Origin: Methyloversatilis discipulorum | GTDB lineage: Bacteria; Pseudomonadota; Gammaproteobacteria; Burkholderiales; Rhodocyclaceae | DNA length: 64,000 nucleotides | Assembly: GCF_000385375.1 (NCBI RefSeq) | Contig: NZ_ARVV01000001.1 | Span: 558,001-622,000, forward strand | Direction of reading: 5' to 3' | Shown: piece after piece, positions 1 through 64,000 of the stretch | Position numbering within the stretch: the first letter of the stretch is position 1 | Layout of the letters: every line of letters begins with the position of its first letter | Program-made: the position numbers and the translations under genes | Notes under the pieces: model-generated | The model's database searches: none | The model's input: the letters and a program-made list of their open reading frames with translations, nothing else | Told to the model about the DNA's origin: nothing

Positions 1-1298
1 CCTTCGGCATGGGCTGGTTCCTCGCCGGCGTGTCCTGGGTCAACGTCAGCCTGAGCCAGTTCGGCGGCATGCCCTTGCCGCTGTCGCTGCTGGCCACCGT
101 GCTGTTCTGCGCCTATCTTTCGCTGTTCCCCGCTGCCGTATGTGCCCTCATGCGCGCGCTGCGTCCGTCGGTGGCGCTGACGCCCTGGCTGTTCGCCGCG
201 CTGTGGGTGTCGTCGGAGTGGCTGCGCGGCACGCTGTTCACCGGCTTCCCCTGGCTGGCCAGCGGCTATGCGCACGCGACGCCGAGCCCGCTCGCCGGCT
301 ACGTGCCGCTGTTCGGCGTGCACGGCGCCGGCTTCGTTGCCGCGCTGATGTCCGGCCTGCTCGCGCTTTTCGTGCTGCGCCGCATCGCGCTGCGCCCGGT
401 GCTGCTGTCGCTGGCAGCGCTGCTGGTGGTCGGCGGCCTGCTCGGCAGCGTGCGCTGGACCGAAGCGACCGGCCGCGCGCTCACGGTGAGCCTGCTGCAG
501 GGGAATATCGAACAGAGCATGAAGTGGGTGCCCGAGCGGCTGCCCGATTCGATGCAGACCTATCTCGACCTCGCGCGCGCCTGGCCGGCCGATCTGGTGG
601 TTCTGCCGGAGACGGCCATCCCCTTGCCCTACGCCGAGATCGATCCGGCCTGGCTGGCCGCCGTGCGCGCTACCGGGCGCGATGTGCTGATGGGTGCGGT
701 CACGCTGGGCGAGGTCGATGGGCGCGCGCGCTATTTCAACAGCGCGGTGGCGCTCGGCCATGACGATGCGCGTTACAGCAAGTCGCACCTGGTGCCCTTC
801 GGCGAGTTCACGCCACCGCTGTTCGCGTGGACGCTGCAGCTGCTGTCCATTCCGATGTCCGACTTCGGTCGCGGCGCGAAGGTGCAGCCGCCGCTGGCGC
901 TGGCCGGCGAGAAGGTGGCGGTGAACATCTGCTATGAGGACGTGTTCGGCGAGGAGCTGATCGATGCCGCGCGCGACGCCACGCTGCTGGTCAATGTGTC
1001 GAACACCGCCTGGTTCGGGGATTCGTGGGCGCAGCCGCAGCACCTGCAGATTGCGCAGATCCGCGCGCTCGAACTCGGTCGGCCGATGCTGCGCGCGACC
1101 AACACCGGCATGACCGCGGCCATACAGCCGGACGGCCGCGTCGTCGCGGCGCTGCCGCCTTTCACTCGCGCGGCCCTGCGCGTCGAGCTGCAGGGCTACC
1201 AGGGCCTCACCCCTTTCATGCGCTGGGGCAATGTGCCGGTGCTGCTGCTGGCGCTTGCCGTCATCATCGTTGCCGCGGTGCAGCGCAAAAGAGGCTGA
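1..1298 (+). CDS. lnt: Apolipoprotein N-acyltransferase (5' end outside window)
   Basis: Inner-membrane enzyme that adds the third acyl chain to the N-terminal cysteine of lipoproteins. The frame is open back to the window edge, and the first visible residues (FGMGWFLAGVSWVNVS) match an internal stretch of Lnt, so roughly the first 80-100 residues are missing; the ATG at 9 is internal. Several hydrophobic helices occupy the first ~150 visible residues. A nitrilase-fold domain follows, with the catalytic Glu region VVLPETAIPLPY, a Lys in the YSKSHLVPFGEF segment, and the Cys in NICYEDVFGEE. A final membrane helix closes the protein. It sits just upstream of glyQ. The three lipobox proteins encoded in the RND and GlrKR clusters here would be substrates. 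Confidence 0.95.
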   Translation, partial: FGMGWFLAGVSWVNVSLSQFGGMPLPLSLLATVLFCAYLSLFPAAVCALMRALRPSVALTPWLFAALWVSSEWLRGTLFTGFPWLASGYAHATPSPLAGYVPLFGVHGAGFVAALMSGLLALFVLRRIALRPVLLSLAALLVVGGLLGSVRWTEATGRALTVSLLQGNIEQSMKWVPERLPDSMQTYLDLARAWPADLVVLPETAIPLPYAEIDPAWLAAVRATGRDVLMGAVTLGEVDGRARYFNSAVALGHDDARYSKSHLVPFGEFTPPLFAWTLQLLSIPMSDFGRGAKVQPPLALAGEKVAVNICYEDVFGEELIDAARDATLLVNVSNTAWFGDSWAQPQHLQIAQIRALELGRPMLRATNTGMTAAIQPDGRVVAALPPFTRAALRVELQGYQGLTPFMRWGNVPVLLLALAVIIVAAVQRKRG

Positions 1299-1303
1299 GC
1301 CGG

Positions 1304-1309
1304 TAAAAT
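1304..1309 (+). promoter_or_regulatory. Putative -10 box of the glyQS operon
   Basis: TAAAAT lies 27 bp before the glyQ ATG, just after the lnt stop. It is one of a family of TAGAAT-like boxes recurring upstream of genes in this window. No good -35 element was seen. Confidence 0.4.
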
Positions 1310-1336
1310 CCCGCCTTTCCCTCACGGTCTGGCTCC

Positions 1337-2287
<951 letters not shown>

Positions 2288-2361
2288 GTTGCGTCATTCT
2301 TGCCCCGTCCTGATCCGACAGAACTGTTTTGAGGCCGCTGCGGCGGCCCTCTGGAAGAGCT

Positions 2362-4467
2362 ATGCAAGCCACATTGCTGGTCGAACTGCTGACCGAAGAA
2401 TTGCCGCCCAAGGCGCTGTCGCGCCTGGGCGAGGTGTTTGCCGACGCGGTGTTCAAGGCGCTGGTCGAGCGCAAGCTGGTCGCTGCCGACGCGCGCATGG
2501 ACCGCTACGCCAGCCCGCGCCGTCTCGCGCTGACCGTGCAGGGCGTGACCGACCGCGCGCCCGATGCGGTGGTCGATGAAAAGCTGATGCCGGTCGCCGT
2601 CGCGCTTGATGCCGATGGCAAGCCGACACCGGCGCTGCTGAAGAAGCTGCAGTCCAAGAACATTCCGGCCGAGGCGCTGCCGCAGTTCACCCGTCGCATG
2701 GACGGCAAGAGCGAAACGCTGTTCTACGCGATGACGGTGCCGGGCGCCGCGCTTGACGAGGTGCTGGCCGGCATCGTGCTCGAAGCGCTGAAGAAGCTGC
2801 CGATTCCGAAGCTGATGCGCTGGGCCGACTGCGACTACCAGTTCGTGCGCCCGGTGCACGGTCTGGTGCTGCTGCACGGCGACCGCGTCGTGCCGGGCCA
2901 GGCCTTCGGCCACGCCTCGGGTCGCAGCACGCGCGGCCACCGCTTCATGGGCGAGGGCGAAGTGACACTGGCGAACGCCGACGAATACGCGCGTGCGCTG
3001 TACGAGCGCGGCGCGGTGATGGCGTCCTTCGAGGCACGCCGCGCGCTCATCGTGCAGCGGCTGGCGCACGTCTGCGCCGACATCGGCAACGGCGTGCACC
3101 ACGTCGATGACGCGGCGCTGATCGACGAAGTGACGGCGCTGGTCGAGAACCCGAATGTCTATGTCGCGCAGTTCGAACCGGACTTCCTCGCCGTGCCGCA
3201 GGAATGCCTCATCCTGACGATGAAGGCCAACCAGAAGTATTTCCCGCTGCTCGATGCCAGCGGCAAGTTGCTGAACCGCTTCCTGGTGGTGTCCAACATG
3301 CAGGTGGCCGATCCGCACAACATCGTGTCCGGCAACGAGCGCGTGGTTCGCGCCCGCCTGTCGGACGCGCGCTTCTTCTTCGAGCAGGACAAGAAGACGC
3401 CGTTGGCCGCGCGCATTCCGAAGATGGAGGCGGTGGTCTATCACAACCGCCTGGGCAGCCAGTTCGACCGCGTCATGCGCATCCAGCGTCTGGCCACCGA
3501 CATCGGCGGTCGCCTCGGCGCCGACGTGATGCAGGCGGCGCGCGCCGGCCTGCTGGCCAAGGCCGACCTGATGACCGACATGGTGGGCGAGTTCCCCGAG
3601 CTGCAGGGCGTGATGGGGCGTTACTACGCACAGCACGACGGCGAAGCCGAGGTCGTTGCGCAGGCGGTCGAGCAGCACTACCGCCCGCGCTTCGCCGGCG
3701 ACGCGCTGCCGGATGGCGCCGTCGCGTGTGCGGTGTCGCTGGCCGACAAGATCGACGCGCTGGCCGGCTTCTTCGGCATCGGGCAGATCCCGACCGGCGA
3801 CAAGGACCCGTTCGCGCTGCGCCGCGCCGCGCTCGGCGTGCTGCGTATCCTGATGGAAACGCCGCTGCCGCTCGATCTGGCCGAACTGATTGCCGCCGCG
3901 CGCGGCGGTTTCCGCGCGGGCCAGGTGGGCGAGGGCGACGCGGCGAACTTCGAGGCGCAACTGCTGGACTTCATGTTCGAGCGCCTGCGCAACTTGCTGC
4001 GCGAAGCCGGTCACGATGCGCGTGCGATCGACGCCGTGCTGGCGCTGCGACCGACGCGCGTCGACCTGGTGCCGGCCAAGCTGGCAGCCGTGGTTGCCTT
4101 CTCGGCGCTGCCGGAGGCGCAGTCGCTGGCCGCTGCCAACAAGCGCATCGTGAACATCCTGAAGAAGGCGGACGGCGTGGCGGTCGGTGTCGACGCGGCC
4201 CTGTTCGCCGAAGCCGCCGAGCGCGATCTGCACGCCGCGCTGACGGCGGTGCAGCCGGCGCTGCGTGCCGATCTCGACGCGGGCCGCTACGCCGAAGCAC
4301 TGACCGCACTGGCGCAGCTGCGCGCGCCGGTCGACCGCTTCTTCGACGACGTGATGGTCAATGCCGACGACCTCAAGGTGCGCGCCAACCGCCTCGCACT
4401 GCTGGGCGAACTGGCGGCAGCGATGAATGCAGTGGCCGACATTTCCCGCCTTGAGCTGAAGGACTGA
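2362..4467 (+). CDS. glyS: Glycyl-tRNA synthetase beta subunit
   Basis: Beta chain of glycyl-tRNA synthetase, which carries the tRNA-binding part; about 701 aa. I chose ATG 2362 ([19 protein letters not shown]) because a GGAAGAG stretch lies just upstream and the family begins with this motif; the frame also allows a start at 2329, which would add 11 unusual residues. The C-terminal anticodon-binding region includes the family motif [11 protein letters not shown]. The gap to gmhB is only 4 bp, so translation is probably coupled. Confidence 0.97.
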
Positions 4468-4471
4468 GCGG

Positions 4472-5014
4472 GTGAAGCTCATCATTCTCGACCGTGACGG
4501 TGTCATCAACTACGACTCCGATCAATTCATCAAGTCGCCGCAGGAATGGCGACCGATCGAAGGGTCGATGGAGGCGATCGCGCTGCTGAACCAGTGGGGC
4601 TGGCGCGTGGTGGTGGCGACCAACCAGTCGGGTGTGGGCCGCGGTCTGTTCGACATGGATACGCTGGCCGCCATCCATGACAAGATGCACCGCACGGTGG
4701 CACAGGCCGGCGGCCGCATCGACGCCATCTTCTTCTGTCCGCACGCGGCCGATTCCAAGTGCGCCTGTCGCAAGCCGAAGCCAGGCATGCTGCTGGAGAT
4801 CGCCGAGCGCTTCAATGTTGACCTGAACGACGTGCCGGTGGTCGGCGACAGCCTGCGCGACCTGCAGTCGGCCGTCGCCGCCGGTGCGCAGCCGGTGCTG
4901 GTACGCACCGGCAAGGGCGGGAAGACCGAAGCCGATCCCGAGCTGCCGCCTGGCACGCCGGTTCATGACAACCTCGCCGCCTATGTGCGTGCACTCACGG
5001 TGAATACCGACTGA
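4472..5014 (+). CDS. gmhB: D-glycero-beta-D-manno-heptose 1,7-bisphosphate 7-phosphatase
   Basis: HAD-family phosphatase that removes the 7-phosphate from heptose bisphosphate in the ADP-heptose pathway for LPS core. It is 180 aa with a GTG start. The DxD catalytic pair D7/D9 is present (LDRDGVIN). The zinc-loop ligands C89, H91, C97 and C99 follow the C-x-H-x5-C-x-C spacing of GmhB. The acceptor motif VVGDSLRDL is intact. Its stop overlaps the plsC start in an ATGA junction. This placement between glyS and plsC is common in betaproteobacteria. Confidence 0.95.
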   Translation: MKLIILDRDGVINYDSDQFIKSPQEWRPIEGSMEAIALLNQWGWRVVVATNQSGVGRGLFDMDTLAAIHDKMHRTVAQAGGRIDAIFFCPHAADSKCACRKPKPGMLLEIAERFNVDLNDVPVVGDSLRDLQSAVAAGAQPVLVRTGKGGKTEADPELPPGTPVHDNLAAYVRALTVNTD

Positions 5015-5757
5015 TGCCCTTCGTCCGCTCGCTGCTGTTCTTCGTCTTCCTCTTCGTCATCACGCCGCCGTTTTCGCTGATCGCCATCCTGGCGCGGCCG
5101 CTGCCGCCCCATGTGCGCTACCGCCTGATCGGGTTGTGGACGCATCTGACGATGTTCGCGCTGCGCGTCATCGTCGGTCTGCGCCATCGCGTCATCGGCA
5201 GCGAGAACCTGCCCAAGGGCAAGGCAGTGGTGCTGTGCAAGCACCAGTCGGCGTGGGAAACGATGGCGCTGCAGGTATTCCTGCCGCCGGTCGCCTTCGT
5301 GTTCAAGCGCGAGCTGCTGCGCATACCCTTCTTCGGCTGGGGCCTCGGTTGCATGCCGATGATTGCGATCGACCGCGGCGCCGGCAAGGACGCTCTCAAA
5401 CAGGTCGAGGAGCAGGGCGCTCGCCTGCTCGACCTCGGTTTCTGGGTGACCGTTTTTCCCGAGGGCACGCGCATGCCACCCGGGCACACGAAGCGCTACA
5501 AGATAGGCGGTGCGCGGCTGGCCGAGGTGACCGGTGCGCCGGTGGTGCCGATCGCGCACAACGCCGGCGACTTCTGGAAGCGCAATGCCTTCCTCAAGCT
5601 GCCGGGCGAAATCACGGTGAGCATCGGACCGGCGATCGACACGCAGGGCTTGACGGCGGAACAGATCAACGGGCAGGCTCAAGCCTGGATCGAAAGTGAA
5701 ATGCGCAGACTGTTCCCGCATCACTATGGCTCAAACCCACAGCCCGCAGCAGCTTGA
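5014..5757 (+). CDS. plsC: 1-acyl-sn-glycerol-3-phosphate acyltransferase family protein
   Basis: Membrane acyltransferase that converts lysophosphatidate to phosphatidate in phospholipid synthesis. It is 247 aa with an N-terminal hydrophobic segment (residues 5-30). The catalytic box reads H77-x4-E82 (CKHQSAWETM) rather than the textbook HX4D; this Glu form is common in betaproteobacterial PlsC relatives. The substrate box FPEGTR is at 148-153. It overlaps gmhB by 4 bp, and its 3' end overlaps the next gene. A lysophospholipid or ornithine-lipid acyltransferase role cannot be excluded. Confidence 0.88.
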   Translation: MPFVRSLLFFVFLFVITPPFSLIAILARPLPPHVRYRLIGLWTHLTMFALRVIVGLRHRVIGSENLPKGKAVVLCKHQSAWETMALQVFLPPVAFVFKRELLRIPFFGWGLGCMPMIAIDRGAGKDALKQVEEQGARLLDLGFWVTVFPEGTRMPPGHTKRYKIGGARLAEVTGAPVVPIAHNAGDFWKRNAFLKLPGEITVSIGPAIDTQGLTAEQINGQAQAWIESEMRRLFPHHYGSNPQPAAA

Positions 5758-6502
5758 ATTGGCGCTCGATACGCCGGACAACGCGCCGCCGCAGCCGCGC
5801 GGTCGCCACATCGTGCTCGGTCAGCAGATCATCGAGTACGCACTGCGTCGCAGCCGCCGCAACTCGATCGGCTTTTCCATCGGTGAATCCGGCCTGCGCG
5901 TGACCGCGCCGCACTGGGTGACCCTGCCGCAGATCGAAGAAGCGCTGCGCGAAAAGCAACGCTGGATATTCACCAAGCTGGGCGAAGTGCGTGCCCGTCG
6001 TGCCCCGGTGCGCACCGACTGGCGCGACGGCGCCCGGCTGCCCTGGCTGGGTACGCACGTCATGCTGCGCCTCGGTGACACCTGCGCGCGACCGTTGATC
6101 GACAACGAGGTGCTGCGCCTGCCACTGCCGGCCGACGCCGACCACGACCGCGTGCGCGACGCGGTGTGCGGCTTCCTGCAGCAGGAGGCGCTGGCGCTGT
6201 TCACCCGCCGCGCGACCGAGCTCGGCGCGCGCATCGGTGTGGCGCCCGAACGGGTGGTGCTCAGTTCGGCCAATACGCTGTGGGGCTCGTGCACCGCACA
6301 GGGCGTGATCCGGCTGAACTGGCGACTGATACATTTCTCGCCGGCGCTGATCGATTACGTGATTGCGCACGAACTTGCTCACCTGAAGGAACTGAATCAC
6401 TCGCGCGCGTTCTGGGATACCGTGGCCGCCATCCTGCCCGGTTTCGAGGCGGCGCGGCGCGAGCTGCGCGCGCACCACCCGGGGCGCATCGTCGCCCCCT
6501 AG
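5726..6502 (+). CDS. YgjP-like M48-family zinc metallopeptidase (DUF45)
   Basis: Predicted cytoplasmic zinc peptidase of the YgjP/DUF45 group. The zinc-binding motif HELAHLKELNHS is near the C-terminus, preceded by the family segment LSSANTLWGSCTAQGVIRLNWRLI. The chosen ATG at 5726 overlaps the end of plsC by about 32 bp; a GTG at 5696 in the same frame would add 10 residues, and neither start has a clear ribosome-binding site. About 258 aa. The substrate is unknown. It is the last gene of the glyQ-led run before a hairpin-rich spacer. Confidence 0.88.
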   Translation: MAQTHSPQQLELALDTPDNAPPQPRGRHIVLGQQIIEYALRRSRRNSIGFSIGESGLRVTAPHWVTLPQIEEALREKQRWIFTKLGEVRARRAPVRTDWRDGARLPWLGTHVMLRLGDTCARPLIDNEVLRLPLPADADHDRVRDAVCGFLQQEALALFTRRATELGARIGVAPERVVLSSANTLWGSCTAQGVIRLNWRLIHFSPALIDYVIAHELAHLKELNHSRAFWDTVAAILPGFEAARRELRAHHPGRIVAP

Positions 6503-6660
6503 AATGAAACAGCCCCCTTACTCGCCAGGCACGTACAGGGTCGGCTTCGCACAGCCGACCCGTTTGGCAGGCGCGGCGCAATGCGCCGCACCCCTGCCTC
6601 ACCCCCCGCAAGGGGAAGGTCAGTTCCTTCGGAACGGCCGTGCTGAACTGAAATGAGGAC
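6500..6660 (+). repeat. Hairpin-rich intergenic element with TAGAAT box
   Basis: The spacer between the YgjP-like gene and gloA contains four short stem-loops in a row: 6538-6546 with 6553-6561 (9 bp), 6573-6579 with 6583-6589 (7 bp), CCCC/GGGG around GCAA at 6604-6615, and GTTCC/GGAAC at 6623-6635. A TAGAAT box overlaps the upstream stop codon (6500-6505). The first hairpin could act as a terminator, but it has no T-run. The mosaic looks like a palindromic intergenic repeat, although no second full copy occurs in this window. Confidence 0.5.
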
Positions 6661-6666
6661 TCACAC

Positions 6667-7065
6667 ATGCGCATCCTTCACACCATGCTGCGCGTCGGCA
6701 ATCTCGACCGCTCCATCGATTTCTACACCAGTGTCCTCGGCATGCGCGTGCTGCGCCGCAAGGACTATCCGGACGGCAAGTTCACGCTGGCCTTCGTCGG
6801 CTACCAGGACGAAGCCGACGGCGCGGTGCTCGAACTGACCCACAACTGGGATACCGACAAGTACGACCTCGGCAACGCCTACGGCCACATCGCGCTCGAG
6901 GTCGACGACGCCTACGCCGCCTGTGAGCAGGTGAAGGCGCGCGGCGGCAAGGTGGTGCGCGAGGCCGGCCCGATGAAGCACGGCTCGACCGTGATCGCCT
7001 TCGTCGAGGACCCGGACGGCTACAAGATCGAGTTCATCCAGCGCGGTTCGCAGTCCGCAGGCTGA
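6667..7065 (+). CDS. gloA: Lactoylglutathione lyase (glyoxalase I)
   Basis: Detoxifies methylglyoxal by isomerising its glutathione hemithioacetal to S-lactoylglutathione. It is 132 aa, close to the E. coli length. All four metal ligands fall at the canonical positions H5, E56, H74 and E122, so it should be an active metal-dependent (nickel-type) enzyme. An AATGAGGA stretch before the ATG can serve as ribosome-binding site. It is probably transcribed alone after the hairpin-rich spacer. Confidence 0.96.
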
Positions 7066-7073
7066 GCCTGCCA

Positions 7074-7136
7074 CCGGCAACGCACGTCCGTGAGATATTC
7101 ACGTGGCGTGCGTGCCCTGCAGGTTTAGGTTGCCGG
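7074..7136. promoter_or_regulatory. Nested imperfect palindrome between gloA and the PEP-CTERM gene
   Basis: An outer 8-bp inverted repeat (CCGGCAAC 7074-7081 and GTTGCCGG 7129-7136) encloses an inner one (7081-7086 with 7107-7112, extended with mismatches towards GATAT at 7093-7097). It may be the gloA terminator or an operator or leader structure for the PEP-CTERM gene. There is no T-run. Confidence 0.4.
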
Positions 7137-7164
7137 CTTCCAACATCGGAATCGGAGGTCGGAC

Positions 7165-7818
7165 ATGCGTTCCCACATCATCGCGCTGCTGCTGTCGCTC
7201 GGCGCGTCCCACGCGGCATTCGCTGCGCCGTCGAGTACCTTCGACTCCGGCAATGACGGCTGGACGGTATCCGACACCAATCCGCCCTTCGATTCCTTCG
7301 GCGGCTCCTTCACACCCGACTACGACGAGGAAGGCCAGTTCATCCGCTACACCGATCCGTCGGCGATGAGCTTCTTCTTCGAGGCGCCGGAATCCTTCCT
7401 CGGCGACCTGTCGGGCTACTACGGCGGTACGCTGCACTACAGCCAGACCTTGTCGGTGCAGACGCCGCAGTGGCGCGATGACCCGGACGTGGTGCTGGTG
7501 AACGGCGCGGGTCTCGTGCTGGTGTTCCAGCACGACTACCAGCCGGGCATCGACTGGACCGATTTTACGGTGACGCTGGCGGAGGGTAGCTGGCGCGTGG
7601 GCGGTCTTGGCGGCAGCTTCGCCACCGCCGCACAAATGCAGTCGGTGCTCGGCGACCTGCAGCGCCTGCGCATCCGTGGCGAGTACATCTCCGGGGTGGT
7701 GGAGACGACGGCGCTCGACAACGTCGCCATCACCGCCGTGCCCGAGCCTGCATCGTGGGCGCTGATGCTGTCCGGCGTGGCGCTGGTCGCCGCTGTGGCG
7801 CGGCGACGTTTCGGCTGA
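7165..7818 (+). CDS. PEP-CTERM sorting-domain exported protein
   Basis: 217-aa exported protein. It has a signal peptide (residues 1-22, ending AAFA) and a C-terminal sorting tail VPEPASWALMLSGVALVAAVARRR: PEP motif, one hydrophobic helix, then basic residues, as recognised by EpsH/exosortase systems. The central ~160 residues are acidic and aromatic and resemble extracellular beta-sandwich cargo of this class, with no enzyme motif seen. A GGAGG sequence precedes the ATG. No exosortase gene is in the window. The stop codon touches the stop of the convergent kinase gene with no spacer. Confidence 0.88.
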   Translation: MRSHIIALLLSLGASHAAFAAPSSTFDSGNDGWTVSDTNPPFDSFGGSFTPDYDEEGQFIRYTDPSAMSFFFEAPESFLGDLSGYYGGTLHYSQTLSVQTPQWRDDPDVVLVNGAGLVLVFQHDYQPGIDWTDFTVTLAEGSWRVGGLGGSFATAAQMQSVLGDLQRLRIRGEYISGVVETTALDNVAITAVPEPASWALMLSGVALVAAVARRRFG

Positions 7819-10920
<3,102 letters not shown>

Positions 10921-10923
10921 GGA

Positions 10924-11961
10924 TCAGTCTTCGTCCCGGAAGCGCGCACGAATGTTCTGCACTTCGTCCCAGCGCCCGAGCATGGCATCGACGCAGGCCG
11001 GATCGAAATGTCGCCCCCTGCCATCGGCAAGGAAGTCGCCCGCGCGTTCGACCGCCCACGCCTGCTTGTAGGGGCGCGACGAGGTCAGCGCGTCGAACAC
11101 ATCGGCCACCGCGACGATGCGCCCGACCAGCGGTATGGCATCACCGGCAAGGCCCTTCGGGTAGCCGCTGCCGTCGAATTTCTCGTGGTGACTGAGCGCA
11201 ATCGTCGCCGCCAACTGCATGTAGGGCGAGGCGGAGTCCTTCAGGATTTCGTGGCCGATGGTGGCGTGCTGCTTCATGATTTCGAACTCGTCCGGGTCGA
11301 GGCGGCCCGGCTTGAGCAGGATGTGATCCGGCGTGCCCAGCTTGCCGACGTCGTGCATCGGTGCAGCGATCAGCAGGGCCTCCTCCATGTCGGCGTCGAG
11401 ACCCATTTCGCGTGCGATCAGCGCCGAGAAGTGAGCCATGCGCAGGATGTGCGCGCCGGTTTCGGGGTCGCGGAATTCGGCGGCGCGCGCCAGCTTGTTC
11501 AGCGTTTCGCGCTCGCGTTCGAAAATTTCGGCGGTAGCACGGCGGACCTCTTCGGCCAGTACGCGGGCGTGGTTGGCCAGCACGACCTGGCTGCGCCTCA
11601 GCGACAGCATGTTGCGGACGCGCGAGGTGAACTCGACACGATCCACCGGCTTGGTCAGGAAATCGTTGGCGCCGGATTCCAGCGCGCGGTAGCGCACTTC
11701 GCGCTCGTGGTCGGCGGTGACCATCAGCAGCGGTGTCTGGGTGCGCGCCAGATTGGAGCGGAAGCGCCGGATGAATTCGATGCCATCCATGTCCGGCATC
11801 ATGTAGTCGACGATGACCAGATCCGGGTCCTCGCGCATGCAGTGTTCCAGCGCCTCGGACGGTGACAGGAAACAGGTCGATTCCACGTCCGGCAGCTTGC
11901 CCAGCAGCGCAGACATCAGAACCAGATTCACCTGCGCGTCATCCACGACCACTACATTCAT
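10924..11961 (-). CDS. Response regulator with HD-GYP c-di-GMP phosphodiesterase domain (RpfG-like)
   Basis: About 345 aa, with an N-terminal receiver (VVVVDDAQVNLVLMSALL; acceptor Asp in LVIVDYMMPDMDG; conserved Lys in FLTKPVD), a short coiled linker and an HD-GYP domain. The HD pair is in PMHDVGKLG and the GYP signature in SHHEKFDGSGYPKGL, so c-di-GMP hydrolysis on phosphorylation is the expected output. ATG 11961 was chosen because the protein then begins directly at the receiver; the frame opens further upstream, to 12027. It is co-directional with the hybrid kinase, 3 bp ahead of it, so they likely form a kinase-to-PDE pathway. Confidence 0.93.
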   Translation of the reverse strand: MNVVVVDDAQVNLVLMSALLGKLPDVESTCFLSPSEALEHCMREDPDLVIVDYMMPDMDGIEFIRRFRSNLARTQTPLLMVTADHEREVRYRALESGANDFLTKPVDRVEFTSRVRNMLSLRRSQVVLANHARVLAEEVRRATAEIFERERETLNKLARAAEFRDPETGAHILRMAHFSALIAREMGLDADMEEALLIAAPMHDVGKLGTPDHILLKPGRLDPDEFEIMKQHATIGHEILKDSASPYMQLAATIALSHHEKFDGSGYPKGLAGDAIPLVGRIVAVADVFDALTSSRPYKQAWAVERAGDFLADGRGRHFDPACVDAMLGRWDEVQNIRARFRDED

Positions 11962-12165
11962 CCAGGGCACCCCGTGTGCGTATCTTTTTCGATGTGCGGC
12001 GGTGCCCGATCGGCCCGCCCGATCCATCCTTTCCGCACGAAGGAATAACGGCGCCGCGCGCGGGCGACTTTAGATGGCCCGGATCGTGGCTGACAGAATG
12101 AAACAGATGCGCGCGAGAGCATCCGGCCGTGCGCAAGCCCGGTCGGCGCGCTAACCTACTGCCCG

Positions 12166-13557
12166 ATGAATGCTCCGACGCCCTACACGCTTCGCGCTTC
12201 CGCGCTGCGCAACTGGCTGCGCCAGCTGTCCTTCCGCGACATGTTCGCGCTCGGCCTGCCAGCCCTGCTCATCATCGCCGCCGGTTTCTGGTTCGCCGCC
12301 CGCTACATCAAGCCGGCGCCGCCTGACCAGACGACGATTTCCTGCGGTGCCCAGGGGTCTGCCTACGAATCCTTCTGCGCGCGCTACAAGCCGCTGATCG
12401 AGCCCTTCGGCGTCGGCGTGAAGCTGCTCGAAAGCGCCGGTTCGATCGAGAATCTGAAGCGCCTGAACGACCCGGAACAGACCGTCGATTTCGCTTTCGT
12501 CCAGGGCGGCAGCGCGGAAGATCACCCGCCCGGCCTGCTGTCGCTCGGGGCCGCCTATTACGAACCGGTGTGGGTGTTCTACCGTGGCCGGCCCGGGCTG
12601 GAGCGGCTGGACCAGCTGAAGGGCCTGCGCATCGGCGTCGGGCCGGAGGGCAGTGGCACCCGCCATCTTGCGCTGCAGATGCTGGCGGCGCACGGCATGG
12701 CGGACGACAAGCGGCGCTTGCTGCCGCTGAGCGGAATCGTTGGCGTCACCGCGCTGCGCGACCGCCGCATCGACGCGCTGGTGGTGGTCGGCGCGGTGCA
12801 TTCGGCCAGCGTCTGGGCCTTGCTCTATTCGGACGGCGTGTCGCTGATGAGCATGACGCAGGCGTCCGCATACTCGCGCCGCTTCCCGCATCTGACCATG
12901 CTGACGCTGCCGCGCGGCGCCATCGATTTCGTGCGCGACATTCCGCCGAAGGACGTGTCGCTGGTGGCGACACAGGCCTATATGGTGGCGCGCGAAGACA
13001 CGCACCCGGCGCTGATCGACCTGATGCTGGGCGCGATGAAGCCGGCGCATGCCGAGGCCAGCGTGTTCCAGCGGCCGGGCGAGTTCCCGAAGGCGGATGG
13101 CGGCGACTTCGAACTGCACCCGCGCGCCAAGCGCTTCTACGAGGTCGGCCCGCCTTTCCTGCAGCGCTACCTGCCGTTCTCGATCGCCAATCTGTTCGAC
13201 CGCATGCTGGTGCTGCTGGTGCCGCTGCTGGCCCTGGCGGTCCCGCTGTTCAAGATCCTGCCGCAGCTCTACGTCTGGCGCGTGCGCAGCAAGCTGTACC
13301 GCTGGTACGGCGAACTGAAGGACGTCGAACGTCAGGCCATGCTGCCGGATCAGACACGCAGCCGGGCCGAGTGGCTGGACGACATCGACCGCATCGAGGC
13401 GGCGGTCGCGCGCATCCACGTGCCGCTGGCGCATTCCGATTACCACTACCAGTTGCGTGCCCACATCCACATGGTGAGGCGGCGTCTGCAGGGCATACCG
13501 GACGGTGCGGCGCACGAAAATGCGCAGGGCGCAGGAACCGAAACGGCGCCGTCCTGA
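12166..13557 (+). CDS. TAXI-family TRAP-type solute receptor, membrane-anchored, orphan
   Basis: 463 aa. An N-terminal anchor helix (about 24-44) precedes a TAXI-type binding domain (ISCGAQGSAYESFC; VKLLESAGSIENLKRL; VDFAFVQGG; RIGVGPEGSGTR). A second membrane helix near 345-370 is followed by a ~90-residue charged tail. Classical TAXI receptors are soluble periplasmic partners of a fused DctQM permease; here both ends are membrane-anchored and no TRAP permease gene is nearby. It could be a sensor or an accessory factor rather than a transporter subunit. It is divergent from the HD-GYP regulator across a 204-bp spacer. Confidence 0.82.
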   Translation: MNAPTPYTLRASALRNWLRQLSFRDMFALGLPALLIIAAGFWFAARYIKPAPPDQTTISCGAQGSAYESFCARYKPLIEPFGVGVKLLESAGSIENLKRLNDPEQTVDFAFVQGGSAEDHPPGLLSLGAAYYEPVWVFYRGRPGLERLDQLKGLRIGVGPEGSGTRHLALQMLAAHGMADDKRRLLPLSGIVGVTALRDRRIDALVVVGAVHSASVWALLYSDGVSLMSMTQASAYSRRFPHLTMLTLPRGAIDFVRDIPPKDVSLVATQAYMVAREDTHPALIDLMLGAMKPAHAEASVFQRPGEFPKADGGDFELHPRAKRFYEVGPPFLQRYLPFSIANLFDRMLVLLVPLLALAVPLFKILPQLYVWRVRSKLYRWYGELKDVERQAMLPDQTRSRAEWLDDIDRIEAAVARIHVPLAHSDYHYQLRAHIHMVRRRLQGIPDGAAHENAQGAGTETAPS

Positions 13558-13606
13558 CTCAGTGACAGTTCGCCGGCCGCGCGTCGCGCAGTCCGGCTGG
13601 GGCAAA

Positions 13607-13634
13607 TTTACAAACATTCGTGCTTGTATATAAT
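13607..13634 (+). promoter_or_regulatory. Strong sigma-70 promoter with AcrR-like operator for the RND efflux operon
   Basis: The -35 is TTTACA (13607-13612) and the -10 is a perfect TATAAT (13629-13634), with a 16-bp spacer. An imperfect palindrome at 13609-13632 fills the spacer (half-sites TACAAACATTCG and TGCTTGTA). It matches 19 of 24 positions of the E. coli acrAB AcrR operator as I remember it, so TetR/AcrR-family repression of the efflux operon is likely. No TetR-family gene is in the window. Confidence 0.75.
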
Positions 13635-13662
13635 TGCAGGCCGAATTCAGGAGAGTTCCCCG

Positions 13663-14886
13663 ATGCCTGTCCGCTCCGCGGCCGCCGTGCCCGCCTCGCG
13701 TCCGATTTCCCGCCTGGCCGTGCGCCCGGGACGCCGACTTTCTCCGCTCCACACCTCTTTCGGTTTCGTCGTGCTGATTGCTGCTGCGCTGCTGCTGTCC
13801 GCCTGCAGTGGCGACAAGGCGGCGCAGCCGGCCGCCGCGGCGCCGCAGACCTTGCCCGTCACGGTGATCGAAGTGGCGCCGACGCAGGCGCCGCTGGTGG
13901 TCGAGGCGGTGGCGCAGGCCGAAGGTGCACGCGAAGTCGAAGTGCGGGCGCGCGTCAGCGGCATCCTCGAAAAGTGGCTGTTCCGCGAGGGCGAGCCGGT
14001 CAAGGCCGGGCAGATGCTGTTCCGCATCGAGCGTGCACCGTTCGAGATCGCGCTGGCGCAGGCCAAGGCGCGTCTGGCCGAAGCGCAGGCGGTCGAGGAA
14101 CAGACGGCGCGTGAAGCGCAGCGCCTGACCGGGCTGGTAGACGAGAAGGCGATCAGCCAGAAGGAATTCGACGATGCGCGCTCGGCCAGCGCCGTGGCCC
14201 GTGCCGCGGTGAAGTCGGCCGAAGCGGCGGTGCGCGAGGCGGAACTGAATCTGAGCTACACGCAGGTGAGCGCGCCGGTGGCAGGGGTGACCGGCCGTGC
14301 CCATCGCTCCGAAGGTTCGCTGGTGAATACCGGCAGCGACAGCCTGCTCACCACGATTGCGCAGATCAATCCGATCTGGGTGCGCTTCAGCCTGTCGGAC
14401 AACGACCTGGCCGGCGTGCCGGGCGGGCGCGCCGCGGTACGGAGCTTCCGCGAGGTCGAGCTGCAACTGCCCGACGGCAGCATCCTGCCGCAGCGCGGCC
14501 GCATCAATTTTTCCGCCAGCCGCATCGATCCGGCGCTGGGCACGCTGGAAATGCGCGCCGAGTTCGCCAACGCCGACGCCGTCGTGCTGCCCGGCCAGTT
14601 CGTCCGCGCACGGGTGATCGCCGGTGAGCGCGACAATGTGTTCCTGGTGCCGCAGGCTGCGGTCACGCAGACCGAAAGCGGTCCGGTGGTGATGCTCGCG
14701 AATGCCGAAGGCAAGGTGGAGCCGCGTCCGATCAAGCTCGGTCAGTGGCAGGGCAAGGACTGGGTGGTGACCGGCGGCCTGCAGGCTGGCGACCGCGTCA
14801 TCGTCGATAACCTGATCAAGCTGCGACCGGGTGCGCCGGTGGCGCCGCGCGCGGCGGGTGAAGCTGCGCCGCCGGCGAAGTCCTGA
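13663..14886 (+). CDS. RND efflux periplasmic adaptor (membrane fusion protein), lipoprotein
   Basis: About 407 aa AcrA/MexA-type adaptor linking the RND pump to its outer-membrane channel. The start is ATG 13663 with AGGAGAG 8 bp upstream; the open frame reaches back to 13624, but that would lie inside the promoter. A signal segment ends in the lipobox LLSAC, followed by a lipoyl half-motif (VRARVSGILEKWLFREGEPVKAGQMLFRIE), a coiled-coil hairpin (about 105-180), the second lipoyl half (LSYTQVSAPVAGVTGR), then beta-barrel and membrane-proximal domains. It is first in a three-gene operon, 14 bp before the pump gene. Confidence 0.94.
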   Translation: MPVRSAAAVPASRPISRLAVRPGRRLSPLHTSFGFVVLIAAALLLSACSGDKAAQPAAAAPQTLPVTVIEVAPTQAPLVVEAVAQAEGAREVEVRARVSGILEKWLFREGEPVKAGQMLFRIERAPFEIALAQAKARLAEAQAVEEQTAREAQRLTGLVDEKAISQKEFDDARSASAVARAAVKSAEAAVREAELNLSYTQVSAPVAGVTGRAHRSEGSLVNTGSDSLLTTIAQINPIWVRFSLSDNDLAGVPGGRAAVRSFREVELQLPDGSILPQRGRINFSASRIDPALGTLEMRAEFANADAVVLPGQFVRARVIAGERDNVFLVPQAAVTQTESGPVVMLANAEGKVEPRPIKLGQWQGKDWVVTGGLQAGDRVIVDNLIKLRPGAPVAPRAAGEAAPPAKS

Positions 14887-14900
14887 AGGAGCGCCCGCAC

Positions 14901-17900
14901 ATGGCCCGCTTCTTCATCAACCGCCCTATCTTTTCGGGCGTCATATCCATCGTCATCATGATCGCGGGCCTGGTGGCCTCGCTGTCGTTGCCGATCGCGC
15001 AGTACCCGGAAATTTCGCCGCCCACCGTCATCGTCACGGCGACCTACCCGGGCGCCAACTCGGAAACGCTGGCGCGCACGGTGGCGGCACCGATCGAGGA
15101 ACAGCTGTCGGGCATCGAGGGCCTGCTGTACTTCAACTCGACATCGACCTCCAACGGTACGGTCACCATCACGCTCACCTTCGAGGTGGGCACCAATCCG
15201 GATACCGCGCTGATCGCGGTGAACAACCGCATTTCGGTGGCCGAGTCGCGGCTGCCGGAAGACGTGCGCCGCTCCGGCCTGGTGGTGCGCAAGCGTTCGA
15301 ACAACCTGCTGATGATCGCCGCGCTGAAGTCGACCGACGGCCAGCGCGACACGCTGTTCCTGACCAATTACGTGCAGGTGAACGTGCTGGAAGAGCTGCG
15401 CCGCCTGCCGGGCGTCGGTGACGCGATCGCCTTCGATGCGCCGTACGCGATGCGCGTCTGGCTGAAGCCGGACGTGATGGCACGCTTGGGCATCACGACC
15501 ACCGAAGTGGCGGCCGCCATCCGCGTGCAGAACGCACAGAACGCGGTCGGCCGCATCGGTCAGGAACCGGTCACCAACGGCCAGCAGCTCACCTACACGG
15601 TGACCGCGAAGGGCCGCCTGCTCGACATTCCGCAGTTCGAGAACATCATCCTGCGCGCCGACGGCCCGGGTGGCGTGGTGCGGCTGAAGGATGTCGCGCG
15701 CATCGAACTGGGTGCCGAGAACTACGACCGCACGACCAAGGTGAATGGCACGCCGGTGTCCGGAATGGGTGTCTATCTGCAGTCGGGTGCCAACGCGCTC
15801 GACACCGCCAAGGCGGTGCGCGCCAAGCTCGACGAACTGTCGCAGCGGCTGCCAGAAGGCACCGAATTCATCATTCCGAACGACACGACGCGCTTCATCA
15901 GCGAGTCGATCAAGGAGGTGGTGCACACGCTGGCCGAGGCCACCGTGCTGGTGGTGCTGGTGGTGTGGGTGTTCCTGCAGAACTGGCGCGCCACGCTGAT
16001 TCCATTGATCGCGGTGCCGGTGTCGCTGGTCGGCACCTTCGCCGGCCTGTGGGCGCTCGGCTTCTCGATCAACACGCTGACGCTGTTCGCGATGGTGCTG
16101 TCTATCGGCATCGTGGTCGATGACGCCATCGTCGTGCTGGAGAACGTCGAGCGGCAGATGCGCGAACACGCGCTGCCACCCAAGCAGGCGTCGATGGCGG
16201 CGATGCGCGAGGTGTCGGGCGCGCTGGTGGCGATGGTGCTGGTGCTTTGCGCGGTGTTCGTGCCGGTGGCTTTCCTCGGCGGCATCGCCGGTCAGCTTTA
16301 TCAGCAGTTCGCCGCCACGGTGGCGATTTCGGTGTCGATCTCCGGTGTCGTCGCATTGACGCTGACACCGGCGCTGTGCGCGCTGATGCTGAAGGAGCAC
16401 GAGGGCGAAGTGAAGTTCTTCCGTCCGTTCAACCGTGGCTTCGAGTGGCTCACCCGGCTGTACACCGGCACCGTGGGCGCCACGCTGCGCCACCGCGTGG
16501 TGGCGACGCTGCTGGTGTTGCTGCTGTTCGCGGGCGCCGGCTTCATGTTCCGCGTCGTGCCCGGCGCCTTCGTGCCGTCCGAGGACCAGGGCTATCTGTT
16601 CGGCTTTGTCACGCTGCCCGACGGCGCCTCCGCCGAGCGGACCGAAGTGTCGTTCGAAAAGATCCGCCGCGTGATCAACGACCACCCGGCGGTGGAGAAC
16701 GTGTTCATGGTGCGCGGCATGGACTTCATCACCGGCAACAACCGGCCCAGCGTGGCGATGACCTTCGTCGTGCTGAAACCGTGGAAGGACCGCACGACCA
16801 CGGCCGACGACCTGCAGAAGGTGATCGCCGCCGAAGGCATGAAGCTGAGCGACGGCATGGGCTTCATCTTCAATCCGCCGCCTATCCAGGGCCTGGGTGC
16901 GGCGGGTGGTTTCGAGGCCTATGTGCAGGCGCGCGAGGATTCCGATGCGCGCAAGCTGGCCGCCATCACCGGCCAGCTGATCGCCGAGCTGAACAAGCGG
17001 CCCGAGCTGGTGGACGTGAAGACCTTCTTCCGCGTGTCGTCGCCGCAGCTTGCGGTCGATGTCGATGAGCCGAAGGCGCTGTCGCTGGGCATTCCGCTCG
17101 ACGCGCTGTATTCGACGCTGCAGGCGACGATGGGCACGCTGTACGTGAATGACTTCAACCGCTCGGGCAAGACCTACAAGGTGCAGCTCGGCGCCGACGC
17201 GCCCTACCGGATGAAGCCGGAGGACCTCGGCAAGCCCTACGTTCGGTCGAGCTCGGGCGCGATGATTCCGCTGTCGGCGGTGATCAGCGTACGCACCGTG
17301 GTCGGGCCGGAAATGGTCGAACGCTTCAACGGCTTCGTCGCCGCCAAGATTCTGGGCAATGCAGCCCCCGGTCGCAGTTCCGGCGACGGCATCGCCGCCG
17401 TCGAGGAGGTGGCGCGTCAGGTGCTGCCGGCCGGCTACACGCTGGAGTGGGTGGGCCAGGCCTACCAGGAGAAGCGCACCGGCATCACCTCGGTGCTGGC
17501 GCTCGGTTTCGGCATCATCATGGTGTTCCTGATCCTGGCCGCGCAGTACGAGCGCTGGTCACTGCCGCTGGCCGTCATCATGGCCATCCCGTTCGCCATC
17601 CTCGGCGCGCTGCTGGCGGTATGGATGCGCGGCATGCCGAACGACATCTACTTCCAGATCGGTCTGGTGGTGCTGGTCGGTCTGGCGGCGAAGAACGCCA
17701 TCCTGATCGTCGAGTTCGCGCTGCAGAAGCAGCAGGAGGGCATGGACGCCATCGCCGCCTCGCTGGAAGCGGCACGGCTGCGCTTCCGTCCGATCTGCAT
17801 GACGGCGCTGGCTTTCATCCTTGGCGTGGTGCCGCTGGTCACCGCCACCGGCGCCGGCGCCGCGGCGCGCCGCTCGATGGGTACCGGCGTGTTCGGTGGC

Positions 17901-18014
17901 ATGCTGGCCGCCACCTTCATCGCCACGATATTCATTCCGATGTTCTACAGCTGGATGGCCGGCCGCAAGGCAGCGCGCCGTGACGACAGCCCGGCCGACG
18001 AGGTGACCGCATGA
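14901..18014 (+). CDS. RND multidrug efflux permease (HAE1 family, AcrB/MexF-like)
   Basis: 1037-aa proton-driven inner-membrane pump. It begins MARFFINRPIFSGVISI and has twelve predicted helices with two large periplasmic loops. The TM4 proton-relay pair is present in IGIVVDDAIVVLENV. The C-terminus has the usual GTGVFGGMLAATFIATIFIPMFY stretch. Length and motifs indicate an intact HAE1 pump for hydrophobic or amphiphilic compounds rather than a metal (HME) pump. GGAGCG precedes the ATG, and the last 4 bases overlap the outer-membrane channel gene. Confidence 0.96.
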   Translation: MARFFINRPIFSGVISIVIMIAGLVASLSLPIAQYPEISPPTVIVTATYPGANSETLARTVAAPIEEQLSGIEGLLYFNSTSTSNGTVTITLTFEVGTNPDTALIAVNNRISVAESRLPEDVRRSGLVVRKRSNNLLMIAALKSTDGQRDTLFLTNYVQVNVLEELRRLPGVGDAIAFDAPYAMRVWLKPDVMARLGITTTEVAAAIRVQNAQNAVGRIGQEPVTNGQQLTYTVTAKGRLLDIPQFENIILRADGPGGVVRLKDVARIELGAENYDRTTKVNGTPVSGMGVYLQSGANALDTAKAVRAKLDELSQRLPEGTEFIIPNDTTRFISESIKEVVHTLAEATVLVVLVVWVFLQNWRATLIPLIAVPVSLVGTFAGLWALGFSINTLTLFAMVLSIGIVVDDAIVVLENVERQMREHALPPKQASMAAMREVSGALVAMVLVLCAVFVPVAFLGGIAGQLYQQFAATVAISVSISGVVALTLTPALCALMLKEHEGEVKFFRPFNRGFEWLTRLYTGTVGATLRHRVVATLLVLLLFAGAGFMFRVVPGAFVPSEDQGYLFGFVTLPDGASAERTEVSFEKIRRVINDHPAVENVFMVRGMDFITGNNRPSVAMTFVVLKPWKDRTTTADDLQKVIAAEGMKLSDGMGFIFNPPPIQGLGAAGGFEAYVQAREDSDARKLAAITGQLIAELNKRPELVDVKTFFRVSSPQLAVDVDEPKALSLGIPLDALYSTLQATMGTLYVNDFNRSGKTYKVQLGADAPYRMKPEDLGKPYVRSSSGAMIPLSAVISVRTVVGPEMVERFNGFVAAKILGNAAPGRSSGDGIAAVEEVARQVLPAGYTLEWVGQAYQEKRTGITSVLALGFGIIMVFLILAAQYERWSLPLAVIMAIPFAILGALLAVWMRGMPNDIYFQIGLVVLVGLAAKNAILIVEFALQKQQEGMDAIAASLEAARLRFRPICMTALAFILGVVPLVTATGAGAAARRSMGTGVFGGMLAATFIATIFIPMFYSWMAGRKAARRDDSPADEVTA

Positions 18015-19453
18015 TGCCCGCCGCCCTGAAAACGCCGCTCGCGCTGGCCTGCGCCGCGCTGCTGTCCGGCTGCATGGTCGGCCCGGACTATGTGCGCCCG
18101 ACGGTCGATCTGCCGGCACAGTACGCGCCGGCGCAGGACGCGGTGCCCGTCGCCGTTGCGCGTGGCTGGTGGAAGCAGTTCAACGACGACACGCTGAACA
18201 CGCTGGTCGAACGGGCGCTTGCCGACAACGCCGACGTGCAGCGTGCCGCAGCACGGATCGAACAGGCCGACGCGCTGCTGCGCGAAGCCGGTGCGGCCCT
18301 GTTCCCCGATGTCGGCCTTGGCGCCTCTGCCAGCCGCTCGCGCATCAGCGGCGTCGGTGCGCCGATACCGGCTGGCGCGCCGCTCTACCGCAACAGCTTC
18401 CAGACGGCGATCTCGACCTCGTTCGAACTCGATTTCTGGGGCCGGCTGCGCCGCGCCAGCGAGGCGGCGCGTGCGCAGGCGCTCGGTACGCGGCACGCGA
18501 AGGACACGGTGGAACTGACGCTGGTGAGCCAGGTGGTCGGTGGCTACCTGAACCTGCGCGCGCTCGACGCCCAGCTCGTGCTGTCGCGCGACACGCTGGC
18601 CACGCGACGCGAGAACGTGGACATCCTGCGCAGCCGCGTCGAGCGTGGCCTTACCAACGAACTGGAACTGCAGCAGGCGCTCGGCGCGGTCGCGGCGATC
18701 GAGGCGCAGATCACAGACCTGGCGCGCAGCCGTGGCATCGCCGAAAACCAGATCGCGCTGCTGACCGGCAATCTGGGCATGCACATCGAGGCTGGCGACC
18801 TGCGCAGCCTGCCGCTGCCGCCGTTGCCGCCAGCCGGCTTGCCGTCGTCGCTGCTCGACGCCCGTCCCGACGTGCGACAGGCGGAGGCGGAACTGGCGTC
18901 GGCCAACGCGCAGATCGGGGTCGCCAAGGCGGCGCTCTATCCGTCGATTTCACTGACCGGCAACTACGGTTCGCAGAGCCGCGAGTTGTCGGACCTGTTC
19001 AGCGGCCCGGCCAATATCTGGTCGCTCGGCGTTGCGCTCGACCTGCCGCTGTTCGACGCCGGTCGCCGCAGCGCCCGTGTCGATCAGGCCACGGCACAGC
19101 AGAAGCAGGCGCTGGCCGGCTACGTTTCGGCCATCCGCAACGCCTTCACCGACGTGCGAGACGCACTGGTCGCTGCCGAACAGTACGCGCAGAGCGTGAG
19201 CGCACTGCAGGCGCAGTCCGACGCCGCGGCGCGCAGCCTGCACCTGGCGCAGAAGCGCTACGACGCGGGCTATTCGCGCTATCTCGAAGTGCTCGATGCG
19301 CAGCGCACCGCCAACGAGGCGTCGCTGGCGCTGGTGCGCGCGCGTCAGGGCCAGCTGGCCGAAGTGGTGAACCTGTACGCCGCACTGGGCGGCGGATGGG
19401 GTGAGGAGGCTGGGGCCGCGCCGGACGACGCCGCAGCGTCGTCCTTCCGCTGA
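18011..19453 (+). CDS. RND outer-membrane channel lipoprotein (NodT/OprM family)
   Basis: 480-aa TolC-type outer-membrane factor, completing the tripartite system. The signal peptide ends in lipobox LLSGC (MVGPDYVRP follows, typical of the NodT family). Two repeated OEP units contain long helices; WWKQFNDDTLNTLVERAL and the segment YPSISLTGNYG are family hallmarks. The start overlaps the pump gene in an ATGA junction, indicating translational coupling. It is followed 6 bp later by the stop of the convergent bactofilin gene, with no obvious terminator between them. Confidence 0.95.
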   Translation: MMPAALKTPLALACAALLSGCMVGPDYVRPTVDLPAQYAPAQDAVPVAVARGWWKQFNDDTLNTLVERALADNADVQRAAARIEQADALLREAGAALFPDVGLGASASRSRISGVGAPIPAGAPLYRNSFQTAISTSFELDFWGRLRRASEAARAQALGTRHAKDTVELTLVSQVVGGYLNLRALDAQLVLSRDTLATRRENVDILRSRVERGLTNELELQQALGAVAAIEAQITDLARSRGIAENQIALLTGNLGMHIEAGDLRSLPLPPLPPAGLPSSLLDARPDVRQAEAELASANAQIGVAKAALYPSISLTGNYGSQSRELSDLFSGPANIWSLGVALDLPLFDAGRRSARVDQATAQQKQALAGYVSAIRNAFTDVRDALVAAEQYAQSVSALQAQSDAAARSLHLAQKRYDAGYSRYLEVLDAQRTANEASLALVRARQGQLAEVVNLYAALGGGWGEEAGAAPDDAAASSFR

Positions 19454-19459
19454 TCCGCT

Positions 19460-20041
19460 TCAACCGGCGAGCGCGGTCAGTGACCGCGGCTCGTCGGCCT
19501 TGCGCTCGACCGGCTTTTCCTTGCCGGCGCTGGCCAGCGATTTAATGTCGCCGGAGATTTCGCCGCCTTCCTCGATATGGATCTTGCCGTAGCGGATCTT
19601 GCCGCTGACGCGGCCGGTGGCATGCACGATGAGTTGTTCGCGCGCGGTCAGTTCGCCGTCGAAATTGCCATGGATTTCCGCCACGTCGATGCTGACGGTG
19701 CCGGAGTAGGCCCCGTTTTCGGCGATGCGGATGACGCGGCTGTCCATCGTTGCTTCGACCCGGCCTTCGACCACCAGCGTGTCGCAATCGAGAATTTCCG
19801 CGCCGCGCAGTTTCACGTCGGGGCCGACGATGAGACGGCTGCCGTGGGTGGGCGAGGGCTCCATCGCTTCCGGCTTCGACGGCTGCGGCGCCGGGGTGTC
19901 GCGCTGCGGCGACAGCGCGGCCGGCGACGGTGTCGTGCTCACCGTCATGCCGCTGCCGGACGTGCCGCCGCCGCCCGGTCGTATCGTGCGCGGCAACGTG
20001 GATTCAGTGGATTTCGGGAACAGGCCGGGCTTGTTGAACAT
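19460..20041 (-). CDS. Bactofilin (polymer-forming cytoskeletal protein)
   Basis: About 193 aa. A disordered Pro/Ser/Thr-rich N-terminus (residues 1-70) precedes the DUF583 beta-helix core (LIVGPDVKLRGAEILDCDTLVVEGRVEA and DGELTAREQLIVHATGRVSGKIRYGKIHIEEGG, split by loops). A charged tail follows. Bactofilins self-assemble into filaments that position envelope enzymes or polar structures. ATG 20041 is supported by AAGGAG a few bases upstream on the minus strand; the frame stays open further, to 20086. It is divergent from the GlrK operon across a 352-bp spacer. Confidence 0.92.
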   Translation of the reverse strand: MFNKPGLFPKSTESTLPRTIRPGGGGTSGSGMTVSTTPSPAALSPQRDTPAPQPSKPEAMEPSPTHGSRLIVGPDVKLRGAEILDCDTLVVEGRVEATMDSRVIRIAENGAYSGTVSIDVAEIHGNFDGELTAREQLIVHATGRVSGKIRYGKIHIEEGGEISGDIKSLASAGKEKPVERKADEPRSLTALAG

Positions 20042-20193
20042 GTCGTCTCCTTGAAAGTGGCTCGCACCGTGCGGCACGGCGCGCACCGACCGTTCGCAAG
20101 CCGTGTGCCTGGTGCTAAATCGGATTTTTAATCAATGGCTTACTTGCTTCGATTCGAGCTTTCACGGCGCCTCTGGCGCAAAGGCCCGCGATT

Positions 20194-20213
20194 CTGTCGC
20201 CGCAGCGCGACAG
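20194..20213. repeat. 7-bp stem-loop in the bactofilin/glrK spacer
   Basis: CTGTCGC (20194-20200) and GCGACAG (20207-20213) pair around a 6-nt loop. It lies 45 bp before the larger hairpin at 20258-20287. Confidence 0.5.
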
Positions 20214-20257
20214 TCGGCCGCGCCGAAGGGGGCGCAGTGCGCATCAAGGCGTGCGCT

Positions 20258-20287
20258 GCGCCGTGTCGCCGCTCGGCGACACGGCGC
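20258..20287. repeat. Perfect 13-bp stem-loop in the bactofilin/glrK spacer
   Basis: Arms 20258-20270 and 20275-20287 are perfectly complementary (GCGCCGTGTCGCC and its complement) around the loop GCTC. The structure is far more stable than chance. With no T-run it is more likely a palindromic repeat, RNA processing or protein-binding site than a classical terminator. Confidence 0.65.
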
Positions 20288-20393
20288 CTCGTCGCTGCGG
20301 ATTTAACGTTCTGTTGCATTCCATTACCGGACCTTACCGTGGCCCGCGTCCGGGCTGCCTAGACTCGGACGTTCACCGGAAATCCTTCGACTC

Positions 20394-21791
20394 ATGCCTC
20401 ATGCATCCTTCCGTACCACCCTGCTGCTGACCGTGCTGCTGATCGCCGGCGCGCTCGGTGCCGCAGCAGCAAGTGGCTGGATCATGCTGCAGGACTTCGC
20501 CCGCGCCAGCCGTGAGGCCGGCAGCGGCGCATTGAATCTGACGTCGGCGATGCAGCAGATCGACGAACGCTCGCTCGACATGGCGCGCAGCGCACGTCAA
20601 TACGCCGTGCTGCGGGACGACGGTCTGCGTCTCCGCTACGACGAGGCTCAGACCCAGGCGCTGGCCTCGCTGGCGACGATGACCGCGACCTTGCCGCAGA
20701 TCGCGCCGCACGCGGATACGTGGCGCCGCACCGAAGCGCAGTTGCGCGCCGTGTTCGACCTGCCGACCGAGGCCGCCGTCGACGACGCGTTGCCCGATCT
20801 CGCAACTATCAATGATCGTCTCGCCGCTGGCGTGCGCGAGGCCATCGATGGCCGCAACGCGGCGCTGCTCGATACGCTGGAGTCGAGCCGCGACACGCTG
20901 GCGACGCAGGTGCTGGCGGCCATCGCCCTTGCGCTCCTGCTGGCGGTGGCCACCGGCTGGTGGATATTGCGGCCACTGAAGCGCGTGGAGCAGGCGATTG
21001 CGCGCCTCGGCGAAGGACAGTTCTCGACGCCGGTGCAGGTCGGCGGCCCGGCCGATCTGCGCCGGCTCGGCGAGAAGCTCGAATGGCTGCGATTGCGGCT
21101 GGCCGATCTCGAGACCCATCGCAATCGCGTGCTGCGCCACGTGTCGCACGAACTGAAGACGCCGCTCGCGTCGCTGCGCGAGGGCATCGCACTGCTGCAG
21201 GATGGCGTGACAGGCAGGCTCAGCGACGAGCAGATCGAAGTAAGCGGCATACTGGATGCCAATGCACGCGCGCTGCAGGAACGCATCGAACAGCTGATCG
21301 GCTACAACGCGACGCAGTTCGACGCCCGCCACCTCGAACTGAAGCCGACCGCGCTGCGTGCGCTGGCGCGCGAAGTGGCGGCCGACCTCAAGCTGCAGGC
21401 GCAGGCCAAGGACATCCGTCTCGACGTCAGCGGCTACGCGCCGCCGGTGCGCGGCGACGCCGCCAAGCTGCGCATCGCGCTGACCAACCTTCTGGCCAAC
21501 GGCATCGCCTTCAGCCCGCACGGTGGCACGGTGCGGCTCGAACTGAGCAGCGATGGCGGCACCACGCGCATCGACTGCATCGACGAAGGTCCGGGGGTCG
21601 CGCCGGACGAGACCGAACGCATCTTCGAACCCTTCTTCCGCGGCAGCCGCCGCGCACCGCGCCCGGACAAGGGCAATGGCCTCGGACTGGCCATCGTGCG
21701 TGAATTCATCGCCGCGCACGGTGGCCGGGCTCTGGTACTGCCGGCCGAGCGCGGCGCCCACTTCAGGATCGAATTGCCCCATGCCAGCTGA
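20394..21791 (+). CDS. glrK: Sensor histidine kinase, GlrK/QseE-like
   Basis: 465-aa inner-membrane kinase. Membrane helices at about 8-32 and 165-185 bracket a helical periplasmic domain, followed by HAMP (RPLKRVEQAIARLGEG), a HisKA box with phospho-His H252 (RHVSHELKTPLASLREG), then an ATPase domain with N-box (LTNLLANGIAFS), DEGPGV and GNGLGLAIV. The gene order kinase, small lipoprotein, sigma-54 regulator matches glrK-qseG-glrR of enterobacteria, which supports the assignment more than sequence recall alone. It overlaps the next gene by 11 bp. Confidence 0.85.
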   Translation: MPHASFRTTLLLTVLLIAGALGAAAASGWIMLQDFARASREAGSGALNLTSAMQQIDERSLDMARSARQYAVLRDDGLRLRYDEAQTQALASLATMTATLPQIAPHADTWRRTEAQLRAVFDLPTEAAVDDALPDLATINDRLAAGVREAIDGRNAALLDTLESSRDTLATQVLAAIALALLLAVATGWWILRPLKRVEQAIARLGEGQFSTPVQVGGPADLRRLGEKLEWLRLRLADLETHRNRVLRHVSHELKTPLASLREGIALLQDGVTGRLSDEQIEVSGILDANARALQERIEQLIGYNATQFDARHLELKPTALRALAREVAADLKLQAQAKDIRLDVSGYAPPVRGDAAKLRIALTNLLANGIAFSPHGGTVRLELSSDGGTTRIDCIDEGPGVAPDETERIFEPFFRGSRRAPRPDKGNGLGLAIVREFIAAHGGRALVLPAERGAHFRIELPHAS

Positions 21792-22263
21792 CGTCCGTCT
21801 GACCCGTCTGACACCGATCGTGCTTGCGCTGTCGCTCGCCGCCTGTGCCGGCGTGAAGCCCGCACCATCCGCGCCGGTGACGACCGAGGCGCCGCAGCCA
21901 GCGGCGCCTGAAACACAGACCAACGCGGCGGAACGCCAGTTGCAGCAGGCGATGCAGGCGGCGCAGCTGCGCGGCGGCAATCTGACGCGCGCGCGCACCC
22001 TGCTGGAGGCGCTGGTCGCCTCTACCAGCGACGAGGCGCGGGCAGTGCAGCCTTATGCGAAATCGCTGCTCGAACAGGTGACAGAGCGCCAGCGGCTGGA
22101 CGCTGCCAACGTGAAGCTTACGCAGCAACTCGAGCGCAGCAGCCAGCAACTGAAGGACAGTCAGGCGCGGGCGGACGAACTGCAGCGCAAGCTTGACGCG
22201 CTCGCCGACATCGAGCGCAGCCTGCCGCCCGCGCGCATTCCGTCGCGCGGCGTGCCGCGGTGA
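21781..22263 (+). CDS. Small QseG-like lipoprotein of the GlrK/GlrR operon
   Basis: 160-aa lipoprotein. The signal peptide ends in lipobox SLAAC at about residue 21, followed by a Pro/Ala-rich linker, then a helical region and a C-terminal coiled coil (about 105-145). In enterobacteria QseG sits in the outer membrane and controls kinase activity; a similar role is inferred from position only. ATG 21781 was chosen because it gives a proper lipoprotein signal; the open frame extends upstream into glrK. Overlaps of 11 bp with glrK and 4 bp with glrR imply tight co-translation. Confidence 0.75.
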   Translation: MPADVRLTRLTPIVLALSLAACAGVKPAPSAPVTTEAPQPAAPETQTNAAERQLQQAMQAAQLRGGNLTRARTLLEALVASTSDEARAVQPYAKSLLEQVTERQRLDAANVKLTQQLERSSQQLKDSQARADELQRKLDALADIERSLPPARIPSRGVPR

Positions 22264-23636
22264 GGGCGGACGGGCAGCACAAGCTGCTGCTGGTCGACGA
22301 CGACACCGATCTGCTGCGTCTGCTGTCGCTGCGGCTGAAGGCCAGCGGCTATCGAGTCAGCACCGCCGAAACGGCCGAAGCGGCGCTGACTCGGCTGGCG
22401 GTGGAGCGCTTCAGTCTGGTCCTGAGCGACGTGCGCCTGCCGGACCGCGACGGGCTCGCGCTGTTCGACGACATCCGTGCGCAGCACCCGGCACTGCCGG
22501 TCATCCTGCTGACTGCGCACGGCAGCATTCCCGATGCGGTGGAAGCGACCTCGCGCGGCGTCGCCGGTTATCTGACCAAACCTTTCGACAGCGCCTCACT
22601 GCTCGACCGCATCGCGCAGGCGCTGTCGCATGCCGCTCCGGCCGGTGCGGCGACGGCGATCGACGCCGGCTGGCGAGACGGCTTCATCAGCCGCAGTGCG
22701 CGGATGGAATCACTGCTCGACGAGGCGCGGCTGGTCGCCGCCTCCGATGCCAGCGTGCTGATACGCGGTGACAGTGGCACCGGCAAGGAACTGCTGGCGC
22801 GCGCCCTGCACCGCGCCAGCCCGCGCGCGCAGGCGCCTTTCGTCGCCATCAACTGCAGCGCGATACCGGACGCGCTGCTCGAATCCGAGCTGTTCGGTCA
22901 CGAACGTGGCGCCTTCAGCGGCGCGGTCGCCCGTCACACCGGCCTGTTCCGTGCAGCACACGGCGGTACGTTGTTTCTCGACGAGATCGGTGACATGCCG
23001 CCGGCGTTACAGGTGAAGCTGCTGCGCGTGCTGCAGGAGCGGGCGGTTCGGCCGGTCGGCGCGACGCAGGCCGAGCCGGTCGATGTGCGCATCGTGTCGG
23101 CTACCCACTGCGATCTCGATGCGCTGCTCGCGCAAGGGCAGTTCCGTGAAGACCTGTATTACCGCATCAACGTGGTCACGCTGACGCTGCCGCCACTGTC
23201 CGAGCGGCGCGAGGACATTCCGCTGCTGGCCGAGCATTTCCTGCGCACGCTGGCAAAGAAGTACGGCAAGCGCTTGCGCGGCTTCGCGCCCGACGCGCTG
23301 GAGGCGCTGGCGACCGCGCACTGGGCCGGCAATGTGCGGCAATTGCAGAACGTGGTCGAACAGGCGTGCGCGCTGGCCACTACGCCGCTGGTGCCGCGGG
23401 CGCTGGTCGATCGTGCGCTGCGTGTGAGGCCGATGGAAGCGCTGGGCTACGCCGAGGCGAAGCAGCGCTTCGAGCGCAATTACCTGGTACAGCTGCTCAA
23501 GCTCACCGCCGGCAACGTGACCGACGCGGCGCGCATCGCCGGCCGCAACCGCACCGAGTTCTACCGCCTGCTGCAGCGCTACGACCTGAACCCGGGCCTG
23601 TTCCGGGGCGATGTCGCCGAGATGCGACAGGCCTGA
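22260..23636 (+). CDS. glrR: Sigma-54-dependent response regulator, GlrR/QseF-like
   Basis: 458 aa in three parts. The receiver has LLLVDDDTDLL, the acceptor Asp in LVLSDVRLPDRDG, and the Lys in LTKPFD. The AAA+ domain has Walker A GDSGTGKELLA, a sigma-54 contact loop that reads GAFSGA instead of GAFTGA, and Walker B GTLFLDEIGDM. The Fis-type HTH has NVTDAARIAGRNRTEFYRLL. The GTG start overlaps the previous stop. The adjacent sigma-54-like promoter at 23747 is an obvious candidate target. In enterobacteria GlrR drives glmY sRNA and rpoE; neither is here. Confidence 0.88.
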   Translation: MRADGQHKLLLVDDDTDLLRLLSLRLKASGYRVSTAETAEAALTRLAVERFSLVLSDVRLPDRDGLALFDDIRAQHPALPVILLTAHGSIPDAVEATSRGVAGYLTKPFDSASLLDRIAQALSHAAPAGAATAIDAGWRDGFISRSARMESLLDEARLVAASDASVLIRGDSGTGKELLARALHRASPRAQAPFVAINCSAIPDALLESELFGHERGAFSGAVARHTGLFRAAHGGTLFLDEIGDMPPALQVKLLRVLQERAVRPVGATQAEPVDVRIVSATHCDLDALLAQGQFREDLYYRINVVTLTLPPLSERREDIPLLAEHFLRTLAKKYGKRLRGFAPDALEALATAHWAGNVRQLQNVVEQACALATTPLVPRALVDRALRVRPMEALGYAEAKQRFERNYLVQLLKLTAGNVTDAARIAGRNRTEFYRLLQRYDLNPGLFRGDVAEMRQA

Positions 23637-23746
23637 CCGGCGCTGCGCAAGGGGCCGCGACCGGGTGCCGTGCGGGCGTCGCCGCAGCCCGACGCGCAGT
23701 GTGTGCTGCACGTCCCAAGTATCTGAATTCAAAAGCAGGCGAGGTG

Positions 23747-23762
23747 TGGCATGGCGTGTGCT
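23747..23762 (+). promoter_or_regulatory. Putative sigma-54 (-24/-12) promoter of the BON-domain gene
   Basis: TGGCAT-N5-GTGCT places the invariant GG at 23748-23749 and GC at 23760-23761, the 12-bp phase required by sigma-54, with 14 of 16 positions fitting TGGCAC-N5-TTGCW. It lies 58 bp before the BON gene and about 110 bp after glrR. An inverted repeat GCGTCG-N8-CGACGC at 23676-23695, about 50 bp upstream, could be an activator site. Confidence 0.6.
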
Positions 23763-23819
23763 GAGGCGGGCACTCCCGCCGGCCGGAGTACGCCGCTACA
23801 ACAGATACGGAGGCAGACC

Positions 23820-24164
23820 ATGATCACCCGCCAGTCCATTGCGACCCTGCTCACCACGACAGCGATCGCCTACTCGATCTGCTCTCCCGCTCAGGCGGCC
23901 AGTCTGGTCGCCGCCACGCAGGCGACGTCGCGCGATCCGGTCGCCGATGATCGCGACCGTGGCCTGCAGGAGGCGATCAAGGGCGCGCTCGGCGCCGACG
24001 AGGCCCTGAGCGGCTGCTATGTCGCGGTGAGCGCCCGCGATGGACGCGTGACCTTGAGCGGGGTCGTGCGCGACGCGTCGCAACTGGCGCGCGCGCTGCA
24101 GACGGCGATGGCGGTACCCGGCGTGCGCGCTGTCGACAACGCGCTGGAAGTGGCCGGGCGCTGA
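23820..24164 (+). CDS. Exported BON-domain protein (OsmY-like)
   Basis: 114 aa. The signal peptide runs through residues 1-27 (ending AQAA). A single BON domain follows (LQEAIKGALGADEALSGC; VAVSARDGRVTLSGVVRDA; VPGVRAVDNALEV), the phospholipid-binding fold of OsmY/DolP-type periplasmic proteins. ATG 23820 has GGAGG 6 bp upstream; an earlier in-frame ATG at 23751 falls inside the sigma-54-like promoter and is discounted. Position and promoter suggest it belongs to the GlrR regulon, giving an envelope-stress role by inference. Confidence 0.82.
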   Translation: MITRQSIATLLTTTAIAYSICSPAQAASLVAATQATSRDPVADDRDRGLQEAIKGALGADEALSGCYVAVSARDGRVTLSGVVRDASQLARALQTAMAVPGVRAVDNALEVAGR

Positions 24165-24184
24165 GTACGCTCCGGCGCGCCGGT

Positions 24185-24955
24185 TCAGGGCGCCTTGTAG
24201 TGCGCCTGCGTCATCAGGTCGACGCCGCAGGGCAGATTCTCTATCCAGTCGACGAAGCGCTTCACCATCGCCTTGCCCTCGAAGCGGGCGCCGTGCTGCG
24301 GCACGATCATGTCGATGTCGAGCCCGCGCACCATGCTGGCCCAGTAGCGGCAGATCTTGTTCGACACCATGTAGCGGCGGTGGAAGCCGAACATGTGCGG
24401 AATGTGCGCGTCAAAATCGCTGACCGGCGGCAGCGCTTCGCTGTGACCGATCATCGAGGCGCCCATGTCGCCGGAGAACAGGATTTTCGACACCGGGTCG
24501 TAGAACTGGAAATTGCCTTCCGAGTGCATGAAGTGTGCCGGCAGCGCCAGCATTTCCATGCCGCCGAGCGGAATGCGCATGCCTTCGTCGGGGATCGGAA
24601 TGATGCGCGCCGTGTAGTCGCGACCTGTCGTGAAATGCGGCAGGAAGCGCGCCCACAGCTTCGAAATCATCACCTTGCACGAGGTGCTGACCATCCATTT
24701 GTTCATCGACGCAATGATGTCCGGGTCGGCGTGCGAGGCGAGGATGAGATCGAGGTCTTTGGACGGGAAATAGCGCTGCATCGCCATCATCAACCCGGTG
24801 TAGGTCATGTTGCCGCCGGGGTCGATCAATGCGCCGTGTTCGCCATCAACCACCAGGAACTGGTTGCACTGCACTGCGTGGTCGGCGCCTTCGTCGACCA
24901 GATCGTAGAAGGCCAGGCAGACGTGCTTGCCGTTGTTGAACAGTTCGACTGCCAT
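24185..24955 (-). CDS. ODP/FprA-like metallo-beta-lactamase-fold protein
   Basis: 256-aa stand-alone beta-lactamase-fold protein resembling the diiron domain of flavodiiron proteins. The metal-ligand series is recognisable: H-x-D-x-D in LASHADPDIIAS, His in HFMHSEGNFQFYD, Asp in LFSGDMGAS and His in VPQHGARF. There is no flavodoxin domain, so it fits the ODP type of oxygen-binding diiron protein rather than an NO or O2 reductase. It is convergent with the BON gene (20-bp gap) and unlinked to chemotaxis genes here, so its partner is unknown. Confidence 0.85.
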   Translation of the reverse strand: MAVELFNNGKHVCLAFYDLVDEGADHAVQCNQFLVVDGEHGALIDPGGNMTYTGLMMAMQRYFPSKDLDLILASHADPDIIASMNKWMVSTSCKVMISKLWARFLPHFTTGRDYTARIIPIPDEGMRIPLGGMEMLALPAHFMHSEGNFQFYDPVSKILFSGDMGASMIGHSEALPPVSDFDAHIPHMFGFHRRYMVSNKICRYWASMVRGLDIDMIVPQHGARFEGKAMVKRFVDWIENLPCGVDLMTQAHYKAP

Positions 24956-25083
24956 TGCCCATCACCCCTTGCCGAAATGCCGACTGATTACGAAGGCGAC
25001 AGTGTGCCGCAAATCGGCGGGCTTTTAGCCGCCGGCAGCGGGGGGCTTGATGACGATCAATGGGCGGGCGCCCGGAGCGAGGG

Positions 25084-25108
25084 GCCCCAGCCGTGTGCGG
25101 GCTGGGGC
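25084..25108 (-). terminator. Stem-loop downstream of tRNA-Ile
   Basis: A 9-bp GC-rich stem (25084-25092 with 25100-25108) and 7-nt loop lie 8 bp beyond the tRNA 3' end on the minus strand. There is no U-tract, so termination strength is uncertain. Confidence 0.5.
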
Positions 25109-25116
25109 GGGCGATC

Positions 25117-25195
<79 letters not shown>

Positions 25196-25271
25196 GGAAG
25201 GGAGCGGTACTATAGCAAAGGGGCGCCGTATCGGGGCCTGCGGAGCGGGTTTCGGAGGAGGGTGGCGGGCG

Positions 25272-26432
25272 ATGTGGCCGGATTTCGAGGGTGGGTCGAT
25301 CGCCGACCTGATGCAGGATGTGGTGCGCGCATGTGGCGGCAAGAGCGCCGGTACGGGCTTGCGCGATGTCGACGCGTCAGCCTGGCGTGGCGCGCGCAGC
25401 GTCGTGTTGCTGGTGCTCGACGGCGTCGGCATGAAGCAGCTCGAACTGCTGCCCGAGGATGGTTTCCTGCGCCATCACTGCATGGCGACGCTGACCTCGG
25501 TGTTCCCATCGACCACCGCAGCGGCCATCACCACCTTCATGACAGCCCGGCCGCCGGCAGTGCATGGGCTGACCGGCTGGCACCTGCGTTGTACCGAACC
25601 GGGACTGGATGGCCGCGTGCTCGCCATCCTGCCGGTCACGCTGCGCGGCGATGGCGATCTGCCCTGGTCGCAGGAGGAGGTGCTGGCGAGGGTGTGCCGG
25701 GCGCCGTCCGTGTTCGCGTCGCTGCCCGGCCCGTCACGGGTGATCTCGCCCGCCGACATTGCGCACTCGCCGTTCAACACGCTGCACAGTGCAGGCGCGG
25801 AGGTCGTCGGCTATGCCGGGCTTGAGGGCATGCTCGCCGCGCTGACCGAGGCGCTGCGCGCACCGTCACCGCCGGCTTACGTCTATGCCTACTGGCCGGA
25901 CTTCGATCATTGCGCTCATGTGCGCGGCTGTGCGTCGGACAGCGCGCGCGAACTGCTGCGCGCGGCAGACGCTGCGCTGACTGCCTGGGCCGGGACGATG
26001 GCGGGCTGCGACGCGCAGTTGCTGGTGACGTCCGACCACGGCTTCATCGATGCACCTGCGGAGCGCCTGATCGAACTCGAGCAGCTGCCGTCGCTGGCCG
26101 ACTGTCTCGCCGGTCCGTTGTCGGGTGAGCGGCGCGCCGTGTTCTGTCACCTGAAACCCGGCCGTGCGCGCGATTTCGAACGCGCGCTGCAGGCACTGGA
26201 CAGCGCCTGCATTCCGTGGCGATCGAGCGATCTCGTCGCAGCAGGGCGTTTCGGTCCGGGCGAGCCGCATCCGCGCCTGCTTGAGCGGATTGGTGACTAC
26301 ACGCTGGAAATGAGGGCGGACTGGACCTTGCGCGACACCGTGCCGGGCGAACGTGCGCACCGGCTGATCGGCGTGCACGGGGGCACGAGCGAGGCGGAAA
26401 TGAGGGTACCGCTGGTGGGGAAGATGCTCTGA
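25272..26432 (+). CDS. Alkaline phosphatase-superfamily nucleotide pyrophosphatase/phosphodiesterase-like protein
   Basis: 386-aa protein of the type I phosphodiesterase/nucleotide pyrophosphatase group. Metal and nucleophile regions are recognisable: VVLLVLDGVGMKQLE, the nucleophile-type segment SVFPSTTAAAITTFMTA, WPDFDHCAHV, VTSDHGFID, and a C-terminal GVHGG. No signal peptide is obvious, so it is likely cytoplasmic, and its substrate is unknown. A purine-rich GGAGGAGGG stretch precedes ATG 25272. It stands alone between the tRNA and a bidirectional hairpin. Confidence 0.85.
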   Translation: MWPDFEGGSIADLMQDVVRACGGKSAGTGLRDVDASAWRGARSVVLLVLDGVGMKQLELLPEDGFLRHHCMATLTSVFPSTTAAAITTFMTARPPAVHGLTGWHLRCTEPGLDGRVLAILPVTLRGDGDLPWSQEEVLARVCRAPSVFASLPGPSRVISPADIAHSPFNTLHSAGAEVVGYAGLEGMLAALTEALRAPSPPAYVYAYWPDFDHCAHVRGCASDSARELLRAADAALTAWAGTMAGCDAQLLVTSDHGFIDAPAERLIELEQLPSLADCLAGPLSGERRAVFCHLKPGRARDFERALQALDSACIPWRSSDLVAAGRFGPGEPHPRLLERIGDYTLEMRADWTLRDTVPGERAHRLIGVHGGTSEAEMRVPLVGKML

Positions 26433-26439
26433 AAGACAT

Positions 26440-26463
26440 ACGGGAGCGCGCTCGCGCTCCCGT
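26440..26463. terminator. Bidirectional hairpin between convergent genes
   Basis: A perfect 10-bp stem (26440-26449 with 26454-26463), loop GCTC, lies between the phosphatase stop (26432) and the CBS gene stop (26472). Position and symmetry suit termination from both sides; U-tracts are weak. Confidence 0.7.
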
Positions 26464-26471
26464 CGTGAAGG

Positions 26472-26903
26472 TCAGCTCGCGATATAGCTTTCGAGCTGCT
26501 TGATCAGGAACTGCTGGTACTCGATCGTTTCCTTGACCATGTCACCGATGGACACGACACCGACCAGTGATCCGGCGGCATCCAGCACCGGCAGGTGGCG
26601 GATGCGCTTGTCGCTCATCAGCTGCATCGCCTGATCGACCGTCATCTCCGGCGTCACGTGGATGAGCTTGCTGGTCATGATGTCGCGCACCGGCGTGGTG
26701 GCCGAATCCTTGCCCTGCAACACTACCTTGCGCGCATAGTCGCGCTCGGAAAAGATGCCGGCCAGCGCACCGTTGTCGGTCACCAGCACGGCACCGATGC
26801 CGCGATTGGCCATCACGCGCAGCGCGCTGATGACCGTGTTGTCCGCTTCGACGGTCGCGATCGGACCCTGCTTGCCTTCAATCACCTGAGCGATGGTCTT
26901 CAC
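26472..26903 (-). CDS. CBS-pair domain protein
   Basis: 143 aa, consisting of two CBS motifs (about 8-62 and 75-133; GIFSERDYARKVVL and GVVSIGDMVKETIEY) and a short helical tail. Stand-alone CBS pairs usually bind adenosine nucleotides and report energy state; no partner domain is attached. A GGGAGGCC stretch precedes the ATG on the minus strand. It lies just downstream of rpoD (57-bp gap) and could receive read-through, but a functional link is not evident. Confidence 0.9.
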   Translation of the reverse strand: MKTIAQVIEGKQGPIATVEADNTVISALRVMANRGIGAVLVTDNGALAGIFSERDYARKVVLQGKDSATTPVRDIMTSKLIHVTPEMTVDQAMQLMSDKRIRHLPVLDAAGSLVGVVSIGDMVKETIEYQQFLIKQLESYIAS

Positions 26904-26960
26904 GGTAGGCCTCCCTGTTGTTTTCCGTGACGATGGGGTCGCTCAAGTTTCACACGAAAA

Positions 26961-28982
<2,022 letters not shown>

Positions 28983-29129
28983 GTATATCCTCAGATCTGC
29001 GTGTAACCAGCGGCGAACCTGGCAAGGCAAAACCCTCACCGGATTGCCGTCCGCCTGCGCACAGGACCCCGTCGTACCGGGCCGGCAATGAGCCCGACCT
29101 ATGTAAGCGGTCGACAGGGAAAACCCGTC

Positions 29130-29135
29130 ATTATA
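29130..29135 (-). promoter_or_regulatory. Putative internal -10 box for rpoD
   Basis: On the minus strand GGGTATAATGACGGG gives a perfect TATAAT, about 147 nt before the rpoD start and within the dnaG-rpoD gap. No matching -35 was found at 16-18 bp. It would give rpoD its own promoter, as in other macromolecular synthesis operons. Confidence 0.5.
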
Positions 29136-29163
29136 CCCGTTTTAGGGGTTGGCTTCTCGTCTT

Positions 29164-30933
29164 TCAAGTCCGCGCCTTCTCCCGGAGCAGACGGCCGAGT
29201 TCGGCCTGTTGCTCTGCGGTCAGCGGCGCCTGACGGCCGAGCATCGTCAGATGGTTGATTGCGCGGGAAATTCCCGTTTTCCTCAGATGCTGCAGCGTGT
29301 CGTCGAACATGTGCGGCAGCGCACCCTCGTCCGCCGGGTCGTCGATCGCCGCGGCGACCGCGTCCTCGATCAACGGTCCGTGCGGACCGTCCCTGAAGTA
29401 TTCGACCAGCGCAGCCGTGTTGCCGGCATCGATATCGCCGTGTTCGATGCAATCGGCGATCGCCTGCACGGCACGCAGCCAGGGGTCGTCATCGATGTCT
29501 TCCAGGTGTCCGACCTTGCTGCCGAGCGCGGGGCGCTGCATCAGCATGCACAGAAGCTTGCGCGCCGGCGTCGTCGGTGCGACGCGCGGTGCTGCCGGCG
29601 CCGGCGGCGCGTTGTAGCGACCAGTGCGGCGCGGCATGCGCAAGCCGCAGGCTTCGGCCAACTCCTGCGCCGACAGCCCGACCGCCGGTGCCAGCAGGTG
29701 CAGCAGCTGGGTACGCAGGGCGCCGGCGGGGATCTGTGTCACCAGCGGCTTGGCTTCATTGATGAACTGGGCGCGACCTTCGGCGCTGCGCGTGTCGCAG
29801 CGCGACTGCAGTTCGTGCAGCAGGTATTCGCTGAGTGGCTGCGCCGACAGCGCGAGCTGGCGGAAGCGGTCCGCACCCTGTTCGCGGACGAAGCTGTCCG
29901 GGTCGTGCTCGGTCGGCAGGAAAAGGAAGGAAGCGCTGCGGCCGTCGCTCAGTTCCGACAGCGCCGATTCGAGCCCGCGCCACGCGGCCTTGCGGCCGGC
30001 GCGGTCGCCGTCGAAGCAGAACACGATGCGGTCGGTCTGGCGGAACAGCTTGTGGATGTGGTCAGGGGTGGTCGCCGTGCCCAGTGTGGCCACCGCGTTG
30101 CCGACGCCAAACTGGGCCAGCGCCACCACGTCCATATAGCCCTCGACCACCAGCACGAAGCCGTCGTCGCGGATCGCCGCGCGCGCCTGTGTCAGGCCGT
30201 ACAGTTCGCGGCCTTTCGAGAACAGCGGTGTTTCCGGGGAGTTCAGGTATTTCGGTTCGCCGCGATCGAGCACGCGGCCGCCGAAGCCGATCACATTGTT
30301 CCGCGCATCAAGGATGGGAAACATCACGCGGTCGCGGAAGCGGTCGTAGCGTCGGCCCTTGCTCTGGCCCTCCGACGGCTCGGCGTCGATCACCAGGCCG
30401 CATTCGGCCAGCGCAGCAGCTTCGTAATCGTCGAACGCTTCGCGCAGGCCCTGCCAGTCGTCCGGTGCGTAGCCGATGCCGAAGCGGGCGGCGATCTCGC
30501 CCGACAGGCCGCGGCCCTTCAGGTAGTCGATCGCGCGCGGGCTTTTTTTCAACTGTTGCTTGTAATGCTGGGCGGCGCGCGCCATCACCTCGGTCAGCGA
30601 CGCCGCCTGCTGACGGCGCTGTGCCATTTCCGGCGTGAAGTCTTCGCGCGGAACGGTCATGCCGGCGTTGCGCGCCAGTTCCTCGATGGCGTCCGGATAG
30701 CTCAGCCCGGAGTATTCCATCAGGAAGCCGATGGCGCTGCCGTGCGCGCCGCAGCCGAAGCAGTGATAGAACTGCTTGGCCGGGCTGACCGTGAATGAGG
30801 GTGTCTTCTCGCTGTGGAAGGGGCAGCAGGCCTGATAGTTGGCGCCGGCCTTCTTCAGCGGGACGTAGCGCTCAACCACGTCGACGATGTCGACGCGGTT
30901 GAGCAGTTCCTGGATGAAGGACTGCGGGATCAT
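29164..30933 (-). CDS. dnaG: DNA primase
   Basis: 589-aa primase that makes RNA primers at the replication fork. The N-terminal zinc finger has C37, H40, C58 and C61 (CPFHSEKTPSF...FYHCFGCG). The catalytic core has the TOPRIM motifs VVEGYMDVVALAQFG and FCFDGDRAG, followed by a C-terminal helicase-binding region ending in KEKART-like basic residues. A TTG or other earlier start is not needed, since MIPQSFIQELLNRVDIVDVVE matches the family N-terminus. It is preceded by yqeY with an 11-bp gap. Confidence 0.97.
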   Translation of the reverse strand: MIPQSFIQELLNRVDIVDVVERYVPLKKAGANYQACCPFHSEKTPSFTVSPAKQFYHCFGCGAHGSAIGFLMEYSGLSYPDAIEELARNAGMTVPREDFTPEMAQRRQQAASLTEVMARAAQHYKQQLKKSPRAIDYLKGRGLSGEIAARFGIGYAPDDWQGLREAFDDYEAAALAECGLVIDAEPSEGQSKGRRYDRFRDRVMFPILDARNNVIGFGGRVLDRGEPKYLNSPETPLFSKGRELYGLTQARAAIRDDGFVLVVEGYMDVVALAQFGVGNAVATLGTATTPDHIHKLFRQTDRIVFCFDGDRAGRKAAWRGLESALSELSDGRSASFLFLPTEHDPDSFVREQGADRFRQLALSAQPLSEYLLHELQSRCDTRSAEGRAQFINEAKPLVTQIPAGALRTQLLHLLAPAVGLSAQELAEACGLRMPRRTGRYNAPPAPAAPRVAPTTPARKLLCMLMQRPALGSKVGHLEDIDDDPWLRAVQAIADCIEHGDIDAGNTAALVEYFRDGPHGPLIEDAVAAAIDDPADEGALPHMFDDTLQHLRKTGISRAINHLTMLGRQAPLTAEQQAELGRLLREKART

Positions 30934-30944
30934 CCCGCCGTCGC

Positions 30945-31400
30945 TCAGCCGGCGTTGCCGCTCAGCGCGGCCTTCACCAGCGCGGACGCCTGCGCCATAT
31001 CGGTGCGACCGGCCAGCTTCGCCTTCAGCGGTCCCATCACCTTGCCCATGTCGGCCGGGCCGGCGGCGCCGACCGCTGCGATCACCTCGGCGATGACGGC
31101 GCGTACTTCGTCCGCGCTCATCTGCTGCGGCATGTAGGCGGTCAGTACCTCGAGTTCGAACTTCTCGGCGTCCGCCAGATCCTGGCGGCCGGCGCTTTCG
31201 TACTGACTGATCGAATCGCGGCGCTGCTTCAACATCTTGTCGATCACGGCGGTGACCTGGGCGTCGTCGAGCACGATGCGCTCGTCCACTTCCTTCTGCT
31301 TGATCGCGGCCAGCAGCAGGCGGATGGTGCCCAGACGCGCGCTGTCTTTGGCGCGCATCGCGGTCTTCATGTCTTCGCTGATCTGTTCCTTCAGGCTCAT
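30945..31400 (-). CDS. GatB/YqeY-domain protein
   Basis: 151 aa, of the YqeY family related to the tail of GatB (tRNA-dependent amidotransferase). Motifs include LKEQISEDMKTAMRAKD, LGTIRLLLAAIKQKEVDER and the C-terminal DMGKVMGPLKAKLAGR. It is a stand-alone helical protein whose role is unproven, probably RNA- or tRNA-related. ATG 31400 gives the usual MSLKEQI start; the frame stays open to 31460. It is the first gene after the rpsU terminator in the operon leading to dnaG. Confidence 0.93.
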   Translation of the reverse strand: MSLKEQISEDMKTAMRAKDSARLGTIRLLLAAIKQKEVDERIVLDDAQVTAVIDKMLKQRRDSISQYESAGRQDLADAEKFELEVLTAYMPQQMSADEVRAVIAEVIAAVGAAGPADMGKVMGPLKAKLAGRTDMAQASALVKAALSGNAG

Positions 31401-31441
31401 GGTGTCACTCGCGGCGGCGGTTGAAGGGAAGCAACAAACAC

Positions 31442-31477
31442 AAAAAGCCGAATGCGTCACTGCGCATCCGGCTTTTT
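31442..31477 (-). terminator. Rho-independent terminator/attenuator between rpsU and yqeY-dnaG-rpoD
   Basis: On the minus strand an A-run, the stem AGCCGGATGCG/CGCATTCGGCT (one mismatch), loop CAGTGA, and a T-run form a textbook intrinsic terminator 37 bp after the rpsU stop. It would let abundant rpsU mRNA end here while a fraction reads through, as known for the E. coli operon. Confidence 0.9.
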
Positions 31478-31513
31478 GGGTTCAAGCCCTGCAGCCTTGC
31501 AGGGCCCGGCGAA

Positions 31514-31726
31514 TCAGTACAGCTTCGGCGGCAGGGTCTGGCTGCGCAGCCGCTTGTGGTGACGCTTCACGGCGGCAGCCAGCTTGCGCTTGCGCTCGGC
31601 CGTCGGCTTTTCGTAGAACTCGCGCGAACGCAGTTCGGTCAGCGTGCCAGCCTTTTCGATGGTGCGCTTGAAGCGGCGGATCGCAACTTCAAACGGCTCG
31701 TTTTCCTTGACGCGAATACCCGGCAT
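31514..31726 (-). CDS. rpsU: Ribosomal protein S21
   Basis: 70-aa basic small-subunit protein that helps base pairing between mRNA and the 16S 3' end. The sequence starts [21 protein letters not shown] and ends [12 protein letters not shown], typical of S21. The frame remains open far upstream, but ATG 31726 matches the conserved N-terminus. It heads the macromolecular synthesis operon and is divergent from tsaD across 129 bp. Confidence 0.97.
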
Positions 31727-31842
31727 ACAAACAGCCCTCAATGGCGCGCCCGCTGCTCGATATGAGCGGACGCATAACGGAAAGCCGGCGAGTATATCTC
31801 GGTGCCGGCGATGTGCCAAGTCCGATTTGTGGGGCGCGCAAG

Positions 31843-31848
31843 TACAAT
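31843..31848 (+). promoter_or_regulatory. Putative -10 box of tsaD, leaderless configuration
   Basis: TACAAT ends exactly 7 nt before the tsaD ATG (spacer GCGCCGC), so transcription would start at or next to the start codon. No Shine-Dalgarno sequence precedes the ATG. The same layout occurs at uvrD. Confidence 0.5.
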
Positions 31849-31855
31849 GCGCCGC

Positions 31856-32866
31856 ATGTGGATACTTGGCATCGAATCGTCGTGTGACGAAACAGGGCTG
31901 GCGTTGTACCACGACCAGCGAGGTCTGGTCGCGCACGCCGTGCACTCGCAGATCGATCTGCATCAGGCGTATGGTGGCGTGGTGCCGGAGCTGGCGTCGC
32001 GCGATCACGTACGGCGCATCGTGCCGCTGTATCGTCAGGTGCTGGCCGAAGCAGGCATTGCCGCCGGCGACATCGACGCCATCGCCTACACGGCGGGGCC
32101 GGGGTTGGCGGGCGCGCTGCTGGTCGGTGCGGCGTTCGCCGAATCGCTCGCCTTCTCGCTCGACAGGCCGGCCATCCCAATTCATCACCTGGAAGGGCAT
32201 CTGCTGTCGCCGCTGCTGTCGGCTGATCCGCCGACCTATCCCTTCGTCGCCTTGCTGGTGTCCGGCGGCCATACGCAGCTGATGCGCGTGTCGGCGGTCG
32301 GTGACTACGAAATGCTCGGCGAGACGCTGGACGATGCGGCCGGCGAAGCCTTCGACAAGACGGCCAAGCTGCTCGGCCTGCCGTATCCGGGTGGGCCGCA
32401 CCTGGCGGCGCTGGCGCAGCAGGGCTCGCCGGGGTGTCTGAAGCTGCCGCGGCCGATGCTCGGCAGCGGCGATCTCGACTTCAGCTTCTCCGGACTGAAG
32501 ACGGCCGTACTGAACGCGGTGAACAAGGGCCTCGACGAGGCCGGGCGTGCCGATCTGGCGGCCGAGTTCCAGGAAGCGGTGGTCGATGTGCTGGTCGCCA
32601 AGTCGCTGGCTGCGCTGCGGCAGACCCGGCTGAACCAGCTGGTGGTGGCCGGCGGGGTCGGTGCGAACCGGCGTCTGCGCGCGCGGCTCGACGTCGAACT
32701 GGCGCAGCGGAAAGGGCGCGTGTTCTATCCGGAGCTGGCGCTGTGCACCGACAACGGCGCGATGATCGCCTTTGCTGGCGCGCAGCGGCTGGCAGCGGGC
32801 GTGGCAGCGTCGTCGTCGCAACACGCCATCGCGGTACGGCCGCGCTGGCCGCTCGACACGCTCTGA
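31856..32866 (+). CDS. tsaD: tRNA N6-adenosine threonylcarbamoyltransferase
   Basis: 336-aa catalytic subunit of the t6A37 complex (with TsaB and TsaE, which are not in the window). It transfers threonylcarbamoyl from TC-AMP to A37 of ANN-decoding tRNAs. The N-terminus [18 protein letters not shown] and the metal-binding HxxxH in [12 protein letters not shown] are intact, as are [10 protein letters not shown] and [16 protein letters not shown] 31856 was chosen over upstream in-frame starts because it matches the family N-terminus. It is convergent with plsY. Confidence 0.97.
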
Positions 32867-32881
32867 GCGGGCTCAGCCCGC
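32867..32881. terminator. Short hairpin overlapping the plsY stop codon
   Basis: GCGGGC (32867-32872), the plsY stop TCA as loop, and GCCCGC (32876-32881) form a 6-bp palindrome exactly between the convergent tsaD and plsY stops. It may be a compact bidirectional terminator, but it is short. Confidence 0.4.
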
Positions 32882-33490
32882 GTTCTGGGCCTTCTTGCCG
32901 CCGATGCGGCTTTCGGTGCCATTCATCAGTCGGCGTATGTTGTCCGCGTGGCGCCAGATCAGCAGGCCGGACATCGCGGCAAGCGCGCCGCACACGACGG
33001 CGGACTGCGTGTACAGCAGGCCGCTGATCGGCGCGCTGCATGCGGCAACCAGTGCCGCCAGCGACGAGTAACGGGTGAGCAGCGCGACCGCCAGCCAGAT
33101 GCCCAGCGCGATCAGCCCCACCATCGGTTCGGCGGCCAGCATTACGCCGGCCGCGGTCGCCACGCCCTTGCCGCCGCGGAAGCCCAGCGTGACCGGGAAG
33201 ACATGGCCGACGAAGGCCGCCACCCCCGCCAGCAGTGCGGCGTTGTCGCCCATGCCCAGCGCGCGCACCAGCCATACCGCGACGCAGCCCTTCAGCGCGT
33301 CGCCGATCAGCGTAAGCAGCGCGGCCTTCTTGTTGCCGGAGCGCAGCACGTTGGTGGCGCCCGGATTGCCGGAGCCATAGGTGCGTGGATCGGCCAGGCC
33401 GAACAACCTGCTGCTGACGACGGCGAAGGGAATGCAGCCGAGTGCGTAACCGAGGGCGATCGCGATGGCGATGCTGAAAGCTGAATTCAC
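32873..33490 (-). CDS. plsY: Glycerol-3-phosphate acyltransferase PlsY
   Basis: About 205 aa, multi-helix inner-membrane enzyme that transfers acyl from acyl-phosphate to glycerol-3-phosphate, the first step of phospholipid synthesis; it feeds the PlsC encoded at 5014. The three active-site loops are visible: YGSGNPGATNVLR, a GHVFPVTLGFRGGKGVAT block, and the loop before the last helices. GTG 33490 (VNSAFSIAIAIALG) gives the usual length; the open frame runs to 33754 but without PlsY-like sequence. It is divergent from folB. Confidence 0.94.
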   Translation of the reverse strand: MNSAFSIAIAIALGYALGCIPFAVVSSRLFGLADPRTYGSGNPGATNVLRSGNKKAALLTLIGDALKGCVAVWLVRALGMGDNAALLAGVAAFVGHVFPVTLGFRGGKGVATAAGVMLAAEPMVGLIALGIWLAVALLTRYSSLAALVAACSAPISGLLYTQSAVVCGALAAMSGLLIWRHADNIRRLMNGTESRIGGKKAQNAG

Positions 33491-33510
33491 GATGGGCGAC
33501 GGGTCGGACG

Positions 33511-33516
33511 TAGAAT
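33511..33516 (+). promoter_or_regulatory. Putative -10 box of folB
   Basis: TAGAAT lies 37 bp before the folB ATG, with a CCGG stretch after it as in other boxes of this type. No clear -35. Confidence 0.4.
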
Positions 33517-33553
33517 CCGGCAATTCTAGTTCGACACGGGCATCTGGGCAGAC

Positions 33554-33913
33554 ATGGACTGTATTTTCATCGAAGGCATGAAGGTGACCGCATCGGTCGG
33601 CATCTACGCGCGCGAGCGTGCGCACACGCAGCAGCTGGAGATCAGCATGACCTTCGGCGTGCCCGACGCCGCGGCCCAGAACGACGACATCAACGACACG
33701 ATCGACTACGCTGAGGTGGTCAATCGCATCCGCGCCGAACTGGGACAGCGCCACTTCAATCTGCTCGAAACGCTGGGCGAGTTCGTCATCAACATGATGC
33801 TGAACGACTTCCGCGCGTCATGGGTCCGGATTTCGATCGCCAAGACCGGCATCATGAAGGACGTGCGTCAGGTCGGCGTGACGATAGAGCGGGGGCGATC
33901 GCCGACAGCCTGA
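33554..33913 (+). CDS. folB: Dihydroneopterin aldolase
   Basis: 119-aa folate-pathway enzyme that cleaves dihydroneopterin to 6-hydroxymethyl-dihydropterin. Family features are VTASVGIYARERAHTQQLEI near the start, DTIDYAEVVNRI, the LLETLGEFV segment and a C-terminal AKTGIMKDVRQVGVTIER in place of the usual KP motif. Its last ~60 bp overlap the 3' end of ogt on the other strand, so the two mRNAs are complementary at their ends. Confidence 0.92.
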   Translation: MDCIFIEGMKVTASVGIYARERAHTQQLEISMTFGVPDAAAQNDDINDTIDYAEVVNRIRAELGQRHFNLLETLGEFVINMMLNDFRASWVRISIAKTGIMKDVRQVGVTIERGRSPTA

Positions 33914-34403
33914 AATCGCGCGTCGCGGCCTCGTGCGCGAGCAGCCAGCGCTTGATGCCGGGCAGAAAGCCCTGCGTCGCGTGCGCGAAGCCGCCCAGTG
34001 CGCCACCCGCCCCGACGACGCGATGACAGGGAATCACGACCGGCAGCGGATTGGCGCCGCAGGCCGCCCCGACGGCGCGCGGCGCGGAGCCGATGCGGCG
34101 CGCCACCTCTCCATAGGTCAGCGTGTCGCCGACCGCGATCTGCTGCATCACCGCCCACACCGCGTTCTGGTGGGCGCTTCCGCCGGGAGCCAGCGGCAGA
34201 TCGAAGCGGTGCCGGGCATCGCGCAGGTAGGCGTCGATCTGGCGTGCGGCTTCGGCCGCCAGTAGCGTGCGCGCCGGTTGCGGCGACTGCGGCGACAGGA
34301 ACTCGATCAGCGTGAGCGCATCGTCCGCCGTGCGGATGCCCAGAGCGAAGCCGGGCGCCGCGATGACCGCGTCCCAGTCGGTCGCGTCGGAGTCCTTCAT
34401 CAT
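33852..34403 (-). CDS. ogt: Methylated-DNA--protein-cysteine methyltransferase
   Basis: 183-aa suicide enzyme that removes alkyl groups from O6-alkylguanine in DNA. The acceptor Cys is C126 in VVIPCHRVVGAGG, with the helix-turn-helix arginine finger region TYGEVARRIGSAPRAVG and the trailing GGFAHATQGFLPGIKRWLL also present. The start codons (two adjacent ATGs, 34403 and 34400) overlap the stop of the upstream gene in an ATGATGA junction. The C-terminal ~20 residues are encoded opposite folB. Confidence 0.95.
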   Translation of the reverse strand: MMKDSDATDWDAVIAAPGFALGIRTADDALTLIEFLSPQSPQPARTLLAAEAARQIDAYLRDARHRFDLPLAPGGSAHQNAVWAVMQQIAVGDTLTYGEVARRIGSAPRAVGAACGANPLPVVIPCHRVVGAGGALGGFAHATQGFLPGIKRWLLAHEAATRDFRLSAIAPALSSRRPDARPS

Positions 34404-34981
34404 TGCGCCTGTCTGGCGCCGAGCAACTGCTGCTTCAGGTCGTCCTGGGTCGGCTTCTGCCCTATCCAGATGGCGAGCAGCGCACGGTAGAAATCATCGC
34501 CCTCGACCGTCTTGCTCACCTCCTTGCCGTCGATCACGGCACGGGTGCCGCGACCGGGCAGCCATTCAAGGCCGATGCGGCTGCCCTTCTTCACCTCCTG
34601 CACCGCCATCAGATCGTCGACGAAAGCGCGGATGCGCGGCTGCATCGCTTCGAATTCCGCCGGCGGCAGATTCTTCTTCATGCCCTTGACCAGCGGTTCG
34701 GTGAACTGCGTTGCGGAAAAGCTCATCAGCGGCACGATCTCGATACGTTTCGGGCCTGCCGCGGCCATTGCCGCGTCCAGACTGTCGGCCGGTGCGCCAA
34801 GGTAGAGCGCGACGGTGTAGGCCTTGATGATGAAGCGCGTGCGCACGCCAGCGCCGTTCAGCTGAAGCGTCGAATCGGACAGGCGTGTCGTCGGATCGAA
34901 ACGCGTGCCTTCGACTTCGATGGCCGTGACGACCGGAGAGAGCATCAACATCGACACGAAACACAATGCGCGCAGATTCAT
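34400..34981 (-). CDS. Chalcone isomerase-like periplasmic protein
   Basis: About 193 aa. A signal peptide (residues 1-19, ending VVTA) precedes a chalcone-isomerase-like fold (EVEGTRFDPTTRL; AYTVALYLGAPADS; GKEVSKTVEGDDFYRALLAIWIG). Bacterial members of this family are exported and of unknown function; none of the plant catalytic context applies. ATG 34981 was picked for the signal peptide; the frame extends to 35077. It overlaps ogt by 4 bp, suggesting one transcript. It is divergent from the Slam-like gene. Confidence 0.83.
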   Translation of the reverse strand: MNLRALCFVSMLMLSPVVTAIEVEGTRFDPTTRLSDSTLQLNGAGVRTRFIIKAYTVALYLGAPADSLDAAMAAAGPKRIEIVPLMSFSATQFTEPLVKGMKKNLPPAEFEAMQPRIRAFVDDLMAVQEVKKGSRIGLEWLPGRGTRAVIDGKEVSKTVEGDDFYRALLAIWIGQKPTQDDLKQQLLGARQAQ

Positions 34982-35180
34982 GGGGACTCCGTCGGGTTCG
35001 GGTCCCGAATTATCCGGCGGACGGGCACCGATCGTGCTCGCGAGATGTGAGAAATGACGGCCTGCTTCAGGAATCAACCTTAATAAGACTTCGCAAGCTA
35101 TTGTTTTTCAATCAATGAAGTGCAATCATCCGACCATTGAGGTCAGTCGGTTGTCGGTCACGCGACAACGAGGAGGGCGC

Positions 35181-36509
35181 ATGCGCGCACAAAAAAGAAC
35201 ACATCCGCTGCTGTTTGCACTGCTGCTGGGCACATCGGTCGCCACGCACGCTCAATCCTTGACCGAACAGGCGGCCGCGCACATCGAAGCCGGTCGCCAT
35301 GCCGCTGCCTACCAGCTGCTGTCTCCGCAGGAGTCGGAGCGGGCCGGTGATCCGCAGTTCGATCTGCTGCTCGGCATTTCGGCGCTGGAGACCGGGCGGC
35401 ATACGCTGGCCGTGTTCGCGCTCGAACGCGTGCTCGCCGTGCAGCCGGACAATGCGCGCGCCCGTGCGGAAATCGGCCGTGCCTATCTGGCGCTCGGCGA
35501 ATCGGTCGGCGCCCGGCGTGAGCTGGAAGCGGTGCGCAATCAGAACGTACCGCCCGAGGTGGCCCGCGCGATCGATCGCCTGCTGTCGGCCATCGATCGG
35601 GCGCCGGACGCAGGCAAGCCGTCCTTCGCCGGTTTCATCGAAGCGGCGGTCGGACGCGACACCAATGTGAATAGCGCCACTTCGCAGAATGCGGTCGCGG
35701 TACCCGGCCTTGGCGCCTTCCTGCTCGACCCTGCCAGCCAGAGTCGCGACGCCTGGTTCAGTGCGCTGTCTGGCGGTGTCAATGCACGCGTGCCGCTGAA
35801 CCGCGAATGGGCTTTCCTCGCCGGCGCTACCGGCGCGGCGCGCTTCAACGGCGGTGAGTCGCGCTTCGACACCACGGCGCTGGACGGCAACGCAGGCGTG
35901 TCGTGGACGCGCGGCGCGAACCGGATCACCGCTGCGCTGCAGCTCGGCATGTTCGAGGTCGATGACGACAAGCTGCGCGACTACACCGGTGGCTCGCTGC
36001 AATGGCAGCACACGCACGATGCGCGCAACCAGACCACCGTATTCGTCCAGCAGAGCCGCCTGCGTTACGAAGGCACGAACGACGTGCGCGACGTCAATCG
36101 CAACATCTATGGCGTCGGTCACGCGCTGGTTCTGCCGAACGATCGCACAATGCTGTTCGGCAGTTTCTACCTGGGCGCCGAAACCGGTCGCAACGATCTG
36201 CCTTCGGGCGTAAACATCGCGGCCAACGACGTGATCGGCTTTCGCGTTGGCGCGCAGCATACGCTGGACGAGCGCTGGATGCTGTTCGGTGCGCTGGCAC
36301 ACGAGGCGCGCGAGTACTCGAATGTCGACCCGATCTTCGCCCGCGTGCGCGACGACAACCTGACCTCGCTTTCGCTGGGCGCGAGCTATGCCTTCGCCAA
36401 GCAGTGGCTGCTTACGCCGTCGGTGTCCGTGGTGCGCAACGACTCCAGCATCAACCTCAACGAATACCGTCGCGGCGTCGCCCAGTTCGCCGTGCGCCGC
36501 ACGTTCTAG
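35181..36509 (+). CDS. Slam-like outer-membrane protein: TPR domain plus DUF560-type beta-barrel
   Basis: 442 aa. The signal peptide (1-23, ending ATHA) is followed by a TPR-type helical domain (about 26-130, IGRAYLALGESVGARRELEAV) and then by ~300 residues of alternating amphipathic strands that end in a terminal Phe (RRTF), as outer-membrane barrels do. The architecture matches surface lipoprotein assembly modifiers, which export folded-barrel substrates to the cell surface. ATG 35181 has AGGAGG just upstream. It is followed 9 bp later by a FecR-domain protein with a TbpB-like C-terminus, the likely substrate. Confidence 0.78.
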   Translation: MRAQKRTHPLLFALLLGTSVATHAQSLTEQAAAHIEAGRHAAAYQLLSPQESERAGDPQFDLLLGISALETGRHTLAVFALERVLAVQPDNARARAEIGRAYLALGESVGARRELEAVRNQNVPPEVARAIDRLLSAIDRAPDAGKPSFAGFIEAAVGRDTNVNSATSQNAVAVPGLGAFLLDPASQSRDAWFSALSGGVNARVPLNREWAFLAGATGAARFNGGESRFDTTALDGNAGVSWTRGANRITAALQLGMFEVDDDKLRDYTGGSLQWQHTHDARNQTTVFVQQSRLRYEGTNDVRDVNRNIYGVGHALVLPNDRTMLFGSFYLGAETGRNDLPSGVNIAANDVIGFRVGAQHTLDERWMLFGALAHEAREYSNVDPIFARVRDDNLTSLSLGASYAFAKQWLLTPSVSVVRNDSSINLNEYRRGVAQFAVRRTF

Positions 36510-36518
36510 GAGAGCGCC

Positions 36519-37916
36519 ATGGCGAAACCCTTCACTCCCGCACGCCTGACGTTCGCCATCGCGCTGGCGTTTCCGCTGCACGCGCTGGCCGATAACGCGG
36601 CGCGTGTCGAATTCACGTCGGGCGACGTGCGCGCGCTGGCGGCCGACGGCAGCAGCCGCGTGCTGGCGCGCGGTGCCCAGGTCGGCAGCGGCGACACCGT
36701 CGACACCGGCAGCGGCCGCGCCCAGATGCGCTTCACCGACGGCTCGCTGGTGTCGCTTCAGCCGCAGACCCAGTTCCGCATCGATCAGTACGCGTTCGCC
36801 GGCAAGCCGGCCGAGGACCGTGGCTTCTTCAGCCTGATCAAGGGCGGTCTGCGCACCATCACCGGTCTGGTCGGCAAGGGCAATCGCAGCAATTACAAGC
36901 TCACCACCTCGGTTGCCACCATTGGCATCCGCGGTACCGAGTTCTCCGTTGTCTACGGCAACAGCATCAACGTGACGACCGGCGATGGCGCGGTCGACGT
37001 CTGCAATGGCGCCGGCTGCCTCACGGTGTCCGATGGGCAGAGTGCCTATGTCGCTGACCAGAGCACGCCGCCGGTCATTACCGAGGTGAAGACCGACCTG
37101 CCGCCGCCTCCGCCGTCGAACAGCGCCAGCCTGACGCCGCCGCAGGGAGATGACACCTTCCTGGTGTCGGAGAACCGCAGCGAGGGCGGTGGGCTGGACG
37201 TGCTGGACGGCTACGCCGGCGGCAGCCTGCAGTCCGGCGACGGCTATTACGTCTATGGCCAGTACGTCGACCAGTACGGTGGCTATGGCGGCGACGTCAT
37301 GCTGGATTCGGCGAGCGCCACCTTCGAGGGCAATGCGCTGGTGTCGGCGTCGAATTCGAATGGCGACATCCAGGCGTCTTCGGTTGCCGAAGCGCATCAG
37401 GACGGCATCATCGGCTGGGGGCGCTGGACCAGCGGTTCGTGCTCCGGCGAATTCGACTGCGCCGGCGACACGCTGCTCGACGTGCATTACATCGCCGGCA
37501 GGCCGACGCCGGATCTGGCCGCGCTGGGCGGCGCCAGCGGCACCTATGCGCTGAGCGGCTACACGACGCCGACCACGACCGGCGGTGCGAGTGGCGGTTC
37601 GGTGAGCGGGTCGATGACGGCCGATTTCTCGGCCTACACGCTCAGCGTCGGCATGAACGTAACGGTCAGCGCCACCACCTTCGGGCTGACCGGCTCGGGC
37701 AGCATCAACAGCGGTACTGCAGCGTTCTCCGGTTCGTTCTCGAACTGCAGCGGGTGTTCGTTCAGCCCGCCCAGCGGCAGTTTCCACGGCTTCTTTGCCG
37801 GTGCAGGCGCCGAGCGCGCGGGCATGGTCTACACCTTCGACAGCGGAATTGGCGGCATCAACAAGGTCAGCGGCGCGGCGGTGTTCACGCAGACTTCGCT
37901 CGGTCTGGGCAACTGA
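36519..37916 (+). CDS. Exported FecR-domain protein with TbpB-like C-terminal barrel (putative Slam substrate)
   Basis: 465 aa. A signal peptide (1-24, ending LALA-like) has no lipobox. A FecR domain (about 28-175: VEFTSGDVRALAADG, VGSGDTVDTGSGRAQMRFTDGSLVSL, TTSVATIGIRGTEFSV) is followed by a Pro-rich linker (PPPPPS) and a Gly/Ser-rich region. The C-terminal ~130 residues have GSINSGTAAFSGSFS and GSFHGFFAGAGAERAGMVY, the pattern of TbpB/HphA-type 8-strand barrels. Three short Cys pairs suggest disulfides. There is no sigma factor beside it, so an anti-sigma role is unlikely. Surface display or release by the preceding gene product is inferred. Confidence 0.75.
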   Translation: MAKPFTPARLTFAIALAFPLHALADNAARVEFTSGDVRALAADGSSRVLARGAQVGSGDTVDTGSGRAQMRFTDGSLVSLQPQTQFRIDQYAFAGKPAEDRGFFSLIKGGLRTITGLVGKGNRSNYKLTTSVATIGIRGTEFSVVYGNSINVTTGDGAVDVCNGAGCLTVSDGQSAYVADQSTPPVITEVKTDLPPPPPSNSASLTPPQGDDTFLVSENRSEGGGLDVLDGYAGGSLQSGDGYYVYGQYVDQYGGYGGDVMLDSASATFEGNALVSASNSNGDIQASSVAEAHQDGIIGWGRWTSGSCSGEFDCAGDTLLDVHYIAGRPTPDLAALGGASGTYALSGYTTPTTTGGASGGSVSGSMTADFSAYTLSVGMNVTVSATTFGLTGSGSINSGTAAFSGSFSNCSGCSFSPPSGSFHGFFAGAGAERAGMVYTFDSGIGGINKVSGAAVFTQTSLGLGN

Positions 37917-37936
37917 CGGGCGCGCCGATCAGCCGC

Positions 37937-38533
37937 TCAGAGCGATCCGGCAAAGCTGCGGATGCCGGTCAGCAGCATTTCGACCGCGACCGCACACAGC
38001 AGCAGGCCCATCAGTCGCTCAAGTGCGGAGGTTCCGCGCTCACCCAGCCGGCGGATCAGCGGCCCGGCCGCCAGCAGCACGCAGGCGGTGACCGCCATGG
38101 CCGCGCTCATCGCGCCGGTCCAGGTCCAGAAGCGGTCCGGCTCGCGCGACACCAGCAGCATCACCATGGCCATCGCCGACGGCCCGGCGATCAGCGGAAT
38201 CGCCAGTGGCACGACGAAGGGTTCGCCGCCGGCCCACTCGCCGAACACGCCGGCCGGCTGCGGAAAGATCATGCGCAGCGCAATCAGGAACAGCAGCACG
38301 CCGCCAGCGATGCCGAGCGAGGTCTGCGACAGCTGAAGTAGCTTCATGACCGACTCGCCGGCCCACATGAAGACGAGCAGCGCCAGCCAGGCGAAGAAAC
38401 ACTCCCGCAGCACGACGCGCTGACGCCGCGCCTTCGGCACGTCCTTCAGCAGCACGGTCATGACCGGTGCGTTACCGAATGGATCGAACAGCAGCAGGAG
38501 CAGGATGCTGGCGGAGAGGAAGCTGTCGGACAA
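37937..38533 (-). CDS. MarC-family integral membrane protein
   Basis: 198 aa with six predicted helices. The family motif FDPFGNAPV is in the first helix region and VPLAIPLIAGPSA in the middle. The function of MarC/YhgN proteins is unsettled. No ATG fits: the TTG at 38533 gives an intact first helix, whereas the next Met would remove it. It is convergent with the FecR-domain gene (20-bp gap) and downstream of proA across a strong hairpin. Confidence 0.85.
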   Translation of the reverse strand: MSDSFLSASILLLLLFDPFGNAPVMTVLLKDVPKARRQRVVLRECFFAWLALLVFMWAGESVMKLLQLSQTSLGIAGGVLLFLIALRMIFPQPAGVFGEWAGGEPFVVPLAIPLIAGPSAMAMVMLLVSREPDRFWTWTGAMSAAMAVTACVLLAAGPLIRRLGERGTSALERLMGLLLCAVAVEMLLTGIRSFAGSL

Positions 38534-38563
38534 TTCGTAGGGGCTGGGGGCTAGGACCTAGGG

Positions 38564-38591
38564 GTAACGGGACGGCGTGCCGTCCCGTTAC
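38564..38591 (-). terminator. Perfect 13-bp hairpin after proA
   Basis: Arms GTAACGGGACGGC (38564-38576) and its exact complement (38579-38591) lie 5 bp beyond the proA stop and 31 bp before the MarC start. It is very stable and likely ends the leuS-lptE-holA-proA side; there is no long U-tract. Confidence 0.65.
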
Positions 38592-38596
38592 GCAGT

Positions 38597-39853
38597 TCAG
38601 TTGCGCACGTGGCCGTCGCCGAGCACCACCCACTTCTGACTGGTCAGTCCATCCAGGCCGACCGGGCCGCGGGCGTGGATCTTGTCGGTCGAGATGCCGA
38701 TCTCTGCACCGAGCCCGTATTCGAAGCCGTCGGCGAAGCGGGTCGAGGCGTTGATCATGACCGACGCCGAATCGACCTCGCGGATGAAGCGCATCGCCCG
38801 CGTGTGGTTCTCGGTCACGATGGCGTCCGTGTGCTGCGAACTCCAGCGGTTGATGTGCTCGATCGCGTCGTCCAGCGAATCGACGATGCGCACCGCGAGG
38901 ATGGGGGCAAGGTATTCGGTCGCCCAGTCCTCGTCGGTGGCCGCCTTCATCGCCGGTACCAGCGCGCGCGCGCGCTCGCAGCCGCGCAGTTCGACGCCCT
39001 TGCCGAGGTAGATGTCGGCCAGTCGGCCAAGCACGCGCGGTGCCGCAGCGACATGCACCAGCAGCGTTTCCATCGTGTTGCAGGTGCCGTAGCGATGGGT
39101 CTTGGCGTTGTCGGCGATGCGCACCGCCTTGTCGTCATCGGCGAATTCGTCGATATAGACGTGGCAGTTGCCATCCAGATGCTTGATCACCGGCACCTTC
39201 GCTTCGCGGGAGATGCGCTCGATCAGACCTTTGCCGCCGCGCGGCACGATCACGTCGACGAACTGCGGCATCGTGATCAGCGCACCGACTGCCGCGCGAT
39301 CGGTGGTGTCGACCACCTGCACCGCCGTTTCCGGCAGACCGGCGGCAACCAGGCCTTCGCGTACGCAGGCGGCGACCGCCTGATTGCAGCGCGCTGCTTC
39401 CGAACCGCCGCGCAGGATGGCGGCGTTGCCGCTTTTCAGGCACAGGGCCGCGGCGTCGGCGGTCACGTTCGGCCGCGCTTCGTAGATGATGCCGATCACG
39501 CCGAGCGGCACACGCATCTTGCCCACCGTGATGCCGGTCGGGCGGCGCTTGAAGTCGGTCATTTCGCCGACCGGGTCGGGCAGCGCGGCGACCTGTTCCA
39601 AGCCCTGGGCCATCGCCTCGACGCCCTTCGCGGTCAGCGTGAGCCGGTCGATCATCGCCGCGTCCAGACCATTGGCGCGCGCCGCGTCGACGTCGGCCGC
39701 GTTGGCTTCGAGCAGCTGCGGCGCACGCTCGCGCAGCAGAGCGGCGATGCGGATCAGCGCGTCGTTCTTGGCGGCGGTGGATGCCTGCGACACGATGCGC
39801 GAGGCGGCGCGGGCCTGGCGGCCCAGCGTGTTCATGTAGTCCTGGATGTCCAT
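38597..39853 (-). CDS. proA: Glutamate-5-semialdehyde dehydrogenase (gamma-glutamyl phosphate reductase)
   Basis: 418-aa enzyme that makes glutamate-5-semialdehyde with NADPH, the second step of proline synthesis. The catalytic Cys is in [15 protein letters not shown], with other motifs in [14 protein letters not shown] and [15 protein letters not shown] 39853 ([15 protein letters not shown]) matches the family; the frame opens further to 39907. proB is not in the window. Confidence 0.96.
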
Positions 39854-39949
39854 CTTGATTCCCGAAATGCTCAGACCGCGCACCCTATGGAAACTGCAGT
39901 CAAACACGGATGAAAGCAGAAAGCGCGGCGACTTGCCAGTCGGCCACGC

Positions 39950-40954
39950 TCAGCGTGCGCACAGTCGCAGCGTGATCTGCAGGAACTCGTCCCACACGTC
40001 GCCACGCGCTACGCCCTTGATCATGCGGTCCAGTCGCGCCGCCTGCATCAGCGCGGTGCGGGTGGCGGCCGAGGACAGGCGCTGCAGTGCCCGCTTGTAC
40101 GGTGACTGGCGGGCGCCGAAGATGCGCGCCGCGGACAGTGCGTCGTCGGCGCTGCGGCCGGCGTCCATTTCGGCGCGTGCCGTGGCCAGCACACGCAGTT
40201 CGGCGACGATGATCCACAACACCAGCGGAGCGGCCACGCCCTCGGCGCGCAGGCCGTCGAGCAGGCGGCTCGCGCGCGCGGCGTCGCCGGCGAGCAGCGC
40301 CTGGCGCAGGTCGTCGACGTCGTAGCGGGCGACATCCATCACCGCGTTGCGCACCTGTTCGAGCGTCAGTTCGCCTGGCGGATGCAGCAGCGCGAGCTTC
40401 ATCACTTCCTGATTGGCCGCCAGCAGATTGCCTTCGACGTGGCCGGCCATGAATTCCAGCGCTTCCGGTGTCGCGCTCTGCTGCTGACGGGCGAGCCGAC
40501 CGGCCAGCCAGGCCGGCAGGCGCGCAAGACCGGGCGCGTTCAGTTCCAGCTCCATGCCGGATTCGATCAGTGCGGCGAACCAGCTGCTCTTCTTCGCCTT
40601 CCAGTCCATCAGCGGCAGCGTCACCAGCGTGATCGTGCCGGCCGGCGGGTTCGCGGCGTAGCGGGCCAGCGCGTCGCTGCCTTCGCGGCCCGGCTTGCCG
40701 GTCGGAATGCGCAGGTCGATCAGCTTGTCGCCACCGAACAGCGACATATTGCCCGCCGCCTCGGCCAGCGCCGACCATTTGAAGTACTGCGTCACCACCA
40801 GCACCTCGCGCTCGCTGAAACCGCGCGTACGCGCGGCGGCGCGGATGGCGTCCGCCGCCTCGATCACCAGCAGCGGCTCGTCGCCGTGCAGCACGTAGAG
40901 CGGCGCGAGCGTGCCCTTCAGGTGGGCCTCGAGCTGTTCGGCGCGCAGCTGCAT
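39950..40954 (-). CDS. holA: DNA polymerase III delta subunit
   Basis: 334-aa clamp-loader subunit that opens the beta clamp. The N-terminus MQLRAEQLEAHLKGTLAPLYVLHGDEPLLVIEAADAIR, split by a degenerate nucleotide-binding loop, and the C-terminal collar domain (YDVDDLRQALLAGDAARA, SPYKRALQRL) fit HolA. It follows lptE by 5 bp in the common leuS-lptE-holA arrangement, and precedes proA by 96 bp. Confidence 0.95.
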   Translation of the reverse strand: MQLRAEQLEAHLKGTLAPLYVLHGDEPLLVIEAADAIRAAARTRGFSEREVLVVTQYFKWSALAEAAGNMSLFGGDKLIDLRIPTGKPGREGSDALARYAANPPAGTITLVTLPLMDWKAKKSSWFAALIESGMELELNAPGLARLPAWLAGRLARQQQSATPEALEFMAGHVEGNLLAANQEVMKLALLHPPGELTLEQVRNAVMDVARYDVDDLRQALLAGDAARASRLLDGLRAEGVAAPLVLWIIVAELRVLATARAEMDAGRSADDALSAARIFGARQSPYKRALQRLSSAATRTALMQAARLDRMIKGVARGDVWDEFLQITLRLCAR

Positions 40955-40959
40955 CGCGC

Positions 40960-41478
40960 TCAGGCGGGTTTGCGCTTGATCGCCTGCAGGCGGCGCAGCA
41001 ACTGCTGGATCAGGTCGGACTGCATTTCGTCGTACAGCACCTGCTCTTCCTGCTGCTTTGCCAGCATTTCGGAATCGCTGTAGGTCAGGTCGCGGCGCAG
41101 CTCGATCGACGCCACCGGCGCGATCTCGACATTGTTGCGATCGCGTACACGGAACGAGAAGCGCTGACGCAGTTGATATTCACGCACGCGGCCGGCCGAG
41201 TTCAGGCTCAGGATGACCTTTTCGACCTTGTTCTCGGTGATGTCGACGATGGCGTCGGCGGCTGACGGTTCGTCCGCCACCTGAGTCGAACTCTGTGTCT
41301 GTATCGCGCGGCGGATCTGCGTGGTCAGTTCCGTGTTGCTGCGGCTGCCGTTGATGTACAGCGTCTGGAAAGGCAGATCACGCACGCCGCGCAGGTGGAA
41401 GCCGCAGGCCGCCAGCGGAAGCGCGGCGGCGGCGACCAGCAGCAGGCTGCGGCGGGATGGGTTGGCGGGGGCGCTCAC
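40960..41478 (-). CDS. lptE: LPS-assembly lipoprotein LptE
   Basis: About 172-aa outer-membrane lipoprotein that plugs LptD during LPS insertion. The signal peptide ends in lipobox LPLAAC, followed by GFHLRGVRDLPFQTLYINGS, typical of LptE. Start choice: AGGAG at 41485-41489 touches the ATG at 41484 with no spacing but sits 6 nt before GTG 41478, so the GTG is the better-supported start. The frame even allows a GTG at 41499 overlapping the leuS end. It is transcribed with leuS and holA. Confidence 0.93.
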   Translation of the reverse strand: MSAPANPSRRSLLLVAAAALPLAACGFHLRGVRDLPFQTLYINGSRSNTELTTQIRRAIQTQSSTQVADEPSAADAIVDITENKVEKVILSLNSAGRVREYQLRQRFSFRVRDRNNVEIAPVASIELRRDLTYSDSEMLAKQQEEQVLYDEMQSDLIQQLLRRLQAIKRKPA

Positions 41479-41492
41479 GGGCATCTCCTGCT

Positions 41493-45150
<3,658 letters not shown>

Positions 45151-45273
45151 TGTTGTGGTCTCTCCCTGTTTGCGTTGTCCGGGTTAGACGCGACCGCCCT
45201 GCCCGGGGGCGGTTCCTCGCTGTAGGAGGAGGACTACACGCCCACGGGGCGCGACCGTCGGCAGGCAGCCCGG

Positions 45274-45279
45274 TAGAAT
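45274..45279 (+). promoter_or_regulatory. Putative -10 box of uvrD, leaderless configuration
   Basis: TAGAAT ends exactly 7 nt before the uvrD ATG (spacer CCGCCGC), which puts the expected transcription start on the A of ATG. No Shine-Dalgarno sequence is present. It is the same arrangement as at tsaD. Confidence 0.5.
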
Positions 45280-45286
45280 CCGCCGC

Positions 45287-47515
45287 ATGACATCCAACCC
45301 GCTTCTTTCCGGTCTGAACGAACAGCAGTTCCAGGCCGTCACGCTGCCGTCGCAGTCCGCACTCATTCTCGCGGGTGCCGGGTCGGGCAAAACGCGCGTG
45401 CTGACCACGCGCCTGGCCTGGCTCATTTCGACCGGCCAGGTGTCGCCGCACGGCATCCTCGCGGTCACCTTCACCAACAAGGCGGCCAAGGAAATGCTGG
45501 CGCGGCTGACCGCGATGCTGCCGATGAATGCACGCGGCCTGTGGATAGGCACTTTCCACGGTCTGTGCAACCGCATGCTGCGCGCGCACTGGAAGGAAGC
45601 CGGGCTGCCGCAGCTGTTCCAGATCCTCGATTCGGCCGACCAGCTGTCGGCCATCAAGCGCATGCTGAAGGCGCTGAACATCGACGACGAGAAATTCCCG
45701 GCGCGCGACCTGATGTACTTCATCAATTCGGCGAAGGAGCAGGGGCTGCGTCCGCACGAGGTCGAGGCCTTCGACGACTTCGCGCGCAAGCGGGTCGAGC
45801 TGTACCAGGCCTACGAGGCGCAGTGCCAGCGCGAGGGCGTGGTGGATTTCGCCGAGCTGCTGCTGCGCTGTCACGAGCTCCTGCAACGCAACGAGCCGAT
45901 ACGCGCCCACTACCAGCGCCGTTTCCGCCACATCCTGGTCGACGAGTTCCAGGACACCAACGTGCTGCAGTACCGCTGGCTCAAGCTGCTGGCTGGCCTC
46001 GGTACCGAAGGGCAGGCGGCGGTGATGGCGGTCGGCGACGACGACCAGAGCATCTACCGCTTCCGCGGCGCCGAGGTCGGCAATATGCGCGACTTCGAAC
46101 GCGAGTTCCATGTCGACAACGTCATCCGGCTGGAACAGAACTACCGCTCGCACGGCAACATCCTCGACGCCGCCAATGCGGTGATCAAGCACAACAGCGG
46201 GCGGCTCGGAAAGAACCTGTGGACCGAAGCCGGCCACGGCGAGCCGCTGCGCGTCTATGAAGCGTTCAACGACATCGAGGAAGCGCGCTGGGTGGTCGAG
46301 GAAATCAGGGCGCTGATACACGACGGCACCGCGCGCGATGACATTGCGCTGCTCTACCGCAGCAATGCGCAGTCGCGCGTACTCGAACACGCGCTGTTCT
46401 CGGCTGGCATTCCGTATCGCGTCTATGGCGGCCTGCGCTTCTTCGAGCGGCAGGAGGTCAAGCATGCGCTCGCCTACATGCGCCTGATCGCCAATCCGCA
46501 CGACGACACCGCGTTCACCCGCGTGGTCAATTTCCCGACCCGCGGCATCGGCGCGCGTTCGCTGGAACAGCTGCAGGACGCGGCGCAGGCGCATTCCACC
46601 AGCCTGTATGGCGCGCTGAATTTTCTGACCGGCAAGGCGGCGCAGTCGGTCGGTGCCTTCATCAAGCTGGTCGATCAGCTGCGTTTTGCCTGCGAAGGAC
46701 TGAAGCTGCCGGAAATGGTCGAGCAGGTGCTCGAACTGTCCGGCCTGCGCGCGCACTACCTGACCGAGAAGGAGGGTCAGGAGCGGGTGGCCAACCTCGA
46801 CGAAATCATCAATGCGGCCGCCAACTTCATTTCCGAGGAAGGCTATGCGCAGGTCGCCGCCGAGGACGAGGCGGCGCCGCCCGACCCGCTGTCCGCCTTC
46901 CTGTCGCACGCTTCGCTCGAAGCGGGCGAGCATCAGGCTGACGCCGGTCAGGCCGCGGTGCAGCTGATGACCGTGCATTCGGCCAAGGGGCTGGAATTCG
47001 ACGTGGTGTTCATCGGTGGTCTCGAAGAAGGCCTGTTTCCGCACGAGAACTCGGTGCTGGAGCGCGACGGTCTCGAAGAGGAGCGCCGGCTCATGTACGT
47101 CGCCATCACCCGCGCGCGCAAGCGGCTCTATCTGTCGTTCGCGCAGTCGCGCATGCTGCACGGACAGACCCGCTACAACCTGCGCAGCCGCTTCTTCGAC
47201 GAAATTCCCGCCGAACTGCTGAAGTGGCTCACGCCACCGGCCAGCGCGCGCGGTTACGGCGGCTTCGGCAGCAGCAGTGCCGCGCCGTCGGCACCGGCGA
47301 GCAGCAATCCGCGCAGCTTCGGCAGCGGCCGCCGGACCACCGCGGTCAATGACAGCGGCTTCCGCGTCGGCCAGCAGGTGAGCCACGCCAAGTTCGGCGC
47401 CGGCGTCATCGTCAATGCCGAGGGCTCGGGTTCGGATGCCCGGGTCCAGGTCAATTTCGGTGCGTCGGGCGTCAAGTGGCTGGCGCTCGCCGTGGCCAAG
47501 CTGTCGCCGGCCTGA
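45287..47515 (+). CDS. uvrD: DNA helicase II (UvrD/Rep family)
   Basis: 742-aa SF1 3'-to-5' helicase for mismatch and excision repair. Walker A is in ALILAGAGSGKTRVLTTRLAWL, motif Ia in VTFTNKAAKEM, motif II in VDEFQDTN, motif III in VGDDDQSIYRFRGA, and motif VI in MYVAITRARKRLYLS. The C-terminus has the Ser/Pro/Ala-rich linker and a Tudor-like end (VGQQVSHAKFGAGVIVNAEG) usual for UvrD/PcrA. It is followed 6 bp later by a Sel1 gene. Confidence 0.95.
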   Translation: MTSNPLLSGLNEQQFQAVTLPSQSALILAGAGSGKTRVLTTRLAWLISTGQVSPHGILAVTFTNKAAKEMLARLTAMLPMNARGLWIGTFHGLCNRMLRAHWKEAGLPQLFQILDSADQLSAIKRMLKALNIDDEKFPARDLMYFINSAKEQGLRPHEVEAFDDFARKRVELYQAYEAQCQREGVVDFAELLLRCHELLQRNEPIRAHYQRRFRHILVDEFQDTNVLQYRWLKLLAGLGTEGQAAVMAVGDDDQSIYRFRGAEVGNMRDFEREFHVDNVIRLEQNYRSHGNILDAANAVIKHNSGRLGKNLWTEAGHGEPLRVYEAFNDIEEARWVVEEIRALIHDGTARDDIALLYRSNAQSRVLEHALFSAGIPYRVYGGLRFFERQEVKHALAYMRLIANPHDDTAFTRVVNFPTRGIGARSLEQLQDAAQAHSTSLYGALNFLTGKAAQSVGAFIKLVDQLRFACEGLKLPEMVEQVLELSGLRAHYLTEKEGQERVANLDEIINAAANFISEEGYAQVAAEDEAAPPDPLSAFLSHASLEAGEHQADAGQAAVQLMTVHSAKGLEFDVVFIGGLEEGLFPHENSVLERDGLEEERRLMYVAITRARKRLYLSFAQSRMLHGQTRYNLRSRFFDEIPAELLKWLTPPASARGYGGFGSSSAAPSAPASSNPRSFGSGRRTTAVNDSGFRVGQQVSHAKFGAGVIVNAEGSGSDARVQVNFGASGVKWLALAVAKLSPA

Positions 47516-47521
47516 TCGCTC

Positions 47522-48418
47522 ATGAGCGTGCGCCTCCGCCTCTTCTGTTTCGCAGCGCTGCTGTCGGCAGCCGGCGCGGCTGCGGCGTCGGAACAGTGGC
47601 GTACCGCCCATCTGCGTGGCGAGTGCGATACGGCGCTGGCCGAGGCGCGTGGTGCCGCCGAGAAGGGCGAGCCGGAAGCGATGCTGCAGATGTCCGACTG
47701 GCATTTCTTCGGCACCTGCCTGGACAAGAACGACACCGAATCGGCGCGCTGGGCGCTGCTGTCGGCGGAGGCCGGGCTGGCGCGGGCGCAGGTCGTGGCC
47801 GGGCAGATCCGTGCCAGCGGCATCGGCGTCGAGCGCAATGCGGCCGAGGCACGCCGCTGGTACACACTGGCGGCCGAAGGCGGTGACCCGGAAGGCATGC
47901 TGTTGCTGGCCAAGCTGATCGAAGCCGATACCGCCGACCCGCTGGCGCCGGAACTGGCGCTGGCCTGGGTGCGGCGCGCGGCCGACAGGAACTACGCGCC
48001 GGCCTATGTCCATCTGGCGGCGATCTACAGCGGCGGCGGTGCCCAGACCGACTACGCGGAATCTGCGCGCTGGCTGGAGAAGGCGATGCAGGCGGGCTAC
48101 AGGGACAATTCGGTCTGGGTCGCCTGGTCCTGGGCCTGCCTCAATCTCGGCCGCTACGACGAAGTGCTGCAGGCGGCGACCAAGGTGCCGAACGACGCGC
48201 CGGAATTCAAGGCGGCGCAGATCAACCACGCGCACGCACTGTTGCTGAACGGACAGATAGGCAACGCGCGCGAGGTGTACGCCGCCAACATGACCCTGCG
48301 CGGCGCCGACGAATTCCGCCGCATCCTGCGCGAGGACTTCGCCGAACTGCGCCGTTCCGGACGCGATCACCCGGGCATGGCGCGCATCGAGAAGCTGTTC
48401 CTGACCGGCAAACCCTGA
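47522..48418 (+). CDS. Exported Sel1/TPR-repeat protein
   Basis: 298 aa. A signal peptide (1-22, ending AAAAS) precedes Sel1-like repeats (EKGEPEAMLQMSDWHFFGT; AGLARAQVVAGQIRASGIGVERNAAEARRWYTLAAEGGDPEGM; DRNYAPAYVHLAAIYSGGG), then more divergent TPR-like helices. It is probably a periplasmic scaffold; no enzymatic motif was seen. It lies 6 bp after uvrD and 5 bp before the next gene, so it is likely co-transcribed, although a functional link to DNA repair is not apparent. Confidence 0.82.
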   Translation: MSVRLRLFCFAALLSAAGAAAASEQWRTAHLRGECDTALAEARGAAEKGEPEAMLQMSDWHFFGTCLDKNDTESARWALLSAEAGLARAQVVAGQIRASGIGVERNAAEARRWYTLAAEGGDPEGMLLLAKLIEADTADPLAPELALAWVRRAADRNYAPAYVHLAAIYSGGGAQTDYAESARWLEKAMQAGYRDNSVWVAWSWACLNLGRYDEVLQAATKVPNDAPEFKAAQINHAHALLLNGQIGNAREVYAANMTLRGADEFRRILREDFAELRRSGRDHPGMARIEKLFLTGKP

Positions 48419-48423
48419 GCGAC

Positions 48424-49005
48424 GTGCACCGCGACCGCCATCGCAGCTATGCCGAACTGTCGTCCGCGCATCGCGAGGGCATCGACTACCACGTCACCGT
48501 AGAGCGACGCGGCAGCGGGGTCGCCATCGTCGCGCCGCATGGCGGGCGCATCGAGCGGGGCACTTCGGAGGTGGCGCGTGCAATCGCCGGCGACGACTTT
48601 GATCTCTACCTGTTCGAAGGCGCGTTGCCGACGATGAACTTCGAAACCCTGCACATTACGAGCACCCGCTTCGACGAGCCGCGCGCCCTGTCGCTGATCG
48701 CCGACTGCGACGCCGTGCTGGCGGTGCACGGCGTGGCCGATACCGGCGAGCGCGCGCTGCTCGGCGGCCGCGATCGTGCGCTCGCCTGCGCCATGGCCGA
48801 TCGTCTGTACGCACGCGGCGTGCTCGCGCAGACCAGCGGCCATCGCTACCCCGGCCTCGATCCGCGCAATCTGTGCAACCGGGGGCGGCAGGGCCGCGGC
48901 GTGCAGATCGAACTGAGCGACCGCTTGCGCGGCGGTCGCTACGAAAGGGCAGTGATCGATGCCGTTCGTGCTGCCCTGCATGGACGGGTCATGACGCGAC
49001 GCTAG
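48424..49005 (+). CDS. Poly-gamma-glutamate hydrolase (PghP)-like zinc peptidase
   Basis: 193 aa, GTG start. Family features are VAIVAPHGGRIERGTSEVARAI near residue 40, FETLHITSTRFDEP, the His in AVLAVHGVAD, and NLCNRGRQGRGVQIELS. Proteins of this type are known from Bacillus phages, where they degrade the polyglutamate capsule, and occur widely on bacterial chromosomes with unknown roles. No signal peptide. No phage genes surround it, so it is not evidence for a prophage. Confidence 0.82.
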   Translation: MHRDRHRSYAELSSAHREGIDYHVTVERRGSGVAIVAPHGGRIERGTSEVARAIAGDDFDLYLFEGALPTMNFETLHITSTRFDEPRALSLIADCDAVLAVHGVADTGERALLGGRDRALACAMADRLYARGVLAQTSGHRYPGLDPRNLCNRGRQGRGVQIELSDRLRGGRYERAVIDAVRAALHGRVMTRR

Positions 49006-49008
49006 AAT
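49003..49008 (+). promoter_or_regulatory. Putative -10 box of the SBP-GGDEF/EAL pair
   Basis: TAGAAT overlaps the upstream stop codon and lies 28 bp before the substrate-binding protein ATG. It belongs to the recurring box family; no clear -35. Confidence 0.4.
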
Positions 49009-49036
49009 GCAAAGCTGACCTCGTCAGCAACCCGTC

Positions 49037-49873
49037 ATGCGCACTCCCTACCTGCTTGCCGGATTCATCGTTGCCCTCGTCGCGCTGGTTCTCGGCCGGC
49101 TCATCCATGACGACTCAGCGCGCGCTGGCGACGTGCCGACGCTGCGTGCGCTGTATTCGATCGAGCCACCGTTCGCCTACATCGACGCGCGCGGCCGCGT
49201 CACCGGCGAGGCGCCCGAAATGCTGCGCGTGCTGGCCAAACGGGCCGGCCTCGGCGAGGTCGAGTTCATCCATACCGAGTTCGGCCAGTTGCTGCACGAT
49301 CTGCAGATCGGTCGCGCCGACATCGTCGCCAGTGGTCTGTTCGTGACGCCCGAGCGCGCGCAGCGCGCACGCTTCACCCGGCCGACCGCGCAGGTATCGT
49401 CGGCGCTGCTGGTGGGTGCCGGCAATCCGCTCGACCTGCATGGCCTCGACGACATCGCCGCGCACCCGGATGCGGTGCTGGCCGTCATCGACGGTGCGGT
49501 CGAACTGACCGTGGCCAAGCGTGCCGGGGTACCGCCCGCCCGCATACAGCGTCACGGCGACGCGACCAGCGCGGCGGTGGCGGTAATCGAGGGCCGGGCC
49601 GACGCGCTTGCTCTGTCCGACGTGTCCTTGCGCCACATGCTTGCGGTATCCGGTCTGACCGGCGTCGAACTGGCGCAGCCCTACCGGCCGCCGCAGCGCG
49701 AAGGGCGTGGCGAAGCGGGCTGGCCCGCCTTCGCGCTGCGTCCGCAGGACGAGGCGATGGCGCGCCGCATCGACGAGGCGATGGCCGGCTATCTCGGTTC
49801 GCCCGAGCATCGCGCACTGGTCGCCGCCTTCGGCTTCGGTCCGGACAACCTGCCGGCGCCGGCACAGCGATGA
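49037..49873 (+). CDS. Membrane-anchored extracellular solute-binding protein (family 3)
   Basis: 278 aa. An N-terminal helix (about 5-22) is followed by an SBP family 3 fold (LRALYSIEPPFAYIDARGRVTGEAPEML; LLHDLQIGRADIVASGLFVTPERAQ; AVIEGRADALALSDVSLRHML). No ABC permease or ATPase gene is nearby. Its last 4 bases overlap the start of the GGDEF/EAL gene (ATGA), so the two are translated together. This suggests it delivers ligand information to the c-di-GMP enzyme rather than to a transporter. Confidence 0.88.
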   Translation: MRTPYLLAGFIVALVALVLGRLIHDDSARAGDVPTLRALYSIEPPFAYIDARGRVTGEAPEMLRVLAKRAGLGEVEFIHTEFGQLLHDLQIGRADIVASGLFVTPERAQRARFTRPTAQVSSALLVGAGNPLDLHGLDDIAAHPDAVLAVIDGAVELTVAKRAGVPPARIQRHGDATSAAVAVIEGRADALALSDVSLRHMLAVSGLTGVELAQPYRPPQREGRGEAGWPAFALRPQDEAMARRIDEAMAGYLGSPEHRALVAAFGFGPDNLPAPAQR

Positions 49874-52800
49874 ACGGGCGCAGCGCAATGGCGGGCGGCC
49901 CGCCGGTATTCGGTCTCGCGCTGCTGCTTTGCGCCTGCATGGGCCTGATGACCTATGCGCACATGCGCTGGGACGACAGCCTTGCCGCCGCACTGACCGC
50001 GCGCGACAACCTGGCGCAGTCGCGCCGTTACGCGCTGCTTGCCCAGCTCGATACCGAGCGCCTGCTGACCGGCGTGACGACGATACCGCGCACCCGTGTG
50101 ATCGCCCATCTGGACCGTGCCCTCACGACCGCGCGCGACCTGCGCAGCGGCGGTGGTGCCATCGCCGGCTTCTCGGTGCGGGTGCCGGTGGCGGGCGACG
50201 TGGCCGCGGCCGCCGATGCCTACGTGGCGGCACTGGCCGATGCGCGCGCCATCATGGAACGCCAGCTCGACGGATTCGAAGCGGGCGGCAGCGCACTGCT
50301 GCTGGCGCAGCGCGCGGTCGATAGCCGTGCGGTCGCGCTGGAGGACGCATTGCTGCGCCATCTGGCGGCACAACGCCGGCTGCTGCGCCAGCACGACACG
50401 GCGACGCTGGCGCTGGTGGCGATCCTCGGCCTGCTCGTGCTGTTCTACCTGTACGTCGCGCACCGGCGTCGCGATGCCGCGGTCGATGCGCTGCTCGGCA
50501 GCGAGTCGCGTCTGCGCGCCTTCGTCGACAGCCTGCCCGAGGTCGCTTTCATGCTCGACCGCCACGGTCGCTACATCGAGTCTTTCGGCAATGGTGGCGC
50601 CTTGCTCGCGTCGCCGGCGGAAACCCTGGTCGGGCGCACCGTCGAGGAGGTGTTCCCGGCCGACGTGAGCAGCCGCTTCCTTGCCGTGATCCGACAGGCG
50701 CTGGCGCGGCAGCGCACGCAGTCCTACGAGTACACGCTGGCGCTGGCGGGCCGGCAGGTGGTGTTCGATGCCCGGGTGTCGCCGGTGCCGGGCAGCGACC
50801 GCGTTGTCTGGGTGTCGTGGGACGTGACGGCGCGCCGCCGCGCCGAGGCGCACGTGCAGGCGCTGGGCCGGCTGTACAACTTCCTCAGCCAGGTGAACCA
50901 GACCATCGTCTGGTCGGCCGACGAGGACGAACTGTTCGAGCGCATCTGTCGCGTCGCCATCGAGTTCGGCGCCTACCGCTTCGCCTGGATCATGCGTGCC
51001 GACGACAGCGGCACACTCGCGCTGCGCGCCAGCGCCGGCAGCGCGGTCGCCGACCGCGCTCAGCTGGTCAGCGCGTCGTCCACCGACGCCGGCAGCGTCA
51101 CCGCCGCCGTCATGCGCAGCGGCAAGCTGTGTCGCCTGTCGGCGCTCGACGGCGACGACGCGTGGATGCCGGCAGCGCGTGCCGCCGGCTGCATGGGCTA
51201 CGTCGGCCTGCCGATCCGCCTCGATGACAAGGTGGTTGCCGTGCTTGGCCTGATCGCGCGCGAAGTCGACCCGGAGGACGAGGACGAAGCGCGTCTGCTC
51301 GACGAAGTGATGATGGATCTGTCGTTCGCGGTGCGTCGCCTGCGCGACGACCGTGATCGCGCGCGCGCCGAACAGTCGGCGCGCCTGCTGGCGGCGGCAT
51401 TGCGCAGTACGCGCGATGGCGTTGTGGTGACCGACCTCGACGGCATCGTGGTTACAGTGAACGAGGCCTTCTGCGAGCTGAACGGTCTCGATCCGGCCGC
51501 CACCGAAGGATGCACGCTGGTGTCGCTGCTCGATGTCGAGGGCGCCGATGCGCTGTATGCCGACATCGATCGCGCGCTGCGCGGCGGCGGCTTCTGGCAG
51601 GGCGAGGTGGCGGCGCGGCGGCGCAACGGCGAAGCGTGGTCGGGCTGGCTGTCCTGCGCCACCGTGCGCGACGACGACGGCCGGGCGACCCACCGCGTCA
51701 GCGTGCTCACCGACATCACGCAGGCGCGGCGCACCGAGGAAATGCTGCATCACCTGTCGCAGTACGACCCGCTGACCGACCTGCCCAACCGCGTGCTCAT
51801 CCAGTCGCGCCTGATGCACGCGATCGATCTGGCCGCGCGGCGCGGCACGCGCGTGGCTGTGCTGTTCCTCGATCTGGACAATTTCAAGACCATCAACGAC
51901 GGCCTCGGCCACGCTGCCGGCGACGAGGTGCTTGCTGCCGTCGCGCAGCGCCTGCGCGCGCGCTTGCGCCGACAGGACACGCTGGGCCGGCAGGGCAGCG
52001 ACGAATTCGTGCTGCTGCTCGAAAACATCGACCAGCCGAGCGAGGCGGCGCTGGTTGCCCAGGGCGTGTTCGACAACCTGAGCGCACCGGTGCGTCTGGC
52101 CTCCGGTCAGGACATCTACCTGCAGGCCAGCATAGGCATCAGCCTCTACCCGGACAACGGCAACAGCGCCGAGGACCTGATCCGCGACGCCGACGCCGCG
52201 ATGTATCAGGCCAAGCGCAGCGGCCGCAACACGCTGCGCTTCTACACCGATGCCTACACCGATGAGGCGACGCGGCGGCTGTCGCTGGACACTGGCCTGC
52301 GGCGCGCGCTGGAGAACGACGAATTCGAGCTGCGCTTCCAGCCGCTGGTCGACCTGTCCGACGGTTCTCTGATCGGCGCCGAGGTGCTGGTGCGGCTGTC
52401 CGCCGCGGCCAGCGTGCACGCCGGTCCGTCGCAGTTCATCCCGATCATGGAAGCCAACGGACTGATCGTGCAGCTGGGCGAGCGCGTACGCGAGCTGGCC
52501 TGCCGGCAGGGGCGCGCCTGGCTCGACGCCGGTTACCGGCTCGGCACCTTGGCGGTCAACATGTCGGTCGCCGAAATACGTCGCGGCGGGCTGGAGCGGC
52601 GCATCGAGCGGCTGCTCGGCGACACCGGTTTTCCGGCCGCGCTGCTCGAACTCGAAGTGACCGAATCCAGCCTGATGGAACAGGGCGACGAGGCGCGTCA
52701 CTTCCTCGACGCGATCAAGCGCCTCGGCTTGCGCATGGCGATCGACGATTTCGGTACCGGCTACTCGTCGCTCGCCTACCTGAAGCGCCTGCCGGTCAAC

Positions 52801-53055
52801 AAGCTCAAGATAGACCGCAGTTTCATCTGCGACCTGCCGGGCGACGCCAGCGCGGTCGAACTGGTCGACACCATCATCACGCTCGGTCACAAGCTGGGCA
52901 TGTCGGTGCTGGCCGAGGGCGTCGAAACCGAGGGCCAGCGCGATCTTCTGCGCGCGCACGGTTGTGACGCCTGCCAGGGCTATCTGTACGCTGAACCGCT
53001 CACCGCCGCCGAGTTCGAACGTCGCTTCCTGCGTCCGGCGCCCCGCGTGCAGTGA
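49870..53055 (+). CDS. Membrane PAS-GAF-PAS-GGDEF-EAL c-di-GMP enzyme
   Basis: 1061 aa. Membrane helices at about 13-30 and 178-197 bound a ~145-residue helical periplasmic domain. These are followed by PAS (about 205-325), GAF (335-490), PAS (500-620), GGDEF (625-790) and EAL (800-1055). The GGDEF signature reads RQGSDEF, so cyclase activity is doubtful. The EAL domain has EVL for EAL but keeps NMSVAE, DDFGTGYSS, KIDRSF and AEGVETE, so it is probably an active phosphodiesterase. It is coupled to the upstream substrate-binding protein by a 4-bp overlap. Confidence 0.93.
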   Translation: MNGRSAMAGGPPVFGLALLLCACMGLMTYAHMRWDDSLAAALTARDNLAQSRRYALLAQLDTERLLTGVTTIPRTRVIAHLDRALTTARDLRSGGGAIAGFSVRVPVAGDVAAAADAYVAALADARAIMERQLDGFEAGGSALLLAQRAVDSRAVALEDALLRHLAAQRRLLRQHDTATLALVAILGLLVLFYLYVAHRRRDAAVDALLGSESRLRAFVDSLPEVAFMLDRHGRYIESFGNGGALLASPAETLVGRTVEEVFPADVSSRFLAVIRQALARQRTQSYEYTLALAGRQVVFDARVSPVPGSDRVVWVSWDVTARRRAEAHVQALGRLYNFLSQVNQTIVWSADEDELFERICRVAIEFGAYRFAWIMRADDSGTLALRASAGSAVADRAQLVSASSTDAGSVTAAVMRSGKLCRLSALDGDDAWMPAARAAGCMGYVGLPIRLDDKVVAVLGLIAREVDPEDEDEARLLDEVMMDLSFAVRRLRDDRDRARAEQSARLLAAALRSTRDGVVVTDLDGIVVTVNEAFCELNGLDPAATEGCTLVSLLDVEGADALYADIDRALRGGGFWQGEVAARRRNGEAWSGWLSCATVRDDDGRATHRVSVLTDITQARRTEEMLHHLSQYDPLTDLPNRVLIQSRLMHAIDLAARRGTRVAVLFLDLDNFKTINDGLGHAAGDEVLAAVAQRLRARLRRQDTLGRQGSDEFVLLLENIDQPSEAALVAQGVFDNLSAPVRLASGQDIYLQASIGISLYPDNGNSAEDLIRDADAAMYQAKRSGRNTLRFYTDAYTDEATRRLSLDTGLRRALENDEFELRFQPLVDLSDGSLIGAEVLVRLSAAASVHAGPSQFIPIMEANGLIVQLGERVRELACRQGRAWLDAGYRLGTLAVNMSVAEIRRGGLERRIERLLGDTGFPAALLELEVTESSLMEQGDEARHFLDAIKRLGLRMAIDDFGTGYSSLAYLKRLPVNKLKIDRSFICDLPGDASAVELVDTIITLGHKLGMSVLAEGVETEGQRDLLRAHGCDACQGYLYAEPLTAAEFERRFLRPAPRVQ

Positions 53056-53098
53056 GCGCACGACACCAATCCTTTCAAGCGGTATCGGGCGCCGCCCC

Positions 53099-53153
53099 AG
53101 GGTCTGTTGCCATTGAATCGCGGGCCGCGCGCGAATCAATGGCAACAGACCCT
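53099..53153. repeat. 55-bp near-perfect palindrome upstream of the MASE2-GGDEF gene
   Basis: Arms of 18 bp (AGGGTCTGTTGCCATTGA at 53099-53116 and its exact complement at 53136-53153) extend inward by five more pairs after one mismatch. It lies 44 bp after the GGDEF/EAL stop and directly abuts a TAGAAT box. It could be a terminator/repeat element for the upstream gene. The arm core GGCAACAGACCC appears again at 56445-56456. Confidence 0.7.
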
Positions 53154-53158
53154 AGAAT
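53153..53158 (+). promoter_or_regulatory. Putative -10 box of the MASE2-GGDEF gene
   Basis: TAGAAT begins on the last base of the 55-bp palindrome, 111 bp before the ATG. If real, the palindrome covers the -35 region. Confidence 0.35.
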
Positions 53159-53269
53159 GATTGGCCGCGGGTCCGCCTTCCGGGTCCGGTCCGATTTCAG
53201 CGAGTTTCCCGTGCAGTCCGCAATGTCCCTCGATGCCCCGATGTGCCCGCGCCCGAACAGGGTGAGGGC

Positions 53270-54754
53270 ATGAATACTCCTGCCGCAGGCGGTGGCGAGC
53301 ACATGCCCCAGCTGGGCTTCGCGCAGCGCAGCTATCGCGCGCGGCAGGCCGGGCTGCTGTTCGGCCTGCCCATGGTGCTCGCCGTGCTGTACGAGCGCGG
53401 CGACCTGTCGTGGTCGTCCTGGCTGCTCTGGCTGGGCCCCTTGCTGCACGCATTGGTGTGGCCCCACCTCGCCTGGTGGCGCGCCCGGCAGTCGCGCGAT
53501 CCCTTCCGTGCCGAAGGCGACAACCTGCTGGCCGATCATTTCTTCGGTGGTGCATGGACCGCACTGATGGCCTTCAACGCCGTGCCCTCGCTGCTCATCC
53601 TCGCGCTGATGAGCATGGACAGCGTCGCCGGCTGCGGTCCGCGCCTGATGCTGCGTGGCCTGCTGGTGCACGCGGTGGGGGTGTTCGCCGGCGTGCTGCT
53701 TTACGGTTTCGACTGGCAGCCGCTGTCCAGTCTGGTCGTCGTCGCGGCCGGCGTGCCGATGCTGCTGCATCCGATCGCCATCGGCTTCGTCACCAACCAA
53801 GCGCTGCGCAAGCTGCAGCGACAGCGCGAGGCGCTGGAGACGCTGAGCCGGATCGACGCGCTGTCCGGCCTCGCCAACCGCGGTCACTGGGAGGTGCTGG
53901 TGCGCAAGGAATTCGCGCGCTATCGCCGCTACGGGCATACGGCGACGCTGGTGATGGCCGATCTCGATCACTTCAAGTACATCAACGATCGCTACGGCCA
54001 CGCCGCCGGCGACGAGGCGATCCGTCGTTTCGCCGCGCTGCTCGGCCGCGAACTGCGGGTCAATGACACGGCGGGCCGCTACGGTGGCGAGGAATTCGGC
54101 ATCCTGCTGCCGGACACCACCGGCGAGGGCGCACGCGAAATGATGGCGCGCCTGCGTCAGTGCCTGCACGACGAACCGCTGATCGACGGGCACGTGGTCA
54201 CCGCCAGCTTCGGTGTGGCCGAACTGACGCCGATGCTCGATACCTGCGAGGCGTGGATGCGTGTCGCCGACCAGATGCTCTATCGCGCCAAGCATGCCGG
54301 CCGCGACCGCATCGTGCTGCCCGGCCCGGGCGGCGGCGAGGTCGATGGTGGGCCGATCACCGGCGAAGAGGGCGTGCCGCCGCATCTGGCGGTGGCCGCT
54401 GCGCGGCCGGACGTGCTGCGCCAGCTGCTGACCGGCATCGACATGAGCGAAACCGCTTTCGCGCTGTTCGATCCGGTCGACCGGCTGGTGCTGGCCAATG
54501 CAGCCTTCATCGAAATGTACTGCGTGCCGGCCGGCGATCTCCGCTTCGCCGACCTGATGCGACATTGCTACACGCACCGCATCGGGCCGCGCATCGAAAC
54601 GGACGACATCGAAGCCTGGCTTGCGGCCGCCGACAGCAAACGGCGCAGCCGGCCGTGGCGCTCGTTCGACGTCGACATGATGGACGGACGCATCCTGCGG
54701 GTCGAGGAAACGTCGTTTGGCGAAGGCTGGGTGCTCACCTCGGTCCGGCACTAA
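53270..54754 (+). CDS. Diguanylate cyclase, MASE2-GGDEF with C-terminal PAS
   Basis: About 494 aa. A multi-helix N-terminus (about 20-170) starts SYRARQAGLLFGLPMVLAVLYE, resembling MASE2 of AdrA/DgcC. The GGDEF domain (about 200-355) carries an intact GGEEF signature in AGRYGGEEFGILLPD, and a PAS-like domain (about 385-490, AFALFDPVDRLVLANAAFIEMY) lies at the end instead of the usual N-terminal position. ATG 53270 follows a GTGAGG purine stretch; the frame opens at 53243. It is co-directional with, but separately promoted from, the GGDEF/EAL gene. Confidence 0.9.
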   Translation: MNTPAAGGGEHMPQLGFAQRSYRARQAGLLFGLPMVLAVLYERGDLSWSSWLLWLGPLLHALVWPHLAWWRARQSRDPFRAEGDNLLADHFFGGAWTALMAFNAVPSLLILALMSMDSVAGCGPRLMLRGLLVHAVGVFAGVLLYGFDWQPLSSLVVVAAGVPMLLHPIAIGFVTNQALRKLQRQREALETLSRIDALSGLANRGHWEVLVRKEFARYRRYGHTATLVMADLDHFKYINDRYGHAAGDEAIRRFAALLGRELRVNDTAGRYGGEEFGILLPDTTGEGAREMMARLRQCLHDEPLIDGHVVTASFGVAELTPMLDTCEAWMRVADQMLYRAKHAGRDRIVLPGPGGGEVDGGPITGEEGVPPHLAVAAARPDVLRQLLTGIDMSETAFALFDPVDRLVLANAAFIEMYCVPAGDLRFADLMRHCYTHRIGPRIETDDIEAWLAAADSKRRSRPWRSFDVDMMDGRILRVEETSFGEGWVLTSVRH

Positions 54755-54787
54755 GGTCTGCGACAGCGAATCGCGTGCCGCGCGGGC

Positions 54788-55303
54788 TCAGCTGCCGTTG
54801 CGGAAGGGCGCGGCGAGGTCGCCGGCGCAGTTCAGGTACTGACCCGTCACGTCGCGCGGTGCCGGGCCGTTGAATGGCAGCTCGACGTCGCCGCCGATCT
54901 GGCCCAGCACCAGGCGACCGCCGAAGAAAAGGAAGTTGCGCATCAGCGTCGCCCAGTCGAGCTGCTTGTCGGCCTCGAAGCCGGGCAGCGTGAGCCGGCC
55001 GTCCTGGGCGACCAGCAGTATGGCAGGGCGGAACTGCTCGACTTCCAGCCGCGCCAGCACCGGCAGTCCAGGATTGCCCGGCGGCGGCTGCACCTCGACT
55101 CGGGCGTTCACCTCGTCGCCGTCGCGCTGGCGCACGACGCGGATGTCCCAGCCTGACACCGTCACCGCGGTGCCGCAGCCGCGCGGCCAGCCGTTGTCCA
55201 GCTCGACCACTGCGCGGTAGCTGCCGGCGACGCGGTCGGCGGCCGCCAGCGGCGCGGCGGCCAGACATGCCAGCAAGGAGAGGAGCAGGGCGCCGTGTTT
55301 CAT
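54788..55303 (-). CDS. Exported hypothetical protein
   Basis: 171 aa. A signal peptide (1-22, ending PLAAA) leads to a compact predicted beta-rich domain with two Cys (RGCGTAVTV and YLNCAGDLAAPF) that could form a disulfide. I do not recognise a family. Reading outward it lies downstream of the ParA/Gly-rich pair on the same strand (62-bp gap), and its stop faces the MASE2-GGDEF gene stop. It may belong to the ParA operon. Confidence 0.7.
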   Translation of the reverse strand: MKHGALLLSLLACLAAAPLAAADRVAGSYRAVVELDNGWPRGCGTAVTVSGWDIRVVRQRDGDEVNARVEVQPPPGNPGLPVLARLEVEQFRPAILLVAQDGRLTLPGFEADKQLDWATLMRNFLFFGGRLVLGQIGGDVELPFNGPAPRDVTGQYLNCAGDLAAPFRNGS

Positions 55304-55364
55304 GCCGGCTCAGACGCCGCAGGGCGTCCGGAGTTCGCAGTGCTCGCCCGCGGCCCGCTCGGCC

Positions 55365-55577
55365 TCAGTCACCACCACCGCCGCCATCGCCACCACCTCC
55401 ACCGCAATCGCTGCCGCCGTCGCCAACATGGGTGCAGCCCGAATCGTTGCTGCTGCCGGCGATGCCGCTGCCGTCCGCTTGCGAGTCGTGCGGGCGCTCG
55501 CGCAGGCGGCGCAGACCGCCGGTCAGCAGCCACACCAGCGCCGCGACAGCGATCAGCGCGACGACGAAACCGCTCAC
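55365..55577 (-). CDS. Small single-pass membrane protein with Gly/Cys-rich tail
   Basis: 70 aa. GTG start overlaps the ParA stop (GTGA junction). One membrane helix (residues 3-20) leads into a basic stretch (RRLRERP) and a tail SNDSGCTHVGDGG...CGGGGGDGGGGGD. Its orientation by the positive-inside rule puts the basic tail in the cytoplasm. I know no function. The overlap with parA suggests a partner or anchor for that ATPase. Confidence 0.65.
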   Translation of the reverse strand: MSGFVVALIAVAALVWLLTGGLRRLRERPHDSQADGSGIAGSSNDSGCTHVGDGGSDCGGGGGDGGGGGD

Positions 55578-56341
55578 GCGCCGTTCAGCAGCGTGTGCAG
55601 CGCGACGAATTCCTGCGCCAGCTTGTGCGACGGCGCGAAGTGGATCAGCGGCAGTGCCGCCTCATGCGACTCCTTCACCTTGACCGACGGCGACAGCGTC
55701 GCGTCGAGCACCGGCAGGCCTTCGTCGCGCAGTTCCTGCACCACGCGGGCCGGCAGGCTGGAGCGCGCCTGGTACTGGTTCACGACGATGCCTTCGAGCT
55801 TCAGGGCCTCGTTGTGGTCGGCGCGGATCTCTTCGATGTTGTCGATCAGCTGGTACAGCGCCTTGCGCGAGAACTCGTCGCAATCGAACGGGATGAGCAC
55901 CGATTCCGCCGCAATCAGCGCGCAACGCGAATAGAAATTCAGCGCCGGCGGCGTATCGATGTAGATGTGGTCGAACTGGTCCAGCGCTTCCAGCGCCTCG
56001 CGCAGCTTGTAGATCTTGTAGCGCGATTCCAGCTTGTTCTCGAGTTCGGCCAGCTTGGCGCTGGCGGTCATCACGGCCAGACCCGGGTGGGCGGTGTCGG
56101 TGATGAATTCGGTGGTGTCTTTCGGCGTCAGCTTGAAGTTCAGGATCTGGTCGAAGAAGTCGGCGGCGCCAAGCTCGACGCTGTCCGCCGCCTTGCCCAG
56201 CAGATAGTTGCTGGAATTGCCCTGCGTATCGAGGTCGATCACCAGCGTACGTTTGCCGCTTGCCGCGCTGATGGCGGCGAGGTTGCAGGTGATGGTGGAC
56301 TTGCCGACGCCACCTTTCTGGTTGAACACGACGCGACGCAT
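55574..56341 (-). CDS. Orphan ParA/MinD-family ATPase
   Basis: About 255 aa. A deviant Walker A KGGVGKST starts at residue ~9 (MRRVVFNQKGGVGKSTITCNLAA), switch I/II segments are DLDTQGNSSNYLLG and IDTPPALNFYSRCAL. ATG 56341 gives the standard ParA start; the frame extends to 56368. No ParB, parS-like repeats or flagellar/chemotaxis genes are next to it, so it is an orphan positioning ATPase rather than a chromosome-partition pair. It is followed by an overlapping small membrane protein, possibly its cargo or anchor. Confidence 0.9.
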   Translation of the reverse strand: MRRVVFNQKGGVGKSTITCNLAAISAASGKRTLVIDLDTQGNSSNYLLGKAADSVELGAADFFDQILNFKLTPKDTTEFITDTAHPGLAVMTASAKLAELENKLESRYKIYKLREALEALDQFDHIYIDTPPALNFYSRCALIAAESVLIPFDCDEFSRKALYQLIDNIEEIRADHNEALKLEGIVVNQYQARSSLPARVVQELRDEGLPVLDATLSPSVKVKESHEAALPLIHFAPSHKLAQEFVALHTLLNGA

Positions 56342-56469
56342 GACGGACTCCCTGACCGAAAGAGGCATTCTGCCAAATCATTGGGTGCAGTGCACAATAA
56401 GCGTGCTGATTGCGGCCGTCGCGCGCACGCGCCGCGACGTGAAGGGCAACAGACCCCGATCATGACCGG

Positions 56470-56475
56470 TAGAAT
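56470..56475 (+). promoter_or_regulatory. Putative -10 box of the qor-led gene string
   Basis: TAGAAT lies 26 bp before the qor ATG. A GGCAACAGACCC motif (56445-56456), also found in the palindrome at 53099-53153, is 13 bp upstream of it. Confidence 0.4.
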
Positions 56476-56501
56476 TCCGCGCCAATCACCATGAGGGCAG
56501 G

Positions 56502-57491
56502 ATGACCATGACGGATTTCGCTGTACGCATGCACCGCACCGGCGGCCCCGAAGTGCTGCAGTACGAGGCGGTCGAGCCGGGCGCGCCTGCGCCGGGCGAG
56601 GCACGCGTGCGCCAGCATGCGGTCGGCGTCAATTTCATCGACATCTACCACCGCAGCGGCCTCTATCCGGTGCCGTTGCCGAGCGGACTGGGGCAGGAGG
56701 CGGCTGGCGTGGTCGAGGCCATCGGTCCCGGTGTCAGCGAAGTCGCGGTCGGTGACCGTGTCGCCTATGCAGGCGGTCCGCTCGGCGCCTACGCCACGGC
56801 GCGCAATATAGCGGCCGACCGGCTGGTACGTCTGCCGGACGGCGTTTCCTTCGATACCGCTGCCGCGCTGATGCTCAAGGGGCTGACCGCGCACTACCTG
56901 CTGCGCCGCACCTGCCGTGTCGAGCCCGGCGACGCGGTGCTCATCCACGCGGCGGCCGGCGGCGTCGGCCTGATCGCCTGCCAGTGGGCCCGCGCGCTCG
57001 GCGCCACCGTCATCGGCACCGTCAGCACGCCGGACAAGGCGGCGCTGGCGCAGGCCAACGGCTGCGAACACGCGCTGACCGGCGTGGCGCCGGCCGACCT
57101 CGCGGCGCAGGTGCGTGCACTGACCGGCGGCCGCGGCGTGCGCGTGGTCTATGACGGCATCGGCCGCGACACCTTCATGGCTTCACTCGACTGCCTGCAG
57201 CCCATGGGCATGATGGTGAGCTATGGCAATGCGTCCGGGCCGGTCGCGCCATTCGAGCCCGGCATGCTGGCGCAGAAGGGCTCGCTCTTCCTGACCCGGC
57301 CGACGCTGTTCCATTACATTGCCGCCCGTGCCGACCTGGTCGCCGCGGCCGACGAACTGTTCGCCCGCGTACTCGACGGCACGCTGCAGATCAACATTCA
57401 GCAGCGTCATGCGTTAGCCGACTGTGCCCGTGCGCATGAAGCACTGGCCGCGCGTCGCACGACCGGCTCGACCATCCTGTTGCCGCAGTGA
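56502..57491 (+). CDS. qor: NADPH:quinone oxidoreductase (zeta-crystallin type)
   Basis: 329-aa zinc-free MDR-superfamily enzyme that reduces quinones by one electron using NADPH. The substrate-domain motif VGVNFIDIYHRSGLYPVPLPSGLGQEAAG and the nucleotide-binding AAAGGVGLIACQWA match QorA. A GGGCAGG stretch precedes ATG 56502; a second ATG two codons on is possible. It heads a same-strand series of genes to 60676. Confidence 0.93.
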   Translation: MTMTDFAVRMHRTGGPEVLQYEAVEPGAPAPGEARVRQHAVGVNFIDIYHRSGLYPVPLPSGLGQEAAGVVEAIGPGVSEVAVGDRVAYAGGPLGAYATARNIAADRLVRLPDGVSFDTAAALMLKGLTAHYLLRRTCRVEPGDAVLIHAAAGGVGLIACQWARALGATVIGTVSTPDKAALAQANGCEHALTGVAPADLAAQVRALTGGRGVRVVYDGIGRDTFMASLDCLQPMGMMVSYGNASGPVAPFEPGMLAQKGSLFLTRPTLFHYIAARADLVAAADELFARVLDGTLQINIQQRHALADCARAHEALAARRTTGSTILLPQ

Positions 57492-57535
57492 AGCATCCGC
57501 TGCACCGGCGACATCCTCTTTCGGAGCGCTTTTCG

Positions 57536-57874
57536 ATGAAGTTTCTGTTGTCGCTGCTCGCCTGCTGCTGCATCCTGTCTCCCGCCGCGGCGCAGACGCC
57601 GGCGCAGACGGCCTTTCTGAAGGCCGAAACCCGCCGCATCGACGAGCAGTTCGTGCGTCGCGTGGTCGACATCACGAAGCTGCCGGCAGCGCAGGTGCGC
57701 GCCGCCATGCCGGCGGAAGGGCGCATCACCGAACCGTCGGCGCGGGTGGCTGCCGGCATCGAAAAGCAGCTGGGCGAGCCACTGAGCGACGAACAGAAGC
57801 AGGCCATTGCGCACGCGGACGAGGAACGTCGCAGCGCACTGGCCGCGGCACGTGCGGCAGCAAAGAACAAGTAA
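57536..57874 (+). CDS. Small exported hypothetical protein
   Basis: 112 aa. A signal peptide (1-19, ending SPAAA) is followed by a charged helical domain (ETRRIDEQFVRRVVDITKLPAAQVRAAMPAEGRI) and an Ala-rich C-terminus. ATG 57536 with GGAGCG ahead was chosen; the frame begins at 57488 overlapping the qor stop. I do not recognise a family. It sits between qor and the SDR gene in the same run. Confidence 0.7.
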   Translation: MKFLLSLLACCCILSPAAAQTPAQTAFLKAETRRIDEQFVRRVVDITKLPAAQVRAAMPAEGRITEPSARVAAGIEKQLGEPLSDEQKQAIAHADEERRSALAAARAAAKNK

Positions 57875-57907
57875 ACACGCAGAAGCGCAGCAGGTCGGGA
57901 GAGAACT

Positions 57908-58567
57908 ATGGGTTCGAAAGTGTGTGCCATCGTCGGCATGGGCTCAGGCGTCGGCGCCGCAGTGGCGCGGCGTTTCGCCGCCGAGGGCTATTGCGTGGCG
58001 ATGATTTCGCGCGACGCCGGAAAGCTCGAGCGCTACGAGCACGAACTGGCCGCGCGCGGCGTGACCGCGCAGGGTTTCGTGGTCGATGCCGGCAGCGACG
58101 AATCCATCGTGTCGGCCATCGAGAACATGCGGCAGGCGATGCCGCCGCCGGAAGTGCTCATCTTCAACGCCTCGGTGCCGCGCGAATGCGCACCGTCGGT
58201 GCTCGACCCGGAAGCGCTGGCGTCCGATCTGCGCATCGGCGTGCTCGGCGCGCTGACCGCGGCACGCGCCGTGCTGCCGGCGATGCGGGCGACCGGCCAG
58301 GGCAGCATCCTGTACACCGGCGGTGGCCTGGCGATGGAGCCGGTCGCCGCGGCCGCCTCGCTGTCGGTGCAGAAGGCGGCGCTGCGCAACCTCGTATTCA
58401 GCCTGCACCAGGAGCTGTCGCCGGCCGGCGTGCATGCCGCCATCGTCACCATTGCCGGCGTGCTGCGCGAAGGCAGCCTGCTCGACGCATCCCGTGTGGC
58501 CGACGCCTTCTGGACGCTGCACGCGCAGCCGCCCGGCCAGTTTGCGCGCGAGATCGTATTGTCATGA
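57908..58567 (+). CDS. SDR-family protein lacking the catalytic tyrosine
   Basis: 219 aa Rossmann protein with the nucleotide-binding GMGSGVGAAVARRFAAEG near the start and the NAS-type strand LIFNASVPRE. At the YxxxK active site it reads LSVQKAALRN: the Lys is kept but Tyr is Leu, so classical SDR catalysis is unlikely. GGGAGAG precedes the ATG. The last 4 bases overlap the next ParA gene. Possible roles are NAD(P)-sensing or a changed chemistry. Confidence 0.85.
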   Translation: MGSKVCAIVGMGSGVGAAVARRFAAEGYCVAMISRDAGKLERYEHELAARGVTAQGFVVDAGSDESIVSAIENMRQAMPPPEVLIFNASVPRECAPSVLDPEALASDLRIGVLGALTAARAVLPAMRATGQGSILYTGGGLAMEPVAAAASLSVQKAALRNLVFSLHQELSPAGVHAAIVTIAGVLREGSLLDASRVADAFWTLHAQPPGQFAREIVLS

Positions 58568-59205
58568 CGGAACGGGCACTGCGCAGCGTGCTGATCGCCA
58601 ACCCCAAGGGTGGCGCCGGCAAGAGCACGCTGGCCACCAATGTGGCCGGTCACTGGGCCACCCAGGGCGCGCGCGTCATGCTGGGCGACATCGATCGCCA
58701 GCAATCGGCCCGCCACTGGCTGGGCATGCGCTCGCCATTGCTGGCGCCAATCTCCACCTGGGAACTCGAGCCCGAACAGCCGGCCCGTCCGCCGCGCGGC
58801 ACCACCCACGTCGTGCTCGACACGCCGGCCGGCCTGCGCGGCAAGCGGCTGGAGGCGATGCTGAAAATGGTCGACCGCGTGCTGATCCCGGTCCAGCCGT
58901 CGATCTTCGACATCCTCGCCACCGGCGACTTCCTGACCGAACTGGCCGAGCACAAGCGGGTTGCCGCGAACAAGGTGAAGATCGGCATCGTCGGCATGCG
59001 GGTCGACACCCGCACCCGCGCCGCGCACGAACTGGAGCGTTTCTGCGCTGGCCTCGAACTGCCCGTGCTGGCCTACCTGCGCAACTCGCAGCTGTACGTG
59101 CAGACGGCGGCGCACGGCATGAGCATTTTCGACCTGTCGCGCTCGCGCGCGCAGACCGACCGCGAACAGTGGCAACCCATCATCGATTGGCTGGATTCCC
59201 CATGA
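58564..59205 (+). CDS. Second orphan ParA-family ATPase
   Basis: 213 aa. Deviant Walker A in IANPKGGAGKSTLATNVAGHWA; DIDRQQSARHWLG; switch-type VLDTPAGLRGKRLEAML. It is shorter than the other ParA here and lies in frame with ATGA overlaps on both sides (SDR upstream, FMN reductase downstream). The start ATG 58564 is fixed by these overlaps. There is no ParB. Its position inside a redox gene string is unusual and suggests a cargo other than DNA. Confidence 0.88.
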   Translation: MTERALRSVLIANPKGGAGKSTLATNVAGHWATQGARVMLGDIDRQQSARHWLGMRSPLLAPISTWELEPEQPARPPRGTTHVVLDTPAGLRGKRLEAMLKMVDRVLIPVQPSIFDILATGDFLTELAEHKRVAANKVKIGIVGMRVDTRTRAAHELERFCAGLELPVLAYLRNSQLYVQTAAHGMSIFDLSRSRAQTDREQWQPIIDWLDSP

Positions 59206-59843
59206 ACAACTCGACACGCAACAGCAAGAGCCTCGCCGTCGTCCGCGACAGTTCCGAGCTGGATGGCGCCAAGGCGCGCATCCTGGTGTTCGCCGGCAGC
59301 ACGCGCGAGGCTTCGTTCAACCGCAAGCTGGCGATCGCCGCCGCGCGCGCGATCGAGGAAGCCGGCGGCGAGGCGACGCTGATGGATCTGCGCGACCACC
59401 CGCTGCCGCTGTACGACGGCGATCTCGAAGCGTCGGCCGGGCTGCCGCTGGGTGTGCGCCCGCTGAAGGAACTGTTCAAGTCGCACGACGGCCTGTTCAT
59501 CGCGTCGCCCGAATACAACGGGTCGATGAGCGCCGTGCTCAAGAACACGCTGGACTGGGTGTCGCGCCCGGCCGGCGACGAGGCGGGCACCGTGCCCTAT
59601 GCCAACAAGACGGTCGCACTGGGCGCTGCCTCGCCCGGCGCGCTCGGTGGCCTGCGTGGTCTGGTGCATCTGCGCGCGGTGCTGCAGTCGGTCGGCGCGC
59701 TGGTGCTGTCGGAGCAGATCGCGGTCGGCAACGCCGCTTCCGCCTTCACGCCGGAAGGCGGGCTGGCCGACGAGCGGATGCAGCAGATGCTGCGCCGCAC
59801 GGTCGCGCGCCTGGTCGATGTCGCCTCGCGCCTGCGCGATTGA
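59202..59843 (+). CDS. NADPH-dependent FMN reductase
   Basis: 213-aa flavodoxin-like reductase of the SsuE/ArsH/ChrR group. The FMN-binding loop is ILVFAGSTREASFNRKLA and the signature SPEYNGSMSAVLKNTLDW is intact. It could act on quinones, chromate or other electron acceptors, fitting the qor neighbour. ATG 59202 overlaps the ParA stop by 4 bp. Confidence 0.9.
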   Translation: MNNSTRNSKSLAVVRDSSELDGAKARILVFAGSTREASFNRKLAIAAARAIEEAGGEATLMDLRDHPLPLYDGDLEASAGLPLGVRPLKELFKSHDGLFIASPEYNGSMSAVLKNTLDWVSRPAGDEAGTVPYANKTVALGAASPGALGGLRGLVHLRAVLQSVGALVLSEQIAVGNAASAFTPEGGLADERMQQMLRRTVARLVDVASRLRD

Positions 59844-59902
59844 CGGAACGCGCCTGCGCGACTGAAGTTTTTCATTACAACAAACACGAGCCTGGAAGAG
59901 AC

Positions 59903-60676
59903 ATGAAATACCTGCGCCTGCGCCATAACGGCGCCGAACGCCTGGGCCGCATCAATGGCGATGCGGTCGAACTGCTGGACGGCGATCTGTTCGCCAACCC
60001 GGCACCGACCGGTGAGACCGTGCAGCTGGACGGCATCGAGTGGCTGATGCCCTGCCTGCCGCCGAAGATGGTCATCATCGTGCACAACATCCGCGCCGCA
60101 GTGGAAAAGGCCGGTCATCCGATTCCGGAAGATCCGCTCTACCTGGTGCGCTCGCCGCAGGCGCTGAACTGGCACCAGCAGCCCATCCCGAAGCCGGCCG
60201 GCTTCGACGGTCGCGTGTTCTACGAAGGCGAACTGGGCGTCGTCGTCGGCAAGGTCGCGCGCAATCTGGACGAGGCGCAGGCCGCCGACGCCATCTTCGG
60301 CTACACCTGCATCAACGACGTCAGCGCGCTCGAACTGGTGGACAAGAACCCGTCCTTCGGCCAATGGACGCGCGCCAAGAGCTTTGACGGCTTCGGCTGC
60401 TTCGGCCCGGTCATTTCGACCGACCCGCTGCCGGCCGACGCCGAAATCGTCACCACGGTCGGTGGCCGCGAACGCCAGCGCTACCCGGTGACCGACATGA
60501 TCTTCTCGCCGGCGCAGCTGGTGTCGCGCATTTCGCGCGACATGACGCTGATGCCGGGCGACGTGATCTGCTGCGGCACCTCGGTCGGCGTGCTGCCGAT
60601 GAAGCCGGGCACCACGGTCGAGGTCACCGTCAGTGGCGTCGGCACGCTGACCAACACCTACGCACCGACCGAGTAG
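59903..60676 (+). CDS. Fumarylacetoacetate hydrolase-family protein
   Basis: 257 aa. The FAH fold has the metal-binding Glu pair in FYEGELGVVVGKVA, and FGYTCINDVSALELVDKNPSFGQWTRAKSFDGFG, split by a turn, then MTLMPGDVICCGTSVGV. Likely a C-C bond hydrolase or decarboxylase/hydratase of aromatic catabolism or an oxaloacetate decarboxylase type; the substrate cannot be told from sequence. ATG 59903 follows GGAAGAG; the frame starts at 59840. It ends the qor-led series. Confidence 0.88.
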   Translation: MKYLRLRHNGAERLGRINGDAVELLDGDLFANPAPTGETVQLDGIEWLMPCLPPKMVIIVHNIRAAVEKAGHPIPEDPLYLVRSPQALNWHQQPIPKPAGFDGRVFYEGELGVVVGKVARNLDEAQAADAIFGYTCINDVSALELVDKNPSFGQWTRAKSFDGFGCFGPVISTDPLPADAEIVTTVGGRERQRYPVTDMIFSPAQLVSRISRDMTLMPGDVICCGTSVGVLPMKPGTTVEVTVSGVGTLTNTYAPTE

Positions 60677-60755
60677 GGCCGCCGCGGCATGAACAGCCGC
60701 GCTCCGATCGACCTGCATCAATACGGCCGGCCGCGCGCACAGGCATCCTGAAAAT

Positions 60756-62489
60756 ATGGACGCCCACGCCGGCCTGCCCCATCTGCAGCCCATCCTGCTC
60801 TTCCTCGCCATCGCCGGTCTGGTGATGCCGCTGCTCGCCCGCGCGCGGGTGAGCCAGGTGGTTGCCTTCCTGGTGATCGGTGCGCTGGTCGGGCCGAACG
60901 GACTGGGCCGCATCGCGGCCGACCACGCCTGGCTGCGCTGGCTCACCATCGCCGACGGCGAAGGTGTGCGCGTGCTGGCCGAACTGGGCGTGGTGTTCAT
61001 GCTGTTCGTGATCGGCCTTGAGCTGCCGGCGCGCCAGCTGTGGTCGCTGCGCCGATGGGTACTCGGTGTCGGCAGCGCGCAATGGCTGGGCTGCGCTGCG
61101 CTGATCGGCGCCGTCGCGCTGGCCTTCGGCCACAGCGAAGAAACGGCGGTGGTGCTCGGCCTCGGTCTTGCCATGTCGTCGACTGCAGTGGTGATGCAGT
61201 TGCTGGCCGAATCCGGCCAGACCCGCTCCACTGTCGGCCGCATGAGTTTCGCCGTGCTGCTGCTGCAGGACATCGCCGTCGTGCCGCTGCTCATCCTGCT
61301 CGGTCTGATGGCCGGCCAGAGTGGAGAGGGCGGCGGCGGGCATTTCCTGATGCTGATGCTGACCGCGCTGCTGAAGGCGGCGGCGGCCGTGGCGCTCATC
61401 CTGCTGACCGGACGCCTCGTGCTGACCCCGCTGTTCCGCCGCGTGTCGGTCACCACCCAGGCCGACAGCTTCATGGCGCTGACGCTGTTCGCCACGCTTG
61501 GCGTGGCGGCGCTGACCGGCGCCGCCGGCCTGTCGATGGCGCTCGGCGCCTTCCTCGCCGGCCTGATGCTGGCCGAAACCGAATACCGTCACGCCGCGCT
61601 GCTCGCCATCGAGCCGTTCAAGGGTCTGTTGATGGGCCTGTTCTTCGTGTCGGTCGGCATGAGCCTCGATCTGCTGCAGGTGGCCGGCGACGCCGGCTGG
61701 CTGGTCGCTTCGGTGCTCGGCCTGTACGCCATCAAGAGCGCGACCATGTACGGCTTGTTCCGGCGCAGCGGCCTGAGCCGCGGCGAGGCGGCCGAGGCGG
61801 CGCTGCTGCTCGGCCAGGCCGGCGAATTCGGCTTCATCGTCATCGGCGTGGCCATCGCCGGTGGCGTGCTGGCCGGCGCGGTCGGCAATTTCATGCTGCT
61901 GGTGGTGACCTTGAGCATGTTCCTGACGCCGCTGGCGGCGCGGGCAGGCCGCGTGCTGCGGCAGAAGCTCGACACGCGCGAGGCCGACGCACCCGCGTCA
62001 TTGCCGGACGACGAAGCCGACGAGGACGTGGTCATCATCGCCGGCTTCGGCCGCGTCGGCCAGCTGGTGGCGCGCCTGCTCGACCGGGCCGACGTACGCT
62101 GGGTGGCGATCGAGCGCCACGTCGCGGCGGCGGCCGAACATCACGCGCAGGGGCGACCGGTCATCGTCGGCGATGCCGGCAGGCCGGCTCTGCTGCATCA
62201 CCTCGGCGCCGGCCGCGCGCGCGCCATCGTCGTCACGATGGACGACATGGCCGCGGCCCGCCACGTGGTACACAGCCTGCGCGCCGAATTTCCGGCGCTG
62301 CCGCTGATCGCGCGTGCGCGCGATGCCGCACATGCGCGCGAGCTGTTGGCGGCGGGGGCCAGCGAAGTGATTCCCGAAGCGCTCGAAGCGGCGCTGCAGA
62401 TGGGGGTGCATGTGCTCGACCGTGTCGGCGTCGATGCCGACACGGGCGCTCGCCTGATCGAGTCGGAGCGGGCGGCCGGCAGCGCCTGA
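60756..62489 (+). CDS. CPA2-family cation:proton antiporter with RCK (TrkA-N) domain
   Basis: 577 aa. About 12-13 membrane helices (1-400) are followed by a cytoplasmic NAD-binding RCK domain (from ~425, VVIIAGFGRVGQLVARLL) that ends with GASEVIPEALEAALQMGVHVL. Similar to KefB/KefC and RosB-type K+/H+ antiporters; no KefF/KefG partner was seen. It has no clear ribosome-binding site at ATG 60756. Confidence 0.92.
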   Translation: MDAHAGLPHLQPILLFLAIAGLVMPLLARARVSQVVAFLVIGALVGPNGLGRIAADHAWLRWLTIADGEGVRVLAELGVVFMLFVIGLELPARQLWSLRRWVLGVGSAQWLGCAALIGAVALAFGHSEETAVVLGLGLAMSSTAVVMQLLAESGQTRSTVGRMSFAVLLLQDIAVVPLLILLGLMAGQSGEGGGGHFLMLMLTALLKAAAAVALILLTGRLVLTPLFRRVSVTTQADSFMALTLFATLGVAALTGAAGLSMALGAFLAGLMLAETEYRHAALLAIEPFKGLLMGLFFVSVGMSLDLLQVAGDAGWLVASVLGLYAIKSATMYGLFRRSGLSRGEAAEAALLLGQAGEFGFIVIGVAIAGGVLAGAVGNFMLLVVTLSMFLTPLAARAGRVLRQKLDTREADAPASLPDDEADEDVVIIAGFGRVGQLVARLLDRADVRWVAIERHVAAAAEHHAQGRPVIVGDAGRPALLHHLGAGRARAIVVTMDDMAAARHVVHSLRAEFPALPLIARARDAAHARELLAAGASEVIPEALEAALQMGVHVLDRVGVDADTGARLIESERAAGSA

Positions 62490-62507
62490 GCGCCGCCGGT
62501 CACCGGT

Positions 62508-63011
62508 TCAGGGCTTGACGCCCGGCGGCAGCGCCGGCTTGCTTTCGGTGGCCGACGGCAGCGGGTGGTCGTGACCTTCGATAGCCGGGTGTTCGTAGCC
62601 GGCGTGCACCTTGTGGGTGGCCGTCGTGGCGCCCGGCGGCAGGGCCGGCCTGTTCTCCACCGCGGTCGGCACATGCTGTTCGTGGCCCTCGATCGCCGGA
62701 TGCTCCTGGCCGGCGTGAACCTTCTTCGTTTTCGTGCTCACGCCAGGCGGCAGTGCCGGCGTGTTCTCGACCGCGGTCGGCACGTGCTGGTCATGGCCTT
62801 CGACCGCCGGGTGTTCGTAGCCGGCGTGCACCTTCTTCGACTTCGTGCTGACGCCGGGAGGCAGCGCAGGCTTGGCCGCGACATTGGCCGGCTTCTTGCC
62901 CTTGACGGCCTCGGCCGGGTGGTCGGCGCCGGCGTGCTTGCCCGACGCGTCGGCCCATACCGGGCCGCTCATACAGAGGGAAAGCGCGATGACTGCCCAT
63001 TCCTTTTTCAT
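62508..63011 (-). CDS. Periplasmic His-rich tandem-repeat protein
   Basis: 167 aa. A signal peptide (1-20, ending PVWA) is followed by a lead-in KHAGADHPAE and then three tandem 37-residue repeats (47-83, 84-120, 121-157) plus a 10-residue partial copy. Each unit has the form PALPPGV...KVHAGxEHPAxEGHxxHVPTAVEN, with four to five His. No known domain. The density of His and acidic residues suggests metal (Zn, Cu, Ni) binding in the periplasm. GGAAG lies just upstream of the ATG on the minus strand. It stands alone. Confidence 0.85.
   Translation of the reverse strand: MKKEWAVIALSLCMSGPVWADASGKHAGADHPAEAVKGKKPANVAAKPALPPGVSTKSKKVHAGYEHPAVEGHDQHVPTAVENTPALPPGVSTKTKKVHAGQEHPAIEGHEQHVPTAVENRPALPPGATTATHKVHAGYEHPAIEGHDHPLPSATESKPALPPGVKP
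62511..62873 (-). repeat. Tandem 111-bp repeats (3.3 copies) within a coding sequence
   Basis: Three near-identical 111-bp units (coding for 37 aa each) and a 30-bp partial copy. Copies 1 and 2 are most similar to each other; copy 3 is more diverged at its end. The copy number could vary between strains. Confidence 0.85.
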
Positions 63012-63136
63012 GATGTCTTCCTTCCGATTGGTGGGTTGTTTATAACCAGTCTGCGCTGGATTCCGCGCCGCAACATTGACATGACTCAAACGGCAGCAGG
63101 GAGCATTCTGCCGGCCGGGGTTATGCTTCCGATCCA

Positions 63137-63952
63137 ATGAACATACCGTCTTCCCGGCTGCTTTTCCTGCACGCAAACGGCTATCCGGCGGGCGTTTATC
63201 GCGCCTTCCTCGATCTGCTGGCAACGCGCTGGACGGTCCACGCGATCGACACCATAGGCACCGAAGCGCAGCACCGCCCCGGTCATGGCTGGCGGCGCAT
63301 GCGGGCGCAGGTGATGGACTGCATCGACGCGCTGCCCGACGGACCGCTGGTGCTGGTCGGACATTCGATGGGCGGCTATCTGGCCGCGATGGCGGCTGCG
63401 CGGCTGCCGCAGCGGGTGTCACAGGTCGTGTTGATCGATTCGCCGATGGTGCTCGGCTGGCGGGCAACGCTGGTGTCGGCCGCAAAGGCCACCGGACTCA
63501 CCTGGAAGCTCGGCCCGGCGCCGGTCGCGGCGCGCAGGCGCAACCACTGGGCGTCGCGCGAGGAAGCGCGCGCCCATCTGGGCAGCAAAGATTTCGTGCG
63601 GCGCTGGGCGCCCGGTGTGCTCGAAGATTTCGTCCACGCCGGCCTGCACGAGCACCCCGGTGGTGGGGTCACGCTGGCCATCCCACGCGAAACCGAGCGC
63701 GACGTGTACGCGACCATCGCCCACCGCGATGCGCTGCTCGCCGTGCGCCGGCTGCGCGCCCGCGGTACGCCGGTCGGTTTCATCACCGGCAGTCATTCGG
63801 AAGAAACCCGCCTCGCCGGTCGCGAACAGAACCGCCGTTTCTGGGGGGCGAGCTGGGTGGAACTGCCGACCGGCCATCTGGTGCCGATGGAGGCGCCGGA
63901 AGCGTGTGCGCGGGCAGTGCTGGAAATGATCGAGCGGGGCGGAGGCCAGTGA
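63137..63952 (+). CDS. Alpha/beta hydrolase
   Basis: 271 aa. The nucleophile elbow is GHSMGGYLAAM with Ser as nucleophile; an early HANGYPAGVYRAF oxyanion-type segment and a late His in LPTGHLVPMEAP complete the triad. No signal peptide, so probably cytoplasmic. It could be an esterase/lipase or a C-C hydrolase; nothing nearby hints at a substrate. It is divergent from the His-rich repeat gene. Confidence 0.88.
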   Translation: MNIPSSRLLFLHANGYPAGVYRAFLDLLATRWTVHAIDTIGTEAQHRPGHGWRRMRAQVMDCIDALPDGPLVLVGHSMGGYLAAMAAARLPQRVSQVVLIDSPMVLGWRATLVSAAKATGLTWKLGPAPVAARRRNHWASREEARAHLGSKDFVRRWAPGVLEDFVHAGLHEHPGGGVTLAIPRETERDVYATIAHRDALLAVRRLRARGTPVGFITGSHSEETRLAGREQNRRFWGASWVELPTGHLVPMEAPEACARAVLEMIERGGGQ

Positions 63953-64000
63953 GCGCAGGGCGATCACCGGCCCTTCCTGCAAGAGACGCTGACCGCGATC

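Follow-up and report, generated by a model that had tools for sequence, protein, structure and literature searches.

Organization of the locus

Within the window, the whole 64,000-nucleotide stretch of the Methyloversatilis discipulorum genome analyzed here, an ORF check confirmed the two adjacent plus-strand genes that a sequence-only reading had pointed out. The gene 1 stop and the gene 2 start are 9 bases apart (36510-36518), and the genes form a two-gene unit. Gene 1 starts at the ATG at 35181, with GAGGAGG in front of it, and a further in-frame ATG lies upstream at 35115. Both flanking genes are on the strand opposite to the pair; named by reading their sequences, they encode a chalcone-isomerase-like protein (34400-35077) and a MarC-like protein (37937-38533). 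Scans for sigma-70 promoters and terminators found none. The features of the pair are as follows.

35170..35179, plus strand: likely ribosome binding site of gene 1, from the sequence GAGGAGGGCG
35181..36509, plus strand: gene 1, Slam/T11SS-like outer-membrane translocon (442 aa, C-terminal Phe)
35259..35600, plus strand: helical TPR domain of gene 1, aa 27-140 (PF14559; helices in the model)
35622..36506, plus strand: 14-strand outer-membrane barrel of gene 1, aa 148-442 (predicted model)
36508..36515, plus strand: likely ribosome binding site of gene 2, overlapping the gene 1 stop codon (from the sequence)
36519..37916, plus strand: gene 2, proposed T11SS cargo with FecR domain, linker, handle and 8-strand barrel (465 aa)
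36519..36593, plus strand: signal peptide of gene 2, aa 1-25, without lipobox, cleavage likely after ALA (inspection; model helix 7-17)
36594..37088, plus strand: FecR domain of gene 2, aa 26-190
37089..37226, plus strand: flexible linker of gene 2, aa 191-236 (pLDDT <50 at 192-233)
37227..37508, plus strand: handle domain of gene 2, aa 237-330 (model strands 240-327)
37509..37907, plus strand: C-terminal 8-strand barrel of gene 2, aa 331-463, proposed export signal (model and structure matches)

Gene 1 as a probable Slam-family translocon

The layout first read from gene 1, a TPR domain followed by an outer-membrane barrel ending in Phe, was borne out by a TPR match (PF14559, 8.4e-11) and by an AF2 model (pLDDT 90.6) with helices at 27-140 and 14 long strands within 148-441. 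In the structure comparison, the best matches were CymA and OmpG, and the list comprised 14-strand and other porins as well as TPR proteins; since no Slam was among the matches listed, the fold alone cannot part gene 1 from polysaccharide exporters. Pfam and NCBIfam searches with the two window proteins alone returned TPR and FecR signals and no Slam or Slam-cargo family, so that sets of homologues had to be used. Searches of PDB sequences, with either the single proteins or full-length profiles as query, recovered neither Slam nor cargo.

For gene 1, the window protein was aligned with 117 of 120 homologues among the matches listed (A2), from which 11 rows were removed for a size limit (A3). 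SlipAM (DUF560, PF04575) was matched by 101 of the 107 A3 rows (E up to 0.01) and exceeded the cut-off in nine of ten homologues checked singly. The expected DUF560 match was thus found in the homologues of gene 1 and not in the window protein itself, which gave none in the Pfam search, in its A3 row or in the genome search at the locus; two 84%-identical homologues fall on either side of the 22-bit cut-off (P0122, 21.0; P0124, 27.2). SlipAM in the family, the predicted fold and the cargo adjacency described below support the earlier view of a Slam-like translocator. Gene 1 is accordingly best regarded as a probable Slam-family outer-membrane translocon, whose export function is assigned by likeness to known Slams.

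Gene 2 as a proposed non-lipidated cargo protein

Inspection of gene 2 likewise upheld a signal peptide without lipobox, and the FecR domain was recovered as a PF04773 match at 59-159 (8.7e-12). Lipobox-like motifs occurred in four of the 140 FecR proteins of the set described below. The TbpB/HphA-like C-terminal barrel, previously recognized by eye, was substantiated by the model, which has eight strands within 339-463 in a block of pLDDT mostly 86-97, and by structure matches of the C-terminal part to TbpB, fHbp, NHBA and HphA. Between FecR and barrel sits a handle (about 237-330) that was absent from the earlier reading; many of the top Slam-cargo barrel matches share it, and structural alignments with the TbpB C-lobe start at about 241 of gene 2. 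The homologous proteins were collected in alignment A1, consisting of the window protein and 102 of 120 homologues among the matches listed, and 28 of 33 C-terminal pieces chosen from 103 made up alignment A4. Searched against PDB sequences, the C-terminal profile had hemophilin as its only significant match, and the NF041636 slam_lipo model covered the C-terminal part of homologue P0093, under its cut-off. At least 90% of the A1 rows share His 323. These results support gene 2 as a non-lipidated T11SS-type cargo with a handle and an 8-strand barrel, for which export is predicted.

Eight strands at the very C-terminus could also belong to an ordinary integral outer-membrane domain inserted by BAM. 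The BAM signal is a terminal aromatic residue, and most members of the gene 2 family end in GAAVFKK-like or longer tails with no terminal aromatic. Together with structure matches led by Slam-cargo barrels and the occurrence of up to four units in tandem, this makes BAM insertion very improbable.

Pairing of the proposed exporter and cargo across genomes

To describe the distribution of the pair, 200 genomes of the order were searched, the window genome included. The C-terminal profile was found in at least 40 of them and gene 1 homologues (E up to 0.001) in at least 86. The conserved adjacency anticipated for related genomes was indeed found: 43 of 47 C-terminal loci, counted by contig and strand, were preceded by a co-oriented gene-1 homologue, the distance from its end to the first C-terminal unit being 0.7-3.1 kb. 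Among the four unpaired loci, G137:C64, G114:C21 and G009:C3 sit at a contig edge, where hardly any sequence precedes them, and the remaining one, G103:C75, is short and lies on the other strand from a further C-terminal locus.

Starting from the exporter, we took the 80 matches at 4.0e-38 or better, window included, and left out weaker ones. A FecR gene was present in the fetched stretch at 75 of these 80 loci: immediately behind the exporter, co-oriented and no more than 400 bp away, in 66, directly upstream in four, 0.5-2.4 kb downstream in four and on the opposite strand in one. The fetched stretches of L004, L035, L036, L037 and L069 held no FecR gene; in L069, a barrel protein without FecR lies 11 bp downstream of the exporter. 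The first profiles detected C-terminal units in 45 of these FecR partners, and iteration within this small set raised the number to 60 of 75. A second, partly overlapping set was composed of the best 80 places (76 named loci) for two FecR peptide motifs, ranked by likeness to gene 2. There, the exporter was directly upstream within 500 bp in 61 of the 76 loci and anywhere in the fetched stretch in 69, and a C-terminal unit was present in 66, a share biased upward by that ranking. As this genome has only six PF04773 matches in 4.25 Mb, the adjacency of exporter and FecR gene is no chance event, and the exporter-cargo pairing is near-obligate.

By record titles, the best 80 places are mostly Betaproteobacteria from environmental assemblies, with Moraxellaceae also represented; sampling 299 genomes across the phylum yielded four, of which two lie outside the order. 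PMC12282271 places all seven experimentally verified T11SS exporters in the animal-associated cluster 1 and describes cargo outside it as little known. The family described here is a large, near-obligate exporter-cargo family in mostly environmental bacteria.

Several loci differ in other respects. The assemblies of L105, L136 and L158 are titled Limisphaerales, Rhodospirillaceae and Pedobacter, respectively, and their exporters branch inside Rhodocyclaceae-like, same-order and Moraxellaceae groups, by mis-binning or transfer. L036 (5397-8390) and L037 (1-1327) have a related exporter with a large protein after it, which in L036 carries Big_9 domains. A CHASE2-cyclase gene, a possible sensor partner, lies near nine loci (one by a weak match), upstream in L006, L007, L008, L063, L071 and L072 and downstream on the other strand in L038 and L061.

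Proposed mechanism and comparison with known systems

We consider it probable (about 0.85) that the locus encodes a type XI (Slam) secretion unit in which gene 1 is the exporter and gene 2 its dedicated non-lipidated cargo. Computation shows the domains, the predicted folds, the family membership and the near-obligate pairing; the export step, its direction and the recognition of the barrel are inferred by analogy with known Slams. Gene 2 would cross the inner membrane via its signal peptide and be held unfolded in the periplasm, as by Skp in known systems (PMC8560813 and PMC9090332, the sources for Skp and for HphA). Gene 1, as the translocon in the outer membrane with its TPR domain in the periplasm and a pore of 14 strands, would then recognize the C-terminal handle-barrel unit and move it to the cell surface, where the unit would fold.

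The closest counterparts are HsmA-HphA of Acinetobacter baumannii and HrpB-HrpC of Xenorhabdus, in which a Slam likewise stands beside a secreted cargo composed of an N-terminal handle or clamp and a C-terminal 8-strand barrel; unlike gene 2, the known hemophilins lack an N-terminal FecR domain. Slam1-TbpB and the other Neisseria surface lipoproteins have the barrel and handle fold in common with gene 2, and the two handle-barrel units of TbpB recall the multi-unit forms of the gene 2 family, but these proteins are lipid-anchored, whereas gene 2 has no lipid anchor and has a FecR domain added. In the multi-barrel T11SS cargo of Sphingomonas and Psychrobacter, an N-terminal extension is similarly followed by two or three copies of the handle-barrel unit; that extension is made of Pro-Thr or PTD repeats on mostly predicted lipoproteins, in contrast to the folded FecR domain of the non-lipidated gene 2 (PMC12282271).

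Our literature search, with subscription papers mostly outside its scope, found no paper joining FecR with Slam, T11SS or DUF560, and FecR was not met in the main text, as far as available, of PMC12282271, PMC8406197, PMC5449769 and PMC9090332. The FecR-handle-barrel cargo type is therefore not named in the papers searched.

The FecR domain and its possible roles

FecR domains are also found in the FecR/PupR anti-sigma regulators. A classical anti-sigma role was rejected for gene 2, which differs from these regulators by its signal peptide and by having no match to the regulator model NF007296. The 103 A1 rows matched four families (E up to 0.001), none of them this model, which recognizes L083 and L084 in the same genome. 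Judged by these sequence matches, the gene 2 FecR domain belongs to a non-regulatory branch.

In order to follow the domain through the family, near-duplicates sharing 9-mers were removed from the 151 FecR proteins of the two sets (75 + 76), leaving 140. Each of the 140 had one FecR domain. C-terminal units were present in 116 (one in 95, two in 15, three in 4 and four in 2), and in all 116 the FecR domain precedes them, staying single while handle-barrel units reach four. Mean pairwise identity in A1 was 74% for FecR, 39% for the linker, 42% for the handle and 48% for the barrel; across the alignment, the linkers are 19% Pro. In L063 (G124:C39:185600-199904), a 155-aa FecR ORF and a four-barrel ORF of 1584 aa overlap by about 13 bases, a division that may be a natural split or a broken frame. 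Elsewhere in the window genome, a 266-aa FecR protein (L088, G000:C1:3819626) stands beside large repetitive ORFs that read as adhesin-like.

Within the secretion reading, the sequence-only reading had taken FecR as the displayed ligand-binding part served by a dedicated exporter. The dedicated pair is supported by the results above. The displayed part, in which the whole protein would reach the surface or medium and FecR would bind a ligand or partner there, is a serious possibility that falls somewhat short of an even chance. It agrees with the variable N-terminal effector domains before the barrel of known Slam cargo and with the secretion of non-lipidated hemophilins, according to PMC12282271 and PMC8560813, and the FecR branch matches, far under cut-offs, models of the leptospiral surface proteins Lsa33 and LipL45. 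It is weakened by the handle that gene 2 has besides FecR, and by FecR being the most conserved part and never multiplied as the handle-barrel units are, unlike a diversifying binder.

The same single, N-terminal placement is consistent with a periplasmic anchor: FecR would fold in the periplasm and dock on the TPR domain or plug the pore, and the Pro-rich linker, disordered at 192-233 in the gene 2 model, would hold the exported handle-barrel units at the surface in place of a lipid anchor. We regard this reading as tentative and below even odds. Over 107 pairs, exporter distance correlated with FecR distance (r 0.80) and with C-terminal distance (r 0.62), and the partial correlations were 0.67 and 0.28, respectively, a hint only, as they are biased by FecR aligning better than the divergent C-terminal unit. 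The exporter tree (120 rows) was built without seven rows that were truncated or split and covered only rows with an exporter of >400 aa; it bore thirteen barrel-less FecR partners, needing 8 changes. Since L154 and L155 hold another barrel-bearing ORF in the locus and L003 has a shorter barrel match, about ten of the 120 exporters keep a FecR partner without a detected barrel, which also favors an anchor. Of the 24 FecR proteins without a C-terminal unit, five are 3'-cut by a contig edge, L137 is 5'-cut, and the FecR ORF of L063 is separated from its barrel ORF. The conservation of FecR and its divergence in step with the exporter suit a component acting together with the exporter no less well than a binder on display.

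A further point in favor of anchoring is the NCBIfam model of the LapA retention module (NF033682), which matched 102 of the 103 A1 rows (E up to 0.001); against it, the window protein scored 30.1 bits with a cut-off of 50, and two other non-regulatory FecR proteins of the genome match as well (E <1e-5), a third weakly, and the two classical regulators not. The match was hence rejected as a family-specific sign, and the LapA module seems, by sequence, related to this non-regulatory FecR branch at large. The retention module functions in type I secreted adhesins. LapA resembles gene 2, a predicted secreted protein, in having an N-terminal FecR-related domain, but it uses a different secretion system; that the gene 2 FecR domain may act in retention is what we hypothesize. 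No paper joining FecR with a retention module was found in the literature search. The family makes testable the question of whether a folded N-terminal domain can substitute for the lipid anchor in type XI secretion.

GT41 glycosyltransferases beside the family

All-against-all comparison of neighboring ORFs yielded one dominant family, a TPR protein, whose representative, checked singly, contained a Glyco_transf_41 domain (7.2e-80). With a profile built from 43 of these proteins, the TPR-GT41 gene turned up in 47 of the 140 loci (e.g., L043:5311-7494 and L122:6309-8495), 45 times on the same strand; in 36 loci it lay downstream of the FecR gene at a distance of up to 3 kb, and in 18 at up to 150 bp. 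It stood beside 45 of the 116 loci with C-terminal units versus two of the 24 without. PF13844 matches lie on at least 14 contigs with C-terminal loci, including G132:C46, G118:C94, G023:C9 and G013:C3. GT41 is common in the order (at least 109 of 200 genomes), and hence only its adjacency is informative. The window locus has no GT41 gene. The only PF13844 matches of this genome are in one open frame (41.7 bits), about 5 kb from another SlipAM-like outer-membrane protein. The SlipAM match of the latter is borderline (23.2 bits in the genome search; 21.5 against a cut-off of 22 when checked singly). In this region (G000:C1:1203014-1210865; L081, L001), the protein adjoins a barrel-less FecR protein and a GT4-type transferase, and the GT41 match is on the same strand as these three.

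These glycosyltransferases bear on whether the pair is a secretion system at all. Gene 1 could instead be a TPR porin for a glycan or small substrate, with the FecR protein as a periplasmic or surface accessory, given the TPR-porin fold that gene 1 has in common with an exopolysaccharide exporter, the GT41 genes found next to one locus in three and the surroundings of the other SlipAM-like protein. GT41 enzymes, however, act on proteins, and SlipAM membership, Slam-cargo barrels recognized by both sequence and fold, and the 43/47 adjacency all speak against a glycan porin, which we deem improbable.

For the secretion unit, the TPR-GT41 adjacency suggests that the T11SS cargo may be glycosylated, which becomes a testable question. 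Ser/Thr content of the C-terminal unit was 0.238 in GT41-linked and 0.215 in other proteins (p 0.02 uncorrected), a difference too small for weight, and N-x-S/T density did not differ between them (p 0.15). The literature search found no paper joining FecR with O-GlcNAc transferase and tetratricopeptide. Combining this proposal with anchoring would give a self-anchoring, glycosylated branch of type XI secretion, in which FecR docked on the Slam replaces the lipid anchor and one to four handle-barrel units, GT41-modified in many species, are displayed; as a whole, this is an unlikely, speculative scheme.

The HMW1 system offers a precedent for such a cluster, HMW1A, HMW1B and HMW1C being adhesin, exporter and GT41, respectively. 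Relatives of the window locus likewise have exporter, cargo and GT41 together, although the exporter and cargo of HMW1 are unrelated to those here, the GT41 of these relatives is of the TPR type, and none is adjacent to the window locus. In Azospira oryzae DSM 21223 (L098), the three genes follow one another as exporter (3563-4897), cargo (4911-6257) and GT41 (6286-8460).
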